Source: Paracoccaceae bacterium (GTDB lineage Bacteria; Pseudomonadota; Alphaproteobacteria; Rhodobacterales; Rhodobacteraceae). Taken from it: DNA of 64,000 nucleotides. Made by a program: the position numbers and the translations under genes. Each line of letters begins with the position of its first letter. Within the stretch, counting starts at the first letter, position 1. The notes beneath the pieces are model-generated. The model had not been told where the DNA came from, did not search any database, and saw nothing but the letters and a program-made list of their open reading frames with translations. Of this stretch, positions 1 through 64,000 are shown one piece after another. Location of the stretch: positions 1 through 64,000 of the forward strand of contig JAGXGW010000061.1 of assembly GCA_024636555.1 (NCBI GenBank). The letters run 5' to 3'.

Positions 1-25
1 CCTGAACTATCTCAGGGCGCTTTTT
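1..25 (+). terminator. Probable rho-independent terminator, left arm cut by the window edge
   Basis: CCTGA at 1-5 pairs with TCAGG at 12-16. The right arm continues as GCGC (17-20) and is followed by five T. The left arm of the longer stem would lie outside the window, so this is probably the terminator of a gene upstream. The rest of 26-194 shows no gene. Confidence 0.45.
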
Positions 26-194
26 GTCAATCTGCTCGCTGCAATCCTTACCGCCCTGCAAACAACAAGAGGCAAAGCTGCCGGAAATCAGGGGAACTAT
101 CCAGCTATCGCGACCTAAATGGCGTTGTTCAAGATCGACTAAGTCAGGTTACGGGCGCGGCAGAAAATGATCTACCAAACGGTGACGAATTCCA

Positions 195-926
195 ATGACA
201 ATACTCAAAAGCCCGCTGACGCAAAAACTGGCGGCTTTCCTTGCATTGTCAGATGCTGATTTGGAGATTTTGAAGCGTTTCCATCGGAGTCGGAGAGTTT
301 TTCTGCCCGGACACGAGATGGTCACCGAGGGACAGTCCGATCAGACCGCCTTCATTCTGGCCGAGGGCTGGGCATGCTCTTACAAGATGATGCCCGATGG
401 AGAGCGCCAGATCGTGAATTTCCAGATACCGGGCGACTTTCTGGGTCTTCGCAGTGTTCTGTTCCGCACCTGTGATCACAGTATCCAAGCCATTACGCAT
501 ATCGAAGCATCGGTTGTTGTTTCGTCCGATTTGCTCGACGGGTTTGGTCAATCCTCCCGCCTTGCCACAGCAATTCTCTGGGCCGCCTCCCGGGACGAGG
601 CGATGGTCGTCGAGCACTTGGTCAACCTTGGCCGCCGCTCGGCTGACGAGCGTATGGGGCATCTTTTGCTGGAACTTGGGGCAAGGCTGAAACTCGTGGG
701 GCTTGGCGACAAATCGGGGTTCGACTGTCCGCTGACGCAATACCATCTTGCCGATGCTCTGGGGTTGACGCCTGTTCATGTGAACCGCGTCCTGCGCAAT
801 CTGCGCGAAGAGGGATTGCTGACCTTTCAGAAGCGCCGTGTCACCATACACGATTTCGAGCGGCTGAAGGCGTTTTCAGGCTTCGATATCGATTACCTGG
901 ATCACGACGGTCCATTGCTGCGCTGA
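195..926 (+). CDS. Crp/Fnr-family transcriptional regulator
   Basis: The protein has 243 residues in the CRP/FNR layout. A cyclic-nucleotide-binding-like beta-roll fills about residues 15-130 (GEMVTEG-like strand turn, then GERQIVNFQIPGDFLG), followed by a dimer helix and a winged helix-turn-helix at about 175-225 (LADALGLTPVHVNRVLRNL). The N-terminal cysteine cluster of oxygen-sensing FNR is absent and the few cysteines are scattered, so this is not a classical FNR. In this family the effector cannot be read from sequence. It stands alone, ahead of the phosphate operon but separated from it by about 250 bases holding a Pho box, so I do not infer a role in phosphate control. Confidence 0.85.
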   Translation: MTILKSPLTQKLAAFLALSDADLEILKRFHRSRRVFLPGHEMVTEGQSDQTAFILAEGWACSYKMMPDGERQIVNFQIPGDFLGLRSVLFRTCDHSIQAITHIEASVVVSSDLLDGFGQSSRLATAILWAASRDEAMVVEHLVNLGRRSADERMGHLLLELGARLKLVGLGDKSGFDCPLTQYHLADALGLTPVHVNRVLRNLREEGLLTFQKRRVTIHDFERLKAFSGFDIDYLDHDGPLLR

Positions 927-1068
927 GCAGTCCTTGTGCGACAAGGGGCCCTTCCCCCCCCGCTATACCGTCATCGGCCGGACTGCGCAGGGTATCGTAT
1001 TCACCGACTTTACCCGAATGGCTTTATCTCGCGCCGCGCAATGATGATGACAGCCGCACCCGCCCCGA

Positions 1069-1108
1069 GTGTCATAAAACTTTTACAAATTGTTTATAAA
1101 AGTGTCGC
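1069..1108 (+). promoter_or_regulatory. Tandem Pho box upstream of pstS
   Basis: Four 7-base half-sites sit at exact 11-base spacing, separated by A/T tetramers: GTGTCAT (1069), CTTTTAC (1080), TGTTTAT (1091) and GTGTCGC (1102), with AAAA, AAAT and AAAA between them. This is the known PhoB operator architecture, CTGTCAT plus a 4-base AT spacer. It fits positive control of the operon by the phoB product encoded at its end. Confidence 0.8.
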
Positions 1109-1178
1109 GCCATGCTTGTAGCCACGCAGCACGGCCGCTGTTTGTTGTGGTCGGCTAAATCGCAAATAGGAGACCTCC

Positions 1179-2219
1179 ATGTCATTTGCAAAGCTCACCG
1201 TCACGGCACTCGTTGCTGCTGCGGCGTCGGCCTCCGCGGCCACGGCCCGCGATGCCGTCCGTATTGTCGGATCATCGACTGTTTTCCCCTACAGCCAAGC
1301 GGCATCGGAAGAATTTGCCAACCAGACAGGCGCACCGGCGCCGATCGTTGAATCGCTGGGCACCGGCGGCGGCTTTCAGGCCTTCTGTGGCGGGATCGGC
1401 GAAGGTTTCGCAGACATCACCGGCGCGTCGCGCGCCATCAAGAAATCCGAGTTCGACCTTTGCGCTGGTAACGGCGTGACAGACATCACCGAAGCCCTGA
1501 TCGGCTTTGACGGTCTGTCCATGGCACTGAGCCGCACCAACGATTTCGATTGGGACATGACGCTGGCCGAAGTTTACCAAGCACTGGGCGCTCAGGTCGA
1601 AGTCGATGGTGAGTGGGTCGATAACCCGTTTCAGACATGGGACGAAATCAACCCCGATTTCCCCGCAGTCGACATCGTCGTGATCGGACCCCCTCCGACA
1701 TCCGGTACACGTGACGCTTTCGTCGAAATCGCCATGCATGCCGGTTGCGAAGAGCTGGATTACGTCAAGAACGGTGGCTTTGACGGCGACTGGGTCGAAG
1801 AGAACTGCTCGCGCATGCGCACAGACGGTCCCTTCATCGAAGCCGGTGAGAACGACAACCTGATCGTGCAGCAGCTGAACGCGAACGAAAACGCCATCGG
1901 CATTTTCGGCTATTCGTTCCTATACGAGAACCTTGATGCGCTGAAAGGCGTCAAGCTGAACGGCGTCGAGCCGAACCTCGACACCATCGGTGATCAGTCC
2001 TATCCGGTGCAGCGCCCGCTGTACTTCTACGTGAAGAACGCTCACCGCGGCGTGATCCCGAACCTGCAGGAACTGATCGAGGAATACGTCTCGGATAACG
2101 CGCTGGCCCCGGGTGGTTACCTGACCGAGCGTGGTCTGGTGCCCTTGTCTGACGCCCGTCGCGCCGAAATGCAGGAAAACGTCATTTCCGGCAAGTCGAT
2201 GGACGGCCCCGAAAGCTGA
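1179..2219 (+). CDS. pstS: Phosphate ABC transporter, periplasmic phosphate-binding protein
   Basis: PstS binds inorganic phosphate in the periplasm and delivers it to PstCA. The 346-residue protein opens with an Ala-rich signal peptide (about residues 1-23). GSSTVFP follows at about 31-37, then a GTGGGF loop, ITGASR and a GTRDAF loop, the backbone and side-chain contacts for phosphate in this family. AGGAGA five bases upstream supports the ATG at 1179. It is first in pstSCAB-phoU-phoB and lies directly downstream of a tandem Pho box. A hairpin follows it, which would allow more binding protein than permease to be made. Confidence 0.95.
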   Translation: MSFAKLTVTALVAAAASASAATARDAVRIVGSSTVFPYSQAASEEFANQTGAPAPIVESLGTGGGFQAFCGGIGEGFADITGASRAIKKSEFDLCAGNGVTDITEALIGFDGLSMALSRTNDFDWDMTLAEVYQALGAQVEVDGEWVDNPFQTWDEINPDFPAVDIVVIGPPPTSGTRDAFVEIAMHAGCEELDYVKNGGFDGDWVEENCSRMRTDGPFIEAGENDNLIVQQLNANENAIGIFGYSFLYENLDALKGVKLNGVEPNLDTIGDQSYPVQRPLYFYVKNAHRGVIPNLQELIEEYVSDNALAPGGYLTERGLVPLSDARRAEMQENVISGKSMDGPES

Positions 2220-2237
2220 TCCCTTCCCTGATCCCGT

Positions 2238-2270
2238 GCCGTCCAGCCATTATGGCTGGGCGGCACTTTT
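2238..2270 (+). terminator. Attenuator-type hairpin between pstS and pstC
   Basis: GCCGTCCAGCCA (2238-2249) pairs with TGGCTGGGCGGC (2253-2264) across a 3-base loop. The 12-pair stem contains one G-U pair and is followed by ACTTTT. It probably causes partial termination or 3' end protection of the pstS message, which would explain a high PstS to permease ratio. Confidence 0.65.
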
Positions 2271-2291
2271 CTGAATTTCAAGAGGCTCGAC

Positions 2292-3668
2292 ATGACCCTG
2301 TTTGCCTTCCTGCTGCTGTTCGCGGGGGCCATATTCGCCTACACGCTGAACCTGCGCGCGGCCCAGAGCATCCGGAACGGCGGGGGAAATCTGCATTCGC
2401 TGACCTCGTTCCACGGAATGTACGCGTTCTTGCTGGTATTGATACCAGCGTTTGTGTTTTTGCTGGTGTGGCTTTCGTTTCAGGGCACCGTGATCAACGC
2501 ACTGGTACAGCGCAGCCTGCCCGCCGATGTCACCGCGGGTCTGGAAAGTGGGCCATTGCAACTGATCATGGCCGAGATTGCCTCGATCGCGGGCGGTCGG
2601 ATGTTTGGCACGCCGGACGAATGGAAGCTGGCCGCCGCAGACCGGCTGGTCAACCTGCGCGTCACCTCGCAATGGCTGATGGTGGCCTTTCTGCTGGCGA
2701 TCATCGCAGGCTGTATTTACGTGGCCCGCAAACGTGTCAGCGCGACTTTCCGGGCGCGTCAGGGAGCCGAGAGCATTGTCCACGCCCTGATGGTCTTCTG
2801 TTCGGTCGTGGCGGTTTTTGTCACCATCGGCATTGTCGCCTCGCTGGTGTTCGAGACATTCCGCTTCTTCCAGATGGTCCCGTGGTACGAGTTCGTCTTT
2901 GGCACCGTCTGGGAGCCGCAGATCCCGATCCGCGAAGATCAGATCGCGGCCGAGGGCGCGTTCGGTCTGATCCCTGTGTTTCTGGGCACGCTGGTGATCA
3001 CCGTGATCGCGATGATTATCGCAATCCCTGTCGGCCTTGGATCAGCGATCTTTCTCAACGAGTTCGCATCTCCGCGCTTTCGCAGCATCGTTAAACCTGT
3101 GCTTGAGGTGCTGGCCGGTGTGCCGACTGTGGTTTACGGGTTCTTCGCGGTTCTGACCATTGCGCCCGCGCTGCGGGTGTTCGGTGAGACGTGGGGCTTG
3201 CCGATCGCGCCCAATACCGCGCTGGCGGCGGGGATCGTGATGGGGTTCATGCTGGTGCCGTTCATTTCATCCTTTGCCGACGACGCCCTGTCGGCCGTGC
3301 CGCGCAGCCTGCGCGATGGCGCGCTGGCGCTGGGGGCGACACGCGGCGAAACCATGATGAACGTGCTGTTTCCCGCGGCAATTCCCGGCATTGTCGGGGG
3401 GGTGCTGCTGGCTGTCAGCCGTGCCATCGGCGAGACGATGATCGTGGTGATGGCGGCGGGTCTGATTGCCAAGATGACGATCAATCCCTTGGACAGTGTG
3501 ACCACGGTGACTGTGCAGATCGTGACCTTGCTGATCGGGGATACATCTTTTGACAGCCCCAAGACCCTGTCGGCCTTTGCGCTGGGGATGGTGTTGTTTC
3601 TGGTGACACTGGTCATCAACATATTTGCGATCCGCATCGTGCGGAAATACCGCGAAATTTATGACTGA
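2292..3668 (+). CDS. pstC: Phosphate ABC transporter permease PstC
   Basis: This is an inner-membrane permease subunit of the high-affinity phosphate transporter. At 458 residues it is longer than the roughly 320 of E. coli PstC. The extra length is an N-terminal region with hydrophobic segments near residues 3-22 and 44-66 and two more before residue 190. The MetI-type permease core fills about 230-458 and includes the cytoplasmic EAA-type loop (LRDGALALGATRGETMM) that contacts the ATPase. Long PstC forms are usual in alphaproteobacteria. It is followed 9 bases later by pstA. Confidence 0.93.
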   Translation: MTLFAFLLLFAGAIFAYTLNLRAAQSIRNGGGNLHSLTSFHGMYAFLLVLIPAFVFLLVWLSFQGTVINALVQRSLPADVTAGLESGPLQLIMAEIASIAGGRMFGTPDEWKLAAADRLVNLRVTSQWLMVAFLLAIIAGCIYVARKRVSATFRARQGAESIVHALMVFCSVVAVFVTIGIVASLVFETFRFFQMVPWYEFVFGTVWEPQIPIREDQIAAEGAFGLIPVFLGTLVITVIAMIIAIPVGLGSAIFLNEFASPRFRSIVKPVLEVLAGVPTVVYGFFAVLTIAPALRVFGETWGLPIAPNTALAAGIVMGFMLVPFISSFADDALSAVPRSLRDGALALGATRGETMMNVLFPAAIPGIVGGVLLAVSRAIGETMIVVMAAGLIAKMTINPLDSVTTVTVQIVTLLIGDTSFDSPKTLSAFALGMVLFLVTLVINIFAIRIVRKYREIYD

Positions 3669-3677
3669 GGACGCAGG

Positions 3678-4973
3678 ATGACCGATATCAACACAGATCA
3701 GGCCAAAGCTGAGCGGTTCGACTGGGACGGCGCTGAATATTCGGCGCGCGTGAACAAGCGCAAGCGGTCCGAATTGCGGCTCAAGGCAATAGGGCTGACT
3801 GCGATTGCAGCGGCGCTGGGGATGCTGTTTTTGCTGCTCAGCTCGCTGATCTCGACCGGCTATCACGCCTTTACCCAGACGCATATCAAGTTCGATGTCA
3901 CCTATGATCCGGAATTCATCAATCCCGACAATCTGGCCCGCAGCGATTACCGCGGGCTGATCAGGGAGGTGATGCGCGAAAACTTTCCCGAAGCGACCGA
4001 CGACGATCTGCGGATGCTGTCGGGCATCCTGTCGAACGCCGCACAGTTCAAGATCCGTGACCGGATCGTTGAAGACCCGTCACTGCTGGGCCAGACGATC
4101 AGTCTGAATATTCCGGTGTCAGACCCCTACGACCAGTTGAACAAGGGCCTGATCAATCGTGACACGCCCGAGCAATTCCGCCGCGTGAACGATGCCGAGA
4201 TCGCGGCCTTCGACGTGCTGGTCAGCCGTGATGTCGTGACAAAGCCCTTCAACTGGGCGCTGTTCACCAATGCGGACTCACGCTTTCCCGAGCTTGCTGG
4301 TTTGAAGGGTGCGATTGTCGGCTCGTTCTACGCGCTGCTGATCTGCTTTGCACTGTCGTTTCCCATCGGGATCGGTGCCGCAATATATCTTGAGGAATTC
4401 GCGCCGAGGAACAAGGTGAGTGACCTGATTGAGGTGAACATCAACAACCTTGCAGCCGTGCCTTCGGTCGTGTTCGGCCTGCTGGCGCTTGCGGTGTTCA
4501 TCGGCTGGTTCGGGATGCCGCGATCGGCACCCTTCGTCGGCGGCATGACGCTGGCGCTCATGACGCTTCCCACGATCATCATTGCCACGCGCGCCGCCCT
4601 CAAAGCAGTCCCGCCCTCGATCCGCGAGGCGGCGCTGGGCGTCGGTGCCAGCAAGCAGCAGGTGGTGTTCGGTCACGTCCTGCCGCTGGCGATGCCAGGA
4701 ATTCTGACCGGCACAATCATCGGACTGGCGCAGGCGCTGGGCGAGACCGCGCCGCTGCTGTTGATCGGGATGAACGCCTTCATCACCGCGGCTCCCTCGA
4801 CACCCTTCGACAGTTCCACTGCCTTGCCGACACAGATTTTCATCTGGGCAGACAGCCCTGAACGCGGCTTTGTCAGCCGGACATCCGCCGCCATTCTGGT
4901 GCTGCTGGGTTTCTTGATCTTCATGAACGCCATCGCCATCTTTCTGCGCAACAGATTTGAGCGGAAGTGGTAG
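3678..4973 (+). CDS. pstA: Phosphate ABC transporter permease PstA
   Basis: PstA is the second membrane subunit of the phosphate transporter. It has 431 residues. One membrane span lies near residues 38-60, followed by a large non-membrane insert (about 60-210) typical of the extended alphaproteobacterial PstA (the DUF3333-type N-terminal region). The permease core occupies about 210-430 and carries the EAA loop [25 protein letters not shown] just before the ATG serves as ribosome-binding site. The pstB ATG follows eight bases after the stop. Confidence 0.93.
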
Positions 4974-4981
4974 GAAAGGAT

Positions 4982-5785
4982 ATGAATATGTATGACACTG
5001 AACGCACGGAGGCGGCTTTGGACGTCAAAAACCTCAAGATTTCGGCCACGGGCGTGAATGTTCACTACGGTCAGAACCATGCCCTGAAGGATGTCAGCGT
5101 CCAGATTCAAGACAACACCGTCACCGCCTTTATCGGGCCATCGGGCTGCGGCAAGTCGACCTTTCTACGCTGCCTGAACCGGATGAACGACACGATCGAC
5201 ATCTGTCGCGTGGACGGGGAGATCCTGCTCGACGGCAGGGATATCTACGACAAGGGTGTAGATCCCGTGCAACTGCGTGCGCGGGTTGGCATGGTGTTCC
5301 AGAAACCGAACCCGTTTCCCAAATCGATCTACGAAAATGTGGCCTACGGGCCGAAAATACATGGTTTGACACGGTCAAAGTCCGAGATGGACCAGGTGGT
5401 GGAGCGGTCGCTGCGCAAGGCTGCCCTGTGGAACGAGGTGAAGGATCGCCTGCAAGAGCCGGGTACGGCCCTTTCTGGCGGACAGCAGCAGCGCCTGTGC
5501 ATCGCACGGGCGATCGCGACCTCGCCGGAGGTTCTGTTGATGGACGAGCCTTGCTCCGCGCTTGACCCGATCGCTACCGCACAGGTCGAGGAACTGATCG
5601 ACGAATTGCGCTCCAGTTTCTCGGTGGTCATCGTGACCCATTCGATGCAGCAGGCCGCACGGGTCAGCCAGAAAACGGCCTTCTTCCACCTTGGGAGTCT
5701 CGTGGAATATGGCGACACGAGTACAATCTTCACCAACCCGACCGATCCGCGCACGGAAAGCTACATCACAGGCCGTATCGGCTGA
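4982..5785 (+). CDS. pstB: Phosphate ABC transporter ATP-binding protein PstB
   Basis: PstB hydrolyses ATP to drive phosphate import through PstCA. The Walker A motif GPSGCGKST lies at residues 52-60, followed by the Q-loop ([11 protein letters not shown]), the signature LSGGQQQR, Walker [12 protein letters not shown] and the switch histidine in VTHSMQQA. I chose the ATG at 4982 because AGGAAAGGA ends directly before it; a GTG at 4967 in the same frame would overlap pstA. The length of 267 residues is normal for PstB. Confidence 0.95.
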
Positions 5786-5793
5786 TCCAGCGA

Positions 5794-5816
5794 CCACGCC
5801 CCGCAAGGGGCGGTGG
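5794..5816 (+). other. Intergenic hairpin between pstB and phoU
   Basis: CCACGCCCC, a GCAA tetraloop and GGGGCGGTGG form a stem with one bulged base. There is no T run, so it is more likely an mRNA-stabilising or processing element within the operon than a terminator. Confidence 0.35.
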
Positions 5817-5846
5817 AGCGTTCCAGACACACAGGAAGCACACCCC

Positions 5847-6569
5847 ATGCCCGACAATACGCAACACATCGCCTCGGCCTTTGACCGTGACCTCGAGGGT
5901 ATTCAGGGCCAGATCATCAAGATGGGCGGTCTGGTCGAGGCGGCCATTCTGGACGCCGCCCAGTCTCTGGCAGAGCGGGACGAGGAACTGGCCGAGAAGG
6001 TCCGCGCCGGCGACCGTGCCATTGACGAGCTGGAAGTGCTGATCAACGAAACGGCGGCGCGCGTGCTTGCCCTGCGCGCACCGACGGCGATCGACCTGCG
6101 CGTCGTTCTGTCGGTCATGAAGATCAGCGCCAATCTGGAGCGGATCGGCGATTATGCCAAGAACATGGCGAAGCGGACGTCGGTTCTGGTGCAGATGAGC
6201 CCGATCAACGGCAGCCACACCGCACTGCGCCGCATGGCGCGCGAGGTGCAGCTGATGCTCAAGGATGCGCTGGATGCCTATATCCACCGTGATGCGGAGC
6301 TGGCAATGGATGTGATCCAGCGCGACCGCGATGTGGACCAGATGTACAACGCCCTGTTCCGCGAATTCCTGACCTTCATGATGGAAGACCCCCGCAACAT
6401 CACCGCCTGCATGCATCTGCATTTCATCGCCAAGAACACCGAGCGGATGGGCGATCATGCCACCTCAATTGCCGAACAGGTTGTCTATCTGGTGACTGGC
6501 CAGATGCCCGAGGATCAGCGCCCCAAGGGAGACAACGTCTCCTTTGCCGTCTCTGACGAAAAAGCCTGA
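5847..6569 (+). CDS. phoU: Phosphate signalling regulator PhoU
   Basis: PhoU is a cytoplasmic helical-bundle protein that couples the Pst transporter to the phosphate two-component system and restrains it when phosphate is plentiful. The 240-residue protein has two PhoU repeats (about 15-105 and 120-215). Each has the metal-binding-type signature, seen as NLERIGDYAKNMAKR and NTERMGDHATSIAEQ. The ATG at 5847 follows AGGAAG and starts with the expected HIASAFDRDL segment. It lies between pstB and phoB, its usual partners. Confidence 0.94.
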   Translation: MPDNTQHIASAFDRDLEGIQGQIIKMGGLVEAAILDAAQSLAERDEELAEKVRAGDRAIDELEVLINETAARVLALRAPTAIDLRVVLSVMKISANLERIGDYAKNMAKRTSVLVQMSPINGSHTALRRMAREVQLMLKDALDAYIHRDAELAMDVIQRDRDVDQMYNALFREFLTFMMEDPRNITACMHLHFIAKNTERMGDHATSIAEQVVYLVTGQMPEDQRPKGDNVSFAVSDEKA

Positions 6570-6573
6570 GACC

Positions 6574-7263
6574 ATGGCAGTAGATCAGCCAACCGTTTTG
6601 ATCGTGGAGGACGAACCCGCGCAACGCGAGGTTCTGGCCTATAACCTGCAGGCCGAGGGGTTCCGCGTCAGTTGTGCGGAAAATGGCGAGGAGGCCTTGC
6701 TTCTCGTGGCCGAAGAAGCGCCGGACCTGATCGTGCTGGACTGGATGCTGCCCAATGTATCGGGCATCGAGGTTTGCCGGCAACTCAAGATGCGCGCCGA
6801 TACGCGGGCGGTGCCGGTCATCATGCTATCGGCCAGGTCCGAGGAGGTGGACAAGGTGCGCGGGCTGGAAACCGGGGCGGATGATTACGTGATCAAACCC
6901 TATTCCATTGTCGAACTGATGGCCCGCGTGCGCGCGCAGTTGCGCCGGACACGACCCTCGACCATCGGCGGACGGCTCGAATACGAGGATATCGTTCTGG
7001 ACAGCGAGACCCACCGCGTGACGCGATCGGACAACCAGTTGAAACTGGGCCCGACCGAGTTTCGCCTGCTCGCGACCTTCATGGAAAAACCGGGGCGTGT
7101 CTGGAGCCGTGAGCAGCTTCTGGACAGGGTCTGGGGGCGCGACATCTATGTCGATACCCGGACCGTGGATGTGCATATCGGACGGCTTCGCAAGGCGCTG
7201 ACACAGAACGGTGGCACCGATCCGCTCCGCACCGTGCGCGGCGCGGGATATGCAATGGGCTGA
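6574..7263 (+). CDS. phoB: Phosphate regulon response regulator PhoB
   Basis: This OmpR/PhoB-family regulator binds Pho boxes when phosphorylated. Its receiver is intact: acidic pair E12-D13, phospho-acceptor D56 in VLDWMLP, and K108 in VIKPY. A winged-helix DNA-binding domain follows from about residue 130 (LGPTEFRLLATFM, then TVDVHIGRLRKAL). Its length of 229 residues matches PhoB. The ATG lies 4 bases after the phoU stop. No phoR-type kinase gene is present in this operon or elsewhere in the window, so its partner kinase must be encoded elsewhere. Confidence 0.93.
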   Translation: MAVDQPTVLIVEDEPAQREVLAYNLQAEGFRVSCAENGEEALLLVAEEAPDLIVLDWMLPNVSGIEVCRQLKMRADTRAVPVIMLSARSEEVDKVRGLETGADDYVIKPYSIVELMARVRAQLRRTRPSTIGGRLEYEDIVLDSETHRVTRSDNQLKLGPTEFRLLATFMEKPGRVWSREQLLDRVWGRDIYVDTRTVDVHIGRLRKALTQNGGTDPLRTVRGAGYAMG

Positions 7264-7473
7264 TGAAGGGTCGGACCAATTGCTGCCTGCCCGAAGGTGT
7301 CGTTCTTGCGGGCTTTGCCGATGGCATAAACGCCGCCTTGAGAGGTACGTTCGGCAAGGCACATCCTGCAAGCAGCACGGCCCGTTTCGAACGACAGCGC
7401 CACGCCACCCGGTCATGTCGAACAGGCGATAAACTCCGCATCCGTTTCGGCCAACAAAAACCGGCTGCGGTGT

Positions 7474-7499
7474 GGAACAAATCGTCCGGTTCGGACGTT
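7474..7499 (+). promoter_or_regulatory. EcfG-type (general stress) promoter of egtBD
   Basis: GGAAC at 7474-7478 is followed after exactly 17 bases by CGTT at 7496-7499. This matches the alphaproteobacterial EcfG consensus. The predicted transcript would start about 22 bases before the egtB ATG. The remainder of 7264-7528 shows no gene. Confidence 0.6.
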
Positions 7500-7528
7500 C
7501 TTGCTCTTCATTAGCGAGGAGAAATGTC

Positions 7529-8779
7529 ATGTCCAGCAGCACGGCCGTCGAAACCGTTTCCAACGATATGCTCTCTTTTTTCAGGTCCGTGCGACAGCGA
7601 TCCCAAGATCTTGCAGCCCCGCTGGTCCCCGAAGACATGATGCTGCAATCAATGGAGGATGCCAGCCCCGTCAAGTGGCACCTCGCCCATACCACATGGT
7701 TTTTCGAGGAATTCATCCTCAAGCCGCATCAGCCGCATTACCGCTCGCCCGACGACCGATTCGCGTTCTTGTTCAACTCTTACTACGTGCAGGCTGGCCC
7801 GCGTCATGCGCGCGACAAACGCGCGATGGTATCGCGACCCGACGGGGAGGCCGTCGGCGCGTACCGCGCGCATGTGGACGATGCACTGGGCGCGCTTCTG
7901 GCTTCGAGCTCAGGCGATACCGAGGCGATCGTGAACCTTGTCGAATTGGGCTGCCACCACGAGATGCAGCACCAGGAACTTCTGGTAACCGATCTGCTGC
8001 ATGGCCTGTCCTACAACCCGCTGCTGCCCGCCTACCGCGACCCGGAGCCGATTCCGGTCACAAACGAGACCGCGCTAACTTTCACCGACCAAGAGGGTGG
8101 CTTGGTCGAGATCGGACATGACGGCACCGGTTTCGCATATGATTGCGAGGGGCCGCGCCACCGCACATGGCTGGGACCGTTCAAAATCGCCGATCGCCCC
8201 GTGACCAACCGCGACTGGATCGGCTTTATGGAGGACGGCGGCTACACGACGCAGACGCTTTGGCTGATGGACGGCTGGGCCCGCTGCCAGAAGGAAGGGT
8301 GGGAGACGCCGCTCTACTGGTGGAAACAGGACGGCCAATGGTGGACCTACACTTTACGGGGGCCTCAGCCTGTGAACCTCGACGCGCCGGTGGTTCATGT
8401 CAGCTATTACGAGGCTGACGCCTTTGCCCGCTGGTCCGGTGCCCGCCTGCCGACCGAGGCCGAATGGGAGGTGTCGTTCCGCGACCGGCCTCTTCGCGGC
8501 AACTTTTTGGATGACGGCCACCTGCGGCCGATGCCGGGCGGCGGGCCTTGGGGCGACGTGTGGGAATGGACACAAAGCCCGTTCACGCCCTATCCGGGCT
8601 TCCGCCCGCCAGAAGGCGCTATTGGCGAGTACAACGGAAAGTTCATGGTGAACCAATACGTTTTGCGCGGGGGGTCTTGTGCGACGCCGTTGGCCCAGAT
8701 GCGCCCGACCTACCGCACGTTCTTTTATCCGCATCAACGGTGGCAGATGCTCGGCTTGCGTCTGGCGCGGGACAGTTGA
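7529..8779 (+). CDS. egtB: Ergothioneine biosynthesis iron-dependent sulfoxide synthase EgtB
   Basis: EgtB is a non-haem iron enzyme that uses oxygen to join hercynine to a thiol donor, forming the sulfoxide precursor of ergothioneine. The 416-residue protein has an N-terminal DinB-like helical domain supplying the iron ligands: H51 in KWHLAH, and H144/H148 in the HEMQHQE motif. A C-terminal FGE-sulfatase fold follows (RLPTEAEWE, then LRGGSCATP and RWQMLGLRLARD). GAGGAGA seven bases before ATG 7529 fixes the start. egtD follows after one base. No egtA, egtC or egtE is seen nearby, so the thiol donor cannot be told from context. Confidence 0.93.
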   Translation: MSSSTAVETVSNDMLSFFRSVRQRSQDLAAPLVPEDMMLQSMEDASPVKWHLAHTTWFFEEFILKPHQPHYRSPDDRFAFLFNSYYVQAGPRHARDKRAMVSRPDGEAVGAYRAHVDDALGALLASSSGDTEAIVNLVELGCHHEMQHQELLVTDLLHGLSYNPLLPAYRDPEPIPVTNETALTFTDQEGGLVEIGHDGTGFAYDCEGPRHRTWLGPFKIADRPVTNRDWIGFMEDGGYTTQTLWLMDGWARCQKEGWETPLYWWKQDGQWWTYTLRGPQPVNLDAPVVHVSYYEADAFARWSGARLPTEAEWEVSFRDRPLRGNFLDDGHLRPMPGGGPWGDVWEWTQSPFTPYPGFRPPEGAIGEYNGKFMVNQYVLRGGSCATPLAQMRPTYRTFFYPHQRWQMLGLRLARDS

Positions 8780-8780
8780 G

Positions 8781-9713
8781 ATGGATAAACCGATTGTGAC
8801 GAACCGTGCGTTGCACGCGGACGCCCTTGCCGGGCTGCGTCTGTCCGTAAAGCGGATGCACCCCAAATGGTTCTACGACAGTGCGGGAAGCCAGATCTTC
8901 GAGCAGATCACCGAACTGCCGGAATATTATCCGACGCGCACCGAGATTTCGATCCTGCGAAGCGAGATTGACACCCTTGCCTCTTTCGTGCCCGAAGGCG
9001 CCGCGCTGATCGAGCTTGGCAGCGGTGCCAGCACGAAAACCCACATCTTGCTGGGAGCGTTGAAAAAGCTTGGTGTCTATGTTCCGGTCGATGTCTCGGG
9101 CGAGTTTCTTCTGTCAGTGGCAGACGATCTTGCCCGCGATTATCCCGCGCTTACAGTCGCGCCGCTCGTGGGCGATTTCCTCAAGGATCTGGCGCTTCCA
9201 GCCGCGACGGACGGCCTCCCCAAAATCGCCTTCTTTCCCGGGTCGACCATTGGCAACCTTGAGCCGTCCGAGGCGCGAGATCTCCTTCGCCGTGTTCGGG
9301 ACTGGCCCGGCATCGCGGGGTTCATTCTTGGCGTCGACCTTGTGAAAGCGCCTGACACGCTGGTCCGCGCGTATGACGACAGCTCAGGAGTGACCGCTGC
9401 GTTCAACAAGAACCTGCTGCACCGGATGAACCGCGAGATCGGCGCTGATTTCCGCGCGGAAAATTTTGCCCATGAGGCGCGCTGGAACGCGGACAAGTCC
9501 CGGATCGAGATGCATCTTGTAAGCCAAAAGGCGCAGCGCGTATGGATTGGACAAGACAGTATCGCCTTCGCGGACGGCGAAAGCATCCACACCGAGAACA
9601 GCCACAAATACACCCGCGCGGCGGTTGAGGATCTTGCGGCCAAGGCAGGCTGGCGCGTTGCCGAATTTCTCGCCGACCCGCAGCATCACTTCGCCGTGAC
9701 GGTGCTGGTCTAG
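8781..9713 (+). CDS. egtD: L-histidine N-alpha-methyltransferase EgtD
   Basis: EgtD uses S-adenosylmethionine to trimethylate histidine to hercynine, the first step of ergothioneine synthesis and the substrate of EgtB. The 310-residue protein starts with the family N-terminus (MHPKWFYDSAGSQIFEQI). The SAM-binding loop ELGSGASTKT, the FFPGSTIGNL segment and a C-terminal EFLADPQHHFAV tail follow. The ATG is one base after the egtB stop, so the two genes are surely cotranscribed, with translational coupling likely. Confidence 0.95.
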   Translation: MDKPIVTNRALHADALAGLRLSVKRMHPKWFYDSAGSQIFEQITELPEYYPTRTEISILRSEIDTLASFVPEGAALIELGSGASTKTHILLGALKKLGVYVPVDVSGEFLLSVADDLARDYPALTVAPLVGDFLKDLALPAATDGLPKIAFFPGSTIGNLEPSEARDLLRRVRDWPGIAGFILGVDLVKAPDTLVRAYDDSSGVTAAFNKNLLHRMNREIGADFRAENFAHEARWNADKSRIEMHLVSQKAQRVWIGQDSIAFADGESIHTENSHKYTRAAVEDLAAKAGWRVAEFLADPQHHFAVTVLV

Positions 9714-9785
9714 GGCACATAGGTCGGCGGCAGGGTGGCTTTCCATCCTTGGCGACCTCGCCAGTTGCCCTCGATTTTCAGGGCG

Positions 9786-10451
9786 TCAGGCTGGTGCGGG
9801 GCCGCGGCGTGCGCCCCGCCATCTCAGCAGGATTTCAGCGATCAGCAGATACGGCACGAAGAACGCGAAGACCTGAATCTGGTCAAACAGCCCCGTGAAA
9901 GCGTCGTTCGAGGCGGCACCACCGGTTGCCGCGTACCAGATGGCGTAATGCATCCGGTATATCCATGATCCGACCGCAAGGACGATCAAGCGCACGGCCC
10001 AGGCGAAATGGCGATTCAGGTCCTTGGCAATGGCGTAATAGACCGTGTTGACGGCCGTCCAGATCATCAAACCGCCATAAATCGCAAACCACAGGCTCAT
10101 CCACCATCCGCCGATGGTGCCAATCAGCGTGATATAAACCAGCCCGCCAAGCCCCGTGGCGACGGCCAGCACAAACAGGACATACCCGAACCGCCGGTGC
10201 AGCCCGGGCCAGCGGCGACGGACAACCGGCAGAGCCTGCAGTGGTGCGCCGAAGGTCAGAACAGCACCTGCGATCATGTGCAGGGCAATGCCTGCATTGG
10301 CCAAAATGCCGTCGTTCTGAAAGACGCGCGATACCTCGCCCGGAGCGTGGGACATCAGGCCGCGCAGGCCAAGCCCGGCGGAATAGACCACAAACCAGCC
10401 CGTATTCAGGGCCAGTATCAAAAGCAGAATCGTCGGAGCGTAGCGCAGCAT
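9786..10451 (-). CDS. DUF2306 integral membrane protein
   Basis: The protein has 221 residues and about six hydrophobic helices (near 5-25, 55-75, 90-112, 118-138, 150-168 and 190-210). Histidines lie in or next to the membrane spans (ALHMIAGA, GLHRRFGY, RMHYAIWY), the pattern of the DUF2306 family, some of which may bind haem or quinone. The function is unknown. It faces egtD tail-to-tail and starts at ATG 10451, with a separate promoter region of about 200 bases shared with the DUF2934 gene. Confidence 0.8.
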   Translation of the reverse strand: MLRYAPTILLLILALNTGWFVVYSAGLGLRGLMSHAPGEVSRVFQNDGILANAGIALHMIAGAVLTFGAPLQALPVVRRRWPGLHRRFGYVLFVLAVATGLGGLVYITLIGTIGGWWMSLWFAIYGGLMIWTAVNTVYYAIAKDLNRHFAWAVRLIVLAVGSWIYRMHYAIWYAATGGAASNDAFTGLFDQIQVFAFFVPYLLIAEILLRWRGARRGPAPA

Positions 10452-10603
10452 GATGGACCAAATAGCGCGCGATCCACATCACCGCCACTGGTCGCGCATC
10501 CAGCGGGCTTACCCGGACTATTTTTGCAATCCCGCAGGCGACCAGGCGCGCCTTTTCAAGATCCTGCCAGGCCAGGCGGACCGCTCCGGATGCCGGGGCA
10601 TCA

Positions 10604-10628
10604 GGAACCTTTGCTCGGCGCACGGGTT
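10604..10628 (+). promoter_or_regulatory. EcfG-like promoter of the DUF2934 gene
   Basis: GGAAC at 10604-10608 is followed after 16 bases by GGTT at 10625-10628, one mismatch from the EcfG -10 element CGTT. It lies about 25 bases before the ATG at 10653. The rest of 10452-10652 contains only divergent promoter space. Confidence 0.45.
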
Positions 10629-10652
10629 GTGACACCGAAAGTGAGGTGCGCC

Positions 10653-10988
10653 ATGAACCCAGAAGAATTCGAAGCTTTGGAGGCCCGCGTCGAGGCCCGC
10701 GCTTACAAAATGTGGACCGATGCCGGCGAACCAGCGGGTGGCCCTGACCAATTCAAGGACGAGGCGCGCGAGCTGGTCGCGATCGAAGAGGTCGATCCGC
10801 CAACCATCGACCCCAAAGAGGCGGCACGTCCTGTTGTCGAAGAAGCGTCTGTTCAGGGTAATCTGGGCGAGTTTCCCACGATGCGCGACCAGGGTGAGGA
10901 AGAGACATTTCCGGACAAGGACCGGAAGTCTGTAGAGGACTCCGTGGAAGCGCGGGGCGCCGGAAAACCCAAGTCCCGACGCGATTGA
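10653..10988 (+). CDS. DUF2934 small acidic protein
   Basis: The 111-residue hydrophilic protein carries an N-terminal DUF2934 motif (residues about 3-35), in which an RAYKMWTDAG-type segment is followed by GGPDQFKDEARELV. The C-terminal half is acidic and probably disordered, ending in a basic KPKSRRD tail. The biochemical role of the family is unknown. The EcfG-like promoter directly upstream suggests stress induction. The start is the first ATG after AGGTG. It is monocistronic, followed by about 190 non-coding bases. Confidence 0.75.
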   Translation: MNPEEFEALEARVEARAYKMWTDAGEPAGGPDQFKDEARELVAIEEVDPPTIDPKEAARPVVEEASVQGNLGEFPTMRDQGEEETFPDKDRKSVEDSVEARGAGKPKSRRD

Positions 10989-11019
10989 TGCGGACCAGCC
11001 ACTCAACGTTCTGAATTGT

Positions 11020-11048
11020 GATCACGGTATCGCACCGATCGTGTGATC
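11020..11048 (+). repeat. Interrupted palindrome downstream of the DUF2934 gene
   Basis: GATCAC (11020-11025) and GTGATC (11043-11048) form an inverted repeat with partly complementary inner bases. It could be a weak terminator (no T run) or an operator for the following signalling genes. Confidence 0.3.
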
Positions 11049-11101
11049 CGCTTTGTCACGGCGCAACCGCAAGCGGAAGGGAGGTGCATCGGCACCCTGC
11101 A

Positions 11102-11130
11102 TTGACAGCCTAAACGGAGGGTAGTTTATA
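11102..11130 (+). promoter_or_regulatory. Sigma-70-like promoter for the MetOD1/kinase unit
   Basis: A perfect TTGACA (11102-11107) is followed after 17 bases by a weak TTTATA (11125-11130). It sits about 45 bases before the ATG at 11177. Confidence 0.4.
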
Positions 11131-11176
11131 CACTATCAGTCAGACAGTCGATGTCTTCCCCAATTCTTAGAGGTTC

Positions 11177-11707
11177 ATGATGAAAGACTCTGTGCGCGTT
11201 CAAGACGCGCCTGTTGAACTGGAGCGTGACCTCTTTCTGCGGGTCTTGCTGAGGGAGCTTTCGGGAACGCTTGAGGATGTGGTCGGTTTGGCTGAGGCTT
11301 CCGGCTACATCAGCGTTGTTGGTGGCGCGATGGGCGAGCGGTTCAACGCCGAATATCGCCGCGCCCTGTCTGTCGATATCCTGACGCGCGATCAGGTGCG
11401 GGATGTGCTTGTCGATCTCAAACGGCGCATCCAGGGTGATTTCTATGTCATGGAGGAGCATGAAGATCGGGTCGTGCTGGGCAACCGTGCCTGTCCGTTC
11501 GGCAAGCTTGTCGAGGGCAGACCCTCGCTTTGTATGATGACGTCGAACGTCTTCGGCTCGATTGCGGCCCAAAACCTTGGTTACGCGCGTGTGGATATAC
11601 AAGAATCGATCGCCTCGGGGCATGCGGGGTGCCGGATCGTTGTGAACCTCACGCCGAATGCTGGCACCGGGCCGAATGCGCGAGAGTATTTCAGGATCGA
11701 GGAATGA
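11177..11707 (+). CDS. Methanogen-output-domain-1 (MetOD1)-like sensor protein
   Basis: The 176-residue soluble protein resembles MetOD1-type proteins, predicted small-molecule or metal-binding signalling modules. Three cysteines stand out: C106 in NRACPFG, C119 in SLCMM and C152 in GHAGCRI. This spacing could bind a metal or cofactor, which is inference. No DNA-binding or enzymatic motif is visible. AGAGG precedes the ATG. Its stop overlaps the start of the next gene (ATGA), so it is translationally coupled to the histidine kinase and is probably its sensory partner. Confidence 0.65.
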
Positions 11708-12744
11708 GTGAAGGCTCCAAAAGTGATGCCGGACACGGGTTGGATTTTCTGCCGGACCCTGTGCTGGTCATGACTTTGGACGGTCGGGTTATTGAGACGA
11801 ATGCCGCAGCCAAGGCTCTTTTCGGAGCGAAGCTCGCGGGCGGCAGTCCGGCTGATCTGTTGGCGGATGAACCTGAGGATTACAGGCGCTTCTTGCGCAA
11901 CGCGAGCAGCACAACAGCACCCCGACCGGGCAAGCTAGCCTTTCACACCGATGACGGTCCCCGGCGTTTCATGCTTCAGGCCGCGCGGTCCAAGCAGGGA
12001 AGTCCGAACGTGCAGGTCATCCTGCGTCTTTTGCAGCAGGGAACGGACCGATTTGCGATGCTGGACCGGCGGGTGAAAGCACTTGATGCCGATCTCCATG
12101 ACAAGCTGCACAAGAATGCCGCGATGCAGGAGGCGTTGCGACAAAAGCAGGTGCTTCTGCGGGAATTGCAGCATCGTGTGAAGAACAACATCCAACTGAT
12201 CATGTCGCTGACCAAGATCTCGGCAAGCGGGCACGACTCGCCCGAAGTCTGCGCCGTCGTCGAAACATTGCGCGGCCGGCTGCAAGCCATGGCCGCCGCA
12301 CAGGAAGCGCTCTATCAGGCGGATGAGGTGGAAACCGTCATGGCGCAGGCGTTTCTGGAAGGCGTTGTTCGTACCGCAGCGCGCGCCAGCGGCGCCGCGC
12401 ATGAGGTCTCTTTCTCGCTGGAGGATGCGGAACTGAGCAGCAACGAAGCCCATTGCCTCGCGCTGATCGCCAATGAACTGATCACCAATGCGGCCAAACA
12501 TGGCATGCGCAACGCACAGGGCCAGATCCTCGTGACATTCGCCAATGACGGCGGTGAGTACAGGTTCCAAGTCGCAGATGACGGGCCCGGTATCTCGGAC
12601 AAGGCTGTGTCGCGTTCGTCCGGTCTGGCGTTGGTGCGTGGGCTTTGCCGTCAGATTGGCGGACGGCTTGATATAAACGGCGACAAGGGCACGGTCTGCA
12701 CGGTCCGGTTCCGTGCAGACAGCCACGACGTGGCGAAAGAATGA
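11704..12744 (+). CDS. PAS-domain HWE/HisKA_2-type sensor histidine kinase
   Basis: The 346-residue cytoplasmic kinase has no membrane span. A PAS domain lies at about residues 12-110 ([21 protein letters not shown]), a short coiled linker at 115-150, the dimerisation/phosphoacceptor helix with H157 in LQHRVKNN, and a HATPase domain with N-box [10 protein letters not shown] and G1 DDGPGI. The HRVKNN box and short catalytic domain place it in the HisKA_2/HWE group, which in alphaproteobacteria often feeds the PhyR general-stress pathway. No response regulator is adjacent. It overlaps the upstream gene by 4 bases. Confidence 0.85.
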
Positions 12745-12799
12745 CGCGCGTTTTGTTCTGACGTTTGCGCCGCTCCAGCGCTGTGATGCGGTCCGGATG

Positions 12800-12904
12800 T
12801 CAGAAGATCACGGCGCGGATGAATAGTGCGACGACCGTTAACGTCGCCACCCCGCCCAGCCATAGCGCAATGAACCACAGCGATTTGCGCAAGACCGGCG
12901 GCAT
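12800..12904 (-). CDS. DUF2474 small membrane subunit of cytochrome bd (CydX-like)
   Basis: This 34-residue protein has one membrane helix (residues about 9-30, LWFIALWLGGVATLTVVALF) and a basic N-terminus. Its ATG overlaps the cydB stop (ATGA). Position and sequence match the DUF2474 family found directly after cydB in cyanide-insensitive oxidase operons, where such peptides help assemble or stabilise the oxidase, as CydX does in E. coli. Confidence 0.8.
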   Translation of the reverse strand: MPPVLRKSLWFIALWLGGVATLTVVALFIRAVIF

Positions 12905-13908
12905 CAGTGATACCCTCCCGCCGGATCGACCTTGCCGCGGAACACCCAATAGGCATAGCCGGTATAGGCAAGGATCATCGGCACCAGCACCAGCGCTCCT
13001 GCCAGCAGGAACCACAGGCTTTCATCAGGAGCAGCCACATCCCGGATCGTGAGAGAGGGTGGCACCATATAGGGATAAAAACTGATGCCGAGGCCCACGA
13101 AGGACAGGACGAACAGAGCGATCGTCGCCAGAAACGGCCAGGCGTCGCGCTCGTCGCGCAGACCTTTGATGAAGACAAGGGCCGCGACAAGGATTGCGGC
13201 AGGCACCATTACCGAGAAGAGAACATTGGGAAAGCCGAACCAGCGTTCGAGGTAAAGCGGGTTCAGGAAAGGCGTGATGAGGCTGACCAACCCGACCAGT
13301 ACCAGTGTCGCGGCACCGGTCCATTTGGCCATCCGCCTTGCCATTGTCCGCACGGGACCATCGGTCTTCATGACCAGCCATGTCGCTCCCATCAGCCCAT
13401 AAGCGCAGATCAGGGCGACGCCCGTCAGGACCGAGAACGGTGACAGCCAATCCCAGTTGCCGCCCGCATAGGCACGGCCTTCGACGGCTATCCCCTGCAC
13501 CAGCGCACCAAGCGCGATCCCCTGCGCCAAGGCCGCCATGAAGCTGCCAAAGGTAAAGGATACATCCCACAGAAATTTGCCCCGTGTCGTACGCCAGCGG
13601 AATTCGAACGCCACACCGCGAAACACCAGTGCCAGCAGCATGACGATGATCGGCACATAGAGCGCGGGCATGATGACCGCATAGGCCAGCGGAAAGACCG
13701 CGAACAAGCCGCCACCGCCCAGCACCAGCCATGTCTCGTTGCCGTCCCAGACCGGCGCCACGGTGTTCATGGCAAGATCCTTGTTCGCCTCGCCCCGCAT
13801 GAACGGGAACAGGATGCCGACGCCCAGGTCGAACCCGTCAAGGATGACATAGGCCAGCACGGCAAATGCGATCAGACCGGCCCAGATGAATGCAAGATCG
13901 AATTCCAT
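12904..13908 (-). CDS. cydB: Cytochrome bd-type quinol oxidase subunit II
   Basis: Subunit II of the bd oxidase, an inner-membrane protein with eight or nine hydrophobic helices in 334 residues. It opens with the family N-terminus (IWAGLIAFAVLAYVILDGFDLG) and carries NETWLVLGGGGLFAVFP at about residues 55-75. Together with CydA it reduces oxygen to water with quinol electrons without pumping protons. It follows cydA by 6 bases and overlaps the DUF2474 gene. Confidence 0.92.
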   Translation of the reverse strand: MEFDLAFIWAGLIAFAVLAYVILDGFDLGVGILFPFMRGEANKDLAMNTVAPVWDGNETWLVLGGGGLFAVFPLAYAVIMPALYVPIIVMLLALVFRGVAFEFRWRTTRGKFLWDVSFTFGSFMAALAQGIALGALVQGIAVEGRAYAGGNWDWLSPFSVLTGVALICAYGLMGATWLVMKTDGPVRTMARRMAKWTGAATLVLVGLVSLITPFLNPLYLERWFGFPNVLFSVMVPAAILVAALVFIKGLRDERDAWPFLATIALFVLSFVGLGISFYPYMVPPSLTIRDVAAPDESLWFLLAGALVLVPMILAYTGYAYWVFRGKVDPAGGYH

Positions 13909-13914
13909 ATCCGT

Positions 13915-15324
13915 TTACTCCGTCGGGATGAAGTTGTCGTCTACCGCAGGGGCGGGAGTGGTTCCCGCCGTGCGGATCGGGCCGATCGACGTCAGAGGAA
14001 TGCGATCCTCCAGCCGTCTGTTCATCAGGCGAAGAATGTAGAAGGTTCCTGCGCCGAAGAGCACGAAATAGACCACGATGAAGGCGATCAGCGACGATGC
14101 GACTGCGGGGGCCTCGATCGGGGCGACGCTGTCGGTGGTGGAAAGCAGACCGTAGACGGTCCAGGGCTGGCGTCCTACCTCGGTCGTGATCCAACCGGCA
14201 AGAACCGCCACGAACCCTGCCGGCCCCATCGCAACTGCGGCGCGGTGAAGCCATTTGCGGTCATACATCGTGCCGCGCAGGCGCAGCACCAACGCCCAGA
14301 TTCCAAGCCCCAACATGGCGAAACCAAGCGCCACCATGACACGGAATGACCAGAAAACGATGCCCACGGGGGGGCGCTCATCTGCGGGAAAGTCTTTCAG
14401 TCCAGGCAAGGGCGATGTCAGGTCATGCGTCAGGATCAGCGAGGAGAGATAGGGGATCTCGATCTTGTAGTCGACAGTTTCGGTTTCCGCGTTGGGAATG
14501 CCGAACAGGATCAGGGGCGCCCCGCCTTCGGGGTGGCTGTCGAAATGGCCTTCCATCGCGGCGATCTTGGCGGGTTGATATGCGAGCGTGTTCAGACCGT
14601 GGAAATCGCCTGCGATGATCTGCAAGGGTGCCACGACGATCAGCATACCCATCGCCATCGAGAACATCACCCGCGCGCCTTTGTCGGTGCGCTCACGCAG
14701 CAGGTGCAGCGCGCCCACCGCCCCGACCACCAGTGCGGTCGTCAGATAGGCCGCCAGTACCATATGCACCAGACGGTAGGGGAACGACGGGTTGAACACG
14801 ATCAACCACCAATCGACGGGCACGAACTGGCCGACATCGTTCATCGCATGGCCCTGCGGAGTCTGCATCCAGCTGTTGACCGACAGGATCCAGAACGCCG
14901 AGCCGAGCGTGCCGATCGCAACCATCAGGGTCGAAAAGAAATGCGCCCTTGCGCCCACCTTCTCGCGTCCGAACAGCATCACGCCCAGAAATCCGGCTTC
15001 GAGAAAGAAAGCCGACAGAACCTCGTAGCCCATGAGCGGGCCGATCACCGGCCCCGCCTTGTCGGAAAACACCGACCAGTTGGTGCCGAACTGGTAGGAC
15101 ATCACGATGCCCGACACGACACCCATGCCGAAAGCCACGGCAAAGATCGTTTTCCAGTAGTTGAACAGTTTCAGGTAGATCTCGCGTCCTGTCCACAGGT
15201 GCAGCCCGTTGAGCACGGCCAGATAGCTGGCCAACCCGATCGAGAATGCCGGAAAGATGATGTGGAACGAGACGGTAAAAGCGAACTGGATCCGGGCCAG
15301 TTCGATTGCATCAAAGCCGAACAT
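13915..15324 (-). CDS. cydA: Cytochrome bd-type quinol oxidase subunit I (cyanide-insensitive type)
   Basis: Catalytic subunit with the haems. The 469-residue protein has about nine helices, a haem-ligand histidine near the N-terminus (H21 in SFHIIFPAF), and a GYEVLSAFFLEAGFLG segment with the conserved glutamates. The periplasmic Q-loop between GDFHGLN and PPVGIVFWSFRVM is short, which places it with CioA-type, cyanide-insensitive oxidases rather than long-Q-loop CydA. Its promoter region faces an NsrR-like repressor gene, so nitric-oxide or iron-sulfur stress control is plausible. Confidence 0.92.
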   Translation of the reverse strand: MFGFDAIELARIQFAFTVSFHIIFPAFSIGLASYLAVLNGLHLWTGREIYLKLFNYWKTIFAVAFGMGVVSGIVMSYQFGTNWSVFSDKAGPVIGPLMGYEVLSAFFLEAGFLGVMLFGREKVGARAHFFSTLMVAIGTLGSAFWILSVNSWMQTPQGHAMNDVGQFVPVDWWLIVFNPSFPYRLVHMVLAAYLTTALVVGAVGALHLLRERTDKGARVMFSMAMGMLIVVAPLQIIAGDFHGLNTLAYQPAKIAAMEGHFDSHPEGGAPLILFGIPNAETETVDYKIEIPYLSSLILTHDLTSPLPGLKDFPADERPPVGIVFWSFRVMVALGFAMLGLGIWALVLRLRGTMYDRKWLHRAAVAMGPAGFVAVLAGWITTEVGRQPWTVYGLLSTTDSVAPIEAPAVASSLIAFIVVYFVLFGAGTFYILRLMNRRLEDRIPLTSIGPIRTAGTTPAPAVDDNFIPTE

Positions 15325-15379
15325 GGGCTTGCCTCTTTAATGATATATTCGTAATGAATGAATACGCGTCCGCAGGATC

Positions 15380-15397
15380 ATATTCAAGTTTCAATAT
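15380..15397 (+). promoter_or_regulatory. AT-rich dyad in the cydA/nsrR divergent promoter region
   Basis: ATATT (15380-15384) and AATAT (15393-15397) flank 8 bases. A second weak dyad (ATTC, 5 bases, GAAT) lies at 15347-15359. The 107-base region separates two divergent genes and is markedly AT-rich. Either dyad could be the operator of the Rrf2 protein; neither matches a consensus closely. Confidence 0.3.
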
Positions 15398-15431
15398 AGG
15401 ACGTGTTGTCACACCCTGTCCGGAGGATGCA

Positions 15432-15881
15432 TTGAAGCTCACGAGTTACACGAATTACGCCCTGCGGACCTTGCAGATGGCCGCAATCCGCGCGCCGCAT
15501 CTGGTGCGGATCGACGAGGTGGCGCAGGCACACCGGATCAACCGCGCGCATTTGACCAAGATCGTTCACCAGCTTGCGCAGGCGGGGTATCTGGAAACGG
15601 TGCGTGGTCCCAAGGGCGGGCTACGTCTGGCGCGGCCTGCGACAGCGATGACCGTCGGCGATGTGGTCCGCCTGACGGAAGGGCCGATTGATCTGGTGGA
15701 ATGTTTCAGCGAGGCGCGCAACACCTGCAAACTGCGCGGCATCTGCCAGCTTTCGGTAAAACTGCAAGAGGCGACCCGCGCCTTCATGGCCGTGCTGGAT
15801 GATCTGACCGTGGCCCAGATCGCCGCGAACCGAAGCGATCTTCTGGCACGGCTGGGACTGACAGAGGCGGAAAAGGTATGA
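15432..15881 (+). CDS. nsrR: Rrf2-family repressor, NsrR-like
   Basis: This is a probable nitric-oxide-sensing iron-sulfur repressor. The 149-residue protein has an N-terminal winged helix-turn-helix (about residues 20-60, IDEVAQAHRINRAHLTKIVHQL) and three cysteines, C91, C99 and C105 (CF...NTC...C), that can ligate an Fe-S cluster. I chose the TTG at 15432 because CGGAGG lies just upstream and it yields the canonical MKLTSYTNYALR N-terminus; the longer ATG-initiated frame would add an unrelated tail. It is divergent from cydAB, its likely target along with itself. Confidence 0.8.
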   Translation: MKLTSYTNYALRTLQMAAIRAPHLVRIDEVAQAHRINRAHLTKIVHQLAQAGYLETVRGPKGGLRLARPATAMTVGDVVRLTEGPIDLVECFSEARNTCKLRGICQLSVKLQEATRAFMAVLDDLTVAQIAANRSDLLARLGLTEAEKV

Positions 15882-15924
15882 TCGGAGCGATGCCGCAGGC
15901 AGCACCTTGGATGGGTGAGGATGT

Positions 15925-16557
15925 ATGAGCCAGACAAAAAACCAGCGGTTCTGGAACCGGATCGCGGCACGCTATGCGGCGCGTCCGCTTAAGAACGTGG
16001 CGGCCTACGAGGCGATGCTGGCCGATGTCGCAGCGCGGCTGACACCGACTGACCATGTGCTGGAAATCGGCTGTGGCACGGGTGGCACTGCAATCCGGCT
16101 TGCGCCCCATGTCGCGCAGTGGCGGGCAACGGACTTTTCCAGCGAAATGATCCGGATCGCCCGCGCCAAACCCGGCGCCGGGGCGGTGCGCTTCGAGGTC
16201 ACGGATGCGGCGCAGGCCTTGGGTGGCGGACCGTTCGATGTGATCTGTGCCTTCAATGTGCTGCATCTGGTCGAGGATCTGCCTGATCTGTTGGAACGCA
16301 TCCACGCCAATCTGGCACCCGGCGGCCAGTTGATCTGCAAGACGTGGTGCTTTGCCGATCTGCCATGGCGGGTGCGCGCGCTGTTTCCCGTGTTCCGGAT
16401 GATCGGCCTCTTCCCGGTGGCGAGGCCTTTGCATGAACACGCGTTCCGGCAGGCTGTTCTCGACGCAGGATTTGCCATCGAGGATCACCTTGTTTTCGGT
16501 AACTATCGGCAAAACCCCTACATCGTTGCCCGCAAATCAGCCGGATCAACCGTTTGA
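15925..16557 (+). CDS. Class I SAM-dependent methyltransferase
   Basis: The 210-residue protein has a Rossmann-type methyltransferase fold. Motif I is VLEIGCGTGGTA (about residues 45-56), the post-I acidic ATDFS, and motif IV-like FDVICAFNVLHLV. The substrate cannot be inferred. The cysteine pattern of the arsenite methyltransferase ArsM is not present, despite the arsenic genes that follow. It begins 43 bases after the nsrR-like gene and may be in the same transcript. Confidence 0.8.
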   Translation: MSQTKNQRFWNRIAARYAARPLKNVAAYEAMLADVAARLTPTDHVLEIGCGTGGTAIRLAPHVAQWRATDFSSEMIRIARAKPGAGAVRFEVTDAAQALGGGPFDVICAFNVLHLVEDLPDLLERIHANLAPGGQLICKTWCFADLPWRVRALFPVFRMIGLFPVARPLHEHAFRQAVLDAGFAIEDHLVFGNYRQNPYIVARKSAGSTV

Positions 16558-16680
16558 CGGACGCGGGCTTTCCTCTGCTTGGCGCAGCGGGATGAGGCAA
16601 AACACGCCGCGATGGGGTTGCGGGCAAAGTTCGTCCGGGATCACGGCGGATTGCTTCTTGCTCTAGATTATCGTATATCG

Positions 16681-16691
16681 TCGTTTAACGA
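16681..16691 (+). promoter_or_regulatory. Candidate ArsR operator
   Basis: TCGTT, T, AACGA is a perfect dyad, embedded in a wider AT-rich imperfect palindrome (about 16676-16697). It is placed 26 bases before the arsR start, where an autoregulatory ArsR site is expected. Confidence 0.45.
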
Positions 16692-16716
16692 AATATGTCC
16701 ATGTCGAGGTAAAGCC

Positions 16717-17040
16717 ATGACAGATCCGGAACACCTGTCCAGTCTGGCCAAGGCTTTGGCCCATCCGGCGCGGGTCAAAATCCTGCATCTACTGGCGCGG
16801 ACTCCCGGCTGCATCGGCGGTGATATCGTCGAAGCGGTGGGGCTGGCGCAATCCACCGTGTCCGAACATCTGCGGATTCTCAAAGCGGCAGGCGTGATCA
16901 CCGGAGAGATTGACCCGCCGCGCGTCTGCTATGCGCTGACGCCGGGTGCGCTGTCGCCGCTGGCGGCGCTGATTGCCGAACTTGATGCAACACACCCTGG
17001 CGCGGATGCCTGCGTCATCCCTGAACAGATGGAGCGATAA
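16717..17040 (+). CDS. arsR: ArsR/SmtB-family metalloregulator
   Basis: The 107-residue winged-helix repressor has its helix-turn-helix at about residues 32-65 ([26 protein letters not shown]). The classical ELCVCDL arsenite site of the E. coli protein is absent; cysteines are C32, C71 and C99, so metal sensing would use a different geometry, as known for several ArsR subgroups. The ATG at 16717 follows GAGGT. Its TAA stop directly abuts the acr3 ATG, so the two genes are cotranscribed and arsenite is the likely inducer. Confidence 0.85.
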
Positions 17041-18060
17041 ATGACGGTCTTTGAACGCTTCCTCTCGCTTTGGGTGCTGTTGTGCATCATCGCGGGCATC
17101 GGGCTGGCCACCCTGCTGCCGGGCCTGTTCGCGGCGCTTGCATCGCTGGAATATGCCTCGGTCAATCTGGTCGTGGCGGTGCTGATCTGGGCGATGGTCT
17201 ATCCGATGATGGTGGCCGTGGATTTCGGCGCGCTGCGCCGTGTCGGTGAGCGGCCCAAAGGGCTGATCATCACGCTGGTGGTCAACTGGCTGATCAAGCC
17301 CTTCACGATGGCCGCCCTCGGGGTGTTGTTTTTCAACTACGTTTTTGCGGATCTGATCGATCCGGCCAATGCTGGCCAGTATATCGCCGGGCTGATCCTG
17401 CTGGGCACGGCCCCTTGCACGGCGATGGTCTTTGTCTGGTCGCAGTTGACCAAGGGTGATCCGAATTACACGCTCGTGCAGGTGTCATTGAACGATGTGA
17501 TCATGGTCTTCGCCTTCGCGCCCATCGTGGCGCTGCTGCTGGGCGTGACCGATATTGCCGTGCCGTGGGAGACGCTGGTGTTGTCGGTTGTCCTTTATGT
17601 TGTGCTGCCGCTGATTGCGGGGGCGATCACGCGGGCGCGTCTGATGGGGCAGGGTGGCGAGGAGGCTGTTTCGGCTTTTACCGCGCGGGTCAAGCCGGCC
17701 TCTATTCTGGGGCTGTTGCTGACCGTGGTGCTGCTGTTCGGGTTTCAGGGCAATGTCATCCTCGACAATCCGTTCCTGATCCTGCTGTTGGCGACCCCGA
17801 TCCTCATCCAGTCCTACGGGATGTTCGCGCTGGCCTATTTCTGGGCATGGCGCTGGAAAGTGCCGCATAACGTGGCCGCCCCCTGCGCGCTGATCGGCAC
17901 GTCGAACTTTTTCGAACTGGCTGTGGCAGTTGCGATCGGCCTGTTCGGCCTGAACTCCGGTGCGGCTCTGGTCACTGTTGTCGGTGTGCTGGTGGAAGTG
18001 CCTGTGATGCTGTCGCTGGTTTGGTTCGCCAACCGCACAAAGCAGAGCTTTGCAGCATGA
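17041..18060 (+). CDS. arsB: Arsenite efflux transporter, ACR3 family
   Basis: The 339-residue inner-membrane protein has about ten hydrophobic helices. The ACR3 signature [17 protein letters not shown] contains the essential cysteine (C126), and a second conserved segment [13 protein letters not shown] follows. ACR3 proteins expel As(III), and sometimes Sb(III), using the membrane potential. The gene sits immediately after arsR and overlaps the reductase gene by 4 bases (ATGA). No arsC arsenate reductase is visible nearby. Confidence 0.93.
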
Positions 18061-18710
18061 ACTATCTGGTCTTTCTAGGGTCCGCGCGTGACAGCACCCC
18101 GCCACGTCCGGCGCGGCTTGGCGCGCGTGTCGCGGCAGCATGCTGCCGTCTTGTTACGGCGCGCGGTCATCGGGCCACATTGGTCGACCCGCTCGAAATC
18201 GACACGGGCGGCGTGTTCAAGCCGCAATTCGCCTATGCCGAGGGTCGCGCGCCCGCGCCGCTGGACGCATTGGCAAAGATGATCACGCAGGCTGATGGCT
18301 ATGTCATGGTCAGCCCCGAATACAATCACGCGATGTCGCCCGCGCTGGCGCATCTGCTCAACCATTTCGGCGCCTCGCGTTTCGCGTTCAAGCCGTCGGC
18401 TATCGTGACCTATTCTGCAGGTCAATGGGGCGGGGCGCGCGCGGCGATGGGCATGCGGGGCTTTCTGTCCGAACTCGGCTGCCTGCCCGTCTCGGCGATG
18501 GTTCATATCCCCAAGGCGCAAGAGGCGCTCGCGGAGGACGGAGCATAGCAGGCCGATGCGGATGACTGGGATGGCTATCTTGGCCGGACCATAGCCCAGC
18601 TTGACTGGTGGGCCGAAGCTGCCAAGCGCCAGCGTGAGGGTGGCAAGGCGGAAGCGACACAGGCCTTTGGCCGCGACCCTTCGCAGCGTAACGCGCCTTC
18701 GGGGGGCTGA
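18057..18710 (+). pseudogene. NADPH-dependent FMN reductase (arsenic-operon type), interrupted by an in-frame TAG
   Basis: The reading frame starts at ATG 18057 (overlapping the acr3 stop) and runs 163 codons with a flavodoxin-like fold: VFLGSARDSTPP near the N-terminus and the FMN-binding VSPEYNHAMSPALAHLLN. At 18546-18548 it meets TAG. The same frame then continues without interruption for 53 more codons to TGA at 18708. The continuation reads as a normal family C-terminus (WDGYLGRTIAQLDWWAEAAK, later DPSQRNAP). A single base change has therefore truncated the protein, or the stop is read through. The remaining 163 residues keep the FMN site and might still fold. Confidence 0.8.
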
Positions 18711-18742
18711 GCCTTTCGCGCGATCCGGCTCGTCGGGCAGCG

Positions 18743-19843
18743 TTACGATACCTTTCCCGCCGGTTCCGGCGTGCGGGCCACGTGATCGCGGGCCACGGAC
18801 ATGGATTTCAGGATGGCGTGCACCGTATCGCCGCGGGTCAGCGCCATCTGCTCGGTGGCGCGACGGGTGATGCGGGCCAGTATCTCGTGCCCCGCCACGT
18901 CGATATGGACCATCACCCCCGGACCCGTGCCCGGCATGATCCGGGTGATCGTCCCGGAAATGATGTTCTGGGCCGAAAGCCCCTCGGGCCGTGCCCGCGC
19001 GAGAATGACCTCATGCGCCATGATCCGCACCCGTAGCCGCGTACCGGGGGCGCCATCAATCTCGGGCAGGAACAAAGGCCCCGTCGGCCCGTTCAGGCGG
19101 GTCAGCCCGTCATCTCCATGCTCCACGATGACGGCAGGCAGCATCGCGGCAACCTCGCGGATGCCCATGGCGCGCAGCGCCTCGGGATCGGCCATGACAT
19201 CGGCGGTCGTGCCCTCCCGCACGACGCGGCCATTCTCGAGCACCACCATACGATCCGCCAGAAGCTGCGCCTCGTTCATGTCATGGGTGACCAGCACCAC
19301 GGGCATGGCCAGATGCCTGCGTAAATCAATGATCTCGCTGTAGAGCTTCTCGCGGGTCGCGCGGTCCACGGCCGAGAATGGCTCGTCCAGCAGCAGCGCA
19401 TGCGGCTTGCGGGCCAGTGCGCGCGCTACGGCCACCCTTTGTTGCTGTCCACCGGAGAGCTGTGCAGGCTTGCGATCAGCCAGTCCGTGCAGGTTAACCA
19501 GATCAAGGGTCTGCTCTGCTGCGCGCCTGTCGGGGGCATCCATCGCCGCCATCACATTCTGCACCGCTGACATATGCGGAAACAGCGCGTAATTCTGGAA
19601 CACGATTCCCACCCTGCGGCGATGCGTGGGCAGATCAATGCCAGCAGCGGTATCCAGCCAAGCCGCGCCGTTCACAGCGATCCGCCCCGTTTGGGGCCGC
19701 CACAACCCCGCAATGCTTCGCAGGAGTGTCGTTTTGCCTGATCCCGAATGTCCGACGAGGGCAAGCAACTCGCCCGGTTGCACCTCAAATGCCACATCGA
19801 GCGGGATGGGTGCAGCCGAGCGCACCATGACATTCAGCGCCAT
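18743..19843 (-). CDS. modC: Molybdate ABC transporter ATP-binding protein
   Basis: ModC energises molybdate import. The 366-residue protein has Walker A GHSGSGKTT (about residues 31-39), the Q-loop VFQNYALFPHMS, the signature [15 protein letters not shown], Walker B LLLDEPFSAVD and switch VTHDMNEA. A C-terminal TOBE (molybdate-binding) domain covers about 290-355 (SAQNIISGTITRIM). Its start overlaps the modB stop. It ends tail-to-tail with the broken reductase remnant. Confidence 0.93.
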   Translation of the reverse strand: MALNVMVRSAAPIPLDVAFEVQPGELLALVGHSGSGKTTLLRSIAGLWRPQTGRIAVNGAAWLDTAAGIDLPTHRRRVGIVFQNYALFPHMSAVQNVMAAMDAPDRRAAEQTLDLVNLHGLADRKPAQLSGGQQQRVAVARALARKPHALLLDEPFSAVDRATREKLYSEIIDLRRHLAMPVVLVTHDMNEAQLLADRMVVLENGRVVREGTTADVMADPEALRAMGIREVAAMLPAVIVEHGDDGLTRLNGPTGPLFLPEIDGAPGTRLRVRIMAHEVILARARPEGLSAQNIISGTITRIMPGTGPGVMVHIDVAGHEILARITRRATEQMALTRGDTVHAILKSMSVARDHVARTPEPAGKVS

Positions 19844-20511
19844 CAGGAAACCCTCCTGCCCATACGCGCGGACAGCCAGTAGGTCAGCGCGATGGTGAAC
19901 AGCGAGATGGCCACAAGGACGGCGGACATGATGGCCGCCCCCCGGTCGTCAAAGCCTTGAACCCTGTCATAAATTGCGATGGCGATTGTCTTGGTCTCGC
20001 CGGGGATCGAGCCGCCCACCATCAGCACGATGCCGAATTCGCCAAGCGTATGGGCAAAGGTCAGAACCAGCGCCGTCATCACCCCCGGCCATGCGAGGGG
20101 AAGCTCGACCTTCCACAAAGAGGTGAGGGAATTCATGCCGCAGCAGGCGGCGGCCTCGCGCACCTCTGCCGGAATCGCCTCGAACCCGCGCTGGGCGGGC
20201 TGGATAGCGAAGGGCAGGTTGAAGATGACACTCGCCACCACCAGCCCCTCGAAGCTGAAGACAAGCTGGCTGCCGAACAGGCTTTGCCACAGATCGCCCA
20301 CGGGAGAATTCCGCCCGAATGCCACCAGCAGATAAAACCCGAAAACCGTGGGCGGCAGCACCAGCGGCAGCATCACCAGCGCCTCGACCAGACCCTTGCC
20401 ACGAAACTGGCGGTAAGCCAGAAACCGCCCCATCAGAACCGAGACCGGCAGCAGGATCGCCACCGTCCATGCCGCCAGTTGCATGGAAAGCGAGAGCGCT
20501 GTCCAGTCCAT
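19843..20511 (-). CDS. modB: Molybdate ABC transporter permease
   Basis: The 222-residue inner-membrane permease has five or six helices and the EAA-type coupling loop (EVREAAACCGMNSLTSLWKVELPLAWPG). It works with ModA and ModC to import molybdate. Its ATG directly abuts the modA stop, and its stop overlaps modC. Confidence 0.93.
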   Translation of the reverse strand: MDWTALSLSMQLAAWTVAILLPVSVLMGRFLAYRQFRGKGLVEALVMLPLVLPPTVFGFYLLVAFGRNSPVGDLWQSLFGSQLVFSFEGLVVASVIFNLPFAIQPAQRGFEAIPAEVREAAACCGMNSLTSLWKVELPLAWPGVMTALVLTFAHTLGEFGIVLMVGGSIPGETKTIAIAIYDRVQGFDDRGAAIMSAVLVAISLFTIALTYWLSARMGRRVS

Positions 20512-21312
20512 CTATCCCCCGTCTTCCGGCAGGACGAAACCGTAGCGGCGCATGATCTCGCGTGCGTCAGGCTCCTGCATATAACTATAGAAAGCCTCGG
20601 CCACGGTGCCTGCGCCGTTCAGAAGAACCATACGCTGCCGTAGGGGCGCGTGCCATTCCTCGGGGATCAGCGCATAACGGCCACGCGGTGCCACCTCGGG
20701 GGCAAGGGCCAGCGAATAGGCGATGATGCCGCCCTCGGCATTGCCCGACAGCGCGAATTGCGCGGCTTGGCTGACGTTCTCGCCCAAGACCATAAAAGGT
20801 TGCAGATCATCCCAAAGCCCGCGTTTGATCAACGTCTCTCGGGCGCGCATCCCGTAGGGCGCGTGATCGGGGTTGGCGATGGCAAAGCGGGTCATTTGCC
20901 CGGCGGCCACCATCCCTGCCAGCGCGTCAAGGCTCTCGTCCGGTGTCAGCGATGATCCATGCGGTGCCATGAGAACGATCCGGCCTATCGCATAGAGGTC
21001 GCCTTCATCGGGGGTGAATCCATCGCGGGCGAGATCGAGGATGAACTGTTCATCTGCTGCCATGAACATCTGGAAAGGCGCGCCTTCGCGGATCTGGCGC
21101 GAGAAATTGCCTGTCGAGCCAAAGGACAGCCGCACCGACATCCCCGTCTCTGCCGTGAAGGCTTGGGCGATTTCGATCACCGCGAACTGCAGGTCAGACG
21201 CGGCAGCGATCACCGGGGTGTCGCTGCGCGATGGGGCAGGGCTCCACGCAAGAAAAAGCGCTGCGAGTGCTGCCACGACTGAACGGCTCTTCGAGAGCAT
21301 AGGAGGGGCCAT
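20512..21312 (-). CDS. modA: Molybdate-binding periplasmic protein
   Basis: The 266-residue protein has a signal peptide (about 1-30, with LAALFLAWSPAPSRS). The ModA oxyanion-binding fold follows: AAASDLQFAV, FGSTGNFSRQI and a QMFMAADEQF segment. A second ATG 12 bases downstream is an alternative start; neither has a clear ribosome-binding site. It is first in modABC, downstream of a modE-type regulator on the same strand. Confidence 0.92.
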   Translation of the reverse strand: MAPPMLSKSRSVVAALAALFLAWSPAPSRSDTPVIAAASDLQFAVIEIAQAFTAETGMSVRLSFGSTGNFSRQIREGAPFQMFMAADEQFILDLARDGFTPDEGDLYAIGRIVLMAPHGSSLTPDESLDALAGMVAAGQMTRFAIANPDHAPYGMRARETLIKRGLWDDLQPFMVLGENVSQAAQFALSGNAEGGIIAYSLALAPEVAPRGRYALIPEEWHAPLRQRMVLLNGAGTVAEAFYSYMQEPDAREIMRRYGFVLPEDGG

Positions 21313-21317
21313 CTCAT

Positions 21318-21343
21318 ATTGATATGTTTCTCAAGCTATAACG
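21318..21343 (-). promoter_or_regulatory. Candidate ModE/mop-type operator before modA
   Basis: Read on the minus strand, CGTTATAG lies at 21343-21336, with a second AT-rich half (CATATCAAT) 9 bases further on. The first half resembles the CGTTATAT half-site of ModE-type operators; the second is imperfect. It lies between modE and modA, where molybdate repression would act. Confidence 0.35.
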
Positions 21344-21369
21344 TAGAAAGGCAGGCGGTTCGTCAATGG

Positions 21370-21741
21370 TTATTTCCCGTGGGGAATATCCCTCAGAAGC
21401 ATACGCAATTCCGAAAGTTGCGCCGCACCGGCCTCCGCTGCCTCGTCCTCAAAGGCACGATAAAGCGACAGGACGGTGCGCCCGGCTTCCGTCAGAACGG
21501 CCCCGCCACCGCCCGGCCCGCCACGTGTGCTGTCAACCAGAGGTGCGCGGAACATCGCGTTCAGCGTGCCGATCAACTGCCATGCACGTTTGTAGCTCAT
21601 GCCCATTTCGCGCCCCGCCGCCGCGATTGACCCGCAGCGGTCGATCCTTTCCAGAAGTTCGGCTTTGCCGGGGCCGATCATTTCCTCCGCACCGAAGACG
21701 ATGCGGATGCGGATGCGCGGACGGCAGGTTTCATTTTCCAT
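21370..21741 (-). CDS. modE: ModE-type molybdate regulator lacking a molbindin domain
   Basis: The 123-residue protein consists essentially of a LysR-like winged helix-turn-helix. It matches the DNA-binding half of ModE (LLERIDRCGSIAAAGREMGMSYKRAWQLI, then a Gly-rich GGPGGGGAVLTEAG wing). The C-terminal molybdate-binding domain of E. coli ModE is missing, so ligand sensing must be indirect, or the protein acts as the stand-alone form common in alphaproteobacteria. The ATG at 21741 follows GGGAAG. A longer frame from 21891 adds a non-homologous N-terminus and was not used. It lies upstream of modABC. Confidence 0.8.
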   Translation of the reverse strand: MENETCRPRIRIRIVFGAEEMIGPGKAELLERIDRCGSIAAAGREMGMSYKRAWQLIGTLNAMFRAPLVDSTRGGPGGGGAVLTEAGRTVLSLYRAFEDEAAEAGAAQLSELRMLLRDIPHGK

Positions 21742-21805
21742 GTTACAACACTCTTCCCGCAGCCTGCCGTTTGCAAGAGGTTGAAAGCGGGAACAGACGT
21801 GTCGC

Positions 21806-22267
21806 TCACTGGCGGCTTTTGCCGCCCGAACTGGTCTTTGCCCCGTACCGAGCGGCCTTGGCCCAGCGGAGAAGGGCTTGCTCCTCCGCAACTTTGTTGT
21901 CCCGCCCTTCCTGCGCGTCCCGGAGCACGTCGCGAGCCTTGTCCAGAGCGAGCCTGATCGTCGAAAGTTCGCGGAATTGTTCCGTCAAGGCGGTCTCAAG
22001 CGCCTGCACCCGCGGGGCGGTTTTTGCCAGATCGCGGTTGATCTGTGCTTCCTCGTTGCGGATGCCGCGGATGAATGCCCCCACATAGGGAGCTGCCTCG
22101 ATCGAGATGATTCTTGCGTCGGTATGCAGCCGCTCGAGAAGTTCTGCGCGCGTATTCTCCAAGGTTGCGACCTGCGCGCGAAGCATTGCAAGCTCGCCTG
22201 CCTCGGCGGCCATCTCGTGGCGTCGCAGCCGTTCAAGCACGACAAGCGTATGGACCCGGTCAGTCAT
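21806..22267 (-). CDS. FliJ-like coiled-coil flagellar export protein (candidate)
   Basis: The 153-residue, almost entirely helical, charged protein has heptad-like coiled-coil stretches (about 15-50 and 70-135) and a basic C-terminal tail. Size and pattern resemble FliJ, the central stalk of the export ATPase complex, for which no other candidate exists in this cluster. Sequence identity to known FliJ is weak, so the call rests on shape and location. It is last in a minus-strand unit with the 98-residue protein and motA; its start overlaps the preceding stop. Confidence 0.5.
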   Translation of the reverse strand: MTDRVHTLVVLERLRRHEMAAEAGELAMLRAQVATLENTRAELLERLHTDARIISIEAAPYVGAFIRGIRNEEAQINRDLAKTAPRVQALETALTEQFRELSTIRLALDKARDVLRDAQEGRDNKVAEEQALLRWAKAARYGAKTSSGGKSRQ

Positions 22268-22556
22268 TCTTCCGCGTCTTGGTGCCGCCGGATTGCGGAT
22301 TCTCCGCGCGCAGGATCAAGGCCTCCCGCATCCGTTGCAGAATCTCCGGAGGAAAGGCGTTCAGACTTGGCGGAGCACTGACCGGAAAAGAGGCATACGG
22401 TGCTCCCAGCGGGATGATCCGCCCGATCACGTCGGCGTTAGGCTGTTCAGGAACAGATGTCTCTTCGGCGACAGCCTCAAATGCTGCAACCGATAGCGCC
22501 AATGGCAGCGCGATCCGAAACCATCGCGTAACAGCATGGGGCGCATGTCCCGTCAT
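22260..22556 (-). CDS. Small exported or anchored protein of unknown function, motA unit
   Basis: The 98-residue protein has a hydrophobic N-terminal stretch (residues about 13-30, FRIALPLALSVAAFEAVA) that looks like a signal peptide. A proline-rich, probably extended region and a short helix (PEILQRMREALILR) follow. No known domain is recognised. It overlaps motA by 4 bases upstream and the FliJ-like gene downstream, so the three genes are co-translated. A periplasmic role near the stator is plausible inference. Confidence 0.6.
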   Translation of the reverse strand: MTGHAPHAVTRWFRIALPLALSVAAFEAVAEETSVPEQPNADVIGRIIPLGAPYASFPVSAPPSLNAFPPEILQRMREALILRAENPQSGGTKTRKND

Positions 22557-23419
22557 ACGGCTGGTAGCTCCTTTTGGGCCGCCTCGACCTTGTAGAAATC
22601 GGGTTGCTTGGTGCTTGGAATGTTGCCGCGCCCGATCTCGACACAGATGTTCGGCGGGTGGTTGGCCACCATCGCAACAAAGATATCGCGGATGATGAGA
22701 TAGAATGCCTCGTCCTCATCCTCGATCTGTTTGAGGCGGCCAGATATCGGCTGCACCATGCAATAGGCCAGAAACACGCCCAGAAAGGTGCCAACCAGCG
22801 CGCCGCCGATCATTTTACCCAGGACTTCCGGCGGCTGGTCGATGGATGACATGGTCTTGATCACGCCCAGAACCGCCGCAACGATTCCGATTGCCGGCAG
22901 ACCGTCAGCCATCGTCTGGATCGCGGCGGCAGAGGCGAGCGTCTCGCGGTGGTGCTTCTTGATCTTGCGGTTGATCACATCCTCCGTCTGGTATTTGTCA
23001 TCGAACTGCATCGAGAGCATGCGAAAGCTGTCTGTGATCAGCTCGGTTGCGAAATGGTCTTTGAGAATGACCGGATAGCGCTGGAAAATGCTGCTTTCAC
23101 GCGGTTTTTCCACATGCTCATCCAGCGCGATGATGCCCTTCGTCTTGTACAGGCGCGCCAGCTCATACATCAGCTTCAGCAGTTCCTCGTAATGCGGTGC
23201 CTTGAATTTCGGGCCTTTGATGACCTTGATGAGACCACGCAGCGACGAGCGCAGGACCGTCGTTGAATTGGCGATGACAAAGGCCCCGATCGACGCACCG
23301 CCAATCATCATGCCCTCGTACGGAAGCGCATAGAGCACGATATCCATCTTGCCCCCCGACAACATGAAGCCGCCAAACACCAGTCCGAAGACCATCGCCA
23401 GACCAAGAAAGATCGCCAT
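22553..23419 (-). CDS. motA: Flagellar stator protein MotA
   Basis: MotA and MotB form the proton-driven stator that turns the flagellum. The 288-residue protein has four hydrophobic segments (about 2-20, 30-50, 170-190 and 202-222). The large cytoplasmic loop carries conserved charged residues (residues about 80-160), and the MotA signature lies in SAAAIQTMADGLPAIGIVAAVLG. Its promoter region (23420-23549), shared with a divergent orphan gene, holds an AACTATACTTG element also found before flgI and fliF/fliL. motB is not adjacent: it is 3 kb away on the other strand. Confidence 0.93.
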   Translation of the reverse strand: MAIFLGLAMVFGLVFGGFMLSGGKMDIVLYALPYEGMMIGGASIGAFVIANSTTVLRSSLRGLIKVIKGPKFKAPHYEELLKLMYELARLYKTKGIIALDEHVEKPRESSIFQRYPVILKDHFATELITDSFRMLSMQFDDKYQTEDVINRKIKKHHRETLASAAAIQTMADGLPAIGIVAAVLGVIKTMSSIDQPPEVLGKMIGGALVGTFLGVFLAYCMVQPISGRLKQIEDEDEAFYLIIRDIFVAMVANHPPNICVEIGRGNIPSTKQPDFYKVEAAQKELPAV

Positions 23420-23483
23420 TAGAACTCCGTCACAGGTTTATGCGGCTTCGGTCCGCATCTCGGTGTTATTTGTTTTTCTTTCC

Positions 23484-23494
23484 AACTATACTTG
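23484..23494 (-). promoter_or_regulatory. Recurrent flagellar promoter element, motA copy
   Basis: On the minus strand the sequence is CAAGTATAGTT, identical over 11 bases to a copy before flgI and one base different from a copy between fliF and fliL. It lies about 65 bases upstream of the motA ATG. It is probably the site of a cluster-specific activator. Confidence 0.5.
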
Positions 23495-23520
23495 ACATAA
23501 ATACAGGACAAACATAAATA
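23492..23520 (+). promoter_or_regulatory. Sigma-70-like promoter with direct repeat before the 366-residue orphan
   Basis: A perfect TTGACA (23492-23497) is followed after 17 bases by TAAATA (23515-23520). The nine bases ACATAAATA occur twice, at 23495-23503 and 23512-23520, 17 bases apart. The start codon is at 23550. Confidence 0.4.
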
Positions 23521-23549
23521 GACAATTATAAATTAGCGTGGAGGCAGCC

Positions 23550-24650
23550 ATGATGAGCAATTCAGGCACGTTCGTATATCTGCTTGAAGAAGAAGTGGTG
23601 TCAGGCATGCTTTCGGGTTGGCCCGATGATATACAGATCGCCGTTTGTCTTACTCCCGGCGGTGCCTGTGACCTTGCCGTGCATCATCAAAGCGAGACGC
23701 AACGGGTGCTGGAGCGTATTCTGGCGCTGCATGGCCTGAACCGGTCTGACCTTTGTGTGGCACCGCATGTCGAAGGCTACCCGACACGCAAGGTTTTGTT
23801 CTCGGAAGAGCAGCAGCTTCTCTCGCTAGTCGCGGACAGCCCGCATCTGGCCGAACTGGCATCGGATTATGCGATCAATTACCGCTTCGCACAGGACGAG
23901 GGACTTGATACCGATACGGCGACAGGCACCACAGGCGGGCGACAGCCAGCGGCTGCGGACAAGTCGGCAAAGGACTGGACCGGGGCGCATGAGGCAGAGC
24001 CTGCGGCCATGTCCGCGCGCTCCCGGGCTTACGTGACGCATCTTTCGCTGCCCTCGGGCTATGCAGCGCCGCCAATGTTGAACCGCCCCGAATGCGTCTT
24101 TGTCGAGGCCCGCTTGCAGCGCAAGGGCGATGCCATTCGTCTGATCATCGCGCCGGAGGCGGCGACCGGAAAAGAATCTCCCGTAACTGTCACGCGCATC
24201 GGATGCCGCGATGACTTCGCGCGCTTTGTCCTGCCGCGCAACGCGCTCGACGGCTGGGTGCCGGACGATGTGGCGATACTCGACATGCCCGAGCATGCGT
24301 TCCCCGTCGCGATGGTGGAGCGGTTCATGCGCGAGCCTCATCTTTGTCACGTCACGGTCACGGCGCGGGGGGTGTTCGTCTCTCCTGTTGCGCCTGTCGC
24401 GGGTAAGGTCGCTTCACTTTCCAGCGCAGGTCAGTTACCAGCGCCGCGCGCGAAACGGCGGATTTTCAGATCCGTGCATCTGGCTGTTGCTGCTCTGGTC
24501 GGCTTCATGCTGGTCACGGGGCATTTCGCGGCAGCGCTTGATCGCACTCCGGCGCAGAGCGGTGCCGCTTACCGCAGCAATTATGATGCCAATGCGGATG
24601 CCGCGCTGGACCTGATCGCCGAAATGGCCCGTGACGGTTCTGGCGGATAG
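23550..24650 (+). CDS. Uncharacterised membrane-anchored protein of the flagellar cluster
   Basis: I do not recognise this 366-residue protein. A soluble N-terminal domain (about 1-110) is followed by an Ala/Thr-rich linker (115-150), a second globular region (about 155-285) with a conserved-looking VFVEARLQRKGDAIRLII strand set, and a basic stretch (PRAKRRIFRS). One membrane helix (about 307-328) follows, and a short tail that would lie in the periplasm. This is the topology of a C-terminally anchored cytoplasmic protein. The ATG at 23550 follows GGAGG; a second ATG lies at 23553. It is divergent from motA and convergent with the OmpR-type regulator. Confidence 0.7.
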   Translation: MMSNSGTFVYLLEEEVVSGMLSGWPDDIQIAVCLTPGGACDLAVHHQSETQRVLERILALHGLNRSDLCVAPHVEGYPTRKVLFSEEQQLLSLVADSPHLAELASDYAINYRFAQDEGLDTDTATGTTGGRQPAAADKSAKDWTGAHEAEPAAMSARSRAYVTHLSLPSGYAAPPMLNRPECVFVEARLQRKGDAIRLIIAPEAATGKESPVTVTRIGCRDDFARFVLPRNALDGWVPDDVAILDMPEHAFPVAMVERFMREPHLCHVTVTARGVFVSPVAPVAGKVASLSSAGQLPAPRAKRRIFRSVHLAVAALVGFMLVTGHFAAALDRTPAQSGAAYRSNYDANADAALDLIAEMARDGSGG

Positions 24651-24663
24651 GCGAGCGAGCGGC

Positions 24664-25389
24664 TTATGCGGTCTCTGCCTCGTCCGAGATCTGGACAAGA
24701 TAACCCTTGGACCTGATCGTGCAGACGAGGTAGCGGTTGCCAAAAGCCGCTCTGAGTTTCTTGCGAATCCGCGTGATATGAACGTCGAACTTGCGGTCAC
24801 CATAGAGCCAGTCGGCCTTGTCGAGCTGTCGTGACAGCTGGTTGCGGCTGACAATCTGGCCCCTGTGGCTCAGCAGGATCCGCATGATGTCCGCTTCCAC
24901 CGGCGTCAGTTGCGCGCGGGCAATGAGCGGCGTTTCGAGAGATATGCTTTTCTCGGCCATACCGGCCTGCCGCATCCGCAGCGCGACCCGCGCAACCAGT
25001 TCATGCGCTTGCAAGGGCATACGCAACACGTCATCCGCACCGGCGGCAAGCGCGTCAGCGGCGCTGTTTGCTGTTCCGGCATGGTCGATCACGATGATCA
25101 CCCAGCCCGGCAGATGGCGCCGCAGATCAGCAATCTCGACAGGGCCGAGCACACAATCGCGCAGCCCTGTGAGAAGGACACCGGCGTCGGGCGCGTCGGG
25201 CAGCACGAGGCTTACAAAGGTTTCAAGGCAGGTATCGTCACATACCAAGATTTCCGGAATGCCAAGGACGCGGATGTGATCGGCAAGACCGTCGCAGATG
25301 GTGCGGTCACGGTCTCGGATCACGGCGATGCGCGGAATTTCTCCGACTGCTTGGTACCTTCCGGAAACTTTAATGTTTAAAAGGTTCAT
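24664..25389 (-). CDS. OmpR-type regulator with degenerate receiver domain
   Basis: This 241-residue transcription factor has a receiver-like N-terminal half (about 15-140) and an OmpR/PhoB winged helix (about 150-235; LTPVEADIMRILLSHRGQIVSRNQL, then FDVHITRIRKKL). The aspartate that should be phosphorylated is replaced by threonine (VLLTGL where VLLDVM is usual), and the conserved lysine is replaced by methionine (VLRMPL). It is therefore unlikely to be controlled by phosphorylation. It resembles the flagellar regulator FtcR in this respect. Its start is followed upstream by a 356-base intergenic region shared with mucR. Confidence 0.75.
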   Translation of the reverse strand: MNLLNIKVSGRYQAVGEIPRIAVIRDRDRTICDGLADHIRVLGIPEILVCDDTCLETFVSLVLPDAPDAGVLLTGLRDCVLGPVEIADLRRHLPGWVIIVIDHAGTANSAADALAAGADDVLRMPLQAHELVARVALRMRQAGMAEKSISLETPLIARAQLTPVEADIMRILLSHRGQIVSRNQLSRQLDKADWLYGDRKFDVHITRIRKKLRAAFGNRYLVCTIRSKGYLVQISDEAETA

Positions 25390-25745
25390 GAACTCTTACC
25401 ATAACGTTGTCATACATAGGCGCGTTACCCGGTGGCCGTTTGGTTAAGGCTGGGAAGGCAGCCACGCCCACGGTGCTTGGAAATAATGATAAAGCAGGCC
25501 GTAGTCCCTTTGCTTTCACCACTATTACGACCTTTTTATGGCATTTGCCTCCTGATGTTCTGCCGGTGTGTTGCATAGTTTTCGTTAACCAAAGAACAGT
25601 TGTATGTGTTTCAAGTTTGTGCAAATATAAAAAGGCCAGTCATTGAAGAATTCGATGTTCCGTAAACAATACATGGCGCCAGCATGATGTAGCACGCGTC
25701 AGACCATACATTGCGGAAAGGCTTTCCCACAGTAGAGGGCATCCA
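25390..25745 (+). other. 356-base intergenic region between divergent regulator genes
   Basis: No convincing gene is present. The region is AT-rich compared with its surroundings and holds GTTAACC (about 25585), a CtrA half-site-like word, and a purine-rich ribosome-binding site (GAGGGC) before mucR. It probably contains the promoters of the OmpR-type regulator (minus) and of mucR (plus), including MucR autoregulatory sites, which are AT-rich and poorly defined. Confidence 0.5.
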
Positions 25746-26210
25746 ATGACCAAAAGCGACTCCAAGGCAGATTTAGTAGCGACCGTTGCAGCCTCTTACG
25801 CGGCGCGACCTGACGTGACGGCCGACGATATCGTCGCGCTCGTTTCCAAGCTGCGCCGTGAATTCGGCGAACCCGAACAGGGCAGCGTTGACGCGCGGCC
25901 GCCGGCCCACGGACCCGTGCGGGCCGAACCCGCCATTCCGATCGAGAAAGCCGTGACGCATGACAAGGTGTTTTGCCTTTGCTGTGGCAAGGGTTTCAAG
26001 ATGTTGAAAAGACATCTTGGGGCAGAGCACGGCCTGACCGAGGCTGCCTACCGCGCCATGTTCGGCCTGTCGGAGGATGTGCCTCTGGTCGCGCCCAGCT
26101 ATTCGAACCGCAAGGCGAAATACGCGCGCGAGGTTGGTTTCGGCAAATACGATCGCGGCGAAGCAAGCGCAGGCCGTTCGGAAACCGAAGAAAATCAAAG
26201 CATATCCTGA
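25746..26210 (+). CDS. MucR/Ros-family zinc-finger transcriptional regulator
   Basis: The 154-residue protein has the Ros-type C2H2 zinc finger with C77 and C80 (FCLCCG), H90 and H95 (KRHLGAEH), then the family segment GLTEAAYRAMFGL. MucR proteins are H-NS-like repressors or regulators in alphaproteobacteria and control motility, exopolysaccharide and CtrA-linked genes. Its position directly before motB suggests a role in flagellar control. The C-terminal tail is charged and probably disordered. motB follows after 78 bases. Confidence 0.88.
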   Translation: MTKSDSKADLVATVAASYAARPDVTADDIVALVSKLRREFGEPEQGSVDARPPAHGPVRAEPAIPIEKAVTHDKVFCLCCGKGFKMLKRHLGAEHGLTEAAYRAMFGLSEDVPLVAPSYSNRKAKYAREVGFGKYDRGEASAGRSETEENQSIS

Positions 26211-26288
26211 ATGTAGGGACGCAGTACGCCGCGCCTTGCCCTCTGGCGTGGCCTGTGTGTCTGACCTCAAGCAGAGGGGCGCGGACCA

Positions 26289-27311
26289 ATGGCCGAGCAG
26301 CAGATTATCATCCGGAAAAGCGAAGATCATCATGATCATGACCACCATGGTGGCGGATGGAAAGTGGCCTATGCCGATTTCATGACAGCCATGATGGCTT
26401 TCTTCCTTCTGCTCTGGATCATTTCCGCGGCAGACGAGCAGAAGCTTCAGGGATTGGCCGAGTTTTTCACGCCTACGGACTCCACGATCATCGGCGGGCA
26501 GGGCTTTCTGGACGGGCAGGTGTTTGGCCCCGAGGGCGCTTTCAGCGGAATTGACGGGGACAGTTTTCAGGTCCAGCCGCCCAGTTTCGGACGTGAGGCT
26601 CCGATCTCGCCGCCAGACGACAGCCCCCGCGCATTGGAACCGCGTGTCGTTGTGGAATATGCGGAGAATCCGCCGCGCGATGCGTGGGATGTCTTCGAGG
26701 AGCGCGGAACTGAATCCGCTGAGGACACGAAAGACGAAATCGATCCGGCCTTGCTGGCGGAACGCGAGGCGCGTGCAGCGCGCCTTGACGAGGTTGCGGA
26801 TGAAATTCTGGTGGCGGTCGCCGAAAATCTTGCGCTGGTGGAGCTTGAATCAAATCTGCGGATCGACCGGACGCCGGACGGTTTGCTGGTCCAGATACTG
26901 GATCAGGAGAACCGTCCGATGTTCGCCTCCGGAAGCGCCAAGGTAACCGCCGCCACGCGCGAACTGGTGCAGATCATCGGGCTTGCCGTGTCTGATCTTG
27001 TCTATCCGCTTGCGATCACCGGCCATACTGATGCGGTGCCATTCACGACGCGCAGCGATTACGGGAACTGGGAGTTGTCGGCGGACCGTGCGAATGCGAC
27101 GCGTCGTACCTTGTTGGAGGGGGGAGTCGGACCAGAGCGGATCTCACGCGTTTCGGGCCTCGCTGACACGATGCCGCTGAATGCAACATCGCCGGATGCC
27201 CCGGAGAATCGTCGGATCACGATGCTGCTGATTTATCCTGACCCGTTGATTGGCCTCAATGCGAGCTTCGAGGATGATCCCGCCCCCGAAATAACCTCCC
27301 CTGAAGAGTAA
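26289..27311 (+). CDS. motB: Flagellar stator protein MotB
   Basis: MotB carries the proton-binding aspartate of the stator and anchors it to peptidoglycan. It has 340 residues: a His/Asp-rich cytoplasmic tail (residues 13-20), a membrane helix with the essential D30 in YADFMTAMMAFFLLLWII, and a plug and linker. The OmpA-like peptidoglycan-binding domain covers about 195-320 (ITGHTDAVPF, then SADRANATRRTLL). The linker of about 90 residues between the plug and the OmpA domain (roughly 90-180) is acidic and long. It is downstream of mucR. Confidence 0.92.
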   Translation: MAEQQIIIRKSEDHHDHDHHGGGWKVAYADFMTAMMAFFLLLWIISAADEQKLQGLAEFFTPTDSTIIGGQGFLDGQVFGPEGAFSGIDGDSFQVQPPSFGREAPISPPDDSPRALEPRVVVEYAENPPRDAWDVFEERGTESAEDTKDEIDPALLAEREARAARLDEVADEILVAVAENLALVELESNLRIDRTPDGLLVQILDQENRPMFASGSAKVTAATRELVQIIGLAVSDLVYPLAITGHTDAVPFTTRSDYGNWELSADRANATRRTLLEGGVGPERISRVSGLADTMPLNATSPDAPENRRITMLLIYPDPLIGLNASFEDDPAPEITSPEE

Positions 27312-27717
27312 AATACAGCCTCCCGCAGCGGCAGCAATCGGCCGGAAAAGTCTGAGATTTGAAAATTTCCTCGGAAGGTCTGCGCCAGGCGCTTGATCAA
27401 AATAAAAAAAGAGCTGTCAAGTTATTTATCGTTAAGTGACTTCACTGAAGCGTGACGAGCACACTCTAAAAGGATTGTGTTCCACTTGGGGCGCGCGCCT
27501 CTCGGATGCAAAACGAAAAGCGCTGGATTTTTTCAGTTCGCCGTGTCTCTGACCGCCTATCAACACATTATGCCCCAGAAAAAACATGAATATTTAGGCC
27601 GTTACGGGCCTTACATCCCGTTTGGACCCATACAACTTTAACATTTCAATTCTTTCGAGAACATTAACCAGGAACTAATGTGATTGAGGGCGGGCAATAA
27701 GGCAGCGGGAGCTTTTT
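27312..27717 (+). other. 406-base intergenic region after motB
   Basis: No gene is seen. It is AT-rich, with a small dyad AGGCC, GTTACG, GGCCT at about 27597-27612. Near its end is TTAA, seven bases, CTAA (27664-27678), one base from a CtrA box, about 40 bases before the next gene. It may carry that gene's promoter, or an sRNA I cannot recognise. Confidence 0.45.
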
Positions 27718-28491
27718 ATGCGACATGACCGACTTCTGGAATTGATCTGGCAGGGTGACATCCAGCCTGCGTCCGGTCCTGGTGCGGGCCGCTTGCAGCG
27801 CGGGTTGAGCGCGTTGCTGCCCTTGCGCACTGTCTATCTGTCGGCCGCTTCCGGTGTGGATCGCAGATGTATCAAGACAGATGATGTCGAACTGCTGCCT
27901 GAGCTTCCTTTGGGCGATGTGCTGGCCGAGGAACTGTCGATTGATGTGCCAGCCGGATCGTTCGTGGTGATCAGTGACGGCGCGCTTCTGGACAATTTGG
28001 CGCTGGAAGACGAGCTGTCCTACGATCTGGGCGTGCTTGTTGCCGAGGCTTTGCTGGGTGTAATCCGCGCCGGCGTCTTTCCATGCGAGCGGGAAACGGA
28101 TGCGCTTTTCGCAATGGCCCAGTCCTATCACGCGATGATCGACGGCTCCGGTTTCGTGCATCTTGGGCTAAAACCTTCGTGGTTCCGTGTCGGGCTTGCC
28201 GCAGGGCTTTGCACCTATTGGGCCGGCGCGCGAACAGCGCTCAGCGATACAAGCGGGCTGTTCCTGCGGCCCGACTTTCTGTCCTGCCCGAAGCTGCATG
28301 ATTACCTGCGAAACCTTGATAGCAACTTTACCGCGCCAAATCGCGTGTCTGCAGGCCTGATGCTGTTTACCGGTGGAACCTGCAGCTATGGTGCATGGCT
28401 CTCCAAGGTGGAGAAGGCAGTGACAGCCGAACTCGATGCACATTTGATCCGGACTTGCGGTAACGGCCGCTCTCAGGAGTTGCGAGCGTAG
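27718..28491 (+). CDS. Uncharacterised cytoplasmic protein of the flagellar cluster
   Basis: I do not recognise this 257-residue protein. It has no signal peptide or clear membrane helix. The N-terminal half contains a hydrophobic beta-rich region (SFVVISDGALLDNL) and the middle a helical segment (YDLGVLVAEALLGVIRAGVF); it has several cysteines without an obvious motif. The composition is ordinary for the genome. The start has GCGGGA nine bases upstream. It precedes the sigma-factor gene but is separated from it by a promoter with a CtrA box, so it is probably a separate transcript, perhaps itself CtrA-controlled. Confidence 0.6.
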   Translation: MRHDRLLELIWQGDIQPASGPGAGRLQRGLSALLPLRTVYLSAASGVDRRCIKTDDVELLPELPLGDVLAEELSIDVPAGSFVVISDGALLDNLALEDELSYDLGVLVAEALLGVIRAGVFPCERETDALFAMAQSYHAMIDGSGFVHLGLKPSWFRVGLAAGLCTYWAGARTALSDTSGLFLRPDFLSCPKLHDYLRNLDSNFTAPNRVSAGLMLFTGGTCSYGAWLSKVEKAVTAELDAHLIRTCGNGRSQELRA

Positions 28492-28503
28492 GTGGTCAGG
28501 CAA

Positions 28504-28519
28504 TTAATCATGTATTAAC
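28504..28519 (+). promoter_or_regulatory. CtrA-binding box upstream of the sigma-factor gene
   Basis: TTAATCATGTATTAAC is a perfect match to the CtrA consensus TTAA, seven bases, TTAAC. It lies 83 bases before the ATG at 28587. The ten bases AATCATGTAT within it recur in the flgF upstream region. Confidence 0.7.
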
Positions 28520-28586
28520 CAGATTATTATTTAATATTGTCTATTTTTATGTATGACTAATCTTGTAATTTATGCGAGTGGTCATC

Positions 28587-29327
28587 ATGAAAAGCACCCT
28601 CCAGGCGGCATTACGCGAACCTCTCCTGACGATTGACTCGGAACGCGATGCGATCCGACGCTGGCAAAACGAAGGCGACCGGCATGCACTCGAGCTTCTG
28701 TTGCGCAGCCACGCGCGGCAGGCTTGGTCGCAGGCGCTGCGTTATGCTGACAATCCGGTGGACCTTGACGACCTTGTCGCCGAAGGAATGATCGGGCTGA
28801 TGCGTGCGGCCAATAGTTTTGACCTCAAGATGAATCTGCGCTTTTCCACCTACGCAGCCTATTGGGTCATGAACGGCGTCTTTACCGCGCTCGCCCGGAT
28901 CGGCACCGTCATAGATATGCCGGTGCGGACCTATCTCGATGCCCGCATGGGGCGGTTGAGCGGCGACGATGCCGGACTGTCCTATTTGGCGACGCAAGGT
29001 GCTGTGCCGCTTGATGCGGGTGGCGAGGGGCTTTCCCTGTCCGAGCGTTTGCCCTGTTCCAGCATGACGCCCGCCGAAGCCACCGAGACGCGCTCGGCGC
29101 AGGCTTTGCTGCAAAGGCTGCTCGATCAGGCGCTGGCGTCGCTTGATCCAACGGAAAAGGCCATCATCCTGCGCCGCAGACTGGCTGCCGATCCGGAAAC
29201 GGCAGAGGCAGTTGCCGCCGATCTGGGAATGTCGGTGCAACGGCTGCGCCAAGGTGAAACGCGCGCTTTGACCCGTCTGCGCCGCGACCTTGTTGCGCGC
29301 GGTTTCAGCCGCGCCATGCTGCATTGA
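28587..29327 (+). CDS. RpoH-like sigma-70-family factor in the flagellar cluster
   Basis: The 246-residue RNA polymerase sigma factor has region 2 at about residues 40-115 (DLDDLVAEGMIGLMRAANSF, then NLRFSTYAAYWVMNGVF). Region 4 lies at about 180-235 (LDPTEKAIILRRRLAADPETAEA, then LRQGETRALTRLRRDL), closest in style to RpoH (RRLADDPVT...RQIE) rather than FliA. The RpoH box is poorly preserved, so it is a divergent member. The upstream perfect CtrA box and the following fliK-flgD suggest it is an early-induced factor directing later flagellar promoters. An ATG at 28572 is an alternative start. Confidence 0.75.
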   Translation: MKSTLQAALREPLLTIDSERDAIRRWQNEGDRHALELLLRSHARQAWSQALRYADNPVDLDDLVAEGMIGLMRAANSFDLKMNLRFSTYAAYWVMNGVFTALARIGTVIDMPVRTYLDARMGRLSGDDAGLSYLATQGAVPLDAGGEGLSLSERLPCSSMTPAEATETRSAQALLQRLLDQALASLDPTEKAIILRRRLAADPETAEAVAADLGMSVQRLRQGETRALTRLRRDLVARGFSRAMLH

Positions 29328-29337
29328 GAGAGAACAA

Positions 29338-30636
29338 ATGATGATGTCCCTACTTGCCGGTTTGGCACCTCTCACGTCATCTCCGCATGCGAAAGGGGAG
29401 GCGGATCCTGCGCTGAAATCGTCGACTCCCGGTAATCTGAAGCCCGACGCGCAGAGTACCACCTCAACCTCGGTACAGCCGGAGCAAGGAAAACCCGCAG
29501 ACTTTGCCGCCCTGCTTGCGGCGGTTTGGCCTCAATCGGGCCAGCAGGGTCTGGCGGGCAAGGCGCAGACCCTGCCGGTCAAACCGCCTGTGGACGCCGC
29601 GCTGGAAAATTTCACCGCAGAGTTGAATGCGCTGGTCTCGTCACTCACGGAAAAACCTGATGCATCCGATCTGTCCGGAATGGTGACGGCCTTTGTGGGG
29701 CTGTTGCAGAACTATGATGCGGCGACAGGCGGTAATGCCACAGCGGTGCTGGTCGAAAACCTGAAGGCGCTCGACAGTGAAGACCTTGCTGTGCTCGACG
29801 CGGCCTCATTGGACCCGGCCATTCTGTTTGCATCACTGGCTGCCCTTGCGGAGATTTCGATGGTTGAAAGCTCCGGTATGCTCGTTCCTTCAGGGCAGGT
29901 GCCGCAGTTGCTCCGGTCTGCAGCCGAGACGGCCTTTCCTGCACGTGACACCTCCCTGAAGGGCAGGGACAGTGCGGATAGCTTGCAGCGCCCGCATGTC
30001 GCGCAGCCGCTGGCCGCTGTGGATACTGTCAAGCCGGTGCAGCAACAGCTCTCCGGCTCGGGCGAGGGTCGCGTTGATTTGCGTACCGTTGTCATGACGG
30101 CGCTTGCGACACCAGGCGCGGGCGCTGAACCGGACGCGGTAGCGCTCGCCTCCGCGCAGAGCGAGACGCGCACTGCATTTTCAGCACCAACCGATATAGC
30201 CCGCGCGGCGGAGGCTCCGCCGCCGCCCGCTTCAGGCTTTGCGCGAAATCTTGCCCAGCAGATCCGGCAGGCCCAATTCACCGACGGTCATACGCGGATT
30301 ACGCTGGCGCCGCGCGGGTTGGGGGAGATCGAGATCGAGATGCGCCCCGACGAGGCAGGCAAGCTCCGGATCGTTTTACGGGCAGAAAACCCGGCGGTTC
30401 TGCATGCCTTGCGCGGGGACCGTGACGGGCTGCTGCTGACGCTGACCGAAAGCGGTGCGGATGTCAGGGATGCCGATCTGAGCTTTGAAGATTTCAGCCA
30501 CAGACAGCGCCGTAATGCGGAAGCTTCCGATGCGCCCACTGGCGGAATTGCGCAAGCCATCGGTCCGGACACACCGGATGTCACCGTGCCCCGGCCAGGG
30601 ATCACCGCGGCAGGCACAGTCGATATGTTAACCTGA
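29338..30636 (+). CDS. fliK: Flagellar hook-length control protein FliK
   Basis: FliK measures the hook and switches the export gate to filament substrates. The 432-residue protein is low-complexity and Ala-rich over most of its length. It ends in the conserved C-terminal Flg_hook domain (about 310-400; ITLAPRGLGEIEIEMRPDEAGKLRIVL), which contacts FlhB. The ATG at 29338 follows GAGAGAG, 10 bases after the sigma-factor stop, and flgD follows after 10 bases. Confidence 0.88.
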   Translation: MMMSLLAGLAPLTSSPHAKGEADPALKSSTPGNLKPDAQSTTSTSVQPEQGKPADFAALLAAVWPQSGQQGLAGKAQTLPVKPPVDAALENFTAELNALVSSLTEKPDASDLSGMVTAFVGLLQNYDAATGGNATAVLVENLKALDSEDLAVLDAASLDPAILFASLAALAEISMVESSGMLVPSGQVPQLLRSAAETAFPARDTSLKGRDSADSLQRPHVAQPLAAVDTVKPVQQQLSGSGEGRVDLRTVVMTALATPGAGAEPDAVALASAQSETRTAFSAPTDIARAAEAPPPPASGFARNLAQQIRQAQFTDGHTRITLAPRGLGEIEIEMRPDEAGKLRIVLRAENPAVLHALRGDRDGLLLTLTESGADVRDADLSFEDFSHRQRRNAEASDAPTGGIAQAIGPDTPDVTVPRPGITAAGTVDMLT

Positions 30637-30646
30637 AGGAAACACC

Positions 30647-31309
30647 ATGGATATTGCACGCATCGCGTCAGCCGCAGACACGCCGAACGGCGCAAGTGTT
30701 GCGAAGGATAAGCTCGACACCGATTACCAGAGTTTCCTCAAACTGCTGATTGCGCAGGTGTCGAACCAGGACCCGTTGGAGCCGATGGATTCCACGACAT
30801 TCGTCTCCCAATTGGCGCAGTTGACCCAGGTGGAGCAATCCATCGTGACCAATGCGAACCTTGAGAAGATCAACCAACGCATGGCCAATGTCGAAGCGCT
30901 CTCGGATGTGCAATTGATCGGGCGCGAGGTGACAGCCGAGACCGACCGCATCGAGCTGCGCGATGGCAGGGCGGCGCTGTCTTATTCCCTCGCGCAGGAG
31001 GCCGAGAATGTGACGGTCATCATCAAATCCATTGATGGCACCGTGATCCGCGAACTGACAGGCCAACCGCGCGCGTCGAAAGTGTCTCATGATCTGGTCT
31101 GGGACGGGCGCGATGTGGATGGGCTGCCGGTTCCGGACGGACTGTTTCAGGTGACGGTCGCCGCCAGTGACGCCACCGGCAACGCCGTAGCCTATCAGAC
31201 GGAATCATCCAGCCGTGTAGAGGAACTGACGTTCCGCGACGGTTATCCTCTGCTGATCCTGCGCAATGGTGCCGAGGCATTTGCGGGCAGCGTGAAATCA
31301 GTGCGGTAG
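30647..31309 (+). CDS. flgD: Flagellar hook scaffold protein FlgD
   Basis: FlgD caps the growing hook and is needed for FlgE assembly. The 220-residue protein has the conserved N-terminal signature (FLKLLIAQVSNQDPLEPMDSTTFVSQLAQ). An FlgD Ig-like/tudor domain follows (about 95-190, with VWDGRDVDGLPVPDGLFQVTV). GAAGGAAA lies before the ATG. It is the last gene of the sigma-fliK-flgD unit and meets the minus-strand basal-body unit tail-to-tail. Confidence 0.95.
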   Translation: MDIARIASAADTPNGASVAKDKLDTDYQSFLKLLIAQVSNQDPLEPMDSTTFVSQLAQLTQVEQSIVTNANLEKINQRMANVEALSDVQLIGREVTAETDRIELRDGRAALSYSLAQEAENVTVIIKSIDGTVIRELTGQPRASKVSHDLVWDGRDVDGLPVPDGLFQVTVAASDATGNAVAYQTESSSRVEELTFRDGYPLLILRNGAEAFAGSVKSVR

Positions 31310-31311
31310 GC

Positions 31312-31348
31312 CGCCTGCTTTCACAGGCGTCGCCTAGTTATAGGCGAC
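31312..31348 (+). terminator. Pair of hairpins between convergent flgD and the FliL-like gene
   Basis: CGCCTG, CTTTCA, CAGGCG (31312-31329) and GTCGCCTA, GTTA, TAGGCGAC (31329-31348) form two adjacent perfect stems. The second covers the stop codon of the minus-strand gene. Probably a bidirectional terminator; T runs are weak. Confidence 0.5.
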
Positions 31349-31954
31349 GTCATGCTTGTAAAGCGTCAGGAACAGCACGTCCTCGACATCGGTAAAGCTT
31401 TGTTGAAGCTGGGAGGTGAGCCTGCCCGACAGCTCGCGCGAGTCGATGGTCACTCCGCGCATGATCGGTGTATCGGCAGCGCTGGCCATGGCCTGCTCGA
31501 TCGCGGCCTGCAGCCGTGCGGCATTTTGTGGAACCTCGTAATGGGCCGCGCTTTCCGCATCTCTGATCGACACGGCAAGGTCCGCAACGACGAAACTCAC
31601 ACTTTTCGACTTGCGGACAGGAAATGTCACATTCGCCATTCTGATCAGATGCGGGCCGGATGCCTCTTGCGTCGGCGTCTCGCTGGCTGAAGTCTCGCTG
31701 GCTGAAGTCTGGCGGCCTGCTGTTTGGCGCGTTGTCGCAGGAGAGGGCGCGTCAGCCGCCGCTTTTTCGGTTTTGGCCTCTGCGGCGCGCAAGATAGCCT
31801 CTGCTCGCGTCTCCTGCTTGGACGGTGCCGCGGCATCGGCCACAGCCATGCTACCGGCGTCGCGCTCCTGACCTGTCACCAATGTCCCCGCCGCAAAGCC
31901 GAGTGACGCGAAACCGCCGACAACGAGAATCGCCAAGACTGGAAACAGCTTCAT
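31334..31954 (-). CDS. FliL-like membrane protein
   Basis: The 206-residue protein has an N-terminal membrane helix (about 5-24), an Ala/Thr/Ser-rich linker with a short repeat (SETSASETPTQ) and a periplasmic C-terminal domain (about 105-206). The layout and ending (DVEDVLFLTLYKHDV) resemble FliL, which supports stators. A separate, clearer FliL lies at 51906, so this would be a paralogue. I favour the ATG at 31954, with CAGGGA upstream; an ATG at 31972 is possible. It is last in the flgF-flgG-flgA-flgH unit. Confidence 0.55.
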   Translation of the reverse strand: MKLFPVLAILVVGGFASLGFAAGTLVTGQERDAGSMAVADAAAPSKQETRAEAILRAAEAKTEKAAADAPSPATTRQTAGRQTSASETSASETPTQEASGPHLIRMANVTFPVRKSKSVSFVVADLAVSIRDAESAAHYEVPQNAARLQAAIEQAMASAADTPIMRGVTIDSRELSGRLTSQLQQSFTDVEDVLFLTLYKHDVAYN

Positions 31955-32019
31955 TAATTGGTCCCTGAACATACTTAGCCAATCGCCGGATGACAGGTAA
32001 TTGGGGCAAGAGTTCAGCC

Positions 32020-32835
32020 TCAATAGGGCAAGACAATGTCAACAATATCTTCCCCGTAACTGCGCTGCTGTTGGCGCGACAATTGACCCCGTCCACCGTA
32101 GGTGATGCGGGCTTCGGCCACCTTTTCATAGGGAATCGAGTTGTTCATGCGAATATCCTGCGGCCTGATGATGCCTGCCACCCGCAATTCGCGAAGTTCC
32201 TGGTTCACCTTCACTTCCTGACGGCCCGCGATCACGAGATTGCCGTTCGGAAGGGTCTGGATGACCAGTGCGGCAACTTTGAGGTTGATCGATTCGCCCC
32301 TGTTGATCTGGCCGGAGCCGGATGCCTCAAAGCTGGAGCTGAGGTCGATGATGTCTCCGGTCGGCAGGTTGTCGAGACCTATTATACTTGGGATTCCCGC
32401 GGAACCGGAACCTTCGCGTTCGCGCCGCGTCGCGTTACGCATTTGTGCGCGGTCGTCGATGCGGATGTCGATAGTCAGGATATCCCCGACGCGGGCGGCG
32501 CGCTGGTCCGAGAAGAACCCGCCCGATCCGCGCTGCCACAGCGATGCGGCCTCGGCGCGGTGCAGTATGCGCGGCGGCTCCGGCGGGGGCATCGGGATCT
32601 GGACAAAGTTTGCCTCGGGTATCGCGCCGCCCGACACGGAGATGTCGGACACCTGCGGATCGCGGTTGAACGCTTCGCGGGGATCAGCGCAGGCCGCGAG
32701 CGTGGCCATCACAACGAGCGCACAGCCAAGTCGCACAGGCATTGCATTGCGGGCTGGTTGCGGAATGACGGCGCTGGGCATGTGCGTTGCAAGACTTTGG
32801 CGCATCTGCGCGTGACGGAATGTTGGGGTGTTCAC
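32020..32835 (-). CDS. flgH: Flagellar L-ring lipoprotein FlgH
   Basis: FlgH forms the outer-membrane ring around the rod. The frame opens at a GTG overlapping the flgA stop (271 residues). The lipobox TLAAC, however, would be 18 residues from an internal ATG at 32742, which gives a classical lipoprotein signal (PVRLGCALVVMATLAAC), so that start is a serious alternative. The rest matches FlgH: a GSGGFFSDQRAARVGDILTI segment, VKAALVIQTLPNGNLVIAGRQEV-like strands and the IRPQDIRMNNSIPYEKVAEARITY tail. Confidence 0.92.
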   Translation of the reverse strand: MNTPTFRHAQMRQSLATHMPSAVIPQPARNAMPVRLGCALVVMATLAACADPREAFNRDPQVSDISVSGGAIPEANFVQIPMPPPEPPRILHRAEAASLWQRGSGGFFSDQRAARVGDILTIDIRIDDRAQMRNATRREREGSGSAGIPSIIGLDNLPTGDIIDLSSSFEASGSGQINRGESINLKVAALVIQTLPNGNLVIAGRQEVKVNQELRELRVAGIIRPQDIRMNNSIPYEKVAEARITYGGRGQLSRQQQRSYGEDIVDIVLPY

Positions 32836-33542
32836 CGGCTGACCTCTACGATGCCGTCGGCTGTGGCGATGCCAACGACGGCTGTGTTGCTGACAAGATT
32901 GACGATCCGCACTTCCTGACCGCGATGCGCGTCGCCAAGCGCACGGCCGGGCGCGGACAGCAGCAGCGCCCCGTCACTGAAGCGGATGGTCACGAGGCTG
33001 CCGCGACCGACCACAAGCGGTTGCATAACGGCCTGAACCATCACGGCGCGACCTTCGGTCAACAGGCTGCGGACCTGCATTCCGATCAGATCGGCAGGGT
33101 CCGTGATCGCGAAGGCACCGATGCGGCTGGCGGGCAGATGCACCGTGCCGATATCACTCTCGGCGACGATATCGCCCGGCATCAGGCGGCGCAGTGGCAC
33201 CGGCACCGCGACGATCAGCATGGCCGTTCCGCTGACGCGCAGCACCTCGTTGGACCCCGTCACGACATTGGCCGCGAACCGGCCTGTGGCAGGGTCCATC
33301 CACCATGCCGAAATGAGGACGGGATCACGCGGCGCGCCCGGATTGACCGAAATTTCGAACCGCCCCCGCGCAGGCATCGCAAGCCCTGCGCTGTCGCGGG
33401 CCTTCTCGCCGATCAATTCTTCGAGCGAAACCGCCCCCGCAAAGGCGGGGCTGCAAAGCGTGAATACAAGGGCGAGCATGGCGCAGCCAAGGCGCAGGAC
33501 GGCAGAGCAGGCAGGCCGAAATGGCAAAGCGGTGTTGTTCAT
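32832..33542 (-). CDS. flgA: Flagellar P-ring assembly chaperone FlgA
   Basis: FlgA is a periplasmic chaperone needed for FlgI to form the P-ring. The 236-residue protein has a signal peptide (about 1-36, LALVFTLCSPAFA) and a SAF-type domain with the FlgA ending (about 110-235: LRRLMPGDIVAESDIGTVHLP, then GRAVMVQAVMQPLVVGRGSLVTI). It lies 4 bases after flgG and overlaps flgH by 4 bases. Confidence 0.92.
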   Translation of the reverse strand: MNNTALPFRPACSAVLRLGCAMLALVFTLCSPAFAGAVSLEELIGEKARDSAGLAMPARGRFEISVNPGAPRDPVLISAWWMDPATGRFAANVVTGSNEVLRVSGTAMLIVAVPVPLRRLMPGDIVAESDIGTVHLPASRIGAFAITDPADLIGMQVRSLLTEGRAVMVQAVMQPLVVGRGSLVTIRFSDGALLLSAPGRALGDAHRGQEVRIVNLVSNTAVVGIATADGIVEVSR

Positions 33543-33546
33543 CGGC

Positions 33547-34332
33547 CTAGCGGATCTGGTTCGCGGTGGACATCATCTGGTCCGCGGTGGAAATCGCCTT
33601 GGAGTTCATCTCGTAGGCCCGCTGCGCCGAGATCAGATCGGTGATCTGCTGGATAATGTTCACGTTGGAATTCTCCAGATAACCCTGCCGGATGATCCCG
33701 ACACCCGGATCGCCGGGGTTGGCCTGCAACGGGTCTCCCGATGCGGTGGTGGCCTGTAACAGGTTGTTGCCAAGCGCCCGCATCCCCGCTTCGTTCACGA
33801 AAGTCGCCATCGTGATCCGGCCCAGATCGACCGGCACGGGATCGTTCTCGACATAGGCCATGACGGTGCCCGTCTCGCCCACGGCAACGTTGACCGTATT
33901 GTCGGGCAGCACGATGCCGGGGTCCAGCTCATAGCCCTGAAGCGTCACAAGCTGACCTTCGGGTGATAGCTGGAATGCGCCGTCCCGTGTGAAGGCCTGA
34001 CCGCCATCGGGCAGGTTCACGGTAAAGAAGCCGCGCCCGTCGATTGCCAGATCAAGCTGGTTCTCGGTGGCCATCAGCCCGCCTTGGGTGTTGAGCCGTA
34101 TCGTGCCCGCCGTCTGCACGCCAAGGCCCACATCGACGCCCGTGGGGCGCATCGTGCCCGCATCCGAGGTTTGCGAGCCCTCCCGCCGTTGCGTCTCGTA
34201 GATCAGGTCCTGAAACGCGGCGCGGCTGCTCTTGAAGCCGGTGGTATTGGCGTTGGCGATGTTGTTCGAGATAACGTCGACATTGGTCTGCTGAGCCAGC
34301 ATGCCCGTCGCGGCGATTCCGAGTGCCTTCAT
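33547..34332 (-). CDS. flgG: Flagellar distal rod protein FlgG
   Basis: FlgG forms the distal rod. Its 261 residues match FlgG exactly. The rod/hook N-terminal motif covers about 5-35 (MLAQQTNVDVISNNIANANTTGFK), the GRGFFTVNLPDG segment lies at about 85, and the C-terminal flagellar motif is IQQITDLISAQRAYEMNSKAI. The ATG at 34332 with a GGACAGG site was preferred to the upstream in-frame ATG, because it gives the family N-terminus. flgF is 87 bases upstream. Confidence 0.95.
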   Translation of the reverse strand: MKALGIAATGMLAQQTNVDVISNNIANANTTGFKSSRAAFQDLIYETQRREGSQTSDAGTMRPTGVDVGLGVQTAGTIRLNTQGGLMATENQLDLAIDGRGFFTVNLPDGGQAFTRDGAFQLSPEGQLVTLQGYELDPGIVLPDNTVNVAVGETGTVMAYVENDPVPVDLGRITMATFVNEAGMRALGNNLLQATTASGDPLQANPGDPGVGIIRQGYLENSNVNIIQQITDLISAQRAYEMNSKAISTADQMMSTANQIR

Positions 34333-34419
34333 ATCCTGTCCCCTTGGTCCGGCGAGGCTGTCCATCTGCCTCTTGATCACGTGGTTCTGCGTTGCGGCGT
34401 TTGCGCCAAATAAACTTGC

Positions 34420-35172
34420 CTAGCCGGACGGGCGGCCGATCCTGCGCAGCATGTCGCGGCGCAGCTCGTCTTCGCCGTTCATCAACTGCACGGCCCGTTC
34501 ATAGGCTTTCTGGATCGTCATCATCTGTGTCATCTCGACGACAGGTTGGATATTGCTGCCCTCGATGGCCCCCTGCACGACCTCGGTCGCGCCATCGGGT
34601 ACCGGCGGACGGATGCCCTCCCGGTCCGGCTCCACCAGCATGCCGTTGCCCAGCCGCTCATAGGCTTGCAGGTCGGGTATCGTGAACACACCGATCTGGG
34701 CGATCACGCCATTGGACAGACTGGAGATTGTCCCGCTGCGCGAGATGGACAGATCGTTCATCGCATCCGGCGGCAGGGCGATCGGGTTGCCCCCGACGTC
34801 CAGCACCCGCGCGCCCGACATCGTCACCAGCGCGCCTTGGGCATCCGTTGCGAAATGCCCGTCACGCCCGTAAGTGCGCTGCCCCTGCGGCGTTTCGTAG
34901 CTGAACCAGCCGTCACCCTTGAGGGCCATATCCAGCGGGTTGCCCGTCAGCGTTACGGCACCTTGCTGCTCATCCAGATACGAGCCCCGGTCGACCAGGA
35001 AGCTGGTTTTTCCGGTTGCCGCCGAATCATCGCGGTGCATGTAGGACGAGAAAACCACCCGCTCGCCTTTGAAGCCGGCCGTGCTGGCATTCGCCATGTT
35101 ATTCGCGGTGACGTCCAGTTTCCGCTGGAGCGCCGTTGCGAGTGAGAGCGAGATGTAACTCGTGTTGTCCAA
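34420..35172 (-). CDS. flgF: Flagellar proximal rod protein FlgF
   Basis: FlgF is a rod subunit. The 250-residue protein has the rod N-terminal motif (LDVTANNMANASTAGFKGERVVF), a GDGWFSYETPQGQRTYGRDGHF segment and the C-terminal motif PVVEMTQMMTIQKAYERAVQLM. It starts at TTG (MDNTSYISLS, the family N-terminus). The nearby ATGs are in another frame, and GGTGATG serves as the ribosome-binding site. It is first in the minus-strand rod/ring unit. Confidence 0.93.
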   Translation of the reverse strand: MDNTSYISLSLATALQRKLDVTANNMANASTAGFKGERVVFSSYMHRDDSAATGKTSFLVDRGSYLDEQQGAVTLTGNPLDMALKGDGWFSYETPQGQRTYGRDGHFATDAQGALVTMSGARVLDVGGNPIALPPDAMNDLSISRSGTISSLSNGVIAQIGVFTIPDLQAYERLGNGMLVEPDREGIRPPVPDGATEVVQGAIEGSNIQPVVEMTQMMTIQKAYERAVQLMNGEDELRRDMLRRIGRPSG

Positions 35173-35290
35173 GGCATCACCATGAAGTTTGTGGAGGCAG
35201 CATATCTGCTATTGATGATTAAATCAAATACGGTTCTTGATTATTTATCCTTTATACATGATTATATTCAGAATAACCATAGGATAGAGC
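35173..35290 (+). promoter_or_regulatory. Divergent promoter region flgF / 658-residue protein
   Basis: This is a 118-base AT-rich spacer. ATACATGATT at 35254-35263 is, on the minus strand, AATCATGTAT, the same ten bases that form the core of the CtrA box at 28504. The flanking half-sites here are degenerate (ATAA and TAAA, at the same 7-base spacing). AGGA just before the TTG at 35291 is a ribosome-binding site. Confidence 0.4.
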
Positions 35291-37267
35291 TTGGTGTCTG
35301 CATCCACCGTTCATGTGTATCAGCGGATTTCCCCCGCCGCCGTGCTCAAGGCGGGCGGTGCCTGCATTCGGCCTTTCGCGCTGGCTATTGCCATCGGCGC
35401 TGGTGCCGCATCGCCTGTGCAGGCAGCGGCAGATGTGGCGGATGCGCAGCGGGCGGCGCAGGTTGTGCCGGTCTCCGGCGACGAAGGTGCCGCGCCGCAC
35501 AGCACCCCTTTGCCGTCGCTGTGGCGCGACATGGCGCGCTACAGCCCGCAGTCGTTTCTGGAGAACCGGCAAAGGCTGACACAGAGGTTGTACGAGTTGC
35601 GCGAAAAGCTGAGCAACGCCGTTCATCCCTCGCCGGTAGAGATCGACCTGTTGCTTGATCTTGCGGCTTTGCACCTGTCCCAGCGCATGTTGCCCGAGGC
35701 GCAGTCCTTTCTGGATGCCTTGCCCGCTGCTGTTCCCCATCCGCGGGGACAGGGTCATGCATGGCTGTCGCCGGTTCAGGAGCGGCGTGCGATTGTGCTT
35801 GCGGCTGCGTTGGAAGGCTTCAGCGGGGCGGGAAGGGCTGCGCCCGCAGATTGGCCGGATGCGGCGCTTTTCGAGGCGCTGGGCTATATCGCAGCCAGCG
35901 ATTTCACCGCTGCGCGCCCCTTGCTTGGCAAGGCGGCGGAGATCGTTGCGGGCTACCCTGCCGCGCTGGCTGATCCGGTCGTGCCGCAACTGCTTCTTGC
36001 TGCAATCGAAGGCGGTGCATGGGATGTGGCGCGTGATCTGGCAGAGCGTTTGCGGCCCGACGACGGCGCGCGCCATAGCGCGGCCTATCACCATCTGCTG
36101 GGCCGGGCGGCAGAAATCGGCGGCGATCTGGTTGCCGCCTTCGACAATCATGCCGCCGCAGCGGCTGGATCGGATGAATGGGCGCAGCGCTCCCGTCTCG
36201 CGTTGGTTGAGTTGGGGCGCGTCACCGGCACCCTGTCACCCGTAGATGCGCGGGAGCTTCTGCACCAGACCCGCGCCATCTGGGCAGGCGGCCCGCTTGG
36301 CCTTGCGACATTGCAGCGAATTGCCGGGCTGGAACTGGCCACGCGGCGCGAGCTTCCGGCGCTGGAGGCGCTCGCCGGTATCATCCGTCTGCATCCCGAT
36401 ACGCGGGAAGCCGCCGCGGCGGAACGGCAAGCGCTGGCCTTGATCGATGCGATCCATACGCTCGGTCTTGCGGGCGACATGACGCTGGTGGATTTCATCG
36501 CCGCCCACCGCGCCATTGCCCGCGACTACCGGTTCAATCCGGCCTTTGACCGTTTTGCCGAAGCCTTTGCGGATCATCTGGCGGCAAGCGGAGCAAGCGG
36601 GCTTGCCGCCGCCACGTTCGGCGATCTGCGCACCCGCATCGCGGGGCGCGATGGTCCGGCGGCGGATGCGGCTCTGTCTGTTGAACCCGCAGGTGATGTG
36701 AGTGTGGAGCCGGACCCGGTGCCGGACAGATTGCGCCTGAAACATGCCGCAGCGCTGATGCAGGGCGGTTTGGTGGCCGAGGCGGAGGCGTTGCTGTCAG
36801 CACCTCTCGACACCTCTGACAATGCGATGCGTGACACCCACAACCTGATGCGCGCGCAGGTTTCTGCGGCCACCGCACGGCACGCCGAAGTTCTGGGCAC
36901 CCATATGGCCGCGCCGAATGGGGAATACCTCAGGCTGCGGGCCGAAGCTGCCTTTGCCTTGGGGGAATGGTATACGGCGCACGAGGCTTATGAGCGTCTT
37001 TTTCGCCTCATGGGTGAAGGGCTTCAGGCATCAGACCGGATCAATTTGCTGCTGGCCGCGCATCGCAGCGGCGATCCGGCGCGACTTCGGGAATTGCTGC
37101 GCAACTTCCCGGATCTGGACGCGCAATGGGCCGCCCTTGCCGCCGGGCTGACAGCCCAGGCGCCGGATGTGTTGCCGCTGCGCGGAGATGCGGCGCAGGA
37201 AAGGATAGAGAATGCGGGCAGCGCACTGCGACTGCTGCAGACGGCAGGAGGCGATGACATGCCTTGA
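35291..37267 (+). CDS. Large periplasmic helical-repeat protein, possibly MotC-like
   Basis: The protein is about 658 residues. A probable signal peptide (about 25-46, FALAIAIGAGAASPVQA) is followed by an almost wholly alpha-helical, Ala/Leu-rich chain with TPR-like helix pairs (for example HLSQRMLPEAQSFLDALP and YIAASDFTAARPLLGKAAEI). The family is not recognised. The nearest functional parallel is rhizobial MotC, a periplasmic helical motility protein that binds MotB. A MotE homologue, the MotC chaperone in Sinorhizobium, is encoded at 53888. TTG 35291 and GTG 35294 are both possible starts after AGGA. It lies between flgF and flgE. Confidence 0.6.
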   Translation: MVSASTVHVYQRISPAAVLKAGGACIRPFALAIAIGAGAASPVQAAADVADAQRAAQVVPVSGDEGAAPHSTPLPSLWRDMARYSPQSFLENRQRLTQRLYELREKLSNAVHPSPVEIDLLLDLAALHLSQRMLPEAQSFLDALPAAVPHPRGQGHAWLSPVQERRAIVLAAALEGFSGAGRAAPADWPDAALFEALGYIAASDFTAARPLLGKAAEIVAGYPAALADPVVPQLLLAAIEGGAWDVARDLAERLRPDDGARHSAAYHHLLGRAAEIGGDLVAAFDNHAAAAAGSDEWAQRSRLALVELGRVTGTLSPVDARELLHQTRAIWAGGPLGLATLQRIAGLELATRRELPALEALAGIIRLHPDTREAAAAERQALALIDAIHTLGLAGDMTLVDFIAAHRAIARDYRFNPAFDRFAEAFADHLAASGASGLAAATFGDLRTRIAGRDGPAADAALSVEPAGDVSVEPDPVPDRLRLKHAAALMQGGLVAEAEALLSAPLDTSDNAMRDTHNLMRAQVSAATARHAEVLGTHMAAPNGEYLRLRAEAAFALGEWYTAHEAYERLFRLMGEGLQASDRINLLLAAHRSGDPARLRELLRNFPDLDAQWAALAAGLTAQAPDVLPLRGDAAQERIENAGSALRLLQTAGGDDMP

Positions 37268-37282
37268 ATCGCGCCGATCCTT

Positions 37283-37319
37283 ACCGAAACCTTAACCGCC
37301 CTTAAAACCATGCTGCCTA
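37283..37319 (+). promoter_or_regulatory. Late-type flagellar promoter of flgE
   Basis: CCGAAACCTTAACC (37284-37297) is shared, with one mismatch, with the region before the flagellin gene. GCTGCCTA follows at 37312-37319, at the same distance as GCCGCCAA in the flagellin promoter. TAAC, 15 bases, GC(C/T)G resembles the sigma-28 layout, though no FliA is encoded here. Confidence 0.5.
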
Positions 37320-37379
37320 TATCTCATGTGTCGTGACGTGGTCAGACGCGGGTGGCACCAACAAGAAGGACGCTTTATC

Positions 37380-38657
37380 ATGAGCATTTCCAACGCAATG
37401 CAGACCGGCGTCAGTGGTTTGCGTGCCAACTCCACTGCTGTCGGCCGCATCTCTGACAACATCGCGAATGCCAATACAGACGGATATCGCCGCAGCTTTG
37501 CCCAGATGGTGACCACAACCACGACCAGCAGCGGCACGGGGCTTGCCCCTGCGGGCGTACAGGCAGTGCAGGGCACCAATGTGTCACTGGACGGGGCGCT
37601 GCGGCCGACGGGGCGGGCGACAGACCTTGCGATCAGCGGATCGGGCTTTTTTGTCGTCTCGCGGGGTCCCGACGAATTGGTCGAGTCAAACTATATGCTG
37701 ACCCGCGCCGGATCGTTTCTTCCCGACGAGAACGGGAATCTGCGAAACGCTGCCGGCCTCTTTCTTGCCGGCTTTCCCTATGGCGAGGATGGCGCGCTGG
37801 GCGCGGTGGACCGCAACCGGTTCGGGGATCTCCAGACGGTCAATATCGGCGATGTGCAGATGCGCGGTGCCCCGACAACAGCGATCACGATTGGCGGAAA
37901 CGTTCCGGCGCAGCAGACCGGCCTTGTGCCGCCGGGCGATCCGTTCCTGTCCTCGGCAGAGTTCTTCTCGCCCCTCGGTGTGGCCGCGCGCCTGCAGTTT
38001 TCATGGCAGCCGACAGACGTCCCCAATACTTGGGAAGTTACTGTCACGGACCCAGCTGGTGCTGCGCTGGGCACCGTCGGCGTGACGTTCAACGCCGAGG
38101 GTCCGAATGCGGGAACGCCCACCTATGACAACACCAACTTCCCAACCTTTGACGTGGCTACTGGTCAAGTTCTGGTTAACGTAGGCGTTCCGGCGCAGCC
38201 GATCACCCTCGACTTCGGTGCGCCGGACACCTTCACCGGCATGACGCAATTCGCCGGAGATTACACACCGCTCAGGATGGGGGCGGACGGCTCGGAAACC
38301 GGCATGCTGGTTCGCACCGAAATCGACGAGCGCGGAGACGTTTACGGCGTCTTCGACAACGGTAGACGCAGGGCGCTCTTTAACATCCCACTGGCGCAGG
38401 TGCCGAACCCTGACGGGCTGCTGACGACCAACGGCAACGCCTTCATGCTCTCGCGCTCCTCCGGACCCATGCAGTTGGGCACGGCAGGAACGGGTGCAGC
38501 CGGAACGATCACCGCCGGTGCGCTGGAAAGCTCCAACGTGGAGGTGGCGCAGGAACTGACGGATCTGATCCAGACACAGCGCGCTTATTCCTCCAACGCC
38601 AAGATCGTCACCACGGTTGACGAGATGCTGGAAGAAACCATGCGTCTCAAGCGCTGA
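37380..38657 (+). CDS. flgE: Flagellar hook protein FlgE
   Basis: FlgE polymerises into the hook. The 425-residue protein begins MSISNAMQTGVSGLRANSTA with the rod/hook motif ISDNIANANTDGYRRSF, has the FlgE central D2 region, and ends with the hook C-terminal motif ESSNVEVAQELTDLIQTQRAYSSNAKIVTTVDEML. AGAAGGA lies nine bases before the ATG. It is followed closely by flgK and flgL as a hook-filament junction operon. Confidence 0.95.
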   Translation: MSISNAMQTGVSGLRANSTAVGRISDNIANANTDGYRRSFAQMVTTTTTSSGTGLAPAGVQAVQGTNVSLDGALRPTGRATDLAISGSGFFVVSRGPDELVESNYMLTRAGSFLPDENGNLRNAAGLFLAGFPYGEDGALGAVDRNRFGDLQTVNIGDVQMRGAPTTAITIGGNVPAQQTGLVPPGDPFLSSAEFFSPLGVAARLQFSWQPTDVPNTWEVTVTDPAGAALGTVGVTFNAEGPNAGTPTYDNTNFPTFDVATGQVLVNVGVPAQPITLDFGAPDTFTGMTQFAGDYTPLRMGADGSETGMLVRTEIDERGDVYGVFDNGRRRALFNIPLAQVPNPDGLLTTNGNAFMLSRSSGPMQLGTAGTGAAGTITAGALESSNVEVAQELTDLIQTQRAYSSNAKIVTTVDEMLEETMRLKR

Positions 38658-38678
38658 CAGCCATAAGGAACAAGGGCC

Positions 38679-40094
38679 ATGAGTATCACCAACGCTTTCG
38701 TCAGCAGTCGCAGCGGTCTTGCGGCGACGGCAGCATGGTCCGAGATGACGGCAAACAACATCGCCAATGCCGACCGCATCGGCTATGTGCGGCGCAGCAT
38801 TTCGTTGACCAGCGGGCCGGGCGGCAGCGGTGTGCTGGTGACAGGTATCCGGCGCGAGGTTGATAGCGCGCTGGACCGCATGCACCGGCAGGAGATGTCG
38901 CGCACGGCGACGCAGGACGCGATTGCCGACGGGCTCAAGATCCATACGGCCCTGTTGGGCAAGCCGGGCGATCCGCTCTCCATTCCGGGGCGGGTCACGG
39001 CACTTCAATCGCGGCTGGACGAATTGTCCAACGATCCGGCGCAATCCTCGCTGCAGAGGTCTGCGCTGGACGCTGCGGCGTCACTTGCTGCGGGATTGAA
39101 TGCCGCCTCTGCCACGCTCTCGGAAACCGGGGCGACAAACCGCGCAGGCATCGCCGTCGATGTGGCGACTCTGAACCGCCTGCTGAACGAGACAGCCGAG
39201 TTGAACCGCAAGATCGCACTGCGCGAACCCGGCACACGCGACAGCGCCATGCTGGAGGATGCATTTGCCTCCCAGCTTGACGCGATGTCGGAATTGATCG
39301 ACCTGCGTGTGCAGCGTGATGCGGGCGGCGCTTTCGTGATTTATACTGCGGGGGGAACGCCGCTGGTCGAAGGACGCACTGTCCATGAGGTGAGGTTTGA
39401 TCCGGCTGGCGGCAGGCTGTTTGCGGGTGATGCAGAGATCACACCCGGCACATCGGGCGTGCGTGGCTTTGACGAGGGACGACTGGCCGGGCGGTTCACG
39501 CTGTTGAACGAGGTTTTGCCGCGTATGCAGGCGCAATTGGACGAAACGGCGCGCATGCTGGTGGTTTCGTTTGCCGATGCCGATACCACTGTGGTGGCCG
39601 GCCAACCGGGGCTTTTTACCGATAACGGTGCGGCCTTCAACCCCGCAACAGCCTCCGGTCTGGCGTCACGGATCACGATCAACGAAGCGGTGCGCGGGCC
39701 GGATGGTGACACGTTGTGGCGGATGCGCGACGGCATGGACGCTGACACTCCCGGACCGGAAAGCGACAGCACACAGGTTGAACGCATGATCGGCGCCTTC
39801 GGTGAGAACTTTACCCTGTCGCCTCAGGCAGGTCTGGGTGCGCAATCGCGGTTGTCGGATTTCGTCTCGGCCATGATCGCAGACCAGCAGGTCGCCTTCG
39901 GGTCGGCGCAAACGCGCGGTGACGCGCTACGGGCCGGTGCACAGGCACTGGAAACGGCGCGGCTGGGGTTTCAGGGCGTCAACGTCGATGATGAACTGCA
40001 ACAACTCGTTGCGATCGAGCAAAGCTATGCGGCGAACGCCATCATGATGCGGACGCTTGGCGAGATGATGGATACGCTGCTGGCCGCAGCCTGA
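38679..40094 (+). CDS. flgK: Flagellar hook-associated protein FlgK (HAP1)
   Basis: FlgK forms the first junction layer between hook and filament. The 471-residue protein has the N-terminal motif (TAAWSEMTANNIANADRIGYVRR), long helical coiled segments, and the C-terminal FVSAMIADQQVAFGSAQTRGDAL...VDDELQQLVAIEQSYAANAIMMRTLGEMMDTLL ending. AAGGAACAAGGG precedes the ATG. It lies 21 bases after flgE. Confidence 0.93.
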   Translation: MSITNAFVSSRSGLAATAAWSEMTANNIANADRIGYVRRSISLTSGPGGSGVLVTGIRREVDSALDRMHRQEMSRTATQDAIADGLKIHTALLGKPGDPLSIPGRVTALQSRLDELSNDPAQSSLQRSALDAAASLAAGLNAASATLSETGATNRAGIAVDVATLNRLLNETAELNRKIALREPGTRDSAMLEDAFASQLDAMSELIDLRVQRDAGGAFVIYTAGGTPLVEGRTVHEVRFDPAGGRLFAGDAEITPGTSGVRGFDEGRLAGRFTLLNEVLPRMQAQLDETARMLVVSFADADTTVVAGQPGLFTDNGAAFNPATASGLASRITINEAVRGPDGDTLWRMRDGMDADTPGPESDSTQVERMIGAFGENFTLSPQAGLGAQSRLSDFVSAMIADQQVAFGSAQTRGDALRAGAQALETARLGFQGVNVDDELQQLVAIEQSYAANAIMMRTLGEMMDTLLAAA

Positions 40095-40111
40095 CCGGAA
40101 GGGGCAGGAAT

Positions 40112-41197
40112 ATGATCGGAACCGTTCGAACCATGTCGACGCAGGATGCGCTGGTCACCCAACGCAGAACCGCCGCCGATCTGAGCCAGAGGTTGTCTCA
40201 GGCTGGGCAGGAAGCATCCACAGGGATGAAGGCGGATATTTTCCGCTCTCTCGGTCTGCGTGCCTCGGAGGCGCTGACCCTGCGGGCTGGCATGGCGCGG
40301 AACGAAACCTTCATCTCTTCCAACGAGATGCTGGCCAGCCGTCTGGACGTTACGGCATTGACCCTGCGCCAGACGCGCGAGGCGGCGCAGGGCTTTCTCG
40401 ATCTTGCCATCGGCAATACCGAAAGCCCGACGCAGACGGCCAGCGCGTTGCAGCAGGCGGCGCAGACCGCGCTGGATCGCCTGATCGGAAACATGAACGC
40501 AAGCTTTCGCGGGGTGCCGTTGTTTGCAGGGACAGACAGCGCCCAGCCGCCTTTGCAGGGCTGGGATGCGGTGAATGCTGCGACGGGTCTTGCCCCGCGT
40601 GACGTGCTGGCCACGACCATCGATGGCGGAATCGGTGACGCTGCGGATGCGGCGGCCAAGGCGGCAAGGCTGGCCGACATCTTTGCAAGTGCCGCAACTG
40701 TTTTGCCGGAAGAAGAACGGTTCGAGCGTACGTTTTTCAACGGCACACCGCTTGTGGCCGCTGATGGCACCGCCTTACCCCGTGTCGCGGCACGGCTTGA
40801 TGAGGTCACGGTGCTCCCACATGGTATTCAGGCCAATGACACCGCCTTTACCGATCTGTTGCGCGGGCTGTCGATGTTCGCGGCGACGGACACCGCCACG
40901 ATCGCCGATCCCGAAGCCTATCGCATCTGGGTTGGAGAGGCGGTGAATGCGGTCTCGCGCGGCATCGCCGGAATGATCGACACCGAGTCGCGCCTTGGAG
41001 GGCAGCAGGTCACCGTGGACCAGACCCTCAAGAACCAGCGCGAACGCCATGTGCTCTACAGCAGTCAGGTTCTGACACTGGAAGGCGTTGATCCCTACGA
41101 GGCGGCAACGCGGCTGACCAATCTGCAAACCCAGCTTGAGGCGACCTATACCGTTACCGCAAGACTGTCGCGCTTGTCGTTCCTGAACTTCATGTGA
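40112..41197 (+). CDS. flgL: Flagellar hook-associated protein FlgL (HAP3)
   Basis: FlgL is the second junction protein. The 361-residue protein has a flagellin-like N-terminal helix pair (LSQRLSQAGQEASTGMKADIFRSLGLRAS) and a flagellin-type C-terminus (YEAATRLTNLQTQLEATYTVTARLSRLSFLNFM). It follows flgK by 17 bases, and its stop is 3 bases from the stop of the FtcR-like gene on the other strand. Confidence 0.9.
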   Translation: MIGTVRTMSTQDALVTQRRTAADLSQRLSQAGQEASTGMKADIFRSLGLRASEALTLRAGMARNETFISSNEMLASRLDVTALTLRQTREAAQGFLDLAIGNTESPTQTASALQQAAQTALDRLIGNMNASFRGVPLFAGTDSAQPPLQGWDAVNAATGLAPRDVLATTIDGGIGDAADAAAKAARLADIFASAATVLPEEERFERTFFNGTPLVAADGTALPRVAARLDEVTVLPHGIQANDTAFTDLLRGLSMFAATDTATIADPEAYRIWVGEAVNAVSRGIAGMIDTESRLGGQQVTVDQTLKNQRERHVLYSSQVLTLEGVDPYEAATRLTNLQTQLEATYTVTARLSRLSFLNFM

Positions 41198-41200
41198 GTG

Positions 41201-41929
41201 TCATGCCTCTGCCGGTGGCTGTGCAGCGTCCGTCTGGGGATGCATCTCCGGCGGGGACAGTTTGTAGCCGCGTCCGTGCACCGTCTCGATATAGCGGTGG
41301 CCGGGACCTGCAGCCGAGGCGATCTTCTTGCGGATCTTGCAGATGTAAACGTCGATCACCTTGTCGAAGGGTTGGTCTTCGGCCATGCCGTAAAGGGCAT
41401 CATAGATCGCGGCCTTGGAAACGACGCGCCGCGCATTCAGCACGAGCTGCTTGAAAACGGCGTGCTCCCGGCCTGACAGAAAAACCGTCTCGCCTGCAAC
41501 TTCGGGATCACGCCCGTCGAAATACGCGGTTACGGCGCCGATCCGGATGCTTTGGGCGGCATGACCATGGGTGCGCCGGGTGATGGAGTTGATCCGCGAC
41601 TGCAACTCAACGCCCTTGACCGGAATGACAACGTCATCATCCGCACCATGATCCAGTGTCCGGGCGGCAGCAGCGGCATTGCGGAAGTCGCGCATCACCA
41701 CGATCGGGTTGCGGCAGCCCGCGCCCCGCAGTTTTCCGATCTGGTCAAGCGAGGCTGCGCCGTAGGACAGCAGAAGCGGGCGCACATCATGCCCCTCGCG
41801 GTTCAGCAAACCCAGATCACCCTCAAAGAATCTGTCGGTGATGCGGACTGGCGTGATCCTCGCAGCGCGCAACTCGGTGCAAAGACCGGCTGCTCGGTCG
41901 TCACGGGGCTCGTAAAGGTAGATATGCAT
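41201..41929 (-). CDS. ftcR: FtcR-like flagellar transcriptional regulator
   Basis: This OmpR-family protein has 242 residues and a degenerate receiver (about 1-115). The phospho-acceptor position reads S in LLLSYGA and the conserved lysine site reads I in VVIPVKG, so phosphorylation is not expected. A winged helix follows (about 135-230: LSGREHAVFKQLVLNARRVVSKAAIY, then DKVIDVYICKIRKKI). This matches FtcR of Brucella and Rhizobiales, which activates fliF and other flagellar genes. The ATG at 41929 gives the family N-terminus MHIYLYEPRDD. It is divergent from flgI across a 185-base region holding a dyad that may be its operator. Confidence 0.82.
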   Translation of the reverse strand: MHIYLYEPRDDRAAGLCTELRAARITPVRITDRFFEGDLGLLNREGHDVRPLLLSYGAASLDQIGKLRGAGCRNPIVVMRDFRNAAAAARTLDHGADDDVVIPVKGVELQSRINSITRRTHGHAAQSIRIGAVTAYFDGRDPEVAGETVFLSGREHAVFKQLVLNARRVVSKAAIYDALYGMAEDQPFDKVIDVYICKIRKKIASAAGPGHRYIETVHGRGYKLSPPEMHPQTDAAQPPAEA

Positions 41930-42018
41930 CCTGAAGGCCTTTCGCTGCGCAGGCATTGTCACAAGCCTGTGCCATCGTTAAAATACATGTATATATTTGC
42001 AATTTTTTGCGCAATAAG

Positions 42019-42042
42019 CAAGTATAGTTTAATTAATACTTG
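42019..42042 (+). promoter_or_regulatory. Dyad operator candidate between ftcR and flgI
   Basis: CAAGTAT (42019-42025), ten bases, ATACTTG (42036-42042) is a perfect 7-base inverted repeat. Its left arm continues as CAAGTATAGTT, the element repeated in the motA promoter and, with one change, between fliF and fliL. The region lies between an FtcR-like gene and flgI, so autoregulation plus flgI activation is plausible. Confidence 0.55.
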
Positions 42043-42114
42043 AAAATAGACAGCCATCTCTCCATTACTATATTTGATGGCTCAGATGTCGGGCCAGCAG
42101 CGTCGGAGATTGGC

Positions 42115-43242
42115 ATGTTTCATAGATCACGCTTTGCGGCGCGCATCATTGCAGCTGTTGCGGCTGTCTGCGTCGCTATCGGGGCAGGCCTCCTGCCGGC
42201 GCAGGCAGATGTCCGGATCAAGGATATCGCGGTCTTCGAAGGGGTGCGCGAGAACCAGCTTGTCGGATACGGCTTGGTCGTCGGGTTGGACGGGACAGGG
42301 GACAGGCTACGCAACAGCCCCTTCACGCAGCGCTCCATCGAAGGGATGCTGGAGCGCCTCGGCGTTGGCAACCTGTCGAACGAGACGATGCGGACAGAGA
42401 ATACAGCCGCCGTGATGGTTACGGCGATGCTGCCGCCTTTCGCGCGGCGCGGATCGACCATCGATGTAGTGGTGTCCTCGCTTGGCGATGCGGCCTCTTT
42501 GCGGGGCGGTACCCTGATCGTCACCCCGCTCGCAGGTGCGGACGGCTCGGTCTACGCCGTGGCGCAGGGGCCGATTGCGGTGGCCGGATATGCCGCGCAA
42601 GGCTTGAACGCCAGTATCGTCGAAGGTGTGCCGACAGTGGCCCGGATCGAGAATGGCGCCACGGTGGAGAACGAGGTCGAGATGGCTTTCAACACGTTAA
42701 ACAGCGTGCGGATCGCCTTGCGAATCCCCGATTTCACCACCGCCGCGCGGGTTGAGGAGGCGATCAACCGCTCCGTCGGTGCCGGAAGCGCTGTGGCGCT
42801 GGACCCCGGTACGGTTGAAGTGCGCCCCAACGGTAAAACCGACATGTTCGGCCTTATGTCACAGATCGAAGGGCTGCGGGTGGAGCCTGACAGTATCGCC
42901 AAGGTCGTGATCGACGCCCGCTCCGGCACAATCGTCATCGGCGCTGAAGTGCGGATCGCCAAGGTCGCGGTCAGCCAGGGCGGCCTGACGGTGATCGTGC
43001 GCGAGGATATCGAGGTTAGCCAGCCCGAGCCGTTCTCGCTGGGCGGCACGGTTGTTGTGCCGCAAACCAGTGTGGAGGTGCGCGAGCGCGAGACGCAATT
43101 CACCGTGCTGGAAGGCGATGTGAGCCTGCAACGTCTGGTCGACGGGCTGAATGCCATCGGTCTGGGCGCGACGCAGACGATCTCGATTCTGCAGGCCATC
43201 AAGGCGGCGGGCGCGCTTTATGCCGATCTGGAGATCATCTGA
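42115..43242 (+). CDS. flgI: Flagellar P-ring protein FlgI
   Basis: FlgI forms the periplasmic ring around the rod. The 375-residue protein has a signal peptide (1-31, ending PAQA before DVRIKDIA). The hallmark FEGVRENQLVGYGLVVGLDGTGD, the TAAVMVTAMLPPFARRGSTIDV segment and the C-terminal IEVSQPEPFSLGGTVVVPQTSV follow. The ATG at 42115 with CGGAGA upstream was chosen over an in-frame ATG at 42040, which would disrupt the signal peptide. It overlaps flgJ by 1 base. Confidence 0.95.
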   Translation: MFHRSRFAARIIAAVAAVCVAIGAGLLPAQADVRIKDIAVFEGVRENQLVGYGLVVGLDGTGDRLRNSPFTQRSIEGMLERLGVGNLSNETMRTENTAAVMVTAMLPPFARRGSTIDVVVSSLGDAASLRGGTLIVTPLAGADGSVYAVAQGPIAVAGYAAQGLNASIVEGVPTVARIENGATVENEVEMAFNTLNSVRIALRIPDFTTAARVEEAINRSVGAGSAVALDPGTVEVRPNGKTDMFGLMSQIEGLRVEPDSIAKVVIDARSGTIVIGAEVRIAKVAVSQGGLTVIVREDIEVSQPEPFSLGGTVVVPQTSVEVRERETQFTVLEGDVSLQRLVDGLNAIGLGATQTISILQAIKAAGALYADLEII

Positions 43243-43556
43243 TGGAGATATCGCCCCCGCCACAGGCACGCACAGCCCCGCCCACCAGCATCGCCACCAC
43301 CCGCAGCGAGGCTATAGATGCCGACCGCGCCGCCTTTGAATTCGAGGTCGTGTTCCTGTCGCAGGCGGTCGAAGAAATGATGCGCCATACATCGGCGGGC
43401 GACTTCGGCGGCGGTCATGGTGAGGAGGCGTGGCGCAGTTTTCTGGCCCGCGCCTTCGCCGAGGAGATCGCCAGCCACGGCGGCACAGGCATCGCCCGCA
43501 GCGTTGCGGCGGGCATCGCAGCTTACGGACAACAGGCAAGAGGAACAGATGACTGA
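43242..43556 (+). CDS. flgJ: Rod-binding protein FlgJ (N-terminal domain only)
   Basis: The 104-residue protein corresponds to the rod-binding half of FlgJ (about 25-95: FEFEVVFLSQAVEEMMRHTS, then AWRSFLARAFAEEIASHGGTGIARSV). The C-terminal muramidase half of enterobacterial FlgJ is absent, as is usual in alphaproteobacteria. A separate lytic transglycosylase in the cluster (58588-59535) is expected to supply that activity. Overlaps: 1 base with flgI and 8 bases with the following gene. Confidence 0.85.
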   Translation: MEISPPPQARTAPPTSIATTRSEAIDADRAAFEFEVVFLSQAVEEMMRHTSAGDFGGGHGEEAWRSFLARAFAEEIASHGGTGIARSVAAGIAAYGQQARGTDD

Positions 43557-43944
43557 CACCGATAACGAGGCCATGACATCGCTGACGCTGCTGTTGCAAC
43601 ACGAGATCGCGGCAATCCGGCGCGGCGATCTGGAGCAGGTGCCCGCCCTTGCCGCGCGCAAGACCGAACTGGCGCAGGCGGTCGAGGCGGTAGGCCCCGC
43701 GATAGAGGCGGCGTTGCTGGGAGGTCCCGACGAGGCCGTGCTACGGGCGCGAATCGCGGTGCTGCATGATCTGATCGAAACGGACAGGATGCTGCTCGAC
43801 GGGATGATGCAGGCCACCGGGGCGGTTATCGCGGAAATCGCCCGCATCCGCGAGCGCCACGGTCTGGGCGGTCTTTACGGCGAGAAGGGCACCCAACGCC
43901 CCGCAGCCCCCGTGCCGCTGGAACGGCTGGACCGTTCGGTGTGA
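43549..43944 (+). CDS. FlgN-like hook-filament junction chaperone (candidate)
   Basis: The 131-residue all-helical protein resembles FlgN, the export chaperone of FlgK and FlgL: LTLLLQHEIAAIRRGDLEQVPALAARKTELAQAVE, a second helix pair, and a Pro-rich tail. Its position after flgI-flgJ and in the same cluster as flgK-flgL supports this. Sequence similarity within FlgN is generally weak, so confidence is moderate. The ATG lies inside the end of flgJ. Confidence 0.6.
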   Translation: MTDTDNEAMTSLTLLLQHEIAAIRRGDLEQVPALAARKTELAQAVEAVGPAIEAALLGGPDEAVLRARIAVLHDLIETDRMLLDGMMQATGAVIAEIARIRERHGLGGLYGEKGTQRPAAPVPLERLDRSV

Positions 43945-43972
43945 TTTGTTTTTCGCGCTGATCCGGTTTTCG

Positions 43973-44008
43973 CCGAAACGTTAACCCCGCCGAAACCTCT
44001 GCCGCCAA
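43973..44008 (+). promoter_or_regulatory. Late-type promoter of the flagellin gene
   Basis: CCGAAACGTTAACC (43973-43986) is followed by GCCGCCAA (44001-44008). TAAC, 15 bases, GCCGcc AA fits the sigma-28 layout TAAA-N15-GCCGATAA in 9 of 12 positions. The first part is shared with the flgE promoter. A transcript would carry a leader of roughly 85 bases. Confidence 0.55.
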
Positions 44009-44024
44009 TCTCTTATCACGGCCC

Positions 44025-44067
44025 GGTCCAGAAGGACCTGAGCGCCAGTTTTCGTCAGAAAGACGAA
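44025..44067 (+). promoter_or_regulatory. Two hairpins in the flagellin mRNA leader
   Basis: GGTCC, AGAA, GGACC (44025-44038) and TTCGTC, AGAAA, GACGAA (44051-44067) form two perfect short stems between the promoter and the start codon. Both loops contain AGAA. In Caulobacter FlbT binds the flagellin leader, and flbT lies 0.7 kb downstream here, so these are candidates for its target. Confidence 0.5.
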
Positions 44068-44100
44068 GATCGTTAAAACTGCCCTAGAAGGGGACATGAC

Positions 44101-45042
44101 ATGACGTCTATTCTTACAAACAACTCCGCAATGAACGCGCTTGCTACACTTAAGAACATTAACAACAACCTCAACACTACGCAGGACCGTATCAGCACGG
44201 GTTTGAAAGTGTCGTCGGGCAAGGACAACGCTGCTTATTTCTCCATTTCGTCCACCATGAAGGGCGATAGCGGGATGTACAAATCCATCGATGAGAGCCT
44301 GACACTTACGAAAAACGCTGTATCAACTGGCCGACTGGGCGTTGAAACTGTAGCGGATCTCGGACGAGAAATTGCCGAGCGTGTCTCTTTTGCGACCGGG
44401 ACGGGCGTCGATCGTGCAAAGGTTCAAGAAGAAATAAACGCACTCACCGCAAGGATGACTACTGCTCTTGAGCAGTCAACATTCAACGGCTCCAGCATGG
44501 TGGACGGCGATGAGCCAGTCGCTTTGTTTACCGGACAGACGCCAACTGCCGTTCCCGATTCTGAAAATTCGCGTCAGGTAGTTACTGGTGTGAAGAGGGA
44601 TGCCGCAGGCGCACTAAGCGTTACTGAAATCACTGTCGAGAAAGTTAACCTTGAAGGAATTATCGCGGCTTTCAAAAGCATCGACGTTAATGACCTGAAA
44701 CAAGACAATCGAACCGCTGCGCTTGATACCGCCTCCACAACGTTTGCTGCTGATGTAGCCGAATCGCTTGGACGAGCTGTTCAAGACGCGGGCTCGGCAC
44801 TCACTCTTGCCGTCAATGCGGCAACTTCGCTCGGCATCGCAGAAAAGTCGATTGAGACGCAACAGTCCTTCCTTGGCGAACTGTCCAAGCGTCTCGACAG
44901 CGGCATCGGCAGCATGATCGACGCCGACATGGAATCCGAAGCTGCCCGCCTGCAAGCCTTGCAAGTCCAGCAGCAGTTGGCCACGCAGGCGCTGTCCATC
45001 GCCAACCAAGGTCCGCAAAACATCCTGAGCCTCTTCCGCTAA
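44101..45042 (+). CDS. Flagellin
   Basis: This is the filament subunit and the only flagellin in the window. The 313-residue protein has the conserved N-terminal D0/D1 helices (about 5-140: NNNLNTTQDRISTGLKVSSGKDNAAYFSIS) and C-terminal D1/D0 (about 215-313, ending IANQGPQNILSLFR). The central 140-215 region is short and variable. The gene, especially its middle, is visibly richer in A/T codons than its neighbours. AAGGGG lies 7 bases before the ATG. flaF and flbT, which control flagellin secretion and translation, follow. Confidence 0.95.
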   Translation: MTSILTNNSAMNALATLKNINNNLNTTQDRISTGLKVSSGKDNAAYFSISSTMKGDSGMYKSIDESLTLTKNAVSTGRLGVETVADLGREIAERVSFATGTGVDRAKVQEEINALTARMTTALEQSTFNGSSMVDGDEPVALFTGQTPTAVPDSENSRQVVTGVKRDAAGALSVTEITVEKVNLEGIIAAFKSIDVNDLKQDNRTAALDTASTTFAADVAESLGRAVQDAGSALTLAVNAATSLGIAEKSIETQQSFLGELSKRLDSGIGSMIDADMESEAARLQALQVQQQLATQALSIANQGPQNILSLFR

Positions 45043-45078
45043 GGGTTCCGAACTGACGCAGAGCAGTCATGCAGGCAC

Positions 45079-45111
45079 CGGCGGGGGGCCATACATTCAG
45101 GCCCCCCGCCG
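45079..45111 (+). terminator. Strong hairpin after the flagellin gene
   Basis: CGGCGGGGGGCC (45079-45090) and GGCCCCCCGCCG (45100-45111) form a perfect 12-base GC stem with a 9-base loop. There is no T run, so it may act as a 3' stabiliser or a partial terminator between flagellin and flaF. The remaining bases to 45280 hold no gene. Confidence 0.6.
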
Positions 45112-45280
45112 AACACCACCAGTATAATTCAGCCAACCGGGTTAGCAGCCAGAACATAGGCCTCGCACCCGGAATCAGGCCCGCGTGGGCAGGCATTGCC
45201 TGTCAGATGGCGCAAGACGTGACCACACGCGCTCCCATCCATCCCTGTCAGAAGACCGGGACAGCAGGAAAGCAGAACGT

Positions 45281-45730
45281 ATGAGTATCAACGCTTACAA
45301 AAACACGATCCGCCAGAGTGAATCACCCCGCCAGATCGAACGCCGCATCCTGTCGCGTCTGACAGGCGCGCTTGAGGCACATGCTGCCTATGACACCGCC
45401 GACAGCCCCAATGCCCGCCTCGGCATTCTGTCCAACGGCCTGCGGGATGCCTTGGCCGAGAACCAGACATTCTGGAACGAGCTGAAATACGATCTCGCGA
45501 TGCCCGAAAACCAGTTGTCACCCGATTTGCGCGCCGGTCTTTTGTCGCTGGCGCTTTGGGTTGACCGGCAGACCAGCGCGATCATGGGTGGCAAGACAGG
45601 CGTTATGGCGCTGGTCGATATAAACCGCTCCATCGTTGCGGGGCTGTCGGCCTCGCCCGCCGCTCCTGCGGCTGCGGCTGCGACGGCAGAGCCTCGGCCT
45701 GCGGCTCAGATCCTGCATCAGGGGGGCTGA
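45281..45730 (+). CDS. flaF: Flagellar biosynthesis regulator FlaF
   Basis: FlaF is needed for flagellin synthesis and secretion in alphaproteobacteria and acts with FlbT. The 149-residue protein matches the family (RQIERRILSRLTGALEAHA, then GLRDALAENQTFWNELKYDLA and LSLALWVDRQTSAIM). An Ala-rich C-terminal extension (about 125-149) is probably disordered. AGGAAAG lies before ATG 45281. flbT follows 4 bases later. Confidence 0.92.
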   Translation: MSINAYKNTIRQSESPRQIERRILSRLTGALEAHAAYDTADSPNARLGILSNGLRDALAENQTFWNELKYDLAMPENQLSPDLRAGLLSLALWVDRQTSAIMGGKTGVMALVDINRSIVAGLSASPAAPAAAAATAEPRPAAQILHQGG

Positions 45731-45734
45731 GGGG

Positions 45735-46226
45735 ATGGCGCTCAAACTCACCCTCAAGCCTGACGAGCGGATCATCGTCAACGGCTGCGCGATGCGGAAC
45801 TCGGGCCGCCGCCATGTGCTGACCATCGAAAGCAAGGCCGATGTGATCCGTGGGCAGGATCTGCTGGACCCCGAGGCGGTGGCCACGCCGGTGCGGCGGG
45901 TCTATTTCCTGATCCAGACCGCGCTGACCCGTACCGATCTGCGCGACGATCTGCTGACGCCGATCCAGAAGCAGCTTGCCGTTCTGGCGACCGTTTTTGT
46001 CGGTGACAATGGCGCGTATATCTTCGAGGCCGCGCATTTCGTCAGCATCGGTGATTTCTACAAGGCCTTGCGCGCCCTGCGTCCGGTGATGCGGCATGAG
46101 GAGGATATCTTCGCGCGGCTGCATGCAGGTTCGCCGGACGACACGGCGGTGCCGCACCAGTCATTTCCACAGGCAAGACCCGGCGTGGCGGTGTCGGGGA
46201 GCCAGCCTACGCAGGCAAGTTCATGA
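45735..46226 (+). CDS. flbT: Flagellin mRNA regulator FlbT
   Basis: FlbT is a post-transcriptional regulator of flagellin mRNA. In Caulobacter it binds the flagellin leader and couples synthesis to assembly. The 163-residue protein has the FlbT core (about 1-125: LTLKPDERIIVNGCAMRN, then KADVIRGQDLLDPEAVATPVRRVYFLIQ). GAGGGG lies before the ATG, and the gene overlaps the DUF1217 gene by 4 bases. Confidence 0.92.
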   Translation: MALKLTLKPDERIIVNGCAMRNSGRRHVLTIESKADVIRGQDLLDPEAVATPVRRVYFLIQTALTRTDLRDDLLTPIQKQLAVLATVFVGDNGAYIFEAAHFVSIGDFYKALRALRPVMRHEEDIFARLHAGSPDDTAVPHQSFPQARPGVAVSGSQPTQASS

Positions 46227-47053
46227 CAGGCGTTTCCGGCATCTCGACCCTGTTGGGCCTCAGGATCGCCGACACCACGCGCGAGGCCCGCGTCGCCACC
46301 ATCCAGAGCAGTGCCGAGCACAGCCGCGCGATCGCGGGTTTCCGTGACCGCATTGCAGATGTGCGGAGCGTCGAGGCGCTGCTGGCGGATCGGGAACTCT
46401 ATGTCTTCGTGATGAAGGCCTTCGATCTTGAAGACAGGATTTTCGGCAAGGCCATGATCCGCAAGGTGCTGGAAAGCGATCCGGCCAAACCGGACTCGCT
46501 GGTGCGTAAACTCACCGACCCGCGCTTTATGGAGTTGCACAAGACACTCGGCTTCGGGCCGGACGGGGTTGGCAACAGCTCGGTGATCAATCCGACCTGG
46601 CAGCAGGATATCGTCAACCGCTATGTCGAGCGGCAGTTCATCAAGGGCCAGTCCGTCCAGAACGAGAACGTCGGCAATATCCTCGAATTCCGGCAGAAGG
46701 TGCCCGGGATCAAGAATTGGTTCGACGTTCTGAAAGACCCGGTGATGGCCCAGTTCATGCGGACCGCACTGGCGCTGCCAGCGGAATCCGTGCGCCTTGA
46801 TGTCGACCGGCAGGCGGCGCTGTTTGCCAAGAAGTTCGATCTCGCGAAGCTCCAGAACCCCGAAGAGCGCGCAAAGCTGGAGCGGATGTACGCGATCATC
46901 ACCGATGCCCGCGATACATCGCGCATATCGCAAAACGCGGCTGTGCAGCTTATGACAGGCGCTGTCAGAGCCGGAGCGGGCGGCGGGCAGTTCGTGCCCA
47001 CCACGATCGACATCTCCATCATCGGCAGTATGCCGCGCCGCCCCTACCGCTGA
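46223..47053 (+). CDS. DUF1217 flagellar-cluster protein
   Basis: The 276-residue soluble helical protein is of the DUF1217 family, which accompanies alphaproteobacterial flagellar genes. Recognisable pieces are VEALLADRELYVFVMKAFDLEDRIFGKAMIRKVLESD and VNRYVERQFIKGQSVQNENV. The function is unknown; membership in the flagellin/flaF/flbT unit suggests a filament or hook-related role. It is translationally coupled to flbT (ATGA overlap) and ends 9 bases from the convergent fliG stop. Confidence 0.82.
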   Translation: MTGVSGISTLLGLRIADTTREARVATIQSSAEHSRAIAGFRDRIADVRSVEALLADRELYVFVMKAFDLEDRIFGKAMIRKVLESDPAKPDSLVRKLTDPRFMELHKTLGFGPDGVGNSSVINPTWQQDIVNRYVERQFIKGQSVQNENVGNILEFRQKVPGIKNWFDVLKDPVMAQFMRTALALPAESVRLDVDRQAALFAKKFDLAKLQNPEERAKLERMYAIITDARDTSRISQNAAVQLMTGAVRAGAGGGQFVPTTIDISIIGSMPRRPYR

Positions 47054-47062
47054 GGGCGCAGC

Positions 47063-48109
47063 TCAGGTGATCATCTCGTCATCGTCATCCTGAAACGGCA
47101 GACGGATGATCTCCTGCGCGGCCAGATCACGGGCGCAATCCACGATTGCCGTCTGTGCGGCACGTACGTCACGCCCCCGCACCGCTCCCATCATGTTCAT
47201 CTCGTCCAGCAGCATATCGCGCGATCGCGCTGGCAGGGCCTCCAGAAACTGGTCGCGCATCTCCTTGGACGCGCCACGCAGCGCCAGCGGCAACGTGTTG
47301 CCCTGCAAGCCCCGCATGACACGTGCCAGACTTTGCAGATCGAGCTTCATCAGATCGTCGAAGGTGAACATCTTCTGACGGATATTGCCAAAGTCGCGCG
47401 GCATCCGTTGTTCCAGCTTCTCCGACAGAGCTTCGAAAACCTCACGGTCGAGTTTGTTGAACAGGTCGGCCATGCGCTGTTGCGCCTCTGTCGCGCCTGC
47501 TTGACCCGCATTTGCCACCAGATCCCGCTGCAGCGTTTCCTCGATCTGCCGCATTGTGTCCGCCGGAACGGCCTTCATCCGGATCATGCGTTCCACCACC
47601 GCCTGCATCCGCTCGGGTGGCATCGAGGTGAGGGCCTTGGCCGCGGCTTCGGTGGGCAGTTTCGACAGGATCGCGGCAACGGTCTGTTCGTGTTCACCCT
47701 TGAGATATTCGGCAATCACCGTCTCGTTCATCATTCCCAGGCGCGACCACAGATCGCGCTCCTGTAGCGGCCCGCGGATCTCCTTGAGGATCGCGGCCAC
47801 CTGTTCGGGCGGCAAAAAGGTCTTCAGCATGTTCTCGGCAATGGCGAGTGAACCGATGATGCTGCCGCCGTTGGCGATGGATTCCGAAAACTCGTTCATC
47901 ACCTCCTCGACCAGCGGGGCAGGCACGACACCAAGTCCCGATATGGCGCGGGTGATTTTCTGGATGTCGTTGTCATCCAGCTTTTTCATCAGTTCCGAGC
48001 CGCGTTTTTCGCCAAGGCAAAGGAACAGTATTGCCGCCTTCTCGGGGCCGCGCAGCTTGCGACCGGCCCGCGACGGGATGGTGGTGTGTTCGATGGATGT
48101 CGAGCTCAT
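47063..48109 (-). CDS. fliG: Flagellar motor switch protein FliG
   Basis: FliG is the rotor protein that contacts MotA and generates torque. The 348-residue protein has the N-terminal FliF-binding domain (about 18-120), the middle EHEQTVAAILSKLP armadillo-type domain, and the C-terminal torque domain with FTFDDLMKLDLQSLARVMRGL and MRDQFLEALPARSRDMLLDEM. It is last in the minus-strand unit fliF-fliH-fliN-fliP-fliG. AGGAACAG lies before the ATG. Confidence 0.94.
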   Translation of the reverse strand: MSSTSIEHTTIPSRAGRKLRGPEKAAILFLCLGEKRGSELMKKLDDNDIQKITRAISGLGVVPAPLVEEVMNEFSESIANGGSIIGSLAIAENMLKTFLPPEQVAAILKEIRGPLQERDLWSRLGMMNETVIAEYLKGEHEQTVAAILSKLPTEAAAKALTSMPPERMQAVVERMIRMKAVPADTMRQIEETLQRDLVANAGQAGATEAQQRMADLFNKLDREVFEALSEKLEQRMPRDFGNIRQKMFTFDDLMKLDLQSLARVMRGLQGNTLPLALRGASKEMRDQFLEALPARSRDMLLDEMNMMGAVRGRDVRAAQTAIVDCARDLAAQEIIRLPFQDDDDEMIT

Positions 48110-48160
48110 TGGGCTGTTCCTTTCGGGACAAGACGCATCGGGTAAGGGTGCAGTGAGCCG

Positions 48161-49000
48161 CTATCCAAGCGGCATGTAGCTTTCCATCAGGCTTCCGGCC
48201 AGCATGTACCAGCCGTCGATCAGCACGAAGAAAATGATCTTGAACGGCAGCGAGATCAGGACCGGAGGCAGCATCATCATGCCCGCACTCATCAGGACAG
48301 AGGCGACGATAAGATCGATTGCGACAAAGGGCAGATAGACAAGAAACCCGATCGCAAAGGCGCGGCGCAGTTCGGAGATCACGAAAGCGGGCACCAGTTC
48401 GCGCCAGCCTGCTTCCTCGGCTGTCACAGGGTCCGGTGTGGCCACGGCAGGGGTGCCATCGGCCCGCGCGGCCAGATCGCGGAACAGCGCAAGATCCTTG
48501 GGCCGTGTATTGGCGAACATGAAGGTCTTGAACGGCGCGCCGACCCGTTCGATGGCCTGTTCCTCGGTGATGGAGTTGTTCAGCAACGGGCGCAGCCCGC
48601 CCTCCCACGCGTCCTCGAGGACGGGCTGCATGACGAAGAAGGTCATGAATAAGGCCATGCTGGTCAGCACCATATTCGGCGGCGTCTGGTTCAGCCCGAG
48701 CGCAGAGCGCAGGATCGAGAACACGATCACAAAGCGGGTGAAACAGGTCATGATCATCAAGAGGCCGGGTGCTACGCTCAGCACCGTCATCAGGGCGATA
48801 AATTGCAGAATGCGCCCGCTCAGCGTGGCACGTTCATCCGACCCCGGCGCGGCATCTGTGAAGGCCCCCGACAACGATTCCAACAGTCCGCCCGTGTCTT
48901 GGGCCAGGACAGGTGTCGCAGTCAGACAAAGCCCGAGCAGACTGGCAAAGGCAGCGGCATGGGGGCCCGGGCGCAGCATGTGGAAGGGCAGGCGGCACAT
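48161..49000 (-). CDS. fliP: Flagellar export gate protein FliP
   Basis: FliP forms the core pore of the export gate with FliQ and FliR. The 279-residue protein has an N-terminal signal-like segment (about 15-33) and helices at about 65-88 (FIALMTVLSVAPGLLMIMTCFTRF), 100-125, 210-235 and 245-270. The family signature is RRAFAIGFLVYLPFVAIDLIVASVLMSAGMMMLPP. The start codon is uncertain (ATG 49000 or ATG 48979). fliO, normally just upstream, is not present. Confidence 0.93.
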   Translation of the reverse strand: MCRLPFHMLRPGPHAAAFASLLGLCLTATPVLAQDTGGLLESLSGAFTDAAPGSDERATLSGRILQFIALMTVLSVAPGLLMIMTCFTRFVIVFSILRSALGLNQTPPNMVLTSMALFMTFFVMQPVLEDAWEGGLRPLLNNSITEEQAIERVGAPFKTFMFANTRPKDLALFRDLAARADGTPAVATPDPVTAEEAGWRELVPAFVISELRRAFAIGFLVYLPFVAIDLIVASVLMSAGMMMLPPVLISLPFKIIFFVLIDGWYMLAGSLMESYMPLG

Positions 49001-49006
49001 CCTTGG

Positions 49007-49405
49007 TCAGTTTTCCGACACGTAGTCTTTGACGATCTCGGTCAGCGTCACGCCGATTCGGTCGCCCTCGAGCTTGACCAGATCGCCGCGCGCCACGAGC
49101 CTGTCGTTGATGACCAGATCGACAGGCTCACCGATGCGCCGGTCCAACTCGATTACCGAGCCGCGTGACAGTTTCAACAGTTGCGAAATCGGCATCCGTG
49201 CATGTCCAAGGATCACCTGCACATTCAGATCGACGTTCAGCATTGCCTCGATATTGCGCCCCGCCTGCGGCTGGGGGCGAGGTGCCGCACCATCCTGCTC
49301 ACCGTCTTGCGGGACAAAAGCCTCAAGCTCGGGAAATGCCTCGGACAGCGGGGCGGCCTTGGCTTCGGGTATGGTATCTGCCGGATGGTCTTCGGATTCG
49401 GACAT
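49007..49405 (-). CDS. fliN: Flagellar motor switch protein FliN
   Basis: FliN is a C-ring component. The 132-residue protein has an acidic, disordered N-terminal third and a C-terminal SpoA domain (about 55-130: MLNVDLNVQVILGHARMPISQLLKLSRGSVIELDRRIGEPVDLVINDRLVARGDL). It lies between fliH and fliP with gaps of 2 and 6 bases. Confidence 0.93.
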   Translation of the reverse strand: MSESEDHPADTIPEAKAAPLSEAFPELEAFVPQDGEQDGAAPRPQPQAGRNIEAMLNVDLNVQVILGHARMPISQLLKLSRGSVIELDRRIGEPVDLVINDRLVARGDLVKLEGDRIGVTLTEIVKDYVSEN

Positions 49406-49407
49406 GC

Positions 49408-50064
49408 TCAGCGCTCCAGAAGAGGGGTTGAGACCACAGAACGCGCGTCACGCAGAACGCGCAGGATACGGTCGGAAATGGATGTGAAACTGTATTCAAG
49501 GCAGCCGCTGTCCCAGAATACGCGGACATCGCCGTCGATCAGGTCGGGATCGCCACGCATATCGACGCGTCCCTCAAGTCCGCTCTCTTGGATTGCAGCC
49601 TCCAGATCGGGGCGAAGCAGGTGCAGCGCGCCGGGGGACAGGGTGACCTGAAGCGTGGCACTGCCAAGACCGACGGAAAGCGCGCGGCGGACCTGTGCAA
49701 GAACGCGGTCATGCGCGCGGTGGCGCAGCAATTCGGGGAAAACCTGTTCGTAGACCGACAGGGCAAAATCCAGCAATTGCGCCTCAAGCGCTGCGCGATG
49801 CGTGTCTGCCGCCTCGATCAGCGCAGCGATCTGGGGCATCAGTGCGTCCAGCGCGGCGGCGCGGCGCGCGCTGTCAGCGGCGGCGGCCTCGGCCAGCCCG
49901 TCGCCATGGCCCGCAAGCCTGCCTTCGGCAAAGGCTGCGGCCCGCGCCGCCTCGACTGCCTGCGCCAGTTCTTCGGGCGTATGGCAGGCGCGCGCGTCGC
50001 GGCGGGCTTGCCGGTCTTCCTGCGCGAGTTGCAGATCGAAATCACGGTGAAATACAAGTTTCAT
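49408..50064 (-). CDS. fliH: Flagellar export ATPase regulator FliH
   Basis: FliH holds the ATPase FliI at the C-ring. The 218-residue protein has an Ala/Arg-rich helical N-terminal half (about 15-95) with GxxxG-like repeats (AFAEGRLAGHGDGLAEA). The conserved C-terminal domain follows (about 95-215: LLDFALSVYEQVFPELL, then LSPGALHLLRPDLEAAI). FliH diverges widely; position between fliF and fliN supports the call. The partner fliI is 11 kb away. Confidence 0.8.
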   Translation of the reverse strand: MKLVFHRDFDLQLAQEDRQARRDARACHTPEELAQAVEAARAAAFAEGRLAGHGDGLAEAAAADSARRAAALDALMPQIAALIEAADTHRAALEAQLLDFALSVYEQVFPELLRHRAHDRVLAQVRRALSVGLGSATLQVTLSPGALHLLRPDLEAAIQESGLEGRVDMRGDPDLIDGDVRVFWDSGCLEYSFTSISDRILRVLRDARSVVSTPLLER

Positions 50065-50068
50065 GGTG

Positions 50069-51793
50069 TCATTCCTCCTCAGCCAGCCAGTTTTGCATCA
50101 CCCGCAGCGCCTCTGCGGGCTCGTTCTCGACAAGTTGCCCAATTGCGTTGATCCGGCCGCGCCGCACCCCGCCCGACACGGAGGCGAGCGAAACGAGATC
50201 GTCCTGATAGCCGCTGTCGCTCGGGTCCATCACAGAGACTGGCTGCGCCAAGGCCGCCGCCCCGCCCGGCCCGGCCAACGCGGCGGTCCTTGGGGTTGCA
50301 CCGATCTGCGATGACGTGCCTGCCGTTCCGCCTGCAAGCGCGGGCGTACCTGCCATCCCCGCCTCTGCCAGCATCAGGCCACCCTCCGGCCAGATGCGGC
50401 GAAGCATGGGCGAGAGACCGAATATCAGCACCAGCGCGACCAGCGCCAAAGCGAACAGGCTGCGCAGGATCCCCATCAGGTTCGCCGCGACCACCTGCAT
50501 CACCGACATTCCCAGGGGCGCGCCAACGTCGAGCGAGTAATCAATGAACCGCAAGCTGTCGACCGAGACGCTATCGCCGCGCGTTGCATCGAACCCGACA
50601 GCCGAGCGCACAAGTTGTTCCAGCCTGGCAAGCTCGTCCGCGGGGCGTTCCTCGTAGCTGACGGTTCCGTCGTCCGCGACGTTGTAGATCCCGTTGACCA
50701 GCACCGCGACGGAGATGCGTTTGACATCGCCGGGTTCGCGCACCGTCTCGCTCTGGGTCGAGCCGATTTCGTAGTTCACGATCTCGTCGGTCCGCGCGGA
50801 GTTGCTGGTTCCGGCCTGTCCGGCTCCGGGATCGACCAGTTCGGCGGGCAGGTTGCCGGCGACACCCACGTCATTGCCGTCAGCGCCACGGTCCTCGCTG
50901 GTCTCCTCACGGTTTTCTGTGGACCGGACGACCTGCTGCTCGGGATCAAACGTTTGGCTGCGGATCACCTGACGTTCGGTGGTCACATCCACGTTGACCT
51001 GCACACGCGCATTGCCCGCGCCGACGCGGGCGGTGAGGATTTCGGTGATGTTGCGCGCCATCCTGTCCTCGATGGTCGTCCCCGCGCCGCCGAACGATAC
51101 GTCGCCTGCGCTGTCTTCGGACAGGATCGTCTCGCCGCTGGCTGTCAGAACTGTGACGCGGGATGGCGACAGGTCCGGCACGGCAGAGGCGACAAGCGCC
51201 CTGATCGCCAGCGCCTGCCTGCGGCCGATATCCTGCGTGGAGCGACCGCGCACAATGACGGATGCGCTGGGCTCGGGTCGGGTTCTCGAGAAGGCCTCGC
51301 GGTCCGGCAGCACAAGATGCACGCGCGCGGCGTCGATTCCGTTGATCGTCTGGATCGAACGGGCCAGTTCGCCTTCAAGCGCGCGCAGCCTGCTGACCTG
51401 TTGCATGAAACTGTTCATGCCCAGTCCGCTCGCATTGTCGAAAAGCTCCCAGCCGGGTGCGCCCTCGTCCGGCAAGCCCTGTTCGGCAAGCGCCATGCGG
51501 GCCCGCGCAACATCACCTTGCGGAACCGAGACGACAGCACCGCTGCCGTCCAGCTGAACCGCAAAGCCGTTCTGTTCGAGCGCTGCCACGACACGGCCCG
51601 CCCCGGCGATGGAGAGATTGCTGTAAAGCGGCACATATGTCGGTGCCATCACGGTGTTCAGCCCCAGAAAGAGGGTGAGCACGAGGCCGATGCCGGTCGC
51701 AGCCATAGCAATAAGCCGTGTCCGGCCAAGCGCGATGAGGTTGTTCAAGATCGGCTGCAATGTTGGAATCCGGTGCCAGATGAATTTCAACAA
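50069..51793 (-). CDS. fliF: Flagellar MS-ring protein FliF
   Basis: FliF builds the membrane ring on which the motor is assembled. The roughly 574-residue protein has one helix near the N-terminus (about 25-48), the YscJ-type ring-building region (YVPLYSNLSIAGAGRVVAALEQNG), a large periplasmic part, a second helix (about 445-468) and a cytoplasmic FliG-binding tail (ending VENEPAEALRVMQNWLAEEE). No ATG fits; TTG at 51793 or TTG at 51760 are candidates and neither has a good ribosome-binding site. It is first in the minus-strand motor unit. Confidence 0.93.
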   Translation of the reverse strand: MLKFIWHRIPTLQPILNNLIALGRTRLIAMAATGIGLVLTLFLGLNTVMAPTYVPLYSNLSIAGAGRVVAALEQNGFAVQLDGSGAVVSVPQGDVARARMALAEQGLPDEGAPGWELFDNASGLGMNSFMQQVSRLRALEGELARSIQTINGIDAARVHLVLPDREAFSRTRPEPSASVIVRGRSTQDIGRRQALAIRALVASAVPDLSPSRVTVLTASGETILSEDSAGDVSFGGAGTTIEDRMARNITEILTARVGAGNARVQVNVDVTTERQVIRSQTFDPEQQVVRSTENREETSEDRGADGNDVGVAGNLPAELVDPGAGQAGTSNSARTDEIVNYEIGSTQSETVREPGDVKRISVAVLVNGIYNVADDGTVSYEERPADELARLEQLVRSAVGFDATRGDSVSVDSLRFIDYSLDVGAPLGMSVMQVVAANLMGILRSLFALALVALVLIFGLSPMLRRIWPEGGLMLAEAGMAGTPALAGGTAGTSSQIGATPRTAALAGPGGAAALAQPVSVMDPSDSGYQDDLVSLASVSGGVRRGRINAIGQLVENEPAEALRVMQNWLAEEE

Positions 51794-51820
51794 GCTTAAA
51801 CCGGACTAAAACATAAAAAG

Positions 51821-51831
51821 CAAGTATACTT
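51821..51831 (+). promoter_or_regulatory. Recurrent flagellar promoter element, fliF/fliL copy
   Basis: CAAGTATACTT differs by one base from CAAGTATAGTT before flgI and motA; AGCAAGTATA is shared with the flgI copy. AGCAAG (51819-51824) and CTTGCT (51842-51847) also form an inverted repeat. The 112-base divergent spacer is strongly AT-rich and probably drives both fliF and fliL. Confidence 0.5.
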
Positions 51832-51905
51832 TCTTTTAGTTCTTGCTAATTCATGCTTATTTTCACATATTGGCTGCATAGCACAACACTTCATTCTTAA
51901 TCGGG

Positions 51906-52487
51906 ATGGCCATGTTCAAGAAAAAACCGTTACCCGCAGGGGCGCCGCAGATGGATGGCGGGGAAGGGGCTGCAGGCGCTGGATCGCGCCGCAAGCTCTT
52001 CATGATCCTTGGGCTGGTGTTGCTGTGCGTTGTCGCTGTGGGCGGCGGGCTTGTCGTGGCGGTCGGGCCGTCCGGCCTGCGCGCCCTGCTGTCAGGTGAT
52101 GCGGTGGTCGAGGAACCCACCGTGCCCCAAGAGGAGGACGCGAGCCCGCCACCTCCGCCGGGGGCAGACCTTGTCGCCATGGCCTTTGACGAGATGATCG
52201 TGAACATATCCGCCACAACAGAATCGGGCCGTCAGACCAGCCGCTTCCTCAAGCTCGATCTTGCGCTGGTTTATGACAGGAAACAGGACCCAGAAGGATT
52301 GGTCGAGACGCGGCACATCTTCTTGCGCGATGCCTTTCAGGACTATTTGCGGCTGTTGGCTGACCGCGATCTGGACGGCACGCACGGACTCGTCACCGTC
52401 AAGGGCGAGTTGTTGCGGCGCGCCCGCGCGATTGCGGGAAGTACAGCGCCGCACGAGGTGCTCATCACGGGGCTGGTAATACAATGA
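51906..52487 (+). CDS. fliL: Flagellar stator-associated protein FliL
   Basis: FliL surrounds and supports the stators. The 193-residue protein has a basic N-terminus, one membrane helix (about 30-53), a Pro/Glu-rich linker (EEDASPPPPPG) and the periplasmic FliL domain (about 85-193: FDEMIVNISATTESGRQTSRFLKLDLALVY, ending HEVLITGLVIQ). The start may be ATG 51906 or ATG 51912; no strong ribosome-binding site is visible. It overlaps fliM by 4 bases. Confidence 0.9.
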   Translation: MAMFKKKPLPAGAPQMDGGEGAAGAGSRRKLFMILGLVLLCVVAVGGGLVVAVGPSGLRALLSGDAVVEEPTVPQEEDASPPPPPGADLVAMAFDEMIVNISATTESGRQTSRFLKLDLALVYDRKQDPEGLVETRHIFLRDAFQDYLRLLADRDLDGTHGLVTVKGELLRRARAIAGSTAPHEVLITGLVIQ

Positions 52488-53464
52488 GCTATGCACAGAC
52501 AGCTGCGGCAACAGGTGGCGGCATGACCGCCGCTGTGCAGGAAGAGATCATCCGTGTGGCGCTGCACAGCTACGAGCGGTTGCCCCTCTTCGAGATCGTG
52601 ATGGACCGTGCCGTGCAGGCCCTTGGCCCCGCGCTGCGGTCTGTTCTGGATGTTCAGGCCGATGTGGAACTGCGCGCCGTTGATTACATGGCTTGCGGCG
52701 ATGCGCTGGCGGCAGCGCCCGATCCGGGGCTGATCACGCTGGCCCATGCGAGTCCGTGGGATGGTACGCTTGCCGTGACCGTTGATCCGGCTTTGCTGTT
52801 TGCCACGCTGGAGATCATGCTGGGCGCGTCCGACAGGGACGAGACCGGTGAGAGCACCACCTCCCAAACCGCTTGGGCTCCGCGTGCCTTCACGACGATC
52901 GAGAAACGTCTGGGCGCACAGCTTGTCGGGCTTGCCCTGCGCGAGGTTGCCGCCGCATTCGCGCCGCTCGACAGGGTTTCGTTCACAGCCGGAGCTATCG
53001 AGAGCGGCCCCCGTGATGTTGTGCTTGCGCCACTGGCGGCGGGCTGTGTGCGGGTGACGATACGCATTGCTTTCGAAGGGCGAGGCGGCGATCTTTGCCT
53101 GATCGTCCCGCACCGGACACTTGACGCGGTGCGCCCGCTGCTGGCGCAGGTCGGCGCGGCGGGGCAGTTTGGCAGTGATCCGGGCTGGCGAAGCAAGCTG
53201 TTGCAATCCCTGAACGACACGCCTGTCACGCTGACGGCGGTGCTGCATGATCATGTGGTGTCGCTGGCCGATATGCTGGGCTGGGAGCCGGGCCGGACTC
53301 TGGATCTGGGGATCGACAGCACACATGAGGTGGCGGTGTCTTGCAGCGGCAAGGAGATGTTCCGCGCGGCGATTGGCCGTCGCAGGAACGGATCCGTCGC
53401 GCTGCGTGTCACGGCTGTATTTGAAGCGAACGAGGACGAGGGTGCAAATGGCTTTGCTGATTGA
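52484..53464 (+). CDS. fliM: Flagellar motor switch protein FliM
   Basis: FliM is a C-ring protein that receives phosphorylated CheY. The 326-residue protein has the CheC-like middle domain (about 40-220: LITLAHASPWDGTLAVTVDPALLFATLEIMLG, then FTTIEKRLGAQLVGLALREV) and a C-terminal SpoA domain (about 240-315: LTAVLHDHVVSLADMLGWEPGRTLDLGI). The N-terminal CheY-binding LSQxEIDALL motif of E. coli FliM is not recognisable. It is in the unit fliL-fliM-DUF6468-motE. Confidence 0.9.
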   Translation: MSYAQTAAATGGGMTAAVQEEIIRVALHSYERLPLFEIVMDRAVQALGPALRSVLDVQADVELRAVDYMACGDALAAAPDPGLITLAHASPWDGTLAVTVDPALLFATLEIMLGASDRDETGESTTSQTAWAPRAFTTIEKRLGAQLVGLALREVAAAFAPLDRVSFTAGAIESGPRDVVLAPLAAGCVRVTIRIAFEGRGGDLCLIVPHRTLDAVRPLLAQVGAAGQFGSDPGWRSKLLQSLNDTPVTLTAVLHDHVVSLADMLGWEPGRTLDLGIDSTHEVAVSCSGKEMFRAAIGRRRNGSVALRVTAVFEANEDEGANGFAD

Positions 53465-53891
53465 CATGATTATTCTGCTGCTGCTTCTGGGCACGCTGAC
53501 CTATGCCTTTCTGGTGGATCGCAGGGTTCGGACATTGATGGTCGCGTTGAAGGCGCTTGAGCCGGTTGTGGACCAGTTCTCCTTGGCAGTGGACCGGACA
53601 GAGGATTCCGTCAAATCCCTGCGCGCGGGTGGGGTCGCGCGGTCTGCGGCAAAGCGGGACGACGAGCCGCCGCTGACGCGCGCGGGGGCATTGGGTACCG
53701 GTCTGCCTGCCTCAGCACCTGCAACCTCTGCGGCCATGCCGACTGGCGGCACGCCGGAACTTGTGTTCCGCTCGGTCCGTAGGGCCGGGCCCGCCGCTGT
53801 GGCGCAACTGCCGCCGGGAATGGCGCGCATCACCGGAAAGGCCGATCTGGTGCGGGACTTTTTCGACACGATCCGGAGCCGTGAGGCATGA
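53448..53891 (+). CDS. DUF6468-like small membrane protein
   Basis: The 147-residue protein has an N-terminal membrane helix (about 2-24, LLIDMIILLLLLGTLTYAFLV). A helical cytoplasmic stretch (VRTLMVALKALEPVVDQFSLAVDRTEDSVKSLR) and a Pro/Ala-rich tail follow. It matches the DUF6468 type found beside fliM in alphaproteobacteria; the function is unknown. It overlaps fliM by 17 bases and motE by 4 bases, so its translation is tightly coupled to both. Confidence 0.7.
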   Translation: MALLIDMIILLLLLGTLTYAFLVDRRVRTLMVALKALEPVVDQFSLAVDRTEDSVKSLRAGGVARSAAKRDDEPPLTRAGALGTGLPASAPATSAAMPTGGTPELVFRSVRRAGPAAVAQLPPGMARITGKADLVRDFFDTIRSREA

Positions 53892-54532
53892 AGCCGCAAC
53901 GCCCGCTGCGCTATGTGATCGGTACGCTTGCCATTGCCAGTATCACCAAGCTGGCCTTGTCGGTGGCCAGCCAATCCGAGCCGCTGCCGCTTGCTGCAAA
54001 GGATTATGCACCCTCCTTTTTCGTGGGGGCGGCGTCGGCTGCATCCGACGCGGAAGAGGGGGCCGAGGCTGACGCGGCCAGCACTGCATGCGTTGCCACT
54101 GATACGCCCGAGGAGATGCTTGCCGCGATCAATGCAGAGCGCAAACTGCTTGAAGACCAGCGCACCGCGCTTGCGCAGCGCCGGTCCGAGATTGATCTCG
54201 CCAACGAGACGCTGGTGATCGAGACGGCCCGTCTTGACGAGCTCAAGCAAGAGGTCGAGGCATTGCTGGAACGCGCGAACACCGCGCATGTGGCCGATGT
54301 CGACCGGCTCGTGGCGCTTTATTCCAATATGAAGCCCCGCGACGCGGCGGCCATCATGAATGACCTTGATTTGGAAGTCACGATCACGGTTTTGGGCACC
54401 ATGCCCGAACGCAGCGCTGCCCCGATCCTTGCCACGCTCAATCCGGTCCGCGCGCGGGCACTGTCGCTGATCCTGTTGGAGCGCTCCAAGCTGCCGGGCG
54501 ACAGGCGGCTGGACAGGATACGCCTCGACTGA
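53888..54532 (+). CDS. motE: MotE-family motility chaperone
   Basis: The 214-residue protein has an N-terminal hydrophobic segment (about 8-28), a coiled coil (about 75-130) and a C-terminal MgtE-N-like domain (about 135-205: LVALYSNMKPRDAAAIMNDLDLEVTITVLGTMPERSAAPILATLNPVRA). In Sinorhizobium meliloti MotE is a periplasmic chaperone for MotC. No recognised motC is adjacent, but a large periplasmic helical protein is encoded at 35291. It ends convergent with flhB inside an 11-base inverted repeat. Confidence 0.8.
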   Translation: MKPQRPLRYVIGTLAIASITKLALSVASQSEPLPLAAKDYAPSFFVGAASAASDAEEGAEADAASTACVATDTPEEMLAAINAERKLLEDQRTALAQRRSEIDLANETLVIETARLDELKQEVEALLERANTAHVADVDRLVALYSNMKPRDAAAIMNDLDLEVTITVLGTMPERSAAPILATLNPVRARALSLILLERSKLPGDRRLDRIRLD

Positions 54533-54590
54533 AGCGCCGCTGCTTGCGGCCCTGACACCCAGCCAACGGGCGCGGTATCCGCTTCAGTCG
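54526..54590 (+). repeat. Perfect 11-base inverted repeat over the convergent motE and flhB ends
   Basis: CGACTGAAGCG (54526-54536) and CGCTTCAGTCG (54580-54590) are exact reverse complements, each containing a stop codon (TGA). Both proteins therefore end in an aspartate followed by the same stop context. The 43-base interval has internal GC-rich pairing. Possibly a bidirectional terminator. Confidence 0.5.
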
Positions 54591-55708
54591 AAATCCCGCA
54601 ATTGCGATCCGGTGGGCGGTTTGCGGCGGATGTTGCGGCGCAGGTCCATGATATAGCCGATGATCTCGGCCACAGCGTTCCAATGCTCCACCGGAATTTG
54701 GCTGTCCACCTCGACCAGCGCGTGCAGAGCGCGCGCCAGCGGGCGGTTTTCGACAATGGCGACATCGTGCTCGCGGGCGATCCGGCGGATTTGTGCGGCC
54801 ATCACGCCTGTGCCTTTCGCGACGCACACCGGGGCATGATCAACGCCGGGCACGTATTTGAGCGCGACGGCATAATGCGTGGGGTTGGTCAGAACTAGCG
54901 TTGCAGTAGGAACAGCGACGGCAATGCGCTGACGCGCCCGCTTGCGTCTGATCTCGCTGCGTTTTGCCTTGATATGCGGGTCGCCCTCGCTGTCTTTGTG
55001 CTCGTCGCGCAACTCCTTCATCGACATGCGTTGCTTTTTCATCCATTGCGCCCGCTTCCACAGGATATCGGCCACTGCGACAAAGGCGAGAAACACCGTT
55101 GTCCCGATCAGCAACCGCATCACAGCGGTGCGGACGTAAGGAAGGAACGCCTCGGGCAGGGCGTCGGGCGTTTGCCAGATCGACGTCAGCGCCTCGCGCG
55201 TGATCACGAAGGTGATCGCGCCTACCACAAGCACTTTGGCCACGTTCTTGAGGAACTCCACGAAGGCATCGATCGAGAACAGCCGCTTGAACCCTTCAAA
55301 CGGCGATATCTTGGACAGTTTCGGCTCGATGCGCTGCAGGGCAACAACGGTTTCGCCCTGGATCAAGACTCCGAACACCGCCGCCAGAACCATCACCAAA
55401 ACCACCGGAGCAAGTGCTTTCGCAATGCCGCGCGTCAACTGTCCTGACGCGCTAGCCAGATCGGCAAGGCCCTGCGTATCCTCTCCGACGTCGAACTGGC
55501 CCGCCATCTGGATCAGGCCACCCAGCACGCCTGCAAGCTCCGGCAGAACCTGCGGCAACAGGTAAACGGTGATCACCAGCAGCGCGAAGACGCTCATGAA
55601 ATTGCCAGCCTCGCGCGATGCTGGCACGTCACCTTTTTCCCGCGCCTTGCGGAGCTTGCCCTCGGTCGCTTCCTCGGTTTTGCTGCTGTCGTCGTTTTGT
55701 TCGCTCAT
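54584..55708 (-). CDS. flhB: Flagellar export gate protein FlhB
   Basis: FlhB switches substrate specificity of the export apparatus. The 374-residue protein has four helices in about residues 35-215 and a cytoplasmic domain with the autocleavage motif NPTH at 275-278. The conserved start is SKTEEATEGKLRKAREKGDVPASREAGN, and the C-terminal end is IPVEHWNAVAEIIGYIM. It is last in the unit flgB-flgC-fliE-fliQ-transglycosylase-flhA-fliR-flhB. Confidence 0.95.
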   Translation of the reverse strand: MSEQNDDSSKTEEATEGKLRKAREKGDVPASREAGNFMSVFALLVITVYLLPQVLPELAGVLGGLIQMAGQFDVGEDTQGLADLASASGQLTRGIAKALAPVVLVMVLAAVFGVLIQGETVVALQRIEPKLSKISPFEGFKRLFSIDAFVEFLKNVAKVLVVGAITFVITREALTSIWQTPDALPEAFLPYVRTAVMRLLIGTTVFLAFVAVADILWKRAQWMKKQRMSMKELRDEHKDSEGDPHIKAKRSEIRRKRARQRIAVAVPTATLVLTNPTHYAVALKYVPGVDHAPVCVAKGTGVMAAQIRRIAREHDVAIVENRPLARALHALVEVDSQIPVEHWNAVAEIIGYIMDLRRNIRRKPPTGSQLRDFD

Positions 55709-55717
55709 CTGTCCGGC

Positions 55718-56473
55718 CTAGAACGTGAAAGTGCCGAGCCAGACGGTGAACCGCTGGAGGAACCCGTCAAGGATGGATGGCGCGGCGATGATCAGAACAA
55801 ACAGGCCCGCGCCAATCAGAACCGGCGTTGCGACGAAAAACACCGGCAGGGTGGGCATCATCCGGTTTGCCAGACCCATACCCAGATTGAGCACAAGGCC
55901 CATCACGTGGAAGGGCACGGTCAGGGCGAAGCCGATGTAGAAACTCGCCCCGACGGCCTTGACGATCTGTTGCGCCAGATCACCCGGCATCATCTGGCCG
56001 AAGGGGAACACGTCATAGCTCATCAGAAGGGCGCCGATGATCACATGATGCAGGTCGGACGCGAAGATGAGCGCGACCCCCGCCATCATCAGCGCATCAG
56101 CAATCATGGTGGAACCCTGAAACGCGCCGGTTTCTGGCGCAAAAGCGTTGGCAAGGCCCGATATCAGGCCGATCTGGTAGCCCGCGAATTGCAGCGCCGA
56201 CATGACGATGCGTGCTGTCATCCCGATCCAGATCCCCAGTGTGATCTCTATTGCAAGCACCGGCAGCAGCATCAGCGGTGCGTCGATCACCAGCGCGCCC
56301 ACGGGCGTTGCGGGGGCCAGTGCCGCTGACAGCACAAGTGCCACAAGCAGGCGGAAGCGCAACGGGATCACCCGCTCCCCGAAACCCGGCATGAAGGCCA
56401 GCGCGCTTCCCAGACGGGCGAACACAAGGCCAACAGCCAGTACCTGAGAGGTCAGGAACAGGGAAAGGTCCAC
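55718..56473 (-). CDS. fliR: Flagellar export gate protein FliR
   Basis: FliR is a core export gate protein. The 251-residue protein has about six hydrophobic helices and the family segment ARLGSALAFMPGFGERVIPLRFRLLVAL. A later ALTVPFHVMGLVLNLGMGLANRMMPTLPVFFVATP is typical of FliR. It starts at GTG 56473, 3 bases after the flhA stop; no ATG fits the family N-terminus. Confidence 0.93.
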   Translation of the reverse strand: MDLSLFLTSQVLAVGLVFARLGSALAFMPGFGERVIPLRFRLLVALVLSAALAPATPVGALVIDAPLMLLPVLAIEITLGIWIGMTARIVMSALQFAGYQIGLISGLANAFAPETGAFQGSTMIADALMMAGVALIFASDLHHVIIGALLMSYDVFPFGQMMPGDLAQQIVKAVGASFYIGFALTVPFHVMGLVLNLGMGLANRMMPTLPVFFVATPVLIGAGLFVLIIAAPSILDGFLQRFTVWLGTFTF

Positions 56474-56476
56474 CGC

Positions 56477-58576
56477 TCAGCCGCCAATCGTCGCGACGGT
56501 GCGCAGTGACGCTTTGCGATGCACCTCGTTATGGGAGATCACCTGCGTCATCGGGCTGACCCGCTCCAGCATCGAGCGGACGAAACTGCGGACCTCGGGG
56601 CTGACCATCAGTGCGGGCCATTCGTCGCGCTGCGCGAATGACTGGATCTCCTTGCGGGCCTCAAGCACGAATTCCTGCACCCTTTGCGGCGACATCAGGA
56701 AATTGCGCTCGTCACCGACGATCCGCACCGCCGCGTTGAACTCGGATTCCCATGCCGCCGACATGGTGATGACCGAGACGAACCCGGTCGGGTCGGCCAT
56801 CGACTGACAGATCTGGTTCGACAGGCGCCGCCTGACATGTTCGGTGATTGTTGTCACATTGGCGGTGTTCCGGCTGGCTTCGGCAATGGCCTCAATGATC
56901 AGCGGCAGATTGCGGATCGAGACGCGCTCGGTCAGCAGGGCCTGCAGGACATGCTGGACAAGAATGGCAGGCGCGCTGGTAGAGATATCGCCCACCAGCT
57001 TCTGGTATTCGCGCGCCAGCCCCTCGATCAGGGATTGCGTCGCGCCATAGGTCAGCAGTTCCGGCATATGCTGTTTGATGACTTCGGTCAGATGGGTGAT
57101 CACCACGCTTTCAGGGTCCACCACGGTGCAGCCAAGGGTCTCGGCCTCGGCGGCGCGTTCGGCATCCACCCAGACCGCCTCCAGCCCGAAGGTCGGGTCT
57201 TTGGTGCGCGCGCCGGGCAGGTCCAGCGGCGCATCGCCGGGGTTGAGCACCATCATCTCGCGCGGGCGCACCTCGCCGCGTGCGGCCTGCACGCCCTGCA
57301 CCATGATGGCATAGGTATTGGCAGGCAAAGACGGCTCGTCCTTGATCCGCACCGCCGGAAGCACAAAGCCGAAGTCGCGCGCGAACATCTGGCGCAGGCT
57401 TTTGATCTTGCCGGGCAGGGCGGCCTCGGGGCTGCTGATCAGGGGCACCAGCGCCGATCCCAGTTCAAGCCGCAGATCGTCCAGCCGCAAGGTCTCGGTA
57501 ATGTCGTCGCGCGCTGTCTCGACCGCCGCGCTTTCGGCATCTGCGGTCGAGCGGGTTTCGGCGCGCACGGCCGCTGCGGCCTGTCTTTGCATGAAAATGC
57601 CAAGCCCCGCCAACATGATCGCGATTGCCACAAAGACGCCGATGGGGAAGCCGGGCAGAAATCCGATGGCCAGCAAAAGCCCCGCCGCCATGTAAAGCGC
57701 CTTGGGAAAGCGGCCAAGCTGTTGCAGCACCGCTTCGTTCGCAGCCCCGACCGTGCCGCCCTTGGTCACGATCAGGCCCGCCGCCAACGAGACGATCAGC
57801 GCCGGAATCTGCGTTACCAGCCCGTCACCGATGGTCAGCACCGTATAGGCATTGGCCGCAGCCCCCACGCCCATGCCGTGCTGGATGACACCGATCAGGA
57901 TGCCGCCGATCACATTGATCAGGGTGATGATGATGCCCGCAACAGCATCGCCCCGTACGAATTTGGATGCACCGTCCATCGCGCCGAAAAAGCCGCTCTC
58001 GTCCTCAAGCTCCTTGCGGCGGCGGCGGGCCTCTGCCTCGTCGATCAGCCCCGCGCCAAGATCGGCATCCACTGCCATTTGTTTGCCCGGCATCGCATCG
58101 AGGTAGAACCGCGCCGAGACTTCGGCAATCCGGGTGGAGCCTTTGGTGATGACGACAAAGTTGATCACCACGAGAATGGCGAAAACCACGATGCCGATCA
58201 CGAAATTCCCCGACACGATGAACCGCGAGAAACCCTCGATCACACCGCCGGCAGCCCCCGGCCCGGTATGCCCCTCGCTCAGGATCAACCGTGTGGAGGC
58301 CACGTTGAGCGCGAGCCGCAGCATCGTCACGACCAGAAGAAGCGTCGGAAAGCTGTTGAAATCGAGCGGTCTGGGAATCCACAGTGCAACCATCAGGATC
58401 AGCACAGACAAGGACAGCGACACGGCCAGTCCGAAATCGAGGATCACCGGCGGAAGCGGGACGAAAAGCATCCCCAAAACCAGTGTCACGCCGATTGCAA
58501 AGGCGATGTCGCGGTTTGCGAACCCGAAGGCGACCATGCGGTCGTTGCGTTCCTGCCGTGAGGATGGGTTGGCCAT
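56477..58576 (-). CDS. flhA: Flagellar export gate protein FlhA
   Basis: FlhA is the large export gate subunit. The 699-residue protein has seven or eight helices in the first 310 residues. The FHIPEP-like conserved loop is ARFYLDAMPGKQMAVDADLGAGLIDEAEARRRR, and a cytoplasmic ring-forming domain follows (about 345-699: GLAREYQKLVGDISTSAP, then LVEAIAEASRNTANVTTITEHVRRRL-like). The ATG at 58576 after GGAGAG was chosen; a frame extending to 58699 has no homologous content. Confidence 0.95.
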   Translation of the reverse strand: MANPSSRQERNDRMVAFGFANRDIAFAIGVTLVLGMLFVPLPPVILDFGLAVSLSLSVLILMVALWIPRPLDFNSFPTLLLVVTMLRLALNVASTRLILSEGHTGPGAAGGVIEGFSRFIVSGNFVIGIVVFAILVVINFVVITKGSTRIAEVSARFYLDAMPGKQMAVDADLGAGLIDEAEARRRRKELEDESGFFGAMDGASKFVRGDAVAGIIITLINVIGGILIGVIQHGMGVGAAANAYTVLTIGDGLVTQIPALIVSLAAGLIVTKGGTVGAANEAVLQQLGRFPKALYMAAGLLLAIGFLPGFPIGVFVAIAIMLAGLGIFMQRQAAAAVRAETRSTADAESAAVETARDDITETLRLDDLRLELGSALVPLISSPEAALPGKIKSLRQMFARDFGFVLPAVRIKDEPSLPANTYAIMVQGVQAARGEVRPREMMVLNPGDAPLDLPGARTKDPTFGLEAVWVDAERAAEAETLGCTVVDPESVVITHLTEVIKQHMPELLTYGATQSLIEGLAREYQKLVGDISTSAPAILVQHVLQALLTERVSIRNLPLIIEAIAEASRNTANVTTITEHVRRRLSNQICQSMADPTGFVSVITMSAAWESEFNAAVRIVGDERNFLMSPQRVQEFVLEARKEIQSFAQRDEWPALMVSPEVRSFVRSMLERVSPMTQVISHNEVHRKASLRTVATIGG

Positions 58577-58587
58577 TCTGCTCTCCG

Positions 58588-59535
58588 TCAGAAGTCTTGC
58601 AGGAACTGCGGCAGGACAGGCTCCAGCCGGTCCTGACTGTAGATGCCGTAGCTGCCGCCTGCCCCGCCGTCCCGCGTGGACCAATGACCGTGATCCCAAG
58701 CGGCGGGGACAAAGTCGGGATCAGGCAGTGCGGTCAGCAGATGCTCGGGCACGGCGGTTCTGTCATGATCGCTTGGCTGGCTGGCTGCCATCCGGCCTGC
58801 CCCTGCCATGCCGCGAAATGTGTCGATCCGGTCATTGGCAACGGCCACATTGCGCCGTAGCGAGGCGAGATAGACCTCCGCATGGGCGGGTGTGCGGGAA
58901 TGATAGGCCCCTGCGGCCCGCATCCAGTCACCGGTCTCGCCGTAGAGGTCGCGCAGAAAGCGCGCCGCGTAATCGACGTTGATCACGGGGTCGAATCCCT
59001 GTTCGAGATGGGTAAACGCATGCGGGTGCCAGCGCAGGTTGATCTGCATGCAGCCAACGTCGATGGACTGCACGCCCATCGCCTCGCGTTCGCGCACCCA
59101 TGCCATCGCCGCGCTCCGGTTGTCGAAAATCCGCCCCACACCTGCGGCATTCACAGCCCATGGCCAGACCGTCAGACGCCTGCCGCGCGAGACGCCCGCC
59201 TCCTGCAGACCAATCCCCAGAAGGATGTTGTCGGGGATGCCGTAACGGTCCTGCGCGCGCAGGATTTCGCTGACACACTGGCTGGACGGATCGCTGTCCG
59301 ACGTGCCGCTGCTAGAGGGGCGCAGCGGCTCTCCATTTGAGAGAGGCGCGGTCAGGCGAAACGTGTCGCGGCGGTTGTTTTGCGGATGCATGCCGGTTCT
59401 GTCCGACAGCGCGGCCGCCTGCATAGGTGGTCCGGCAGGTGCCGAGCCAGCGTAGAAGGCACCCCAGTCCGCCAGCGCAGCAGGGGCCCCAAGGGTGATC
59501 GTCAGTGCAACCGCGAACGATACAGCGCGCCGCAT
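58588..59535 (-). CDS. Flagellar lytic transglycosylase (SLT domain)
   Basis: This periplasmic murein-cleaving enzyme probably opens the peptidoglycan for rod passage, as SltF does in Rhodobacter. The 315-residue protein has a signal peptide (1-22, ending LADW), a low-complexity linker, and a lysozyme-like SLT domain (about 88-215). The catalytic glutamate is E112 (LQEAG where many SLTs have ES), followed by SIDVGCMQINLRWHPHAF. It overlaps the fliQ stop by one base. It complements the muramidase-less FlgJ at 43242. Confidence 0.88.
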   Translation of the reverse strand: MRRAVSFAVALTITLGAPAALADWGAFYAGSAPAGPPMQAAALSDRTGMHPQNNRRDTFRLTAPLSNGEPLRPSSSGTSDSDPSSQCVSEILRAQDRYGIPDNILLGIGLQEAGVSRGRRLTVWPWAVNAAGVGRIFDNRSAAMAWVREREAMGVQSIDVGCMQINLRWHPHAFTHLEQGFDPVINVDYAARFLRDLYGETGDWMRAAGAYHSRTPAHAEVYLASLRRNVAVANDRIDTFRGMAGAGRMAASQPSDHDRTAVPEHLLTALPDPDFVPAAWDHGHWSTRDGGAGGSYGIYSQDRLEPVLPQFLQDF

Positions 59536-59804
59536 TATACGGCCCCGCTTGCGATCAGGTCGAACACACGATCCGAGAGACCGCGCAATTGGCTGTAGAT
59601 GAAGGGGCTCGACGCCAGAAGCCCTAGAAAAATCGCCACAATCTTGGGCACGAAGGTCAGGGTCATTTCCTGAATCTGCGTCAGGGCCTGAAAGAACGCG
59701 ATTCCCAGCCCGACGACCAGCGCGAGTGCAAGGATAGGCCCCGATCCAAGAAGGACGACAATGATCATCTCGGACAGGATGGTGTAGGTATCGGTGGCAT
59801 CCAA
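59535..59804 (-). CDS. fliQ: Flagellar export gate protein FliQ
   Basis: FliQ is a small gate subunit of 89 residues with two helices (about 14-38 and 52-75) and the family core VVGLGIAFFQALTQIQEMTLTFVPKIVAIFLGLL. It starts at TTG (MDATDTYTILSEM), the family N-terminus, with AAAGGA upstream; the next ATG would remove part of the first helix. It is separated from fliE by 122 bases without a gene. Confidence 0.93.
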   Translation of the reverse strand: MDATDTYTILSEMIIVVLLGSGPILALALVVGLGIAFFQALTQIQEMTLTFVPKIVAIFLGLLASSPFIYSQLRGLSDRVFDLIASGAV

Positions 59805-59926
59805 TCGGTCCGGTCCTTTTCTGTTTGTCCCTGCGTGTGGCCCTTGTCGTTGTTGCGACGCCGCCGCCGACGCAAACGGAGGCCCTTACCAAGGCCCGGT
59901 CCCGCCTTTCACGGCGGTGGCGCGGA

Positions 59927-60253
59927 TCAGATGGGCATCCGCAGAACCTCCTGATAGGCCTCGACGAACTTGTCGCGCATGGCGACAACGGTCTTCACCG
60001 TCGATTCGAGCGCCAGCGTCGCCTCGACCACCTGTTGCGTGCCGATCTCGCCGTTCAGTCCGCGCTGCGCCGCCATGTCGCCGTCACGGATCGTGGTGAC
60101 CGCGTCCTGCGCGGCATTGCGGACCATGTCGGCAAAGCTGGCCCCCTGCGGGGCGTCTTTTGCGGGCAATGCCGCCGCGCTGAGGTCCTGAGCAGAGCGG
60201 TAGGCGCTCCGCACGCCGCCCGTTGCCACCGACATAGAGTTGATCTCGACCAT
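59927..60253 (-). CDS. fliE: Flagellar hook-basal body complex protein FliE
   Basis: FliE joins the MS-ring to the rod. The 108-residue protein has a conserved C-terminal region (about 38-108: GASFADMVRNAAQDAVTTIRDGD, then QQVVEATLALESTVKTVVAMRDKFVEAYQEVLRMPI). It is 9 bases after flgC. Confidence 0.93.
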   Translation of the reverse strand: MVEINSMSVATGGVRSAYRSAQDLSAAALPAKDAPQGASFADMVRNAAQDAVTTIRDGDMAAQRGLNGEIGTQQVVEATLALESTVKTVVAMRDKFVEAYQEVLRMPI

Positions 60254-60262
60254 CCCCGGCCC

Positions 60263-60673
60263 CTATCGCAGAAGGTCGAGGATCTGGCCGCGCATCCGGC
60301 GACCTGCCTCGAACATGTTCATATTGGCCTCATAACTGCGCGACGCCTCGCGCATGTTGCTCATCTCGAGCAGCGGGTTCACGTTTGGCGTCTTCACGAA
60401 ACCTTCGGCATCGGCAGCGGGATGGGCAGGATCGAAATTCTTGCCGAATGGTGCCTGATCGCGCCCCAAAGCGGTGATCCGCACCATTGACGCACCGCTG
60501 TCGCGGTCCACCAGTTCCTCGAAAGCGAGGGTCTTGCGCTGGTAGGGATCGGCCCCCGGTGTCGTGCCGGTCGAACTGGCATTGGCCACATTCTCGGCCA
60601 CGACCTTCAGCCGCTCACCCTGTGCGCGCATCCCGCTGGACGCGACGCTGCTGATGGATCTCAAAGGGTCCAT
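60263..60673 (-). CDS. flgC: Flagellar proximal rod protein FlgC
   Basis: FlgC is a rod subunit of 136 residues with the rod N-terminal motif (LKVVAENVANASSTGTTPGADPYQRKTLAFEE) and C-terminal NPLLEMSNMREASRSYEANMNMFEAGRRM. It follows flgB by 11 bases. Confidence 0.95.
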   Translation of the reverse strand: MDPLRSISSVASSGMRAQGERLKVVAENVANASSTGTTPGADPYQRKTLAFEELVDRDSGASMVRITALGRDQAPFGKNFDPAHPAADAEGFVKTPNVNPLLEMSNMREASRSYEANMNMFEAGRRMRGQILDLLR

Positions 60674-60684
60674 GACATTCTCCT

Positions 60685-61080
60685 TTAACGCTGGCCGACG
60701 ACGGCAAGGGTCAGTAACTGGAAACCCTTGCTGTAAAGCTGGGCCGCGAGTTGATAGTTCTCGCCGATTTCGCTGGCTTGCAGCGTCTGCTGCTCCAGCA
60801 CGACCGAGTTGCCATCAATGCTGGATTCCCAAGGTGCGCTATCCGTCGTCACGCGCACATTGCCCACACGCCCGCCGCCCTGAATATGCGCGGCATGGGT
60901 GGTTTTGACGCCACCAGCGCGGGTCCCGTCGACAAGCTCTGCAAAAGGGCTGACGCTCTTGGCCTTGAAACCGGGGGTGTCGGCGTTGGCGATGTTCTCG
61001 GCAACAACCTGTTGGTTTGCGCCGAGCCACGACATCCGCTGCGACGCAAGCTGAAAGAAAGACATGGAGTTCAGCTTCAT
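60685..61080 (-). CDS. flgB: Flagellar proximal rod protein FlgB
   Basis: FlgB is the most proximal rod subunit. The 131-residue protein has the rod N-terminal motif (WLGANQQVVAENIANADTPGFKAKSVSPFAELVD) and a helical C-terminus. The ATG at 61080 follows AAGGGA. It is first in the long minus-strand unit ending with flhB and divergent from fliI. Confidence 0.95.
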   Translation of the reverse strand: MKLNSMSFFQLASQRMSWLGANQQVVAENIANADTPGFKAKSVSPFAELVDGTRAGGVKTTHAAHIQGGGRVGNVRVTTDSAPWESSIDGNSVVLEQQTLQASEIGENYQLAAQLYSKGFQLLTLAVVGQR

Positions 61081-61099
61081 TTCGGTTCCCTTTCCGATA

Positions 61100-61121
61100 T
61101 ATTCATGGGATAACATGAATA
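61100..61121 (+). promoter_or_regulatory. Perfect dyad between divergent flgB and fliI
   Basis: TATTCATG (61100-61107), GGATAA, CATGAATA (61114-61121) is a perfect 8-base inverted repeat centred in the 67-base AT-rich spacer. It lies 20 bases from the flgB start and 27 bases from the fliI start, so one bound protein could affect both. It is not the same sequence as the CAAGTATA element. Confidence 0.5.
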
Positions 61122-61147
61122 GTTTTTGCTGGCTACAGGATTTATAA

Positions 61148-62530
61148 ATGAAAACCGCATTTTCTGATCTTGCTGGCGCGGCGCGGCGGGTCGAAGGGTC
61201 GCGGATTGCGGGCAAGGTGAGCGGTGTGCTCGGCCTGACCCTGACCGCCGACGGGGTGCAACGCGCGCTCGGCATCGGCGCGCGCTGCACCGTGCTTGGT
61301 GCGCGCGGTCCGGTGCTGGGAGAGGTGGTGGCCGCAGATGCGGGGGGCATTTCCGTGCTGCCGTTCGGAACATGGGATGGCGTTGTGGTCGGCGATGTCA
61401 TCGAAAGCAGCCCGCTGGGCGACACCGTGCGCCCCGATACGGGATGGATCGGGCGCGTGGTCGATGCGCTGGGCAAACCGATTGACGGGCGTGGCCCGCT
61501 GCACGAGGGGATTGCCGCGCGGCCGGTCAAGGCACCGCCTCCGCCTGCATTCGACCGTCGCCGTGTGGGCGCGCGCATTGATACGGGGATCAAGACGCTC
61601 GATATCTTCACCCCGCTTTGCCGTGGCCAGCGCATGGGCGTTTTTGCCGGATCGGGGGTCGGAAAATCGTCTTTGATGGCGATGCTGGCGCGCGGCACCG
61701 AGGCGGATGTCATCGTCGTTGGGCTGGTCGGCGAGCGTGGCCGCGAGGTGCAGGATTTTATCGAGGGCGATCTGGGTCCGGAGGGGATGGCGCGGTGCGT
61801 TCTGGTCGTCTCGACAGGCAGCGAGCCGCCGCTGATGCGCCGTCAGGCAGCGTGGACCGCGACAGCCGTGGCCGAACATTTCCGCGATACCGGCCTTCAG
61901 GTCTTGTTGCTGATCGACAGCGTCACGCGGTTCGCCATGGCACAGCGCGAGATCGGCCTTGCCGCAGGCGAGCCGCCCACGGCAAAGGGTTATCCGCCGA
62001 CCGTTTTTGCCGAACTGCCGCAACTGATGGAACGCGCGGGGCCAGGCACCGGGCAGGGGGGCGATATCACGGGCATCTATACCGTGCTGGTGGACGGTGA
62101 CGATATGAACGACCCGATTGCCGACTCGGTCCGTGGTATTCTTGACGGCCATGTCGTGCTCGATCGCCAAATCGCGGAGCGTGGCCGCTTTCCCGCGATC
62201 AACTTGCTCAAAAGCGTGTCGCGTATGCTGCCCGATTGCCATACGCCTGCCGAATATGCGGTGCTTGCCGCCGCAAAGCGGGTCATCGCGAAATATACCG
62301 ATATGGAAGAGTTGATCCGCATGGGCGCCTACAAGCCGGGGTCCGATCCGGAGATTGACGCGGCAATCCGCTTTGCTGGTCCGGTCGAGACATTCCTGAC
62401 GCAGCGCAAGCACGAACATATGCCTGCCGACCAGTCCTTTGCCGAGGTTTACCGCCTGCTCGGGGAGGCGGGCATCACCGTGCCGCTGCCGGTGGAGCAG
62501 ACGGTGTTTCGGCACGACCTGGCGGAATAA
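61148..62530 (+). CDS. fliI: Flagellum-specific export ATPase FliI
   Basis: FliI energises export of rod, hook and filament subunits. The 460-residue protein has the F1-ATPase-like layout: Walker A AGSGVGKSS at 167-175, the VGLVGERGREVQDFIEGDLG segment, Walker B LLLIDSVTRFAMAQREIGLAAGEPP, and the C-terminal helical domain. The ATG at 61148 has only a weak upstream site. It is monocistronic here, divergent from flgB. Confidence 0.95.
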   Translation: MKTAFSDLAGAARRVEGSRIAGKVSGVLGLTLTADGVQRALGIGARCTVLGARGPVLGEVVAADAGGISVLPFGTWDGVVVGDVIESSPLGDTVRPDTGWIGRVVDALGKPIDGRGPLHEGIAARPVKAPPPPAFDRRRVGARIDTGIKTLDIFTPLCRGQRMGVFAGSGVGKSSLMAMLARGTEADVIVVGLVGERGREVQDFIEGDLGPEGMARCVLVVSTGSEPPLMRRQAAWTATAVAEHFRDTGLQVLLLIDSVTRFAMAQREIGLAAGEPPTAKGYPPTVFAELPQLMERAGPGTGQGGDITGIYTVLVDGDDMNDPIADSVRGILDGHVVLDRQIAERGRFPAINLLKSVSRMLPDCHTPAEYAVLAAAKRVIAKYTDMEELIRMGAYKPGSDPEIDAAIRFAGPVETFLTQRKHEHMPADQSFAEVYRLLGEAGITVPLPVEQTVFRHDLAE

Positions 62531-62555
62531 TTTGCGATGATGACATGGCGGCAAG

Positions 62556-62581
62556 GGAACGCCTGGCCGCCATCGTGCGTT
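62556..62581 (+). promoter_or_regulatory. EcfG-type promoter upstream of the YihY-family gene
   Basis: GGAAC (62556-62560), 17 bases, CGTT (62578-62581) is a perfect EcfG-type match. It lies about 97 bases before the ATG, in the 148-base gap after fliI. Confidence 0.55.
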
Positions 62582-62678
62582 GCCATGTGTTACGGTGCGT
62601 TCGAAACCGAGGTTTCTTTCCCTCGCAAGTCTCCGTGATCAGGCGTGCCCTGTGCGGCTTTTCTGGTATAGAGATCGA

Positions 62679-64000
62679 ATGATAAACCGTTTCCATCAGT
62701 ATATGCGCCGTCTGCCCGGACCGGTTCCGATATTTCTCGTGAACCTGACCAGCTTTACAATCTATGCGGTGCGCCGCTTCATCAACGACAATATGACGCT
62801 TTCGGCAGGCGCGCTGACATTCTCCACCCTGCTCGCGATGGTGCCGCTTATGGTCATCGCTTTTGCGGTGCTGTCCGGCTTTGCCACCTTCGATCCGGCG
62901 CGGGAGCGGATGGAGACGCTGTTTTTCGAGATATTCGTTCCCGAAGTCGGTGCAGAGGTGGGCAACTACCTGACCGAGTTCTCGGGCAATGCCACAAACC
63001 TGACGGCGATGGGCATCGTGGCACTGGCAATCACGGCGGTACTGCTGTTGTGGACCATCGAGGCCACGCTGAACCAGATTTGGCGCGTCGAAAAACCGCG
63101 CTCGCCGCGGGTGCGGGTGCTGATCTACTGGACGGTCCTGACACTCGGACCGCTGTTGCTGGGGGCAAGCTTCGTTCTGACCAGCGGCACCTTTGCGACT
63201 CTGGCCCAATGGGCGCGCGAAGGTGTCGGCGTGGCGCAAACCGAACGGTCGCTGCCGACATTGGGGATGCTCTACGCCTTGGGGACACAATTCGTGACAT
63301 TCACGCTTTTGTTCAAGATCGTCCCCGCCCGTCAGGTCCGGCTGCGTGATGCCGCGGTTGGCGGGCTGATCGCGGGGGCGGGGGTGCAGATTCTGCGCTG
63401 GGGCTTTGACAGCTTCCTGTCCCGCGGATCGACCTATGAAACGATCTATGGTGCCGTCGCCATCCTGCCGATCTTCCTGTTCTGGCTGTATCTGTCGTGG
63501 ATCGTGGTGATACTCGGGGCTGTCTTTGCAGCGTCCCTGCCGGATTGGTGGAAGACGCATGATGCCGCGTTCGACCGCAAACTTACCCAGCCACAGCGGT
63601 TGATCGCGGCGGTGGCGATGCTTTCGGTTCTGGCGCGGCGGGCACAGCAAGGGGAAACGGCGACTTTGACGGACTTGCAGGATACGGCACCGCTGGACGT
63701 GCGGGACGATCTTGTCGAGCGCCTGCTCGACAAGGGCTACATTGTGGTGACCGAGGATGACAGGCTGAGCGTCCTGCGCGATCTGCACCTTACAAGCGTT
63801 GCCGATCTGGCTTGGGATCTGAAACTGTCGCTGGGCGCGCGGATGCCGCAAAGCGTGGAGCCTGATCCCTCCACCGTGCAGCGTTACGATGTGTCTCCGT
63901 TTCGTGGCCCACTGCCTGATCTTCTGCATAAACTGCATGAGGCGGAGGCCGGCATTCTTGCCCCTTCCCTGCATGACCTGATCTTCGATAAGTGCGACAG
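62679..64000 (+). CDS. YihY/BrkB-family inner-membrane protein, 3' end outside the window
   Basis: The open frame runs from ATG 62679 to the window end (440 codons, no stop). It encodes the YihY/virulence factor BrkB (UPF0761) type: the family N-terminus with FINDNMTLSAGALTFSTLLAMVPLMVI (about 38-65), about six membrane helices up to residue 285, and the WTIEATLNQIWRVEK and GSTYETIYGAVAILPIFLFWLYLSWIVVILGAVF signatures. A cytoplasmic C-terminal region follows (about 290-440). The older description as ribonuclease BN is not supported for this family; the function is unknown. The EcfG-type promoter suggests stress induction. Confidence 0.85.
   Translation, partial: MINRFHQYMRRLPGPVPIFLVNLTSFTIYAVRRFINDNMTLSAGALTFSTLLAMVPLMVIAFAVLSGFATFDPARERMETLFFEIFVPEVGAEVGNYLTEFSGNATNLTAMGIVALAITAVLLLWTIEATLNQIWRVEKPRSPRVRVLIYWTVLTLGPLLLGASFVLTSGTFATLAQWAREGVGVAQTERSLPTLGMLYALGTQFVTFTLLFKIVPARQVRLRDAAVGGLIAGAGVQILRWGFDSFLSRGSTYETIYGAVAILPIFLFWLYLSWIVVILGAVFAASLPDWWKTHDAAFDRKLTQPQRLIAAVAMLSVLARRAQQGETATLTDLQDTAPLDVRDDLVERLLDKGYIVVTEDDRLSVLRDLHLTSVADLAWDLKLSLGARMPQSVEPDPSTVQRYDVSPFRGPLPDLLHKLHEAEAGILAPSLHDLIFDKCD

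Follow-up and report, generated by a model that had tools for sequence, protein, structure and literature searches.

A sigma factor gene at the head of the flagellar genes fliK and flgD, preceded by a perfect CtrA-type box, raises the question of which regulator acts through that box and which promoters the sigma factor serves. The locus lies in a window of 64 kb (the whole 64,000-nucleotide stretch analysed) from a Paracoccaceae assembly (G000) that is 79.6% complete. The flagellar cluster of the window is of the fla2 type, 38 of the 41 probe genes of the Marinovum algicola plasmid pMaD5 being matched by tblastn. The probes without a tblastn match in the window were hyp04546, hyp04556 and FliK, the last of which was found through Pfam as the 39th pMaD5 gene present. 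The Marinovum fla2 cluster has the same gene content and a largely shared local order, with the sigma gene before fliK–flgD and a regulator gene between flgL and flgI in both, whereas its flhB–fliI block occupies another place. Clusters of this type, carried by some marine and related bacteria, are reported to move between Rhodobacterales, 21 of 43 being located on plasmids (PMC12363192). The elements around the sigma gene are arranged as follows.

27718–28491, plus strand: conserved hypothetical gene, immediately 5′ of the sigma gene
28504–28519, plus strand: CtrA-type box TTAATCATGTATTAAC, 67 bp 5′ of the sigma gene
within 28520–28583, plus strand: promoter core with TCTTTC and TGTG-TTAT-like blocks, recognized by eye in 23 aligned upstream regions
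28555–28583, plus strand: imperfect inverted repeat, overlapping the first ATG of the sigma open reading frame
28587–29327, plus strand: fla2 sigma factor of the sigma-70 family, leading fliK and flgD; the open reading frame opens at 28572
29338–30636, plus strand: fliK (Pfam Flg_hook, 36.7 bits; position matches annotated orthologous clusters)
30647–31309, plus strand: flgD (Pfam FlgD)

The open reading frame 28572–29327 encodes 251 amino acids; alignment with its orthologues sets the start at the ATG of 28587, for a protein of 246. The claim of a preliminary description that a sigma gene leads fliK–flgD is borne out: the product contains sigma-70 regions 2 and 4 (Pfam Sigma70_r2, 51.1 bits; Sigma70_r4, 33.8 bits; both above cut-off), it scores 81.4 bits with the superfamily model TIGR02937 (cut-off 42.9), and fliK and flgD follow by Pfam. 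Aligned with Escherichia coli sigma factors and those of its own genome, the protein keeps regions 1.2–2, the linker and region 4, and most of region 3 is missing. Compared with the layout of ECF (group 4) factors, region 3 is mostly gone, yet a region 1.2-like N terminus and the linker are present. Purifying selection acts on the gene (pN/pS of 0.13, 0.23, 0.22 and 0.13 in four pairs), and its closest named relatives are in a Rhodobacteraceae metagenome-assembled genome (85% identity) and a Roseinatronobacter one (76%). An AlphaFold2 model computed from 14 rows has a pLDDT of 76 and a pTM of 0.46, with residues 138–157 below 50. The best 50 of 377 Foldseek matches to it are mostly sigma factors with a query TM of at most 0.39, so the domain layout is not demonstrated by the predicted structure.

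The protein had been described as RpoH-type, an assignment that does not hold as one of membership. Its best NCBIfam models are sigma-32 models, with 117.3 and 101.4 bits, about one third of their cut-offs of 315 and 323.1. The RpoH box, a motif after region 2.4, is absent from its aligned sequence and present in E. coli RpoH and in both of the two full-length RpoH paralogues encoded elsewhere in the window’s genome. In the sigma trees, 19 fla2 sigma factors form one clade (support 100/99), to which the Methylorubrum extorquens and Rhizobium leguminosarum relatives attach (99/98). Both trees place this clade apart from the RpoH rows; in one of them G235, an RpoH-like row, falls on the long branch of FliA. 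Two distant plasmid relatives, H11 and H12, were used in these trees only. The phylogeny that the preliminary description had named as counting against it, placement as an ordinary heat-shock RpoH, did not occur, although AU tests did not reject a position inside RpoH (p = 0.46 and 0.49). The M. extorquens and R. leguminosarum relatives (L042, 20001–20762; L045, 20007–20765) are 33–34% identical over 96% of the query, and none of the eight neighbouring open reading frames scanned was flagellar.

FliA fares no better as an assignment, with 33.1 bits against the TIGR02479 cut-off of 189.6. The sigma thus lies below the curated cut-offs of both RpoH and FliA, and its aligned features are not those of RpoH. 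As had been claimed, no FliA was found in the cluster, the best score in the window’s 79.6%-complete genome being 77.9 bits. No match to RpoN was found in the same assembly, and FlgM was found in 0 of 6 sigma-bearing genomes searched (the same search was positive in 4 of 14 genomes, including E. coli). The suggestion of a scheme other than those of sigma-54 and FliA agrees with these results.

The box TTAATCATGTATTAAC is the sole full match to TTAA-N7-TTAAC in the window (0.02 expected; 2 of 100 shuffled sequences matched), and it bears out the earlier mention of a perfect CtrA box. Its position and conservation are established. In all 23 sigma-bearing clusters compared, the best match to TTAA-N7-TTAA within 150 bp upstream of the sigma gene agrees in no fewer than 7 of the 8 letters and starts at −68 to −93; as good a match arose in a median of 0.015 of the shuffles. 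The clusters are related, and this conservation in part reflects shared descent. The promoter-core blocks are conserved in the orthologues and poorly matched in the window itself. In many of the 23 clusters an inverted repeat follows the box, for example CTATCCTTG-N4-CAAGGATAG, placed after the promoter core and ahead of the sigma start codon (window, L015, L040 and L024), with half-sites that resemble the YTATNCTTG motif described below. The hypothetical gene at 27718–28491 was considered as a sigma-specific partner in a search for an anti-sigma factor and rejected, as it also occurs in six clusters without the sigma.

A candidate for acting on the box is encoded within the cluster itself.

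41201–41929, minus strand: CtrA-like regulator RR04537 (orthologue of MALG_04537), between flgL and flgI

In RR04537, Pfam finds an OmpR-type DNA-binding domain and no receiver. The best NCBIfam model is that of CtrA (NF045991; 118.3 bits, cut-off 350; the next model has 68 bits), with which the genome’s own CtrA scores 420 bits. The two proteins have near-identical recognition helices (KVIDVYICKIRKK in RR04537, KIIDVFICKLRKK in CtrA), and their DNA-binding domains are 43% identical over 91 residues. The DNA-binding domain of the Marinovum regulator is only 29% identical to that of CtrA, which counts against the reading favoured below. In an alignment with the own CtrA added, none of 18 regulator rows has an aspartate in the phosphorylation column (in a five-row alignment, another aspartate of the window’s regulator falls in that column), and the acidic pair, serine and lysine of the receiver are replaced in all 18. 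On these alignments the receiver of RR04537 is predicted to be dead, without catalytic residues.

The regulator gene lies between flgL and flgI in 21 of the 21 sigma-bearing clusters readable there: 20 of 23 were read directly, G318 was read from the opposite contig end, and L011 and L012 end before the place. A flagellar cluster on an Azospirillum plasmid has a regulator homologue (48% identity over 72% of the length) one gene from fliG, and no sigma is annotated before its fliK. The only TTAA-N7-TTAA in 36.5 kb of that cluster (0.00 expected) lies just upstream of the homologue, in the divergent region between it and a hypothetical gene. In the window, a second OmpR-type protein is encoded near motB (24664–25389, minus strand), in which Pfam finds no receiver; it is matched in some fla2 clusters only.

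Among 394 genomes of the family, the sigma was found in 14 (at least 247 bits; next score 130.9) and a fla2-type FlgE in 22 (at least 605 bits; next 374). That the sigma is confined to fla2 clusters is established for the genomes searched: all 14 genomes are among the 22, and 0 of the 372 others have it. Outside the family, only the window’s own genome reached fla2-sigma scores among 385 genomes of the class (378.8 bits; next 161.3). Eight fla2 genomes are without the sigma, and in two of them, G139 and G311, the contig ends before its place. Some rows of the 23 assembled sigma-bearing clusters were found by searching for the sigma. Excluded from this set were the fragments L013 and L014, L027 (a 29% match in Lachnospiraceae), G391 (short contig), L019 and L022 (upstream region of the sigma scanned, clusters not assembled) and 15 of 19 plasmid matches, H11 and H12 among them.

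The regulator is missing genome-wide in G107, G177, G170, G262 and G006, with best scores of 131, 130, 137, 138 and 86 bits, respectively, and nine other genomes searched have orthologues at 322–411 bits. All five regulator-less genomes are also without the sigma. A box of at least 7 of 8 letters before the sigma gene or fliK is present in 24 of 24 clusters with sigma or regulator versus 0 of 5 without the regulator, and the flgE box in 17 of 24 versus 0 of 5. The joint loss of regulator, sigma and the fliK and flgE boxes is established as an observation. Nine flagellar proteins of 29 clusters were used for a quick tree, without L011 and L012 (too few genes) and without G107b (a second FlgE copy of G107 with no probe genes nearby). 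It requires five losses of the regulator, forced by supported branches. The sigma went the same way as the regulator in 5 of 5 independent pairs (sign test, p = 0.0625, the minimum attainable for five). Because sigma-bearing rows had partly been found through the sigma, a separate count was made on the 22 genomes found by FlgE. After removal of G139 and G311, where the contig ends, and of G391, in which the regulator had not been sought, 19 remained: 13 have both genes, 5 neither and 1 the regulator only (Fisher’s exact test by hand, p = 5 × 10⁻⁴, kinship ignored). In this last genome, G138, a sister of the sigma-bearing G044, the sigma alone has been lost: the regulator is still there, as are the box before flgE and the first box (TTAAGCGGCCTTTAA), which now stands directly before fliK. 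The regulator can therefore be retained without the sigma, and a sigma without the regulator was not seen in the genomes compared.

In four of the five regulator-less genomes a CtrA-like gene remains, next to the gene (presumably mnmA) that also adjoins it in the window’s genome. In this sequence comparison, the boxes before sigma or fliK and before flgE thus appear to follow RR04537, not CtrA, although the boxes could instead have disappeared because CtrA control was lost altogether. The repeated joint disappearance of the sigma and the CtrA look-alike suggests a self-contained flagellar control circuit, for which the five parallel co-losses and the one sigma-only loss are natural controls. 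The remaining boxes lie before flgE and flagellin.

37292–37306, plus strand: CtrA-type box before flgE, 7 of 8 letters
37380–38657, plus strand: flgE, then flgK and flgL; start set by orthologues, the open reading frame opening at 37326
43981–43995, plus strand: weaker CtrA-type box before flagellin, 6 of 8 letters, equalled in 116 of 400 shuffles
44101–45042, plus strand: flagellin

Among regulator-bearing clusters, flgE is preceded by a box of its own in 17 of 24, and flagellin in 14 of 20. The flgE boxes are individually weak (in sigma-bearing clusters a median of 0.065 of shuffles are as good), and two of the five regulator-less clusters reach 6 of 8 letters somewhere upstream of flgE. 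The flagellin boxes do not split cleanly, with 14 of 20 in clusters with the regulator and 3 of 5 in those without. With a box at flgE and at most flagellin promoters, neither gene need be reached through a sigma relay.

A promoter element tracking the sigma was looked for in the fla2 upstream regions and none was found. The top enriched upstream 8-mer of the clusters, CAAGAATA, was seen 68 times against 1.4 expected and has the core YTATNCTTG, which forms 12 direct-repeat pairs 10 bp apart. As a site of the regulator or of the sigma it was dropped, since it persists in clusters without both. It occurs in the window at 23486–23494 and 42019–42027 and upstream in other fla2 clusters as well, and the MucR protein of the cluster is one candidate to bind it. 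In the fla2-bearing genome G006 (L136 and L137), in which no CtrA-like regulator reaches the usual score (best 86 bits), YTATNCTTG-type sites stand upstream of flgE in place of the box. The flagellin leader contains a conserved hairpin, GTC-AGAA(N)-GAC, at 44049–44067 of the window, with compensating stem changes (CGTC/GACG and AGTC/GACT). Stems of at least five pairs, G–T allowed, are found in 20 of 25 clusters, sigma-less ones included. The hairpin may be a target of FlbT, the flbT gene being nearby.

The reading that we favour, with a probability of roughly 0.55, is that RR04537 is a Rem-like regulator that drives sigma–fliK–flgD and the hook genes as a control module internal to the cluster. 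Acting like Rem of the rhizobia (a likeness to Rem and FtcR drawn from published descriptions), RR04537 would bind the TTAA-N7-TTAA boxes and activate two putative operons, sigma–fliK–flgD and the hook operon flgE–flgK–flgL. The sigma, of which domains 2 and 4 and a short linker are left, might give RNA polymerase a second, module-specific promoter preference, and regulator and sigma would then form a feed-forward loop with the sigma as its second tier. Only tentatively can this be extended to fla2 as a portable two-protein module, in which a mimic without the aspartate took the CtrA box from the host CtrA and a sigma without domain 3 works at the promoters of the mimic. The scheme of the preliminary description, in which the box is bound by the host’s own CtrA and the sigma, once switched on by it, goes on to transcribe late flagellar genes, seems doubtful. 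The window’s genome has a CtrA above the cut-off, TTAATCATGTATTAAC fits the CtrA consensus, and in Dinoroseobacter shibae CtrA is reported to control flagellar genes and rpoH1, which has a CtrA site (PMC4046655). The fliK and flgE boxes are nevertheless gone in the four genomes that keep a CtrA-like gene and lack the cluster-borne regulator, and the own boxes of flgE and most flagellin promoters leave no need for a sigma relay. What survives of the proposed cascade is a dedicated sigma behind a conserved CtrA-type box in a flagellar cluster; its CtrA step gives way to boxes that follow RR04537, and its relay to boxes at flgE and flagellin and to G138, which keeps regulator and boxes without the sigma.

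G138 also lends something to a different idea, that the sigma is a passenger of the fliK–flgD operon with a non-flagellar regulon (in surface life or stress, for example) and that the box serves fliK–flgD, before which it now stands in that genome. The non-flagellar neighbours scanned around the M. extorquens and R. leguminosarum relatives point the same way; the absence of the sigma from all 372 family genomes without fla2-type FlgE, and its loss together with the regulator in five lineages, make the idea improbable. An ordinary heat-shock RpoH that happens to sit in the cluster is very improbable indeed: the genome encodes two RpoH paralogues elsewhere, both of full length and both with the RpoH box, and the fla2 sigma, far below the RpoH cut-offs, without that box and with region 3 mostly gone, forms its own clade (100/99), even though its best NCBIfam models are for sigma-32, the top Foldseek match (best 50 of 377) is a sigma-32 at a TM of just 0.39, and the AU tests did not reject a place within RpoH.

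Several known systems share parts of the favoured arrangement of RR04537 and sigma. The VisNR–Rem cascade of rhizobia likewise has an OmpR-type regulator without key aspartates, which activates class II flagellar genes, and the accessible text of the two sources mentions no dedicated sigma for it (PMC9812332, PMC6180460). FliA (sigma-28) and FlgM resemble the present case in having a dedicated sigma-70-family factor tied to flagella, but the fla2 sigma is far below the FliA cut-off and FlgM was found in none of the 6 sigma-bearing genomes searched. The CtrA to sigma-54/FlbD hierarchy of Caulobacter likewise has CtrA-type boxes at its flagellar promoters, whereas the window’s genome (79.6% complete) has no RpoN match and the second-tier factor belongs to the sigma-70 family. 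A CtrA-type site before a sigma gene is shared with rpoH1 of D. shibae, which is named as an rpoH (PMC4046655), whereas the sigma gene of the window belongs to the flagellar cluster and its product falls short of the RpoH cut-offs.

A 2026 paper (PMC12843797) notes ‘rpoD’ and ‘cheY’ at the corresponding places of two Marinovum fla2 clusters, flagellar plasmids of Sulfitobacter pontiacus are reported with a sigma-28 element and an ECF factor (PMC13386836), and an FtcR-like ActR is reported from Azorhizobium (PMC8639532). So far as was found, prior papers touch the fla2 sigma and regulator genes only in passing. No description of the coupling of regulator, sigma and boxes was found in the literature searched, which was partly accessible and mostly outside subscription papers.

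If the favoured reading is true, fla2 clusters would have a sigma-dependent flagellar scheme outside those of FliA and sigma-54. Should the portable module also prove true, it would be a third way of timing flagellar assembly beside FliA/FlgM and sigma-54/FlbD, and a horizontally moved flagellum would run apart from the CtrA circuit of its host. Carrying a regulator and a sigma of its own would account for the ability of a transferred fla2 cluster to be switched on in a new host independently of the CtrA network of that host.
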